From the NCBI GenBank assembly GCA_019456285.1, contig VRUE01000019.1:1-32074 (forward strand): a stretch of DNA of 32,074 bases, in the 5' to 3' direction. This document shows positions 1-32,074 of the stretch, piece by piece. The position numbers and the translations under genes were made by a program. Position 1 is the stretch's first letter, and each line of letters starts with the position of its first letter. Source of the DNA: Solirubrobacterales bacterium (lineage in GTDB: Bacteria; Actinomycetota; Thermoleophilia; Solirubrobacterales; 70-9). The notes under the pieces are model-generated. The model made no database searches, had not been told where the DNA came from, and worked only from the letters and a program-made list of their open reading frames with translations.

Positions 1-2
1 TG

Positions 3-269
3 GCGCTGGCCGACGAGGTCGCGGTGCTCGACGTCTACCCCGCTCGCGAGGAGCCGGTCGGGGAGCTGGCCGGGGTCAGCGGCCTGCAGGTCGCCCGGGC
101 TGCCGCGGAGCGGATGGGGGGGAGGCGCGTCTGGTGGCTGCCCACCGCCGAGCGGGCCGGAGAGGCGCTCGCTCCCCGGCTCGGGCCCGGCCAGGTGCTG
201 GTCACGATCGGTGCCGGCGACATCTTCGAGCTTGCCGAGGCGCTGGTCGAGGACGGGGGTGAGCCGTGA
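3..269 (+). CDS. murC: UDP-N-acetylmuramate--L-alanine ligase, C-terminal fragment (truncated by window start)
   Basis: Partial ORF ending ...VLVTIGAGDIFELAEALVEDGGEP*, a typical MurC C-terminus, directly upstream of murB. Confidence 0.8.
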   Translation, partial: ALADEVAVLDVYPAREEPVGELAGVSGLQVARAAAERMGGRRVWWLPTAERAGEALAPRLGPGQVLVTIGAGDIFELAEALVEDGGEP

Positions 270-1180
270 CCGCGGCGCCCGAGGGCATCGAGCGCGATTT
301 CCCGCTGGCCCGGCTGACGACGGTTCGCACTGGGGGGCGCGCCGACTGGTTCGCCCGCCCCGGCGACGAGGAGCAACTTGTCGAGTTGCTGGCCTGGGCA
401 CACCGGGAGGGCCTGCCTGTGGGAGTGGTCGGGTCGGGCTCGAACCTGCTGGTCGCCGACCGGGGGTTCCGCGGTCTGGCGCTCAAGCTCGGCGGCGAGC
501 TTGTCGCGATCGAGCGCGATGGCGAGCGCCTGCTCTGCGGCGGCGGCGCCCGCCTCCCGTCGGCGGCCGCAAAGGCGGCCGGCTGGGGCCTCGCCGGCCT
601 CGAGTTCGGGGTCAACATCCCCGGCACCGCGGGCGGCGCGGTCAAGATGAACGCCAACGCCTACGGCGGCCAGCTCGCCAGGATCCTGGCGTGGGTCGAT
701 GTCTGCACCTTCGAGGGGCGTGACCGCCGCCAGCCGGAGCAGCTCGGCTTCGCCTACCGCAGCTCCAACCTGGGCGCCGAGGAGGTGGTCGCCCGGGCCT
801 CGTTCCTGCTGGCGCCGGGCGACCCGGCGGCGATCGGGGCGACGCTGGCCGCGATGCGCAAGAAGCGCCGCGAGGCCCAGCCGTCGGGCATCAAGACCTT
901 CGGCTCGACCTTCAAGAACCCCGCGGACGAGCGGGCCGGGGGGCGCACGGCGGGGCAGCTCCTGGAGGCGGCCGGCTGCCGTGGCCTGCGGGTCGGCGGC
1001 GCCCGCTTCGCCGAGAAGCACGCCAACTTCGTCGAGAACACCGGCGAGGCGACCACCGCCGAGGTGCTGGAGCTGATGGCCGAGGGGCGCCGCCGCGTTT
1101 ACCAGCGCTTCGGGATCGAGCTGGAGCCGGAGGTGCAGCTGCTGGGCGACGTCCGTTGGCCCGGCGGCTGGGAGCTGTGA
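266..1180 (+). CDS. murB: UDP-N-acetylenolpyruvoylglucosamine reductase
   Basis: FAD-binding MurB motifs: TTVRTGGRADWF, VVGSGSNLLVADRGFRGL, GVNIPGTAGGAVKMNANAYGG, FGSTFKNP, KHANFVENTGEAT. Overlaps murC stop. Confidence 0.95.
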   Translation: MTAAPEGIERDFPLARLTTVRTGGRADWFARPGDEEQLVELLAWAHREGLPVGVVGSGSNLLVADRGFRGLALKLGGELVAIERDGERLLCGGGARLPSAAAKAAGWGLAGLEFGVNIPGTAGGAVKMNANAYGGQLARILAWVDVCTFEGRDRRQPEQLGFAYRSSNLGAEEVVARASFLLAPGDPAAIGATLAAMRKKRREAQPSGIKTFGSTFKNPADERAGGRTAGQLLEAAGCRGLRVGGARFAEKHANFVENTGEATTAEVLELMAEGRRRVYQRFGIELEPEVQLLGDVRWPGGWEL

Positions 1181-1704
1181 AGCGGCGGCTGCTGGCGATC
1201 CTCCTGGTCCTGATGGCCGCGGCTGCGCTCTACGAGTTTCGCCTCCGCGACACGACGGTCGAGCCGCAGCTGACGCTCCCGCAGCCGACGGCGAGGGCCG
1301 GGACGGGATCCGACGCCGTCGGAGTCGGTCCCGACGGTGCGATCCTGGACTGGCTGCCGCCGCCCGAAGCTGCGTCGTTGCCGCAGCTGCCGCTCTCGAC
1401 GCCGCCGCAGAAGGGGCGCCTCGCCGGCACGATGCTCCAGCAGGCCCGCGTCCTCGGCGCGGCGCCGGCGCCGCTGCGCCCGTACATATACGGCAGCTCC
1501 TATGGGGAAAGCGGAGTCGACGTCGAGTTGCGCTCGGGGATCGAATTGCGCTTCGGCGACGCTTCCCGGGCGGCCGAGAAGTGGCGCGCGGCAGCCGCCG
1601 TGCTCGCCGATCCGTCGATCACTGGGCTCGATTATGTAGACTTGCACGCGCCACGCCGGCCGGCCGTCGGCGGGTCCGGCCACACCCTGCCGCCGGTCCC
1701 ATAG
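1177..1704 (+). CDS. ftsQ: Short FtsQ-like cell division protein (N-terminal TM plus FtsQ C-terminal domain; POTRA apparently absent)
   Basis: GTG start overlapping murB TGA (GTGA); TM segment RRLLAILLVLMAAAALY; C-terminal GVDVELRSGIELRFGDASRAAEKWRAAAAVLADPSITGLDYVDLHAPRRPAV is FtsQ-like; position murB-ftsQ-ftsZ. Confidence 0.75.
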   Translation: MKRRLLAILLVLMAAAALYEFRLRDTTVEPQLTLPQPTARAGTGSDAVGVGPDGAILDWLPPPEAASLPQLPLSTPPQKGRLAGTMLQQARVLGAAPAPLRPYIYGSSYGESGVDVELRSGIELRFGDASRAAEKWRAAAAVLADPSITGLDYVDLHAPRRPAVGGSGHTLPPVP

Positions 1705-1805
1705 CCACCGTCGCCGCTGCCGCGCCGCGGCGCCGGTTTGCCGTGAATCCCGCCCTCAGAGCCACAAGCGCGGTCCTCGACGGACCGGGAGATTGGTATC
1801 GAACA

Positions 1806-1824
1806 AACCCTCGACCTCAGGGTT
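1806..1824. repeat. Inverted repeat AACCCT-N7-AGGGTT upstream of ftsZ
   Basis: AACCCT(1806-1811) cgacctc AGGGTT(1819-1824), perfect 6-bp arms. Confidence 0.6.
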
Positions 1825-1837
1825 AGATCAGCAAAAC

Positions 1838-1856
1838 CCTCAAGTTATACTTGAGG
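1838..1856. promoter_or_regulatory. Perfect palindrome CCTCAAGT-TAT-ACTTGAGG upstream of ftsZ; candidate operator
   Basis: 8-bp perfect arms, 3-bp centre; overlaps the -10-like hexamer TATACT (1846-1851). Confidence 0.6.
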
Positions 1857-1885
1857 TATCCGCGTGCAGGATAGTTCCCGGTCGT

Positions 1886-1914
1886 TTGACAGAGGGTCGA
1901 CAATGCCCTACGTT
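1886..1914 (+). promoter_or_regulatory. Candidate sigma70-type promoter for ftsZ
   Basis: TTGACA (1886-1891), 17-bp spacer, TACGTT (1909-1914); predicted leader of about 120 nt. Confidence 0.6.
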
Positions 1915-1997
1915 GAGCGCAATTTCCGTGGTTGCAGCGGAAGCTTGAACCCTTAAGCATCACTGAAGCCTCGGATGGAACAAAGGCTCAACTCAAA

Positions 1998-2020
1998 CGC
2001 CAGCCCTGCTGCGGCTGGCG
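1998..2020 (+). promoter_or_regulatory. 8-bp perfect hairpin in the ftsZ 5' leader next to the SD
   Basis: CGCCAGCC(1998-2005) ctgctgc GGCTGGCG(2013-2020); SD-like GGAGA at 2025-2029; ATG 2040. Confidence 0.55.
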
Positions 2021-2039
2021 AGCTGGAGAAAATCGGGAG

Positions 2040-3116
2040 ATGGATTCCACTTACCTTGCGGTGATCAAGGTCGTCGGGGCCGGCGGCGGGGGTACCAACG
2101 CGGTCAGCCGCATGATCGACGCTGGGATTCGCGGCGTCGAGTTCGTCGCGGTCAACACCGACGCCCAGGCGCTTCAGGCCTGCGACGCCGACATCAAGCT
2201 CTCGATCGGCCAGGAGCTGACCCGCGGCCTCGGCGCCGGCGGCAACCCGGAGGTCGGAGCGGGCGCCGCGGCTGAGAGCCGCGACGAGATCAAGGAGGCG
2301 CTGAAGGGCGCTGACATGGTCTTCGTCACCGCCGGCGAGGGCGGCGGCACCGGCACCGGCGCGGCGCCGATCATCGCCGAGATCGCCAAGGAGGAGATCG
2401 GCGCACTGACCGTCGGCGCCGTCACCAAGCCGTTCGAGTTCGAGGGCAAGCGGCGGATGCAGCAGGCGCTCGAGGGCATCGAAAAGCTGCGCAACAACGT
2501 CGACACCCTGATCATCGTCCCCAACGAGAAGCTCCTGCAGGCGGTCGAGCGCCGCACCAGCGTGCTGGACGCCTTCCGTCAGGCCGACGACATCCTGCGC
2601 CAGGGCGTCCAGGGCATCACCGACTTGATCACGATCCCGGGGCTGATCAACCTCGACTTCGCCGACGTGCGCACGATCATGCGCGACGCCGGCTCGGCGC
2701 TGATGGGCGTCGGCTCGGCCGGCGGCGAGACGCGCTCGCTGGACGCCGCCAAAGCGGCGATCACCTCGCCGCTGATCGAGGAGTCGATCAAGGGCGCGAC
2801 CGGGATGCTGCTCAACATCACCGGCCCCGAGGACCTCGGCCTGTTCGAGGTCAACGAGGCCGCCCAGCTCATCCAGGCCGAGGCCGATGACAACGCCAAC
2901 ATCATCTTCGGCTCGGTCGTCGACCCGGCGATGCGCGACGAGGTCCGCGTCACCGTGATCGCCACCGGCTTCGAAGGCTTCGAGCTGCTCGCCCGCTCAC
3001 CGCAGCGGGTGCGCCGCCGCTACGAGAGCCGCCCGCGGATCTCGGCGGAGGACACCGAGATCCGCAAGCTGCGGGTCAGCGACGACGACATCGACGTGCC
3101 GCCGTTCCTCAAATAG
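2040..3116 (+). CDS. ftsZ: Cell division protein FtsZ
   Basis: Tubulin/FtsZ GTPase motifs: [32 protein letters not shown]-terminal [14 protein letters not shown] at 2040 preferred over upstream TTG extension. Confidence 0.97.
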
Positions 3117-3119
3117 CCT
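3114..3119 (+). promoter_or_regulatory. Candidate leaderless -10 box TAGCCT for gcvT (includes ftsZ TAG stop)
   Basis: TAGCCT, 7 nt, GTG 3127; TCGACG at 3091-3096 with a 17-bp spacer as possible -35. Confidence 0.5.
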
Positions 3120-3126
3120 GCGCCGC

Positions 3127-4227
3127 GTGAACGGCGCGGCACTGCGGCGCACCCCTCTCCACGAGCGCCACGCGGAGCTCGGCGCGAAGCTTGTCTCCTT
3201 CGCCGGCTGGGAGATGCCGGTCTCCTACGAGGGGATCCGCGAGGAGCATATGGCGGTCCGCACCCACGCCGGGATGTTCGACGTCTCCCACATGGGCGAG
3301 GTCGAGGTCGAGGGGCCGGACGCGCTCGCCTTCCTGCAGCGCGTCCTCTCCAACGACGTCGCGGCGATCGAGGTCGGCGGCGCCCAGTACTCCTGTCTCT
3401 GCGACGAGGGGGGCGGCGTGCTCGACGACCTCATCGCCTACCGGCTCGGCGGCGACCGCTGCCTGATCGTCACCAACTGCGCCAACCACGAGGCCGACCT
3501 GGCCTGGCTGGGCCGCTGGAGCCGCGGCTTCGACGTCGCCGTCCGCGACGTCGCCGACCGCTACGCGATGCTCGCGGTGCAGGGGCCGCACGCGCCCCAG
3601 ATCGTCGCCCGCGCGCTCGACGTCGAGCTGCCGCCCCGGATGCGGGTGGCGGCGGCGCGGATCGGCGGCCGTCCGGCGCTGGTCTGCGGCACCGGCTACA
3701 CGGGCGAGGACGGAGTCGAGCTGCTGATCGACCCGGAGGTCACGGCGGCGGTCTGGGCCGAGCTGCTCGACGCCGGTGTCGTCCCCTGCGGCCTCGGCGC
3801 CCGCGAGACGCTGCGCCTCGAGGCCTGCTTCCACCTGCACGGCAACGACCTCGGCCCCGAGCGCAACCCGGTCGAAGCCGGCCTCGGCTGGTGTTGCGCC
3901 GAGGCGACCGGCTTCGTCGGCGCCGAGGCGATCGCGAAGGCGCGCGCCGAGGGGCCGGCGGAGAGGCTGGCGCCGCTGCGGATCGAGGGCGCCGGCATCC
4001 CCCGTCAGGGCAACCCGGTGCTGGTCGGCGACGGGGAGGTCGGGATGGTCACCTCCGGCACCTTCTCGCCCTCGCTCGAGGTCGGGATCGGGATGGCCTA
4101 TCTGCGGGCCGACCTCGCCGAGCCGGGGACCGAGGTCGAGATCGACGTGCGAGGCAAGCGCCGCGCCGCCCGGATAGCTTCCAAGCCCCTATACAGGAGT
4201 CCCTCGCACTACCGGAAGGAGAGGTGA
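3127..4227 (+). CDS. gcvT: Glycine cleavage system T protein (aminomethyltransferase)
   Basis: RTPLHERHAELGAKLVSFAGWEMPVSY, MFDVSHMGEVEVEGPDA, GYTGEDGVELL, GLGARETLRLEA. Confidence 0.97.
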   Translation: MNGAALRRTPLHERHAELGAKLVSFAGWEMPVSYEGIREEHMAVRTHAGMFDVSHMGEVEVEGPDALAFLQRVLSNDVAAIEVGGAQYSCLCDEGGGVLDDLIAYRLGGDRCLIVTNCANHEADLAWLGRWSRGFDVAVRDVADRYAMLAVQGPHAPQIVARALDVELPPRMRVAAARIGGRPALVCGTGYTGEDGVELLIDPEVTAAVWAELLDAGVVPCGLGARETLRLEACFHLHGNDLGPERNPVEAGLGWCCAEATGFVGAEAIAKARAEGPAERLAPLRIEGAGIPRQGNPVLVGDGEVGMVTSGTFSPSLEVGIGMAYLRADLAEPGTEVEIDVRGKRRAARIASKPLYRSPSHYRKER

Positions 4228-4622
4228 CCTTGCCCGACGCGAGCTACCCCGAGGAGCTGCTCTACCACGCCGAGCACGACTGGGCCCGGATCGAGGGCGA
4301 GCAGGCGACCCTCGGCATCACCTGGTACGCGCAGGACTCGCTCGGCGAGGTCGTCTTCTACGACCCGCCCGAGGTCGGCGCGGCGATCGTCAAGGACTCC
4401 GCCTACGCGGAGATCGAGTCGGTGAAGGCGGCCTCCGAGGTGATCGCGCCGCTCTCCGGGGAGACCATCGAGGTCAACGAGGCGCTCGCCGATGCGCCCG
4501 AGCGGATCAACGAGGACCCTTACGGCGAGGGCTGGCTGGTCAAGGTGAAGCTGGACGACCCGGCCGAGGCGGAGGCGCTGCTGGCCGCCGTCGATTACCG
4601 CAAGCTGCTCGAAGGCGACTAA
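4224..4622 (+). CDS. gcvH: Glycine cleavage system H protein
   Basis: HDWARIEGEQATLGITWYAQDSLGEVVFYDPPEVG, lipoyl-lysine region EIESVKAASEVIAPLSG. GTG overlaps gcvT stop; strong SD AAGGAG. Confidence 0.95.
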   Translation: MTLPDASYPEELLYHAEHDWARIEGEQATLGITWYAQDSLGEVVFYDPPEVGAAIVKDSAYAEIESVKAASEVIAPLSGETIEVNEALADAPERINEDPYGEGWLVKVKLDDPAEAEALLAAVDYRKLLEGD

Positions 4623-4651
4623 GTGACCAAAGGTACCGCCCCCTGCTTGCG

Positions 4652-4657
4652 TAGCCT
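4652..4657 (+). promoter_or_regulatory. Candidate leaderless -10 box TAGCCT for gcvPA
   Basis: TAGCCT, 7 nt, GTG 4665. Confidence 0.45.
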
Positions 4658-4664
4658 TAGCCGG

Positions 4665-6074
4665 GTGACGCGCTACACCTCCGCCACGCCCGCCGATCGG
4701 GCAGAGATGCTGGCGGCGATCGGCATCGACTCGCCCGCCGCGCTGTTCGAGCAGATCCCCGAGCCGCTGCGGCTGGGTCGACCGCTGGAGCTGCCGCCGG
4801 GGATCGGCGAGGCGGAGGTCTACGAGCGGTTGGCGGCGCTCGCCGCCCGCAACGCCGACGCCGAGGAAGAGGTCTGCTTCGTCGGCGCGGGGATGTACGA
4901 CCACTACGTGCCGGCGATCGTCGACGCGATCACCCAGCGCTCCGAGTTCCTCACCCCCTACACGCCCTACCAGCCGGAGATCTCGCAGGGCGGGCTGCAG
5001 GTGATGTTCGAGTTCCAGACGGCGATCTCGGAGCTGACCGGGCTGCCGGTCTCCAACGCCGGCCTCTACGAGGGCCCCTCCTCGGTCGCCTCGGCAGGCT
5101 ACCTGGCGATCGGGGCGACCGGGCGCCGCCGCTTCGTCGTCTCCCGCGGCGTCCACCCGCACAGCCGCGAGGCCCTCGCCACCTACTCGGAGGGCTACGG
5201 CGCCGAGCTGGTCGAGGTCGGGCTGGAGGAGGGAGCGACGGACGCCGCCGCGCTCGCGGCCGCCGTCGACGGCGAGACCGCCGCGGTCTTCCTGCAGAGC
5301 CCCAACTTCCTCGGCGCGGTCGAGGACGTCGAGGCACTCGGGGCGGCCGCGAAGGAGCACGGCGCGCTGCTGATCGTCGCCGTCGACCCGATCACGCTCG
5401 GCATCCTCAAGCCGCCGGGCGAGTGCGGCGCCGACATCGCCCTTGGCGAGGGCCAGCCGCTCGGCAACCGGCTCGACTTCGGCGGTCCCTCGTTCGGCTT
5501 CTTCTGCGGGACCGAGGAGCAGCTCCGCCGCATGCCGGGGCGGATCGCCGGGGAGACCGACGACGTCGACGGGCGGCGCGGCTTCGTGCTGGCGCTGCAG
5601 ACGCGCGAGCAGCACATCCGCCGCGAGAAGGCAACCCACAACATCTGCACCGCGCAGGCGCTCAACGCGCTGGCGGCGATGGTCCATCTCGCCTGGCTCG
5701 GCCGCGAGGGCTTCCGCGAGCTGGGCGAGCTGCTGGCGCGGCGCACCGCCTACGCGCGGCAGCGGCTGGCGGCGGTCGAGGGGGTCGAGTCGCTGCACGA
5801 GGCGCCGGTCGTGCGCGAGTTCGCGGTGCGGCTCGAGGCGCCGGTCGAGCGGGTGCTGGAGCGCTGCGCCGAGCGCGGGATCGCCGCCGGCTACCCGCTG
5901 GGGCGTGAGTACCCCGAGTACGAGGACGGGCTGCTGGTGGCGATCACCGAGCGCCGCACACGGGAGCAGATCGACGAGTTGGCCGAGGCCCTCGGCGCCG
6001 CGATCGCCGCCGAGGATGGCGCCTCTGTCGGCGATGGGCCGAACAAAGCGCCGATGTCCAAGGAGGTGACGTGA
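4665..6074 (+). CDS. gcvPA: Glycine dehydrogenase (decarboxylating) subunit 1
   Basis: TRYTSATPADRAEMLAAIG start, CFVGAGMYDHYVPAIVD, TPYTPYQPEISQGGLQVMFEFQTAI, GLYEGPSSVASAGYLA. Confidence 0.95.
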   Translation: MTRYTSATPADRAEMLAAIGIDSPAALFEQIPEPLRLGRPLELPPGIGEAEVYERLAALAARNADAEEEVCFVGAGMYDHYVPAIVDAITQRSEFLTPYTPYQPEISQGGLQVMFEFQTAISELTGLPVSNAGLYEGPSSVASAGYLAIGATGRRRFVVSRGVHPHSREALATYSEGYGAELVEVGLEEGATDAAALAAAVDGETAAVFLQSPNFLGAVEDVEALGAAAKEHGALLIVAVDPITLGILKPPGECGADIALGEGQPLGNRLDFGGPSFGFFCGTEEQLRRMPGRIAGETDDVDGRRGFVLALQTREQHIRREKATHNICTAQALNALAAMVHLAWLGREGFRELGELLARRTAYARQRLAAVEGVESLHEAPVVREFAVRLEAPVERVLERCAERGIAAGYPLGREYPEYEDGLLVAITERRTREQIDELAEALGAAIAAEDGASVGDGPNKAPMSKEVT

Positions 6075-7585
6075 AACCGGCCGCCGAGACGCCGATGCAG
6101 CGCGACCGCGCCGTGACGATCTACGAGAAGTCGAAGCCGGGACGCCGCGCCGCCGTTCTCCCCGAGGCCGGCGTGCCCGAGCGTCCGCTCGGGGAGCTGA
6201 TCCCGCCGAAGCTGCTGCGCGAGGAGCCGCCCCGACTGCCCGAGGTCGCCGAGCCGGAGATCGTCCGCCACTACAACCGGCTCTCGCGCCGCAACTTCGA
6301 CCTCGACACCGGCTTCTACCCGCTCGGCTCCTGCACGATGAAGCACAACCCGCGGCTCAACGAGCGGGTCGCGGCGCTGCCCGGCCACGCCCGCCTGCAC
6401 CCGGCTCAGGACCCGCGCCGCGCCCAGGGGGCGCTGGAGTTGATGTGGCTCCTGCAGCAGTCCCTGGCCGAGATCTGCGGCCTGCCCCAGGTCAGCCTGC
6501 AGCCCTCCGCCGGCTCGCACGGCGAGCTTGCCGGCCTCTTGCTGACCCGCGCCTACCACGCCGACCGCGGCGAACAGCGGACCAAGGTGCTGGCCCCCGA
6601 CACCGCCCACGGCACCAACCCGGCCTCGGTGGCCATGGCGGGGTACGAGGTGGTGAAGGTCGCGACCAACGAGCGGGGCGGGGTGGAGATGGACGACCTG
6701 CGCGCCAAGGTCTCCGACGAGGTCGCCTGCCTGATGCTGACCAACCCCAACACGCTCGGCCTCTTCGACGAGAACATCGCCGAGATCGCCTCGCTGATCC
6801 ACGCCGCCGGCGGCACGCTCTACTACGACGGCGCCAACCTCAACGCGGTGATCGGCCACTCGCGGCCGGGCGACATGGGTTTCGACATCGTCCACGTCAA
6901 CCTGCACAAGTCGTTCAGCCAGCCGCACGGAGGCGGCGGGCCGGGGGCGGGGCCGATCGCCGTCTCGGAGCGGATCGAGCCCTTCCTGCCGCGGCCGCAG
7001 GTGGTGAAGCGAGAGGGCGCGAACGGCAGCGGCCCCTTCTACGACCTCGACCACGACCGGCCCAAGTCGATCGGGCGGCTGCGCGGCTTCCAGGGCAACT
7101 TCGGCGTCTTCGTCCGCTCCTACGCCTACATCCTCAGCCTCGGCGCCGACGGCCTCGCCGAGGCCTCGGAGACGGCGGTGCTGAACGCCAACTACCTGAA
7201 GGCGCGGCTCGCCGACGGTCGGGCCGGCAAGCGCCTCCCGGTCGCCTTCGACCGCCACTGCATGCACGAGTTCGTCCTCTCCGGCAAGCCGATGAAGAGG
7301 GAGCTGGGCCTCGCCACCCTCGACCTCGCCAAGCGGCTGCTCGACTTCGGCTTCCACCCGCCGACCATCTACTTCCCGCTGCTGGTCGAGGAGGCGCTGA
7401 TGATCGAGCCGACCGAGACCGAGACGAAGGAGAGCCTCGACGCCTTCGCCGACGCGGTAGAGGAGATCCTCGCCGAGGCCGAGCGCGACCCCGAGGTCGC
7501 CAAGCAGGCCCCCTACACGACCCCGGTCCGCCGCCTCGACGAGGTCAAGGCCGCTCGCCGCCCCGTCGTCCGCCAACCCCTCTGA
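6071..7585 (+). CDS. gcvPB: Glycine dehydrogenase (decarboxylating) subunit 2
   Basis: FYPLGSCTMKHNPRLNE, SLQPSAGSHGELAGLL, DTAHGTNPASVAMAGY, NLHKSFSQPHGGGGPGAGPI. SD AGGAGG 6061-6066. Confidence 0.96.
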   Translation: MKPAAETPMQRDRAVTIYEKSKPGRRAAVLPEAGVPERPLGELIPPKLLREEPPRLPEVAEPEIVRHYNRLSRRNFDLDTGFYPLGSCTMKHNPRLNERVAALPGHARLHPAQDPRRAQGALELMWLLQQSLAEICGLPQVSLQPSAGSHGELAGLLLTRAYHADRGEQRTKVLAPDTAHGTNPASVAMAGYEVVKVATNERGGVEMDDLRAKVSDEVACLMLTNPNTLGLFDENIAEIASLIHAAGGTLYYDGANLNAVIGHSRPGDMGFDIVHVNLHKSFSQPHGGGGPGAGPIAVSERIEPFLPRPQVVKREGANGSGPFYDLDHDRPKSIGRLRGFQGNFGVFVRSYAYILSLGADGLAEASETAVLNANYLKARLADGRAGKRLPVAFDRHCMHEFVLSGKPMKRELGLATLDLAKRLLDFGFHPPTIYFPLLVEEALMIEPTETETKESLDAFADAVEEILAEAERDPEVAKQAPYTTPVRRLDEVKAARRPVVRQPL

Positions 7586-7590
7586 TCTCC

Positions 7591-7643
7591 CCGCCGATGG
7601 GCCTGCTTCCCACCGCATAGGCGTATTTCAGGCCCGTCGGCGG
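7591..7643 (+). terminator. Long stem-loop downstream of gcvPB, candidate terminator/attenuator
   Basis: CCGCCGATGGGCCTG(7591-7605) / CAGGCCCGTCGGCGG(7629-7643): 15-bp stem with one G-U, 23-nt loop; no clear U-tract. Confidence 0.5.
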
Positions 7644-7673
7644 TGTTTAGGGGTTGGGGTGCGGCCCTGCGCC

Positions 7674-7679
7674 TACACT
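7674..7679 (+). promoter_or_regulatory. Candidate leaderless -10 box TACACT for the MFS gene
   Basis: TACACT, 8 nt, GTG 7688. Confidence 0.4.
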
Positions 7680-7687
7680 CGGTGGCG

Positions 7688-9316
7688 GTGCCTCGGCAAC
7701 GGTTGCTGACCCTGGTCGCGACGATCCTCGGCTCGACGGTCGTCTTCCTCGACTCGACCGTGGTCAACGTGGGGCTGCCGGCGATCGCCGACGACCTCGA
7801 CGCCGGGCTGGCCGGGCAGCAGTGGGTGGTCGAGGCCTACATGCTGACCCTGGTCGCGCTGCTGCTGGTCGGCGGCTCGCTCGGCGACCAGCTCGGGCGG
7901 CGGCGGATCTTCGTCGCCGGGCTGGTCGGGTTCGGCGCCACCTCGGTGCTCTGCGCGGTGGCGCCCACGGTCGAGTTCCTGATCGCCGCCCGCGCCCTGC
8001 AGGGGATCGCCGGGGCGCTGCTGGTGCCGGGCTCGCTGGCTCTGGTTGCGGCGACCTTCGAGGGCGCGGCTCGCGGCAAGGCGGTCGGCACCTGGACCGC
8101 CTGGACCGGGATCGCCGTCGTGATCGGCCCGGCTGGGGGAGGGGCGCTGGTCGAGGCGATCTCCTGGCGGGCGATCTTCTGGATCAACGTCCCGCTGATC
8201 GCATTCACCGTGTTTCTGACCCTGCGCTCGGTGGCCGAGAGCCGCGATCCCGAGGCATTCCGCGGCGCCGACCTGCCCGGCATCCTGCTCTCCGCGCTGG
8301 GCCTCGGCGCGCCTGTCTACGCCCTGATCGAGCAGCCGAGCCGCGGCTGGGGCGACCCGCTGGTCTGGGTCCCGCTGCTCGTCGGCGCCGCCTGCCTGGC
8401 GCTCTTCGTCCTGCGCGAGGCGCGGACGAGCCATCCGATGCTCGACCTCACGCTGTTCAGGATCCGCAACTTCTGGGTCGCCAACCTGACCACCTTTGCC
8501 GCCTACGCGGGCCTGATCGCCGCCCTCTTCTTCGTGACGATCTTCCTGCAGCAGGTCGGCGGCTACTCGCCGCTCGAGGCCGGCCTGGCGACGACCCCGA
8601 TCTCGATCGTCCTCTTCCTGCTCTCGCCCCGCTTCGGCAGGCTCGCCTCCGGCACCGGGCCGCGGCTGCCGATGACCGCCGGCCCGATCGTCGCCGGGAT
8701 CGGGCTGCTGCTCCTGCTGCGGGTCGACGCGAGCGCCGCCTACCTGCCCGACGTGCTGCCGGGGGTGCTCGTCTTCAGCTTCGGCCTCTCAGCGACCGTG
8801 GCGCCGCTGACCGCGACCGTGCTCGACTCGGTCGACCCGCGCCACGTCGGCGTTGCCTCGGGCGCCAACAACGGCATCGCCCGAGTCGCCGGGCTGCTGG
8901 CGATCGCCGTGCTCGGGGTGGTGATCTCGGCCCAGTTCGGCGCGAAGATCGACGCCGAGCTGGGCGAGCGGCCGCTCGGGCCGGCCGGCCGCACCGCGGT
9001 CGTGCGGGCCAAGGAAAAGCCGCTCGCGGTGCCCTCGACCGGACGGCTCCCGCCCGCCGCGGCGGCGAGGGTCCGCACCGCGGCGGCCGAGGCCTCGACC
9101 TCCTCCTTCCACCTCGGCATCGGCATCGCCGGCCTGCTGATGATCGTCGGCGGCCTGGTCTCCTGGGCCGGGATCGAGAACCCGCGCCGCCGCTTCGAGG
9201 CGGTGCCGGCGGGCGGGGCGGTCGCGGCGGGCGAGTGCGGGCACGGCGCCGACGCCGACTGCGGCGAGGGAGAGCCGGCTCCGGGCAGCGAGGCGCCCGC
9301 CCCCGAGCCCGCATAG
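7688..9316 (+). CDS. MFS transporter, DHA2 (EmrB/QacA-like) 14-TM drug exporter
   Basis: FLDSTVVNVGLPAIADDL, LGDQLGRRRIFVAGL, ARALQGIAGALLVPGSLAL, multiple TM segments; likely GTG start at 7688 (7682 also possible). Confidence 0.9.
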   Translation: MPRQRLLTLVATILGSTVVFLDSTVVNVGLPAIADDLDAGLAGQQWVVEAYMLTLVALLLVGGSLGDQLGRRRIFVAGLVGFGATSVLCAVAPTVEFLIAARALQGIAGALLVPGSLALVAATFEGAARGKAVGTWTAWTGIAVVIGPAGGGALVEAISWRAIFWINVPLIAFTVFLTLRSVAESRDPEAFRGADLPGILLSALGLGAPVYALIEQPSRGWGDPLVWVPLLVGAACLALFVLREARTSHPMLDLTLFRIRNFWVANLTTFAAYAGLIAALFFVTIFLQQVGGYSPLEAGLATTPISIVLFLLSPRFGRLASGTGPRLPMTAGPIVAGIGLLLLLRVDASAAYLPDVLPGVLVFSFGLSATVAPLTATVLDSVDPRHVGVASGANNGIARVAGLLAIAVLGVVISAQFGAKIDAELGERPLGPAGRTAVVRAKEKPLAVPSTGRLPPAAAARVRTAAAEASTSSFHLGIGIAGLLMIVGGLVSWAGIENPRRRFEAVPAGGAVAAGECGHGADADCGEGEPAPGSEAPAPEPA

Positions 9317-9319
9317 GCT
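9314..9319 (+). promoter_or_regulatory. Candidate leaderless -10 box TAGGCT for trpS (includes MFS TAG stop)
   Basis: TAGGCT, 8 nt, GTG 9328. Confidence 0.4.
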
Positions 9320-9327
9320 GCCGGGCC

Positions 9328-10326
9328 GTGGGCGCCCCGATCATCTTCTCCGGCATCCAGCCGACCGGCCGCAAGCACCTGGGCAACTACATCGGTGCGA
9401 TCCGCCAGTACGTGGAGGGCCAGGAGCGCGGCGCCCCGGCGATCTTCTGCATCGTCGACCTGCACGCGATCTCGGTCGCCTGCGAGCCGGCCGAGCTGCG
9501 CGAGCGGCTCTACGACACGATGGCGATCCTGCTTGCCGCCGGCCTCGACCCGGAGCGCTGCATCCTCTTCCGCCAGTCCGACGTGCACGAGCACACCGAG
9601 CTGACCTGGCTGCTCTCCGCGGTGACCGCCCACGGCGACCTCAACCGCATGCACCAGTTCAAGGAGAAGTCGGCGGAACAGCGTCAGCTGGTCTCGGCGG
9701 CGCTCTTCTTCTACCCGGTCCTGCAGGCCGCCGATGTGCTCGCCCACCGGGCGACGGAGGTGCCGGTCGGGGAGGACCAGCGCCAGCACATCGAGCTGAT
9801 CCGGGAGATCGCCCGCCGCTTCAACGAGCGCTTCGGCGAGACGCTGGTCGAGCCCGAGCACCGCATCCCCGCGGTCGGCGCCCGGATCATGGACCTGCAG
9901 GAGCCGGAGCGGAAGATGTCGACGACCGGGGCGGCCGAGGCCGGCACGGTCTACGTGCTCGACGGGCCGGCGGCGATCCATAAGAAGCTCGGCGGCGCCG
10001 TCACCGACTCCGGCCGCGAGGTCGTCCGCGCCCCGGACAAGCCCGGCGTCGCCAACCTGATCGAGATCCTCGCTGTCGCCCGCGGCGTCGACCCCACCGA
10101 GGTCGAGGTCGAGTTCGCCGCGGCGGGCTACGGCGACTTCAAGCAGGCCGTCGCCGAGGCCGTGGTCGAGCTGCTCGCCCCGGTCCGCGAGCGCTATGCG
10201 GAGCTGCGTCCCGACGAGGCGGCGCTGGAGGCGACGCTCGCCGCCGGCGCCGAGAAGGCGCGCACGATCGCCTCCCGGACCCTGGCGGAGGTGCGAGACC
10301 GCATGGGTATCGGCGCCCCGCGTTAA
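9328..10326 (+). CDS. trpS: Tryptophanyl-tRNA synthetase
   Basis: IFSGIQPTGRKHLGNYIGAI, FFYPVLQAADVLAHRATEVPVGEDQRQHIEL, KMSTT (KMSKS-like). Confidence 0.96.
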   Translation: MGAPIIFSGIQPTGRKHLGNYIGAIRQYVEGQERGAPAIFCIVDLHAISVACEPAELRERLYDTMAILLAAGLDPERCILFRQSDVHEHTELTWLLSAVTAHGDLNRMHQFKEKSAEQRQLVSAALFFYPVLQAADVLAHRATEVPVGEDQRQHIELIREIARRFNERFGETLVEPEHRIPAVGARIMDLQEPERKMSTTGAAEAGTVYVLDGPAAIHKKLGGAVTDSGREVVRAPDKPGVANLIEILAVARGVDPTEVEVEFAAAGYGDFKQAVAEAVVELLAPVRERYAELRPDEAALEATLAAGAEKARTIASRTLAEVRDRMGIGAPR

Positions 10327-10329
10327 CTT
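10324..10329 (+). promoter_or_regulatory. Candidate leaderless -10 box TAACTT for scpA (includes trpS TAA stop)
   Basis: TAACTT, 6 nt, GTG 10336. Confidence 0.5.
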
Positions 10330-10335
10330 GGGCGG

Positions 10336-11061
10336 GTGACAGTCGTGGAGCTGGACCTCGAGCTCGACGTATTTGCCGGGCCGTTCGACCTCTTGATGGC
10401 GGTCGTGCTGCGCGAGGAGGTCGACCTGCTGGAGGTCGAGCTGGGCGAGGTGGTGGTCGCCTACGTCGAGCACCTGGAGCGCCAGGGCGAGCTGGAGCTG
10501 GAGGTGGCGACCGAGTTCCTGGTCCTGATCGCGGCGCTGCTGGAGCTGAAGTCGCGGCTGCTGCTGCCCGGCGAGGAGGAGCTCGACGAGCTCGCCCCCG
10601 AGGAGGCGGTCGAGGAGCTGCTGGCGCGGCTGCTCGAGTACCGGCGCTACCGCGACGCGGCGGCGATGCTGGAGGAGCGCTTCGAGGCGGCGCGCGGCTA
10701 CCTCTACCGCTCCGCGCCGCTGCCGCCGCGGCTGCGCCGGGTGGCGCTCGAGGCGGCGAGCGCCGCCTACGATCCCGAGCGGCTCGGCGCGGCGCTCGGT
10801 GACCTGCTTGTCGTGCCGCCGGAGCTCGACACCAGCCACATCCGGCCGACGGTTTCGCTGGAGAAGCGCCTGCGCGCCCTGCGCGACGCCCTCTCGGGGC
10901 GGCCCAGCTTCGACTTCGACGAGCAGTTCGGCGGCGAGGACCGGCTGACCCAGGCGGTGACCCTGTTCGCGCTGCTGGAGCTGTACCGCGAGGGAGAGGC
11001 GACCTGGGAGCAGCGTAAGCCGTTCGGCCCGATCGAGGTGAAGGGGAGGGTGGAGTCGTGA
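10336..11061 (+). CDS. scpA: Segregation and condensation protein A
   Basis: FAGPFDLLMAVVLREEVDLLEVELGEV, FLVLIAALLELKSRLLLP, C-terminal LFALLELYREGEATWEQ; followed by scpB. Confidence 0.93.
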   Translation: MTVVELDLELDVFAGPFDLLMAVVLREEVDLLEVELGEVVVAYVEHLERQGELELEVATEFLVLIAALLELKSRLLLPGEEELDELAPEEAVEELLARLLEYRRYRDAAAMLEERFEAARGYLYRSAPLPPRLRRVALEAASAAYDPERLGAALGDLLVVPPELDTSHIRPTVSLEKRLRALRDALSGRPSFDFDEQFGGEDRLTQAVTLFALLELYREGEATWEQRKPFGPIEVKGRVES

Positions 11062-11627
11062 GCGACCTTGCGCGCACGATCGAGGCGCTGCTGTTCCTCT
11101 CGCCGCAGCCGGTCGGCGTCGACGACCTCGCCGAGGCGACCGGGGCCAGGGAGGGTCAGGTCGCCGAGGCGATCGACCTGCTGCGCGAGGATCTCGGTGA
11201 GGGGAAGCGGGGCGTCGTCCTGCGCGAGGTCGCCGGCGGCTTCTCGCTGGCCAGCGACCCGGGCAGCGAGGAGGCGGCGCGGCGGTTGCTCGCCAAGCCG
11301 CGGACGCCGCCGCTGACCCAGGCGCAGGCCGAGACGCTGGCGATCGTCGCCTACCTGCAGCCGGTTTCGCGGCCGGAGGTGGCGCGGATCCGCGGCGTCT
11401 CCTCGGAGTCGACGGTGCAGACCCTGGCCGAGCGCGGCCTGATCGAGGAGTCGGGGCGCTCCCGCTTCGGCGCCGCGATCTTCAAGACCACGGAGCTGTT
11501 CGAGCGACTCTTCGGCCTCTCCGGCCTCGACCAGCTCCCCGACCCGTCGCGCTTCGACCCGACCCCCGAGGACGAGCGGGAGCTGCGCGAGCGGCTGCTG
11601 AAGGCCGGGGAGCAGCGCGCCGAGTAG
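11058..11627 (+). CDS. scpB: Segregation and condensation protein B
   Basis: TIEALLFLSPQPVGVDDLAE, LTQAQAETLAIVAYLQPVSRPEVARIRGVSSESTVQTLAERGLIEESGR. Confidence 0.94.
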   Translation: MSDLARTIEALLFLSPQPVGVDDLAEATGAREGQVAEAIDLLREDLGEGKRGVVLREVAGGFSLASDPGSEEAARRLLAKPRTPPLTQAQAETLAIVAYLQPVSRPEVARIRGVSSESTVQTLAERGLIEESGRSRFGAAIFKTTELFERLFGLSGLDQLPDPSRFDPTPEDERELRERLLKAGEQRAE

Positions 11628-11637
11628 CGCGGCCGCG

Positions 11638-12333
11638 GTGCGCCTCGCCAAGTACCTCGCGCACGGCGGCGTCGCCTCGCGGCGGGTCGCGGAGCGGATC
11701 GTCGCCGAGGGCCGGGTCACGGTCGGCGGCGAGGTCGTCACCGACCCCGCCCGCGCGGTCGAGGCGGGAGACGAGGTGCGGGTCGACGGCAGCCTCGTCG
11801 CCGAGGAGCCACGCGAGGTCTGGGTGGTGAACAAGCCCGCCGGCGTCGTCTCCACCGTGCGGGAGCCCGGCGCGCGGCCCGCTGTGGTCAGCCTGGTCCG
11901 CAGCGATGCCCGCCTCTACCCGGTGGGGCGGCTCGACGCCGACTCGACCGGTCTGCTGCTCCTCACCAACGACGGCGAGCTGGCCAACCGCCTCGCCCAC
12001 CCCCGCTACGAGGTGCCGAAGGCCTACCGCGCCGAGCTGCGCCGCCCGCCCTCGGAGGACGACCTGCGGCGGCTGGGGAGCGGGGTGGAGCTGGAGGACG
12101 GCGTCACCGCCCCGGCTCGGGTGCGGCGGCTCGGCGAGCGGCGGATCGAGATCGTCCTGCGCGAGGGGCGCAACCGCCAGGTCCGCCGGATGGCCGAGGC
12201 GGTCGGAAACCGCGTGGTCGCGCTGCGCCGCGTCCGCTTCGGACCGATCGAGCTGGGCGGGCTGCCCGAGGGCGGGGCGCGCCGCCTCTCCGGCGAAGAG
12301 GTCGCCCGGCTCTGGGAAGATACGCGGCTGTGA
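11638..12333 (+). CDS. rluB: Pseudouridine synthase, RluB/RsuA family
   Basis: S4 domain RLAKYLAHGGVASRRVAERIV; VGRLDADSTGLLLLTNDGELANRLAHPRYEVPKAYRAEL; EGRNRQVRRM. Confidence 0.9.
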   Translation: MRLAKYLAHGGVASRRVAERIVAEGRVTVGGEVVTDPARAVEAGDEVRVDGSLVAEEPREVWVVNKPAGVVSTVREPGARPAVVSLVRSDARLYPVGRLDADSTGLLLLTNDGELANRLAHPRYEVPKAYRAELRRPPSEDDLRRLGSGVELEDGVTAPARVRRLGERRIEIVLREGRNRQVRRMAEAVGNRVVALRRVRFGPIELGGLPEGGARRLSGEEVARLWEDTRL

Positions 12334-12716
12334 GCGCGAACGGGGGCGAACAGCGGCTCTTCGCGGTGCGCGGCGCCGCCCGGGCGGAGGCCAACGACGC
12401 CGACGCGATCCTCGCCGCCACCGAGGCGCTGATGCGCGAGCTGCTCGACCGCAACGAGCTGGCGCCGGAGGCGTTGGTCAGCTGCCTGTTCACGACGACC
12501 GAGGACCTCGACGCCGAGTTCCCCGCGGTCGCCGCCCGCCGCCTCGGGCTCGACGCCGTGCCGCTGCTCTGCGGCCGCGAGATCCCCGTGCCGGGATCGA
12601 TGCAGCGCGTGATCCGGGTGATGATCCACTTCCACGCGCCCACCGGCCACACCCCGGCCCACGCCTACCTGGGCGCCACACAGGAGCTGCGCTCCGACCT
12701 CCGCGCCGCCCAGTAA
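12330..12716 (+). CDS. aroH: Chorismate mutase, AroH type
   Basis: RLFAVRGAARAEANDADAI, LVSCLFTTTEDLDAEFPAVAAR, VPGSMQRVIRVMIHF. GTG overlaps rluB stop. Confidence 0.92.
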   Translation: MSANGGEQRLFAVRGAARAEANDADAILAATEALMRELLDRNELAPEALVSCLFTTTEDLDAEFPAVAARRLGLDAVPLLCGREIPVPGSMQRVIRVMIHFHAPTGHTPAHAYLGATQELRSDLRAAQ

Positions 12717-12719
12717 GGA

Positions 12720-12737
12720 CCTACCGGGATAGGTCCT
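12720..12737. promoter_or_regulatory. 18-bp motif CCTACCGGGATAGGTCCT, copy 1 (upstream of hisC-like gene)
   Basis: Identical to 19645-19662; here inside a perfect 8-bp hairpin AGGACCTA-CCGGGA-TAGGTCCT (12716-12737). Confidence 0.7.
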
Positions 12738-12764
12738 AAGGACCGGGTCGGCCACAATGACGGC

Positions 12765-13907
12765 ATGACCGTCACCTTCGCCGAGAAGCTCGCCCTGATG
12801 CCGCGCTACCGGGCCGGCGTCCCGGCCGGGCAGGCGCCCGAGGCGATCGCCTCGGGCGAGATCGCCCAGCTCGCCTCCAACGAGTCGCCGTTCCCGCCCC
12901 ACCCGAGGGTGGTCGAGGCGATCCGGAACGCCGCGGGGGCGATGAACCGCTACCCGGATCCGGGCGCGACGCTGCTGCGCCGCCGGATCGCCGAGCGCTA
13001 CGAGACCGAGCCCGCCAGGATTGCGGTCGGCAACGGCTCCTGCGAGATCCTGCTCGCCGCCGCGGAGGCGCTCTGCGAGCCGGGCGCCGAGATCCTCTAC
13101 GCCTGGCCGTCGTTCTCGATCTACCCGCACCTGGCGGCGCTGACCGGGGCGCGCGAGATCCGGGTACCGCTCGCCGCGGGCGAGGTCCACGACCTCGACG
13201 CGATGGCGGCCGAGGTGACGGCCGCCACCCAGCTCGTCCTCGTCTGCAACCCCAACAACCCGACCGGCACCCACCTGCCGGCGACGGAGATCGCCGCCTT
13301 CTGCGAGCAGCTGCCCGCCCGCGTCACGGTCGCGCTCGACGAGGCCTATGTCGAGTTTCAGACCCACGACGACCCCGACGCCACGGTCGACCTGCTCGCC
13401 GAGTTCCCCAACCTGGTCGTCCTGCGCACATTCAGCAAGTGCTACGGCCTGGCCGGCCTGCGGGTCGGCTACGCGATCGGCTCGGCCAGGTTCCGTGCCG
13501 CGGTCGACGCGGTGCGCCAGCCGTTCAGCGTCAACGCGCTCGCTCAGGCCGCCGCCGCCGAGGCGATCCTGCACTCCGACGATGTCGCCCGCCGGGTCGA
13601 GGGCACGATTGTCGAGCGGATCAAGGTCGAGGAGGAGCTGCGTGGGATGGGCTTGACCACGGCCGACACCGAGGCCAACTTCTCGTGGATAGACCTCGGC
13701 GAAGCCGGGGAGGCCGACGTCGTCGCCGGGCTGGCGGAGCGCTCGATCGCAGTCCGCCCGGGGGCCCCTCTCGGCGATCCGGGCCACATCCGGGTCACCT
13801 ACGGCACCGCCGCCGAGAACGACCGCTTCCTCGCCGCCCTCGCCGAGCTGCTGGACAATTGCGCCTCATCTGCTACAAAGTCTTTGGAGGATGAAGCGAA
13901 CCGGTGA
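12765..13907 (+). CDS. HisC-family PLP aminotransferase (histidinol-phosphate or aromatic amino acid aminotransferase)
   Basis: QLASNESPFPPHPRV, CNPNNPTGTHLP, DEAYVEF, RTFSKCYGLAGLRVGYAIG. Genomic context is aromatic biosynthesis. Confidence 0.9.
   Translation: MTVTFAEKLALMPRYRAGVPAGQAPEAIASGEIAQLASNESPFPPHPRVVEAIRNAAGAMNRYPDPGATLLRRRIAERYETEPARIAVGNGSCEILLAAAEALCEPGAEILYAWPSFSIYPHLAALTGAREIRVPLAAGEVHDLDAMAAEVTAATQLVLVCNPNNPTGTHLPATEIAAFCEQLPARVTVALDEAYVEFQTHDDPDATVDLLAEFPNLVVLRTFSKCYGLAGLRVGYAIGSARFRAAVDAVRQPFSVNALAQAAAAEAILHSDDVARRVEGTIVERIKVEEELRGMGLTTADTEANFSWIDLGEAGEADVVAGLAERSIAVRPGAPLGDPGHIRVTYGTAAENDRFLAALAELLDNCASSATKSLEDEANR
13852..13879 (+). promoter_or_regulatory. Candidate promoter for the aroF leader, inside the 3' end of the aminotransferase gene
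   Basis: TGGACA (13852-13857), 16-bp spacer, TACAAA (13874-13879); 11 nt to ATG 13891. Confidence 0.4.
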
Positions 13908-13983
13908 CACCGCGAGCGGCACCTGCGCCTCCGGCGCCGTGCTCGACTCTGCCCGCCTCTCCTATTTCTGGCGATTTAGCTAG
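13891..13983 (+). CDS. Candidate leader peptide MKRTGDTASGTCASGAVLDSARLSYFWRFS
   Basis: ATG 13891 to TAG 13981-13983, aromatic cluster Tyr-Phe-Trp-Arg-Phe directly before the stop, upstream of DAHP synthase. Not in the ORF track (too short). An internal GTG at 13939 would give a 14-aa version. Confidence 0.55.
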   Translation: MKRTGDTASGTCASGAVLDSARLSYFWRFS

Positions 13984-14036
13984 GCGTCCGGCCTGGCGGC
14001 GTTTCGCCGCACCCACAGAGCACTCGGCCGGATGCC
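13983..14036 (+). promoter_or_regulatory. Nested stem-loop after the leader ORF, candidate attenuator element
   Basis: GGCGTCCGGCC(13983-13993)/GGCCGGATGCC(14026-14036), 11 bp with one G-U, enclosing GCGGCG-TTT-CGCCGC (13996-14010). Confidence 0.55.
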
Positions 14037-14133
14037 GAATCCCTTGTTTCGCGTGTTTCGCGGTGCTGCGCTCGGATCGCGAGACCCGCCCGAAAAGTAG
14101 GATTTTCAGGCTTTGGAGAAAGGTGATGGCAAA

Positions 14134-15216
14134 ATGATGCTCGGGATGCAGGGGGAAACGCGAGATCGGGTTCGGGACCAGCGGATCGAGCGGATCGTGG
14201 AGCTGGTCCCGCCCATGACGCTGTTCGACGAGCTGCCGCTCGGCGAGGAGCGGGAGGGGGCCGTGGTGCGCGGGCGAGGCGAAGTCGGCAATGTCCTGGA
14301 CGGCAGCGACGACCGCGTCCTGGTCGTGGTCGGCCCCTGCAGCGTCCACGACGTCGAGGCGGCGCACGAGTACGCCTTCAGCCTCAGCGAGATCGCGGAG
14401 GATCTCAGCGAGCAGCTGCTGATCGCGATGCGCGTCTACTTCGAGAAGCCGCGTACCACCACCGGCTGGAAGGGGCTGATCAACGACCCCCACCTGAACG
14501 GCTCCGGGGACGTCAATTCCGGCCTGCGCATGGCCCGCAAGCTGCTGCTCCAGGTGCTCGACCTCGGCCTGCCGGTCGGCTGCGAGTTCCTCGACCCGAT
14601 CACGCCGCAGTACATCTCCGACACGGTCGCCTGGGGGGCGATAGGCGCCCGCACGGCCGAGAGCCAGATCCACCGCCAGCTCGGCTCCGGCCTCTCGATG
14701 CCGATCGGGTTCAAGAACCGCACCGACGGAGACGTCCAGGTCGCCGTCGACGCGGTTCGCGCCGCCGCGGTGCCGCACGCGTTCGCGGGCATCGACGACA
14801 GCGGCGCCCCGGCCATCCTGCACACCACGGGCAACCCGGACGGCCACGTCATCCTGCGCGGTGGCAAGGATGCGCCCAACTACGATTCCGACGGAGTCGA
14901 AGAGGCGCTGGCCAAGCTGCGCGCCGCCGGGCTGCCCGAGCGGCTCGTGATCGACGCCTCCCACGACAACAGCGGCAAGGACCCCGACCGCCAGGTGGTC
15001 GCGGCGGGCCAGATCGCCGATCAGATCGCAGACGAGAAGGCGGAGATCGTCGGCGCCATGCTCGAGTCGTTCCTCGTCGAGGGCCGCCAGGACCTCGAAG
15101 GCGGCGAGGCGCTCACCTACGGCCAGTCGATCACCGATCCCTGCATCGGCTGGGACGAGACGGTCACGGTGCTCAACCGGTTCGCGGCGGCGGTTCAGGC
15201 GCGGCGCGGCGAATGA
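14134..15216 (+). CDS. aroF: 3-deoxy-7-phosphoheptulonate (DAHP) synthase, class I (AroF/G/H type)
   Basis: VVVGPCSVHD, MRVYFEKPRTTTGWKGLINDP, GCEFLDPITPQYISDTVAWGAIGARTAESQ, IDASHDNSGKD. SD GGAGAAAGG upstream. Confidence 0.95.
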   Translation: MMLGMQGETRDRVRDQRIERIVELVPPMTLFDELPLGEEREGAVVRGRGEVGNVLDGSDDRVLVVVGPCSVHDVEAAHEYAFSLSEIAEDLSEQLLIAMRVYFEKPRTTTGWKGLINDPHLNGSGDVNSGLRMARKLLLQVLDLGLPVGCEFLDPITPQYISDTVAWGAIGARTAESQIHRQLGSGLSMPIGFKNRTDGDVQVAVDAVRAAAVPHAFAGIDDSGAPAILHTTGNPDGHVILRGGKDAPNYDSDGVEEALAKLRAAGLPERLVIDASHDNSGKDPDRQVVAAGQIADQIADEKAEIVGAMLESFLVEGRQDLEGGEALTYGQSITDPCIGWDETVTVLNRFAAAVQARRGE

Positions 15217-16298
15217 GGGTCGCCATCCTCGGGGTGGGCCTGATCGGAGGCTCGATCGGGCTCGCCGCGCGGCAGCGGCTGGAGGGCGAGGTGGTCGGGT
15301 TCGACCCCGACCCCGGCACGCTGGAGCGGGCGGCGCGGGCCGGCGTCGTCGATCGCAGCGTGGGCACGGCAGCCGAGGCCTGCGAGGGCGCCGGGGTCGT
15401 CTTCTGCGCGGCGCCGGTGGCGAGCCTGCCGGGTCTGGCGGGCGCCGCCCTGGACGCCTGCGGCCCCGACGCGGTCGTCACCGACGTCGGCTCGACCAAG
15501 CGCGAGATCGTCGCGGCGCTGGGCGCCGGCGAGCGCTTCATCGGCGGCCACCCGCTGGCCGGCGCGGAGACCTCCGGCGTTGAGAACGCCCGCGCCGACC
15601 TCTTCGAGGGCGCCCGCTGGTACCTGACCCCGACCGCGCGCTCCGGCGGCCTCCTCTACGACCGGCTGCAGCGGACGATCACCGGGCTCGGCGCCCGCCC
15701 GCAGGCGATCGACGCCGAGACGCACGACCGCCTGATGGCGACGGTGAGCCACCTGCCGCACGTGGTCGCCAACGTCCTGGTCGGGCAGGCGGCGGCGGAG
15801 CTGACCCGCGACTCGGAGCGGATGCCCGAAGTCGGCCCGAGCTTTCGCGACACGACCCGGGTCGCCGGCGCCAACCCGGCGATCTGGGGGGACATCTTCT
15901 CCACCAACCGCGGCGCGGTCGCGGCGGCGATCGACGCGACCGGAGCGCGGCTGCGGGAGGCGGCGAAGCTGATCCGGGCCGGCGACCGTGACGCCGTCGC
16001 CTCCTGGCACGCCGCGGCCGCGGCGGACCGCCGCGGCCTGCTGGAGGCCGACCTGGCCGGAGGGCCGCTGCACGAGCTGCGCGTCGTCGTCGTCAACCGG
16101 CCCGGCACGATCGCCGAGCTGGCGCTGGTGCTCGGCGAGGCCGGGGTCAACATCGAGGACATGGCGCTCCACCCGGCGCCGGACATGACCTCGGGGGCGG
16201 TCTCGCTCTGGGTGGCCGGCGAGGAGCAGGCGGAGCGCGCGGTGGCGCTGGTGCGGGAGCTGGGCCACACGGTGACCGTGCTCGGCGCCGCGGAGTAG
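15213..16298 (+). CDS. tyrA: Prephenate/arogenate dehydrogenase
   Basis: GVGLIGGSIGLAAR, TDVGSTKREIV, FIGGHPLAGAETSG, SHLPHVVANVL, C-terminal ACT-like segment RVVVVNRPGTIAELALVLGEAGVNIEDM. Confidence 0.93.
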   Translation: MRVAILGVGLIGGSIGLAARQRLEGEVVGFDPDPGTLERAARAGVVDRSVGTAAEACEGAGVVFCAAPVASLPGLAGAALDACGPDAVVTDVGSTKREIVAALGAGERFIGGHPLAGAETSGVENARADLFEGARWYLTPTARSGGLLYDRLQRTITGLGARPQAIDAETHDRLMATVSHLPHVVANVLVGQAAAELTRDSERMPEVGPSFRDTTRVAGANPAIWGDIFSTNRGAVAAAIDATGARLREAAKLIRAGDRDAVASWHAAAAADRRGLLEADLAGGPLHELRVVVVNRPGTIAELALVLGEAGVNIEDMALHPAPDMTSGAVSLWVAGEEQAERAVALVRELGHTVTVLGAAE

Positions 16299-17599
16299 TG
16301 GTGGCAGCCCGCTTCGACCCCTCGGGCCCGCTGCGCGGGACCCTGCGCCCGCCGCCCGACAAGTCGGTCTCCCACCGCGCGGCGCTGATCGCCGCGATGG
16401 GGGAGGGCGAGACGGCGATCGAGGGCTACCTCGACTCGGCCGACACCCGCTCGACCCTGACGGCGATCGAGGCGCTCGGCGCCCGGGTCGAGGGCGTCGA
16501 CGCCACCGGGATCGAGCCGGTCATCCGCGTCCGCGGCGTCGGCCTGCGCGGCCCCGCCGGCGCGGACATCGACGTGGGCAACGCCGGCACGCTGCTGCGG
16601 CTGCTGCCGGGCTGGCTGGCCGGGCAGGAGACGGGAGCCTGGGCGCTGGACGGCGACGACTCGATCCGCTGCCGGCCGGTCGACCGGATCGCCGAGCCGC
16701 TGCGGCTGATGGGGGCGCGGCTGCGCTGCCGCGACGGCCGCCTGCCGCCGCTGCGGGTCGAGGCCGCCCCGCTGCGGGGCATCTCCTATCGGCTGCCGGT
16801 GGCGAGCGCCCAGGTCAAGTCGTGCCTGCTGTTCGCCGGTCTGCTGGCCGCGGGCGAGACGCGGCTGGCCGAGCCGCTGTCCAGCCGCGATCACACCGAG
16901 CGGATGCTGGTCGCCGCCGGCGCCGAGGTCGAGCGACAGGACGGCGCCGTCGGGGTGCGGCCGGCGGTGCGGCTCGAGCCCGGCGAGATCGTCGTCCCCG
17001 CCGACTTCTCCTCGGCCGCCTTCTTCGTCGTCGCGGCGCTGCTCGTCCCCGGCAGCGATCTCACCCTCGCCGGGGTCGGTCTCAACCCGACCCGCACCGG
17101 GCTGCTGTCGATCCTGGCGCGGATGGGCGCCGAGATCGAGGTCGAGGGCGAGGGCGAGCGCGGTGGCGAGCCGAGCGGCCGGATCCGTGTCCGCCCGTCG
17201 CAGCTGCGCGCCGCCGAGGTCGGCGGCGCCGAGATACCGCTGGCGATCGACGAGCTGCCCCTGGTGGCGCTTGCCGCCTGTTTCGCCGAGGGCACGACGA
17301 CGATCCGCGACGCCGCCGAGCTGCGGCGCAAGGAGTCCGACCGGGTCGCCACCGCGAGCGAGGCGCTGGCCGCGCTGGGCGGCAGGGTCGAGCCAACCGA
17401 GGACGGGATCAGGATCGAGGGCGGCGGCGGCCTGCGCGGGGGGGCGGTCGACTCGCACGGCGACCACCGGATCGCGATGCTGGGGGCGGTCGCCGGCCTC
17501 ACCTCGCGCCAGGGCGTCGAGGTCGAGGGGATGGACGCCGCCGCGGTCAGCTACCCGGGCTTCGAGGCCGACCTCGCCTCGCTCCTCCGCGGCGGCTGA
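16298..17599 (+). CDS. aroA: 3-phosphoshikimate 1-carboxyvinyltransferase (EPSP synthase)
   Basis: PPDKSVSHRAALIAA, VGNAGTLLRLLPGWLAG, SAQVKSCLLFAGLLAAGET, RRKESDRV, GDHRIAML. Confidence 0.95.
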   Translation: MVAARFDPSGPLRGTLRPPPDKSVSHRAALIAAMGEGETAIEGYLDSADTRSTLTAIEALGARVEGVDATGIEPVIRVRGVGLRGPAGADIDVGNAGTLLRLLPGWLAGQETGAWALDGDDSIRCRPVDRIAEPLRLMGARLRCRDGRLPPLRVEAAPLRGISYRLPVASAQVKSCLLFAGLLAAGETRLAEPLSSRDHTERMLVAAGAEVERQDGAVGVRPAVRLEPGEIVVPADFSSAAFFVVAALLVPGSDLTLAGVGLNPTRTGLLSILARMGAEIEVEGEGERGGEPSGRIRVRPSQLRAAEVGGAEIPLAIDELPLVALAACFAEGTTTIRDAAELRRKESDRVATASEALAALGGRVEPTEDGIRIEGGGGLRGGAVDSHGDHRIAMLGAVAGLTSRQGVEVEGMDAAAVSYPGFEADLASLLRGG

Positions 17600-17620
17600 G
17601 CCACCCACCCGCCCCGCCTC

Positions 17621-17626
17621 TACGCT
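17621..17626 (+). promoter_or_regulatory. Candidate leaderless -10 box TACGCT for cmk
   Basis: TACGCT, 7 nt, ATG 17634. Confidence 0.45.
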
Positions 17627-17633
17627 GCCGCCC

Positions 17634-18272
17634 ATGGTGATCGCGATCGACGGGCCCGCCGGGGCCGGCAAGTCCTCCGTGGCGCGGGCCGCCGCCGCCG
17701 CCCTTGGCTTCACCTACCTCGACTCGGGCGCGATGTACCGGTGCGTCGGGCTGGCCGGGATCGAGCCCGGCGCCGACCTCGACGACGGCGCGGCGATGGG
17801 CGAGCTGGCGCGCTCGCTGGCGATCGGCCTCGACGGCGAGCGGGTCACGATCGACGGGCGCGACGTCAGCGAGGCGATCCGCGGGCCGGCGGTGACCGAA
17901 GCCGCCTCGCGGGTCTCTGTCCATCCGCAGGTGCGGGAGGCGATGGTGGCGCGCCAACGGCGGATGATCGCGACCGGGCGCTACGTCGCCGAGGGCCGCG
18001 ACATCGGCACCGTCGTCAGCCCGGAGGCGCCGCTGAAGGTCTTCCTCACCGCCTCCGAGCGGGAGCGCGCCCGCCGCCGCGCCGCGCAGACCGGGGAGGA
18101 CGGGGCGGCGGTGCTGGCTGCCCAGCGCGAGCGCGACGCGCGCGACCGCACCCGTGAGCACAGCGCCCTCCGCGCCGCTCCCGGCGCGGTCGAGATCGAC
18201 ACCACCGCGCTCTCCCTCGAGCGGGTCGTCGAGCGGGTCGTCGAGCTGGCGAGGGAGCGGGGGCTGGCATGA
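17634..18272 (+). CDS. cmk: Cytidylate kinase
   Basis: [56 protein letters not shown]. Confidence 0.95.
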
Positions 18273-19591
18273 GCGCCCGCCTCCCGACCGTCGCCGTCGT
18301 CGGCTTCCCCAACGTCGGCAAGAGCACCCTGGTCAATCGCCTCGCCGGCGGGCGCGAGGCGGTCACCCATACCGAGCCCGGCGTCACCCGCGACCGCAAG
18401 CGGGTGCCCTGCGAGTGGAACGGCACCGCCTTCGAGCTGCTCGACACCGGCGGGATCGATTTCCAGGACCAGGCGGAGCTGGCCCGGGACGTGCAGCGCC
18501 AGGCCCGGCTCGGGATCGCCGAGGCCGACGTGGTGATGCTGGTCACCGACGCCCGCGCCGGGGTGCGGGCCGGCGATGCCGAGCTGGCGAAGACGCTGCG
18601 GGGAGGCGGCACGCCGGTGCTGGTCGTCGCCAACAAGGTCGACCGCCCCGGCGACGAGCACCTGACGGCCGAGTTCCACAAGCTCGGCCTCGGCGAGCCG
18701 TTCGCGGTCTCGGCGACCCACGGCCTCGGCAGCGGCGACCTGCTCGACCGCACGGTCGAGCTGCTCGGTGACCGCGCTGAGGCCAAGAGCGGCGAGGGGC
18801 CGACCCGGGTCGCGGTGGTCGGGCGTCCCAACGTCGGCAAGTCGTCGCTGGTCAACGCCTTCCTCGACGCCGACCGGGTGATCGTCTCCGAGCGGGCGGG
18901 GACGACCCGCGACGCGATCGACACCGAGCTGGAGGTCGACGGGCGCCCGCTGGTGCTCGTCGACACCGCGGGGCTGCGCCGCCGCTCCAAGGTCGCCGGC
19001 ACGGTCGACTACTACGCGCAGCTTCGCTCCGAGCGGGCGGTCGAGCGCGCCGATGTCGTCCTCGTGGTCTGCGACGCTCGCGAGGGCGTCACCGCCGAGG
19101 ACTTGCGGGTGGCGGAGCTGGCGATGCGCGCCGGCTGCGCGACGCTGCTGGCGCTCAACAAGTGGGATGTCACCGCCACCGACATCGACGACGCCCGCGC
19201 CCGGGTCGAGCGCAAGCTGCGGCTTCGCCCGGCCGTCGTCACCTGCTCGGCGCTGCGGGGGCGCAACGTCGCCAACCTGCTTCCGGCGGCGCTGCGGCTG
19301 GCCGACCGCGCCGCGGAGCGGATCCCGACCCCGGAGCTGAACCGCTTCGTCGCCGACCTCGTCGCCAAGACCCCGCCTCCGGCCCGCCGCGGCCGCCGCC
19401 TCCGCCTCTACTACGCGGCGCAGGTGGAGGTGCGGCCGCCGCGGATCGCGATCCAGGTCAACGACCGCCGCCTGCTCGTCCGCAACTGGGCCTACCACCT
19501 GGAGAACCGGCTGCGCGAGTCGTACGGCCTCGAGGGCGTGCCCCTGATTATCGACTTCGTCCCCCACTCCGGCCGCCGAGGACGGGCCTGA
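18269..19591 (+). CDS. der: Ribosome biogenesis GTPase Der (EngA)
   Basis: Two G domains ([28 protein letters not shown]) and a KH-like C-terminus. ATGA overlap with cmk. Confidence 0.95.
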
Positions 19592-19615
19592 CGCTGCGCA
19601 TATCGGCGTCCTCGG
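19576..19615 (+). terminator. Perfect 9-bp stem-loop spanning the der stop codon
   Basis: CCGAGGACG(19576-19584), 22-nt loop, CGTCCTCGG(19607-19615); third copy of the arm at 19673-19681. Confidence 0.4.
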
Positions 19616-19644
19616 TCGCTCGCGTGCTAAAGCACACCACGCTC

Positions 19645-19662
19645 CCTACCGGGATAGGTCCT
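19645..19662. promoter_or_regulatory. 18-bp motif CCTACCGGGATAGGTCCT, copy 2 (upstream of metK)
   Basis: Exact match to 12720-12737; ends 31 nt before the metK ATG. Confidence 0.7.
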
Positions 19663-19681
19663 TGGTCACGCCCGTCCTCGG

Positions 19682-19687
19682 TACGCT
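19682..19687 (+). promoter_or_regulatory. Candidate leaderless -10 box TACGCT for metK
   Basis: TACGCT, 6 nt, ATG 19694. Confidence 0.5.
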
Positions 19688-19693
19688 TCGGCA

Positions 19694-20944
19694 ATGTCAA
19701 CCATCGAGCCGCTCGCCGAGGGCGAATACCTGTTCACTTCGGAGTCGGTCACCGAGGGCCACCCCGACAAGGTCTGCGACCAGATCTCCGACGCCGTGCT
19801 CGACGCCGTGATGGCGGAGGACCCCGAGGGCCGCGTCGCCTGCGAGACCCTCGTCAACACCGGGATGGCGGTCGTCTCCGGCGAGATCTCCACCGACGCC
19901 CGCCTCAACGTCCCCGAGATCGTCCGCGAGACGATCCGCGGGATTGGCTACGACCACGGCGACTACGGCTACAACTGCGACCACATCTCGGTCCTCGTCT
20001 CGCTCGACAAGCAGTCCCCCGACATCGCCCAGGGCGTCGACGCCGCCTACGAGACCCGGGTCGGGCCCGCCTCGGACGACGAGCTGCTGGTTGCCGGCGC
20101 CGGCGACCAGGGGATGATGTTCGGCTACGCGACCGACGAGACCGAGGCGCTGATGCCGATGCCGATCCAGATCGCCCACCGGCTGGCCGAGCGCCTCGCC
20201 GCGGTCCGCGGGGACGGCACGCTCGATTACCTCGGCCCCGACGGCAAGACGCAGGCGACGGTTCGCTACGCGGACGGCCGCCCGGTCCGGGTCGAGAAGC
20301 TGCTGATCTCCGCCCAGCACGCTCCGGGCGTCGAGTCCGAGGAGACGATCAAGCCCGACCTCTGGGAGCACGTTGTGCTGCCGGTGCTCAGCGCCGAGGT
20401 CCCCGGCCTCTTCGACGAGGCCGAGCTGCGCGACGGCTTCCTCGTCAACCCGACCGGCAAGTTCGTGATCGGCGGCCCGGTCGGCGACGCCGGCCTCACC
20501 GGCCGCAAGATCATCGTCGACACCTACGGCGGGATGGCGCGCCACGGCGGCGGCGCCTTCTCCGGCAAGGACCCCTCGAAGGTCGACCGCTCGGCCTCCT
20601 ACGCGGCCCGCCACGTCGCCAAGAACGTCGTCGCGGCGGGGCTGGCGGAGCGCTGCGAGGTCCAGGTCGCCTATGCGATCGGGGTCGCCCGCCCGATCTC
20701 GCTGATGGTCGAGACCTTCGGCACCGGCAAGCTCCCCGACTCGCGGCTCTCCCACCTGGTCGAGACGGAGTTCGACCTGCGGCCGGGCGCCTTCCGCCGC
20801 TACCTCGACCTGCACCGGCCGATCTTCCAGAAGACCGCGGCATATGGCCACTTCGGCCGTGAGGACCCTGACTTCACGTGGGAGAGGACCGACCGGGCCG
20901 AGGCGCTACGCGACGCGGCGGGCCTGGCGGCCGCGCCTGCCTAA
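19694..20944 (+). CDS. metK: S-adenosylmethionine synthetase
   Basis: [63 protein letters not shown]. Confidence 0.97.
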
Positions 20945-20962
20945 CGCGCACCCTTCGGATAG

Positions 20963-21472
20963 TCACTGACCGGGAGGCTGCGCTTCTCCCAGGCCGTGGG
21001 CGCCGGCCGCGGTGGCGCCGGTTGCCCGGTCGACGCGGTGGACCACCTCGCCCGGGTCGGCGACCCCGGCGAAGATGAAGTTGTAGTCGTCGGTTGCCGC
21101 GGTGTCGAAGTCGACATCGCCGATTTGCATGATCCGCTGGTAGATCGACTGCCGGTAGTTGACGTTCTGCACCCGCTCCAGCCGCGTCTCCTGGACCTCC
21201 CGGGAGACGATCCCGCGCTTGATGTTGAGGCGGCGGCTGGTGATCGTGTAGGTCGTCGCGACGCGCTTCACGAAGCCGACGAGGGCGGTGAGCCCGACCA
21301 GCGCCAGGACGACCAGGAACACGTCGCCGCCGCCGGCGCCGAAGAGCTTGGCGATCGCGCCGACGATCGCTGCGATCAGGATTCCCTTCAGGTAGAAGCC
21401 GAGGATCGCGCGCCAGGACGGGTGGCCCTGGAAGATCACCTGCTCCCCGGGGCTGAGGTTCAAGCTCGCCAT
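20963..21472 (-). CDS. PH-domain (YdbS/DUF304-like) membrane protein
   Basis: MASLNLSPGEQVIFQGHPSWRAIL, two TM segments, YTITSRRLNIKRGIVSREVQETRLERVQNVNYRQSIYQRIMQIGDVDFDTA. Convergent with metK, divergent from priA. Confidence 0.85.
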   Translation of the reverse strand: MASLNLSPGEQVIFQGHPSWRAILGFYLKGILIAAIVGAIAKLFGAGGGDVFLVVLALVGLTALVGFVKRVATTYTITSRRLNIKRGIVSREVQETRLERVQNVNYRQSIYQRIMQIGDVDFDTAATDDYNFIFAGVADPGEVVHRVDRATGATAAGAHGLGEAQPPGQ

Positions 21473-21512
21473 CGCTCCGCGTGAGCATACCCGCGGCGTC
21501 CGCCTCTCTCCA

Positions 21513-21518
21513 TACCGT
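21513..21518 (+). promoter_or_regulatory. Candidate leaderless -10 box TACCGT for priA
   Basis: TACCGT, 6 nt, GTG 21525. Confidence 0.45.
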
Positions 21519-21524
21519 GACTGG

Positions 21525-23714
21525 GTGTCGATCGCGAAGGTCGAGCCGCTGACCACCGCCCGCGCCCTGCGGGGGCCGTTCGACTACCGCCTGCCGGCCG
21601 CGATGGCCGGCCTGGAGGTCGGCAGCGTGGTGCGGGTGCCGTTTGGGAGGCGGCGGGTGCTGGGGGTGGTGGTGGAGCTGGCCGAGGGCTCCGAGCTGCC
21701 GCCGGAGCGGCTCTCCGAGCCGATCGAGGCGCTGGAGGCGGGTGTCCCCGCCGAGCTGGTCCGGCTCGGCCTCTGGATCGCCCGCGAGTACTGCTCGACG
21801 CCCTCCCGCGGCCTCGAGCTGGTGCTGCCGCCAGGCACCGGCGCGGCGGGGCAGCGGGTTCGCTCCCGGGTCGAGCTGCGGGCTGAGATCGCCCCGGCGG
21901 GCGAGCAGGCGCTGAGCGGCGGCGAGCGGCTCGGCGTCAAGCAGCGGGCGGTGCTGGAGGCGCTGCGAACGGGCGAGATGTCGGCGGCAGAGCTTGCCGA
22001 CGCGGTCGGCGCCGACCGCCAGGTGCTGCGGCGGCTGGAGAGCCGTGGCCTGATCGTCTCCCGCAGCTCCCGCCTGCGGCGGCGGCCCGCCCAGCTCGAG
22101 GTGGGCGCCGCCGCGGGCCGACCGGAGCTGCTCGACGAGCAGGCGCGTGCGGTCGATTCGATCGTCGCGGCGCTCGACGGCGAGGCCGGGGCGCCGCGCC
22201 AGCTGCTGCTGCACGGCGTCACCGGCTCGGGCAAGACCGAGGTCTACCTGGCCGCGGTCGAGGCGGCGCTGGCGCGCGGCAGGGGGGCGATCGTCCTCGT
22301 CCCCGAGATCGGGCTGGCCCCGCAGGCGGTGGGGCGCTTCCGGGCCCGGCTCGGCGACCGCTTCGCGGTGCTGCACTCGGCGCTGGCGCCGGGCGAGCGC
22401 TACGACGAGTGGCGGCGGCTGCGAAGCGGCGAGGCGAGCGTCTGCGTCGGGCCGCGCTCCGCCGTCTTCGCCCCCGTCCACGACCTCGGCCTGATCGTCG
22501 TCGACGAGGAGCACGACCCCTCTTACAAGCAGGAGGGCGACCCCTGCTACGACGCCCGGGCCGTCGCCCGGCGCCGCGCCGGGGAGTGCGGAGCGGTGCT
22601 GGTTGCCGGCACCGCGACGCCGCGGCCCGAGTCCTGGCTGGAGCTGCCGCGGATCGAGCTTCCGCGTCGCGTCGACGAGCGGCGGATGCCGCCGGTCGAG
22701 GTGCTCGACATGCGCTCGGCCGACCCCCGCTCGGGGCCGCTTCACCCCGCCACCTGGGAGGCCCTCGAGCAGGTGCGCGGCGGCGGCGCCAAGGCGATCG
22801 TGATGATCAACCGGCGCGGCTTCGCGCCCTGGCTCACCTGCCGTTCCTGCGGGCGTCCCTGGAGCTGCCCCAACTGCGACGTCTCGCTGATCGTCCACCG
22901 CCACAGCGGCCGCCTCGTCTGCCATCACTGCGCCCATTCCGAGCCGCTGCCGGGCGCCTGCGGGGACTGCGGCTCGACGACGCTTTCGCGAGCCGGGGCC
23001 GGGACCGAGCAGGTCGAGGCGCTGCTCCGCGAGCGGCTCGCCCCGATGCCGGTCTTCCGCCTCGACTCCGACACCGCCGCCGGCAAGGGCGCTCACCCCC
23101 GCATCCTCGCCGGCTTCGGCGAGGCGGAGAGCGGCGTCCTGGTCGGGACCCAGATGGTCGCCAAGGGCCACGACTTCCCGGAGGTGACGCTGAGCGCGAT
23201 CCTCGACGCCGACGCGACCCTGCGCTTCCCCGACTTCCGCGCCGCGGAGCGGACCTTCGCGATGGTCGCGCAGCTCGCCGGCCGCAGCGGCCGCGGCGAG
23301 GCCGGGGGGGAGGTGATCGTCCAGACCCTGGCGCCCGAGGCGTCGAGCATCGCCCACGCCGCCCGCCACGACGCGGCCGGCTTCCTCGCCGAGGAGGTCG
23401 AGCGCCGCCGCCTGCTCCGCTACCCGCCCTTCTCCCACCTGGTCCGGATCGTCCTCAGGGCGGAGTCGGAGCCGCGTCTCGACGAGGCCGCCACGGGCCT
23501 GGCCACCGCCCTCGCCGCGACGCTGCCGGAGGGCGCCGACCTGCTCGGCCCCGCTCCGATGTTCCGGGTCCGCAACCGCCACCGCCGCCGCCTGCTGACC
23601 AAGGCCGACGACCGCGAGGCCACGGTCGCCGCAGTGCGCGAGGCGGTCGAGCGCCTGGCCTCCGACCGCTCCCTGCGCAAGGTGGCGATCGGCGTCGACG
23701 TGGACCCCCAGTAG
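21525..23714 (+). CDS. priA: Primosomal protein N' (replication restart helicase PriA)
   Basis: GVTGSGKTEVYL (Walker A), VVDEEHDPSYKQ, zinc-binding CRSCGRPWSCPNCDVSLIVHRHSGRLVCHHC...CGDCGS, GTQMVAKGHDFPEVTL. Confidence 0.95.
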   Translation: MSIAKVEPLTTARALRGPFDYRLPAAMAGLEVGSVVRVPFGRRRVLGVVVELAEGSELPPERLSEPIEALEAGVPAELVRLGLWIAREYCSTPSRGLELVLPPGTGAAGQRVRSRVELRAEIAPAGEQALSGGERLGVKQRAVLEALRTGEMSAAELADAVGADRQVLRRLESRGLIVSRSSRLRRRPAQLEVGAAAGRPELLDEQARAVDSIVAALDGEAGAPRQLLLHGVTGSGKTEVYLAAVEAALARGRGAIVLVPEIGLAPQAVGRFRARLGDRFAVLHSALAPGERYDEWRRLRSGEASVCVGPRSAVFAPVHDLGLIVVDEEHDPSYKQEGDPCYDARAVARRRAGECGAVLVAGTATPRPESWLELPRIELPRRVDERRMPPVEVLDMRSADPRSGPLHPATWEALEQVRGGGAKAIVMINRRGFAPWLTCRSCGRPWSCPNCDVSLIVHRHSGRLVCHHCAHSEPLPGACGDCGSTTLSRAGAGTEQVEALLRERLAPMPVFRLDSDTAAGKGAHPRILAGFGEAESGVLVGTQMVAKGHDFPEVTLSAILDADATLRFPDFRAAERTFAMVAQLAGRSGRGEAGGEVIVQTLAPEASSIAHAARHDAAGFLAEEVERRRLLRYPPFSHLVRIVLRAESEPRLDEAATGLATALAATLPEGADLLGPAPMFRVRNRHRRRLLTKADDREATVAAVREAVERLASDRSLRKVAIGVDVDPQ

Positions 23715-23758
23715 GCCTCCCCGGACCGCCCCGCGGAGTCCTTAGACTCAGATCATCG

Positions 23759-24403
23759 ATGAGCGATCGGGTTGAGACCGAGACAGGCGAGCCGGGCGAG
23801 AGCCGGCTCGAGGCGGAGCTGCTGGAGCAGCGCCAGGCGGCGCTCGCCCAGGTGGTCAAGTTCGGCGATCCGGTTCTGAAGAGCAAGGCCTCGCCGGTGC
23901 GGGAGTTCGGCCCGAAGCTGCGGGCCGAGATCGAGCGGATGATCGGGATCATGCGCGACGGGATGGGGGTCGGGCTGGCCGCCAACCAGCTCGGGATTCT
24001 GCGCCGCGTGCTCGTCTTCCGGGTGGGCCCGGACTGCGAGCCGACGGCGCTGGTCAATCCGGCGGTCGAGTGGCTCTCGGAGGAGGTCGCCGTCGCCGAA
24101 GAGGGCTGCCTCAGCCTGCCCGGCGTCTCAGTGGACGTGGAGCGGCCCCTGCACGCCCGGTTCGGGGGCCTCGACGTGGACGGGGAGCCGGTGGGGATCG
24201 AGGCGTCGGGCCTCGAGGCGCGGGTCCTCCAGCACGAGGTCGATCACCTCGACGGCGTGCTGATCCTCGACTGGGCGCCGCGCGAGCAGCGCAGGGGGGC
24301 GCTGCGGGCGCTGCGCGAAGGCGGCAGCTACAGCCCGCCGGTCGAGGACGGGGACGAGGCGCGGGAGCGCGACGAGCACCGCGAGCCGCGCACCGACGCG
24401 TGA
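23759..24403 (+). CDS. def: Peptide deformylase
   Basis: GVGLAANQ, EEGCLSLPG, HEVDHLDG motifs; followed by fmt. Confidence 0.93.
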   Translation: MSDRVETETGEPGESRLEAELLEQRQAALAQVVKFGDPVLKSKASPVREFGPKLRAEIERMIGIMRDGMGVGLAANQLGILRRVLVFRVGPDCEPTALVNPAVEWLSEEVAVAEEGCLSLPGVSVDVERPLHARFGGLDVDGEPVGIEASGLEARVLQHEVDHLDGVLILDWAPREQRRGALRALREGGSYSPPVEDGDEARERDEHREPRTDA

Positions 24404-25302
24404 GGACGATCTATCTCGGCACCTCGGAGTTCGCCGCGGCGGTGCTGCGCCGCCTGGCCGGCTCCCCGCACCGCCCGCTGCTGGTCGTGACGCCCCCGGA
24501 CCGCCCCAAGGGGCGGGGGCGGAGGACCCTGCCGCCCGCCGCCGCCGAGGCGGCGGGCGAGCTGGGGATCGAGCTGCTCCAGGCCGAGAGCGTCAACGAG
24601 GAGGCGGCGCTGGAGCGAATCCGCGCGGCGCGCCCCGAGGCGGCCGCGGTCTGCGCCTTCGGCCAGCTGATCCGCGAGCCGCTGCTCTCAGAGCTGCCGA
24701 TGCTGAACGTCCACCCTTCGCTGCTGCCGCGCTGGCGGGGCGCGGCCCCGATCGAGCGCGCGATCATGGCCGGCGACCCGAGCACGGGCGTCAGCGTGAT
24801 GCGGGTCACCGCCGGCCTCGACTCCGGCCCGGTCGCGCTGCGGGAAGAGGTCTCGATCGGCCCCGAGGAGGACTTCGAGATCCTCTCCGCGAGGCTCGCC
24901 GAGCTGGGCGGCGAGCTGCTGGTCAGGGCGCTGGACCTGCACGCCGAGGGACGGCTGGAGCTGCAGGAGCAGGACGACGACGAGGCGACCTACGCCGGCA
25001 AGATCGACCCCGCCGAGCGCTGTCTCGACCCGACGCGCCCGGCCGTCGAGCTGGCCCGGGCGGTCCGCGCTCTCTCCCCACACATCGGCGCCTACCTGGA
25101 AACCGCCGCCGGCAGGCTGGGGGTGCGGCGGGCGCGCCCGGTCGACGTCGGGGTCAGGGCGGGCGAGATGCGGGCCGAGTGGGGAGCGTTGCTGCTCGGC
25201 TGCGGCCAGGGAACGCTGCGGCTGGAGGTGGTTCAGCCGCAGGGAGGCAAGCCGATGGCGGCGGGCGCCTATCTGCGCGGCCACCCGCTGCCGAGGCTGT
25301 GA
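24400..25302 (+). CDS. fmt: Methionyl-tRNA formyltransferase
   Basis: TIYLGTSEFAAAVLRRL, LLVVTPPDRPKGRGR, NVHPSLLPRWRGAAPIERAIMAGD. Confidence 0.95.
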   Translation: MRTIYLGTSEFAAAVLRRLAGSPHRPLLVVTPPDRPKGRGRRTLPPAAAEAAGELGIELLQAESVNEEAALERIRAARPEAAAVCAFGQLIREPLLSELPMLNVHPSLLPRWRGAAPIERAIMAGDPSTGVSVMRVTAGLDSGPVALREEVSIGPEEDFEILSARLAELGGELLVRALDLHAEGRLELQEQDDDEATYAGKIDPAERCLDPTRPAVELARAVRALSPHIGAYLETAAGRLGVRRARPVDVGVRAGEMRAEWGALLLGCGQGTLRLEVVQPQGGKPMAAGAYLRGHPLPRL

Positions 25303-26708
25303 GCGCGGGCCGCCCCGCCGCTGTGATCTCTCCCGCCCGCGCCCTCGCCTTCGAGGCCGTCCGGGCGACCTTCGAGGACGGCGCCTTCACCGAGCGGACC
25401 TTCCGTGAGTCGGCCGACGAGCGCGGCCTGGCCGGCCGCGAGCGCGCCCAGGCGCAGCGCCTCGTCTACGGCGCCGTCCAGCGCCGCGGCACCAGCGACG
25501 CGGCGATCGAGCGCCTCGCGGAGCGCTCGCCGCGGCTGCTCGACCCGCCGCTGCTGGCCGCCCTACGCCTCGGGCTCTACGAGCTGCTGTTCGCCGACGC
25601 TACCCCCGACCACGCCGCGGTCGACCAGGCGGTCGAGCTGGCCAAGCGGGCCGGCGCTGCCCACGCTGCGGGCCTGGTCAACGCGATCCTGCGACGCGCG
25701 ACGCGGCAGCGGGACGAGCTGACCGCCTCTCTGCTCGGCGACGACTCGACCCCCGAGCTGGCCGCGGTGGCGCACTCGGTGCCGCCCTGGCTGGCGCGGA
25801 TGTGGTGGCGGGAGCTGGGGCCGGACGGCGCCCGCTCCCTGCTGGCGACCTGCAACGAGCCCGCCGAGGTGGCGATGCGCGTCAACACCCTCGCCACCGA
25901 CCGCGAGGCGGTGCTCGCCGGGCTGCGCGAGGCGGGGGTCGAGGCGCGGCCTCCGCAGGCCGGCTGGCCGCTCGACGCGCCGGAGGAGATCGTCGTCGCC
26001 GGGCGGATCGGGGCGGCGGTTCCCGACCGGATCGCGGCCGGCGAGCTGACCCCGCAGAGCCGCGGTTCCGCGGCGGTCGTCGAGGCTCTCGACCCCCGGC
26101 CCGGGGAGCAGATCCTCGACCTCTGCGCCGGGCCGGGGATCAAGACGGGCCAGATCGCGGCCCGGATGGGCGACCGGGGCGAGACGATCTCGGTCGAGCT
26201 GGACCCCGGCAGGGCGGCCGAGGTGGCGGAGCAGGCGCGGCGGCTGGGGCTGCGCAGCGTCACCGTGGTCGAGGCCGACGCGGCGGAGATGGAGCTGGCG
26301 CCCGGCTTCGACCGGGTCCTTGTCGACGCGCCGTGCTCGAACCTCGGCGCGCTGGCCGCGCGCCCCGATGCCCGCTGGCGCAAGTCTCCGCAGGCGATCG
26401 AGCGGCTCGCCGACCTGCAGGGCCGCCTCCTGCGCAGGGCGGCCGGGGTGCTGCGCCCGGGCGGCGTGCTCGTCTACGCGACCTGCACGATCTCCCGCCG
26501 CGAGAACGAGGACCAGGTCGCGGCGCTGCTCGAGGCGGCCTCGGCCGGGGAGGCGTCGCCGCTCGCCGTCGAGGACCTCGGCGCAGGCGCCCCGACGCTC
26601 GCCTCGCCGCTCGACCCACGTTGCCTGCAGCTCCGCCCCGATCGCGACTGCACGACAGGTTTCTTCATCTGCCGTCTCAGGACCCATCCCGGTTCTGAGC
26701 AGGGATGA
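25299..26708 (+). CDS. rsmB: 16S rRNA (cytosine-5)-methyltransferase RsmB (Sun)
   Basis: N-terminal NusB-like domain; EILDLCAGPGIKTGQIAARM, VDAPCSNLGAL, YATCTISRRENEDQV. GTG 25299 overlaps fmt stop (25323 also possible). Confidence 0.92.
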   Translation: MSAGRPAAVISPARALAFEAVRATFEDGAFTERTFRESADERGLAGRERAQAQRLVYGAVQRRGTSDAAIERLAERSPRLLDPPLLAALRLGLYELLFADATPDHAAVDQAVELAKRAGAAHAAGLVNAILRRATRQRDELTASLLGDDSTPELAAVAHSVPPWLARMWWRELGPDGARSLLATCNEPAEVAMRVNTLATDREAVLAGLREAGVEARPPQAGWPLDAPEEIVVAGRIGAAVPDRIAAGELTPQSRGSAAVVEALDPRPGEQILDLCAGPGIKTGQIAARMGDRGETISVELDPGRAAEVAEQARRLGLRSVTVVEADAAEMELAPGFDRVLVDAPCSNLGALAARPDARWRKSPQAIERLADLQGRLLRRAAGVLRPGGVLVYATCTISRRENEDQVAALLEAASAGEASPLAVEDLGAGAPTLASPLDPRCLQLRPDRDCTTGFFICRLRTHPGSEQG

Positions 26709-26956
26709 TGGGGCGGATGAGCGAGAAAGGCGAGGGTGAAAGCGTGCTGCGCCGGGCGAGCTGCCCGGGCTGCGGCGAGCCGTGGCTGCGTCCGACCCAG
26801 CTGCCGGGCCGCTTCCACTGCGTGTACTGTCTGCGCCGCTTCGAGTTGGTTTCGCAGTGCCCCAACTGCGGCGAGCACCAGACGATCGCCCGGATGAGCA
26901 GCAGCGAGGACATGACCTGCCAGCCTTGCGGAGATTCCATGCTGAGGCCCGTATGA
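26705..26956 (+). CDS. Small double zinc-ribbon protein (YfgJ-like)
   Basis: CPGCGEPWLRPTQLPGRFHCVYC and CPNCGEHQTIARMSSSEDMTCQPC: two CxxC pairs per ribbon. ATG 26717 also possible. Confidence 0.7.
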   Translation: MMGRMSEKGEGESVLRRASCPGCGEPWLRPTQLPGRFHCVYCLRRFELVSQCPNCGEHQTIARMSSSEDMTCQPCGDSMLRPV

Positions 26957-27639
26957 GCGAGCGGATGGCCGAGCTGACCGCCGAGCGGCGGGTCGCCCCC
27001 TCGATCCTCTCCGCGGACTTCTCGCGGCTGGGGTCGCAGGTCGGCGAGGTGATGGAGGCCGGGGCGCGGGTGATTCACGTCGATGTGATGGACGGGCATT
27101 TCGTGCCGCCGATCACGATCGGGCCGCTGGTCGCCGCCTCGATCGCCGACCAGGTCCATGCGGCCGGCGGCGCGATCGACGTTCACCTGATGATCGAGGC
27201 GCCGGAGCGGCAGATCGAGGTCTTCGCCAAGGCCGGGGCCGACTCGATCACCTTCCACGCGGAGGCGACCCCGCACGCCAGCCGCACCCTGTCGGCGATC
27301 CGCGAGCTGGGTTGCCTGGCGGGCGTCGCGATCAACCCCGGCACCCCGGTCGAGGCGGTCGCCGAGCTGCGGGGGCTCGCCGACATCGTCCTCTGCATGA
27401 CCGTCAACCCCGGCTGGGGCGGCCAGGCGTTCATCGCGGGCTCGCCCGACAAGGTCTCCCGCCTCGCCGCGCTGGCCGGCGACGCCAGGATCGAGGTCGA
27501 CGGCGGCATCGACGCGGCGACGGCCGGATCGGCCGCCGCCGCGGGCGCCTCGCTGTTCGTCGCCGGCTCGGCGCTGTTCGGCGCCGCCGACCCGGTCGCC
27601 GCCTATGCCGAGATCGCGGCAGCCGCCGGGGCGGTCTGA
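26953..27639 (+). CDS. rpe: Ribulose-phosphate 3-epimerase
   Basis: APSILSADFSRLGSQV, HVDVMDGHFVPPITIGP, VHLMIEAPE, MTVNPGWGGQAFI, EVDGGIDAATA. Confidence 0.96.
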   Translation: MSERMAELTAERRVAPSILSADFSRLGSQVGEVMEAGARVIHVDVMDGHFVPPITIGPLVAASIADQVHAAGGAIDVHLMIEAPERQIEVFAKAGADSITFHAEATPHASRTLSAIRELGCLAGVAINPGTPVEAVAELRGLADIVLCMTVNPGWGGQAFIAGSPDKVSRLAALAGDARIEVDGGIDAATAGSAAAAGASLFVAGSALFGAADPVAAYAEIAAAAGAV

Positions 27640-27660
27640 CCGGGCCCCCGCCCCCGCCTG

Positions 27661-27680
27661 TCAGTCACCGAGATGACTGA
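27661..27680 (+). terminator. Hairpin downstream of rpe, candidate terminator
   Basis: TCAGTCA-CCGAGA-TGACTGA perfect 7-bp stem followed by TTCCTAATT. Confidence 0.45.
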
Positions 27681-27831
27681 TTCCTAATTAACGTGCCCGC
27701 GGGGGCGCGACTGGCCAAGCGGGGCGGTGCGCGCGTCCGCGGCGCGTAGCAGCGCTACGCGCGAGGGCGTGCGTGCCGATCCTGCGCCGCGCCAGGCGCG
27801 TCATCCGTGGATACGGGAATTAGGAATCAGT
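27676..27831. repeat. 156-bp element bounded by perfect 14-bp inverted repeats (MITE-like, structured RNA, or paired terminators)
   Basis: ACTGATTCCTAATT (27676-27689) and AATTAGGAATCAGT (27818-27831); internal 9-bp hairpin GCGCGTAGC-AGC-GCTACGCGC (27742-27762). Confidence 0.6.
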
Positions 27832-27848
27832 GATCTGAGCGGCCCGGG

Positions 27849-29675
27849 TCAGCTGCCGGGCCTGCCCCCGGGGCGCATCGCCGGCGCCACCAGCACCCCC
27901 GCGACCTCCTGCCACCAGGACCGCTCCACCTCGGCGATGCCGGCTCGCAGCGCCCGGCGCGCGCACCAGTCGGCCAGCTGTCGGCGTCCGCCCACCGCGA
28001 CGTGCTTGGCCCCGGTCACGGCGAAGCGGCCATCGGCGAGCGCGACCAGGGCGCCGGGCTCGTCGCGGCGCGTCCGCAGCCGGGTCCGCACCGGGATGCC
28101 GTCCACCTCCTCGGGGACCGCCGGGTCGCCGTCCAGCGTCTGACTGGGGCGGACCGAGAAGATCTGCGGCGCGCCGCGACGGGGCAGCAGCAGCGGCGCC
28201 GGCTCGCGCAGCGGCCCCTCTCGCCAGAGGCGGGTGAGGCGCTCGACCTCCTCGCGCCGGTGTTCCTGGACCATCAGGTGCAGCTCGTCGCCGGGCTCGA
28301 TCCGGGTCGACCCCCGCGGCGCGATCGCCCGCCCGTCGCGCACGATCAGGTGCACCAGCGCCTCCCGCGGCAGCCCCAGCTCCTTCACCATCAGCCCGGC
28401 GGCGGCGTCCCCCTCGCGCACCCGCCAGGAGATCAGCTCGCCGCCCAGCCTGCGCACGACCCCGACGTCGGCGACCGGCCGCGGCAGCGCCGGCTCGGTG
28501 GTGGTGAGGCGGAGGCGGCGGGCGAGCGGCTCGATCGTCGCCCCCTGCACGAGGGTCGAGGTGACGACGATGAAGAAGACGGCGTTGAAGATCAGGTTCG
28601 CCTCGGCGACGCCCGCGACGACCGGGAAGGTCGCCAGCCAGATCGGGATCGCGCCGCGCAGGCCGGCCCAGCTCAGCATCGTCCGCTCGCGCAGGTTGAG
28701 CCGGGTCGGGAGGGTGACCAAGATAGTCGCCAGCGGGCGCGCGACGAGGATCAGCAGCGCCGAGAGGAGCAGGCCCTGGCCGGCCACTCCCCAGAGCTGG
28801 CTCGGGAAGACCAGCAGCCCGAGCATGAAGAAGAGCCCGATCTGGACCAGCCAGCTGAGCCCCTGGTGGAAGGCGACCACGGTGCTGCGCGCCGGCATCG
28901 AGCCGGTGCCGAGGACGAGCGCCGTCACGTAGACGGCGAGGAAGCCGGAGCCGCCGGCGACCTCGGCGACCCCGTAGGAGAGCGCCGCCGTGGCGATCGT
29001 CGCCACCGGGTAGAGGCCCTGGGTGGGCAGCTCGACCCGCTCGACCGCCTGGCGGGCGACCCAGCCGAGGCCGAGGCCGAGGGCGGCGCCGAGCGAGAGC
29101 TTGACCGCGAAGGCGAGGAGCATGTCCGGGGCGCCGTAGGAGGGATCGGCGATCCAGTCGGCGAAGCCGACCACCAGCAGCAGCGCCACCGGGTCGTTCA
29201 TCCCCGACTCTCCCTCCAGGGTCCGCGCCAGGCGCCGCTCGAGCCGCGAGCCGCGCAGCACCGCGAAGATCGCGGCCGAGTCCGTGGCGGCGACGGCGGC
29301 GCCGAGGATCAGCCCCTGCAGCGTGCTCAGGTCGAAGATCCAGATCGCCGCGGCGCCGGTCACCAGCGCGGTCAGGAAGGTGCCGGCCGTCGCCAGCCCG
29401 ATCGCGGTGCCGAGGACCGGGCGAATCTCGTGCCAGCCCGCGGTCAGGCCGCCCTCGAAGAGGATCAGCACGAGGCCGATCGTGCCGACGGTCCGGGCGA
29501 GCTTGGCGTCGTCGAACTCGATCCCGCCGATCCCGTCGGAGCCGAGCAGCATCCCCAGTCCGAGGAAGAGCAGCAGGCCGGGAACACGGACGCGGTCGGC
29601 GACCAGCGCCGCCGCGATCCCCGCGGCGAGCAGCGCGCCGGCGACCAGGATCAGCTCGGCGTCGTGTCCGCCCAT
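27849..29675 (-). CDS. K+/H+ (Na+/H+) antiporter, CPA1 CvrA/NhaP2-like with C-terminal TrkA_C-type domain
   Basis: LFEGGLTAGWHEIRP, AAVAATDSAAIFAVL, LEGESGMNDPVALLLV, LSWAGLRGAIPIWLATFP; cytosolic tail VKELGLPREALVHLIVRDGRAIAPRGSTRIEPGDELHLMV. Confidence 0.9.
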   Translation of the reverse strand: MGGHDAELILVAGALLAAGIAAALVADRVRVPGLLLFLGLGMLLGSDGIGGIEFDDAKLARTVGTIGLVLILFEGGLTAGWHEIRPVLGTAIGLATAGTFLTALVTGAAAIWIFDLSTLQGLILGAAVAATDSAAIFAVLRGSRLERRLARTLEGESGMNDPVALLLVVGFADWIADPSYGAPDMLLAFAVKLSLGAALGLGLGWVARQAVERVELPTQGLYPVATIATAALSYGVAEVAGGSGFLAVYVTALVLGTGSMPARSTVVAFHQGLSWLVQIGLFFMLGLLVFPSQLWGVAGQGLLLSALLILVARPLATILVTLPTRLNLRERTMLSWAGLRGAIPIWLATFPVVAGVAEANLIFNAVFFIVVTSTLVQGATIEPLARRLRLTTTEPALPRPVADVGVVRRLGGELISWRVREGDAAAGLMVKELGLPREALVHLIVRDGRAIAPRGSTRIEPGDELHLMVQEHRREEVERLTRLWREGPLREPAPLLLPRRGAPQIFSVRPSQTLDGDPAVPEEVDGIPVRTRLRTRRDEPGALVALADGRFAVTGAKHVAVGGRRQLADWCARRALRAGIAEVERSWWQEVAGVLVAPAMRPGGRPGS

Positions 29676-29684
29676 CGGTTGCTC

Positions 29685-31052
29685 CTAAGCGCCCTCGTCC
29701 ACCGCTGCCAGCTGCGCCTCCAGCTCCTCGGCCGAGTCGAGGGCGGGAACGTCCTCGAGCCGCTCGTGGGGGCGGCGGTAGATCGCGTAGAGCAGCGCCA
29801 GCAGCAGGCCGGCGGTCGTCGCGAAGCCGATCTCGACCCGGAGGAACTCGTCGGCGATCAGCGGCAGGAAGCACCAGGCGATGAAGAAGGCGGCGCAGCC
29901 GATCCAGCGAGCCGAGGCGCGGCGCACCTGGCCCTGGGCGAGGCAGGCCTGGTTGATCGTCACCGCGGACAGGTACAGCCCCATCCCGGCGACGATCAGC
30001 AGCAGCCCGCCCCGGTCGTAGGTGAACTTCTCGCTGAAGGCGAGCTGCATCAGCTGCGGCCCGGCGGCCAGGACGAAGATCGCGACGACGGCGGTGAAGG
30101 CGGCGATCGCCAGCAGGACCATCCGCACCGAGCGGTGGAATTCCGCCTCGCTGTCGGGCGCGGCGCTGGTGCGGAGGCTGGTCAGGTGGGGGAGGATGCT
30201 GGTCGAGACCGCCTGGAAGAGCTGCAGGGGCGCCCGGGCGATCATCAGCACGTTGAAGATGAAGCCCGCCGCCGCCGCGCCCTCCAGCCCGCGGATGATC
30301 AGTGGGCCGGCGTTGAGGAATACCTGCTCGCTGAACATGATCAGCAGCACGGCGGCGGCGAAGCCGGCTCCGTGGGCAAGCGGGAACTCGGCAGCGCCCT
30401 CCGCGGCCGGCGGCGGCGGCGCGGCCCTGGCGCGGCGGGCGAACACGGCCGGCACCACCATCAGGCTCAGGGCCGGCGCGGCGACGATTCCGATCGCCAC
30501 CGCGGACTGGCCGCTCAGCAGGCTGACGGCGACGAGGACCGCGAACAGCGTCCGGAACAACGACTCGGAGAGGATCAGCGCGGTGAAGAGGCCGAAGCGG
30601 CGGTGCCCGGCCAGGTAGCCGCGCGCGAAGTAGCTCGCCGCGTAGAAGAGGACCGCCGAGAAGAAGACCCAGTAGAGCGTTTCGTTCCCGTCCAGCAGGC
30701 CGTCCTGGAGCGGTCCGCGCAGGGCCAGCGTGACGACCGCGAAGGCCGCGGCGAGGCCGAGCTGGATCTTCGCCGCCACCCGGATCGGCTCGCCGATCGG
30801 CTCCCCCTTGACCAGCCGTTCGGAGATGTGGCGCGAGAGCAGCTGGTCGATCGGCCGGTACAGGGTCGAGACGGTGATGAAGACGGCCGACCAGAGCACC
30901 GTGATCTCCCCGTAGTCGGGTTTGGAGAGCACGTGGGAGGCGATGAAGAAGTAGGCGTAGGTGACCACCCCGGTCAGCCCGACGCCGACCGCGAGGAAGC
31001 TCGCCGTCTTGCCGTAGTCGGCCGCCGCCGAGCCGCCTGTGCCGCGCCGCAT
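29685..31052 (-). CDS. MOP-superfamily polysaccharide flippase (Wzx-like)
   Basis: Multi-TM protein: FLAVGVGLTGVVTYAYFFIASHVLSKPDYGEITVLWSAVFI, AQGQVRRASARWIGCAAFFI; adjacent to a GT2 gene. Confidence 0.75.
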   Translation of the reverse strand: MRRGTGGSAAADYGKTASFLAVGVGLTGVVTYAYFFIASHVLSKPDYGEITVLWSAVFITVSTLYRPIDQLLSRHISERLVKGEPIGEPIRVAAKIQLGLAAAFAVVTLALRGPLQDGLLDGNETLYWVFFSAVLFYAASYFARGYLAGHRRFGLFTALILSESLFRTLFAVLVAVSLLSGQSAVAIGIVAAPALSLMVVPAVFARRARAAPPPPAAEGAAEFPLAHGAGFAAAVLLIMFSEQVFLNAGPLIIRGLEGAAAAGFIFNVLMIARAPLQLFQAVSTSILPHLTSLRTSAAPDSEAEFHRSVRMVLLAIAAFTAVVAIFVLAAGPQLMQLAFSEKFTYDRGGLLLIVAGMGLYLSAVTINQACLAQGQVRRASARWIGCAAFFIAWCFLPLIADEFLRVEIGFATTAGLLLALLYAIYRRPHERLEDVPALDSAEELEAQLAAVDEGA

Positions 31053-32065
31053 CAGTCGTCCCGGGCGCCGGGCTCGTAGTGGGAGGGCTTGACGCCGAGC
31101 GCCAGCTCGGCCCGCCGCACCCGCTCGAAGACCCGCTGCGTCATCACCCGCTGCCCGGCGAGCAGGTCGCCGATCACCCCCAGCGCCAGCAGCTGCACGG
31201 CGGCGATGAAGAGCACCGCGCCGAGGATCAGCGACTGGATGTGGCCGCTGCTGTCGCCGTTGAAGATCCAGTCGACCAGGAACGGCATCCAGGCGGCCAG
31301 GGCCAGGAGCGCGACGAGCAGCCCGGCGGTGGCGAACACCCGCAGCGGCTCGTAGCGGGCGTAGATGCGGAAGATCGAGAGGGCGTTGCGCCGCACGTAG
31401 GCCCCGGTCGAGTCGAAGAGGCGTGACTCGCGGGTCTGCGGGTTGGTCCCGACCTCGACCTGGTCGATCGCGACCAGCATCTTGCCCGCCTGGATCAGGC
31501 TCTCCAGCGTGTAGGTGAAGTTGTCGACCACCAGCAGCCCCAGCGCCGCCTCGCGTTTGTAGGCGCGGAAGCCCGAGGTGGTGTCGGCGACCTCGGTCCC
31601 CGAGAGCCTTCGCACGACCCAGCTGCCGAGCCGCTGCAGCGCCTTCTTCGGGCCGGAGAAGTGGGCGATCCGCTGGACCCGGCGGTCGCCGACGACGATG
31701 TCGGCCTCACCGGCGAGGATCGGGGCGATCAGCTTCGGGATGTCGGCGCCGCGGTACTGGTTGTCGGCGTCGGTGTTGACGACGATCTCGGCGCCCAGCT
31801 TCAGGCAGGCGTCGAGGCCGGCCTGGAACCCCGCCGCCAGCCCCTTGTTGTTGGTGAGGCGGACGATGTGCTCGACCCCGTGCCGCCGCGCCACCTCGGC
31901 CGTGCGGTCGGTCGAGCCGTCGTCGATCACAAGGAACTCGATCTCGTCGATGCCGTCGATCTGGCGCGGCAGATCGGCGAGCGTCGCCGGCAGGGTCGCC
32001 TCCTCGTTCAGGCAGGGGATTTGCACGATCAGCTTGATGGCGTGGCCAGGGTATCCGGAGGCCAC
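31052..32065 (-). CDS. GT2-family (DPM1/GtrB-like) glycosyltransferase with C-terminal TM segments
   Basis: IPCLNEEATLPATLADLP, LVIDDGSTDRTAEVARRHG, NTDADNQYRGADIPKLIAPI; TGA/ATG overlap with downstream flippase. N-terminus close to window edge. Confidence 0.85.
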   Translation of the reverse strand: MASGYPGHAIKLIVQIPCLNEEATLPATLADLPRQIDGIDEIEFLVIDDGSTDRTAEVARRHGVEHIVRLTNNKGLAAGFQAGLDACLKLGAEIVVNTDADNQYRGADIPKLIAPILAGEADIVVGDRRVQRIAHFSGPKKALQRLGSWVVRRLSGTEVADTTSGFRAYKREAALGLLVVDNFTYTLESLIQAGKMLVAIDQVEVGTNPQTRESRLFDSTGAYVRRNALSIFRIYARYEPLRVFATAGLLVALLALAAWMPFLVDWIFNGDSSGHIQSLILGAVLFIAAVQLLALGVIGDLLAGQRVMTQRVFERVRRAELALGVKPSHYEPGARDD

Positions 32066-32074
32066 GTCATCTCG

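Follow-up and report, generated by a model that had tools for sequence, protein, structure and literature searches.

An amino acid attenuator typically responds to a single amino acid and has an intrinsic terminator at its end, and control of the DAHP synthase step by its three products is otherwise exercised through separate isoenzymes, each of which senses one product. In the trpL and pheL attenuators, as in the leader described here, the control codons lie near the end of a short ORF and a hairpin starts at the stop codon; trpL and pheL, however, possess a U-tract terminator and mutually exclusive stems and respond to one amino acid, whereas the present leader has no such terminator and no conserved set of such stems and contains codons for three amino acids. 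Judged by analogy, the closest known system is AroR from Corynebacterium glutamicum, a Phe-Tyr-Phe leader upstream of aroF (Neshat et al. 2014) that is described as raising transcription on limitation of Phe, not Tyr (PMC4046766, PMC11802643). AroR resembles the present family in being an actinobacterial leader ORF with aromatic codons directly 5' of a DAHP synthase gene, and the transcriptional response to an aromatic amino acid via ribosome stalling in its published description is the same principle that is proposed here. As far as that description goes, the present family differs from AroR in always containing Tyr and Trp, and often Phe, in its W-R-F-x-stop ending with fixed codons, in the position of a stem, P1, on the stop codon, and in the two classes of DAHP synthase that lie behind the leader.

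Other candidates share fewer features. The uORFC-13-1 motif from Acholeplasma is a candidate uORF before aroF that contains Phe codons and lies beside an apparent intrinsic terminator; both it and the present leader are candidate uORFs before an aroF-type gene, with no common sequence reported (PMC8632094). The LEU element and the Cys leaders of Actinobacteria are candidate leader peptides from which attenuator parts are missing, as they are here, and the Cys leaders have no conserved terminator hairpin, for which Rho was suggested, but the amino acids and structures differ from those of the present leader (PMC1262725). The same actinobacterial survey reported no conserved RNA regulatory structures 5' of Phe or Tyr operons (PMC1262725), and a literature search found no paper naming such a leader in the Solirubrobacterales-type order. 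The principle is therefore already known; the novelty lies in codons for three amino acids within one leader, an end module of fixed sequence, the lack of a terminator and the retention of the leader when the enzyme behind it is swapped.

The window, the whole stretch of 32,074 nucleotides that was analysed, carries the gene row rsuA, chorismate mutase, hisC-type aminotransferase, leader, class I-alpha DAHP synthase, tyrA, aroA, cmk and der (Table 1). The mini-ORF ending in LSYFWRFS that the original prediction had placed upstream of DAHP synthase is exact in both position and translation. It is approximately 30 codons long, its ATG sits within the last codons of hisC, and its TAG (13981-13983) is followed 150 nt further on by the DAHP synthase ATG. 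The ORF is missing from gene tracks and is now annotated, in an order on which little experimental work exists.

Table 1. Coordinates of the leader, its putative control elements and the adjacent genes in the window.
Feature	Position	Strand	Remarks
hisC-type aminotransferase	12765..13907	+	TIGR01141, 298 bits; immediately 5' of the leader/DAHP synthase interval; stop codon 13905-13907
Extended -10 element TGCTACAAA	13871..13879	+	TGNTA(A/C/G)AA in homologues; TSS expected at ~13886-13890
Leader peptide ORF MKRTGDTASGTCASGAVLDSARLSYFWRFS and stop	13891..13983	+	Start overlaps hisC 3' end; homologous ORFs of 21-41 codons in >110 loci
Putative aromatic control codons TCC TAT TTC TGG (S-Y-F-W)	13960..13971	+	Aromatic identity kept, codons drift
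Invariant end module CGA TTT AGC TAG GCG	13972..13986	+	CGA and TTT in 115/115 aligned leaders
Stem P1: 5' arm GGCGTCCGGC (13983-13992), 3' arm GCCGGATGCC (14027-14036)	13983..14036	+	Loop holds an inner hairpin; covariation, fold z-score
-10-like TAGGAT, gene-proximal, possible second promoter	14098..14103	+	TANNNT in 61/111 loci
Class I-alpha DAHP synthase (aroF/G/H family)	14134..15216	+	TIGR00034, 477 bits; PF00793; gene behind the leader
Prephenate dehydrogenase (tyrA) and EPSP synthase (aroA)	15213..17599	+	3' of DAHP synthase, same gene row

DAHP synthase was sought in 61 relatives and the DNA upstream of the gene was read, and in most of them the gene is preceded by an ORF that ends in a Y/F/W-rich stretch followed by W-R-F-(S/I/T)-stop. 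Screening 85,488 species genomes for CGATTTANCTAGGCGYYCGG gave 111 stretches, almost all labelled Solirubrobacterales, Thermoleophilia or plain Actinomycetota, and the few that are labelled otherwise (a 'Bifidobacterium breve' MAG and an 'Acidimicrobiia' record) fall among the others on a hisC tree. Carriers of the element include the cultivable relatives Conexibacter, Solirubrobacter and Svornostia. The leader and gene row of the 'Bifidobacterium breve' record (L101) cluster with Svornostia on this tree, and this entry probably bears a wrong label or contains contamination. More than 110 orthologous leaders, always 5' of DAHP synthase, were found in Solirubrobacterales-type Thermoleophilia, the order of the window genome, and the family is found in most sampled members of this group of soil actinobacteria. 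There is one leader per genome (in the window genome, the next covariance-model match has an E of 0.2), nearly always in the order hisC-leader-DAHPS-tyrA-aroA, with hisC 5' of the leader in 93 of the 113 loci that reach far enough.

In a class-wide draw, the exact 15-mer is present in 120 of 176 own-order genomes, with 0 in a backwards control, and in 1 of 223 genomes from the other orders of the class; that one sequence (G346) is identical to an own-order contig (L034), and its occurrence outside the order is probably a matter of binning or naming. A 15-mer in another class (G465), from a phylum-wide draw, was rejected as a chance match without ORF or stem, and outside the order the two draws contain chance or contamination cases only. 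Two sampled sister groups of the class possess no such ORF upstream of DAHP synthase, with only chance-like cases among the ORFs (6/58), and the viral contigs checked contained none.

In the window sequence, the probability of at least four aromatics in the last eight codons is 2e-4 at the 4.4% aromatic content of the window's genes. Across 115 non-redundant loci, the 14-codon stretch ahead of the end contains a mean of 4.06 in-frame aromatics versus 0.88 in shuffles and, when read in the other two frames, 0.12 and 0.59; an in-frame stop is absent from it in all 115 leaders. Tyr and Trp occur in 115/115, and Phe occurs beside them, upstream of the fixed UUU Phe, in 59/115; together with that fixed codon, these residues support the joint sensing of Phe, Tyr and Trp that had been suggested for the window. 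The aromatic codons drift synonymously (TAT 101 and TAC 115; TTC 68 and TTT 11 in the 115 leaders), and the residues before the last ~12 are poorly conserved. Nearly all leaders terminate in W-R-F-x-stop. As the original prediction had anticipated, the aromatic mini-ORF and its stop codon are kept in frame, while the flanks drift, in every leader aligned.

The leader end reads CGA TTT ANC TAG GCG, and over the last four codons the constraint acts on nucleotides rather than amino acids, whereas in the aromatic stretch the amino acids are kept and the codons are free, so that two kinds of constraint are present. Among the 115 loci, which were collected via the end motif itself, the final Arg is CGA in 115/115, although CGA accounts for only 1 of the 167 remaining Arg codons of these leaders, the final Phe is TTT in 115/115, the last sense codon is A-N-C in 113/115 (AGC, ATC, ACC), and the stop is TAG. 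In the window's own genes, CGA accounts for 2.1% of Arg codons, TTT for 2.6% of Phe codons and TAG for 1 of 10 stops. The independent check of end invariance is a covariance-model search, and the diverged copies it recovered have TTC once, GTC, CGC or ATG as the last codon and a single loss of TAG, and still have CGA and W-R-F; the last residue is variable (S, I, T, R, V, M). The sole stop-less copy seen (L219, G236:C3) has CAG in place of TAG (WRFRQA) and an intact P1. A programmed frameshift at CGA-UUU was rejected, given that the +1 frame lengths are scattered and that reading in the -1 frame meets a stop immediately in ~80/115 leaders.

Stem P1 consists of 10 bp, GGCG-YY-CGGC with GCCG-RR-CGCC, and its first base is the G of TAG in all aligned members; its loop, ~25-65 nt in most, varies in sequence and length. 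In an alignment of 86 sequences, chosen for loci with at least 9/10 pairs, 98.0% of cells are paired and double changes occur in 57 cells versus 17.6 in shuffled alignments, and pairing falls to 34-51% when the partner is shifted by 1-3 columns. Across all 123 loci, at least 9/10 pairs form in 97% and 10/10 in 76%, compared with 22% and 1.4% when the downstream DNA is shuffled. The stem in the window folds with -33.7 kcal/mol (z -3.7). Three loci from one genus (L220-L222; G265, G239, G187) have an extra base in the P1 5' arm (GGCGCTTCGG), apparently giving a bulged stem. A search with 4227 Rfam covariance models gave no match, either at the gathering score or with E relaxed to 10, and a T-box or riboswitch was rejected, as conservation is limited to P1 and the 15-nt end module and Rfam gave no match.

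No U-tract that would make P1 an intrinsic terminator follows the stem, and no terminator-like site is present in the region in the window; folding of 111 leaders without the segment that a ribosome would cover revealed no conserved structure competing with P1. The lack of an intrinsic terminator after P1 and of a conserved alternative to it both count against an attenuator. The trpL/pheL paradigm that was invoked for the window holds as a principle, with control codons before a hairpin, but not in its intrinsic terminator or rival stem. The C/G ratio is 1.3-1.4 in the transcribed leader and following interval versus 0.85 in flanking genes, with only a mild C excess in the window (34% C, 30% G); such an excess of C over G would fit Rho-loading RNA, without proving Rho.

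The promoter proposed in the original prediction, TGGACA (13852-13857), N16 and TACAAA (13874-13879), is present, and its -10 part is conserved: TGNTA(A/C/G)AA precedes 69 of 111 homologous leaders, versus a mean of 0.6 in shuffles. This extended -10 (TGNTACAA) lies mostly 8-14 nt 5' of the leader start codon, and because of this short distance the leader mRNA would be near-leaderless, with the TSS at or just before the start codon. Initiation on the leader is thus probably near-leaderless, and the GGAGG that abuts the ATG would therefore not be a Shine-Dalgarno. The GTG at 13939, which had been considered as the true start, is unlikely, given that the nearest relatives begin at the position of ATG 13891 (V/M-K-R). 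Closer to the gene, a TANNNT lies within 60 nt of the DAHP synthase start in 61/111 loci, nearly all at -23 to -40, and may serve as an additional promoter for basal expression, 3' of the attenuator. A promoter between P1 and the gene in approximately half of the loci would bypass the leader, which counts against an attenuator; the other half lack this element, however, and the core mechanism therefore cannot depend on it. A MAK-stop mini-ORF at 14126 was rejected, as it is not conserved among relatives.

As read from the sequences, the element is quite likely to be a cis-acting, translation-controlled attenuator of the DAHP synthase-tyrA-aroA row that is ribosome-mediated and senses all three aromatics, and the leader very probably senses a shortage of Tyr, Trp or Phe and thereby controls the pathway. 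Two hallmarks of attenuators are present, namely end-product codons clustered in a short ORF that is predicted to be translated and a hairpin positioned for ribosome-dependent formation. The in-frame aromatics, the location of P1 on the stop codon, the conserved promoter, the fixed gene order, the enzyme swaps behind the leader and the precedent of AroR all argue for an attenuator, and control codons followed by a stop-anchored stem are the anatomy predicted for a ribosome-position switch. The promoter just 5' of the leader would give a near-leaderless mRNA of which ~30 codons would be translated. Under a shortage of charged Tyr-, Trp- or Phe-tRNA, the ribosome would stall in the Tyr/Trp/Phe-rich stretch with its leading edge short of or at P1, which starts in the stop codon, and P1 would form; when aromatics are plentiful, it would reach UAG and cover the P1 5' arm. 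The switch would lie between P1 formed and P1 covered, and stalling would be expected to raise DAHP synthase expression. For the output step, Rho-dependent termination or mRNA decay appears more likely than an intrinsic terminator, and the output is perhaps Rho-dependent. One leader with codons for all three aromatics at the shared entry step is the logic expected for DAHP synthase.

The invariance of CGAUUUANCUAG at the nucleotide level is not needed by ordinary attenuation and counts against it. It is possible, albeit doubtful, that the leader instead encodes a programmed pause, in which rare CGA and UUU, UAG and P1 act as a ribosome brake, or nascent W-R-F arrests the ribosome, and that it measures more than tRNA charging. 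The near-exclusive reservation of CGA for the final Arg, the rarity of CGA, TTT and TAG in the window's genes and the retention of W-R-F in diverged copies favour a pause, as does geometry: a ribosome holding CGA in its P site and UUU in its A site would have the base of P1 11 nt ahead, counted from the first base in the P site, a spacing at which stem-loops hinder A-site tRNA binding (PMC7282821). The variable last residue and the copies with TTC or without TAG, however, speak against it, and a slow site alone would give no amino acid specificity. The attenuator and the pause may tentatively be combined into a distinct attenuator class, in which CGA-UUU-NNN-UAG and P1 at the mRNA entry channel would form one conserved pause module that reads the charging of three tRNAs without an intrinsic terminator and is old enough within the order to have kept its place during repeated exchanges of the enzyme gene behind it. 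The codon-fixed end and a stem at ribosome-channel distance provide a mutable test of stop-proximal codon choice in an attenuator.

Translational attenuation, in which the ribosome-binding site of DAHP synthase would be masked either by P1 or when P1 is absent, is unlikely: the freed P1 3' arm can pair near this site in some members, the window included, but over 111 loci the site became less accessible by more than 0.1 in 15 and more accessible in 13, with no consistent effect. The constraint on nucleotides rather than amino acids over the last four codons would suit CGATTTANCTAGGCG as a DNA operator or an RNA-protein or ribonuclease site to which the surrounding ORF is secondary, yet the motif nearly always closes an aromatic-rich open frame and adjoins a covarying stem, neither of which an operator needs, making this improbable. 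A trans-acting product has reportedly been described for rhizobial trpL, and a similar role here, with P1 ending a short RNA or the peptide acting elsewhere and DAHP synthase using its own -10, is very improbable; P1 is stable and most of the 61/111 gene-proximal TANNNT elements lie at ~-23 to -40, but approximately half of loci lack such a promoter, the peptide is poorly conserved before its last ~12 residues, and the element stays immediately 5' of DAHP synthase even after an enzyme swap. The likelihood of a chance ORF in a GC-rich intergenic region is negligible. Although the ORF is short and unannotated, with GGAGG abutting its ATG, conservation in more than 110 loci, the in-frame aromatic bias, the covarying stem and the lack of any such ORF in sister orders already refute this reading, and, as far as sequence comparison can tell, a chance origin is excluded across the 115 homologues.

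Upstream of trpE in 24 relatives, where the longest-frame anchor was not clearly trpE in several, a Trp-rich ORF was not found, and the DAHP synthase leader may therefore be the main aromatic attenuator in these genomes. The gene behind the leader encodes a class I-alpha DAHP synthase at 47 loci and a class I-beta enzyme, either long or short, at 72. The hisC tree shows 13 changes of class (9 of these forced by well-supported branches) with an unchanged leader, and this retention through 13, or at least 9, switches suggests selection on control of the step rather than on one enzyme. Given also its absence in sister groups, the element appears to be a trait of the order that belongs to the pathway step rather than to a particular enzyme; as a control element conserved independently of the protein controlled, the leader has persisted longer than the enzyme behind it. 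The invariant CGATTTANCTAGGCG, the covarying P1 and the occurrence of the same leader before a different class of DAHP synthase were not part of the original prediction. Six loci (L018, L036, L041, L075, L079 and L105) carry two tandem DAHP synthase genes behind one leader, either I-beta then I-alpha or two I-alpha, and are possible intermediates of an enzyme swap.
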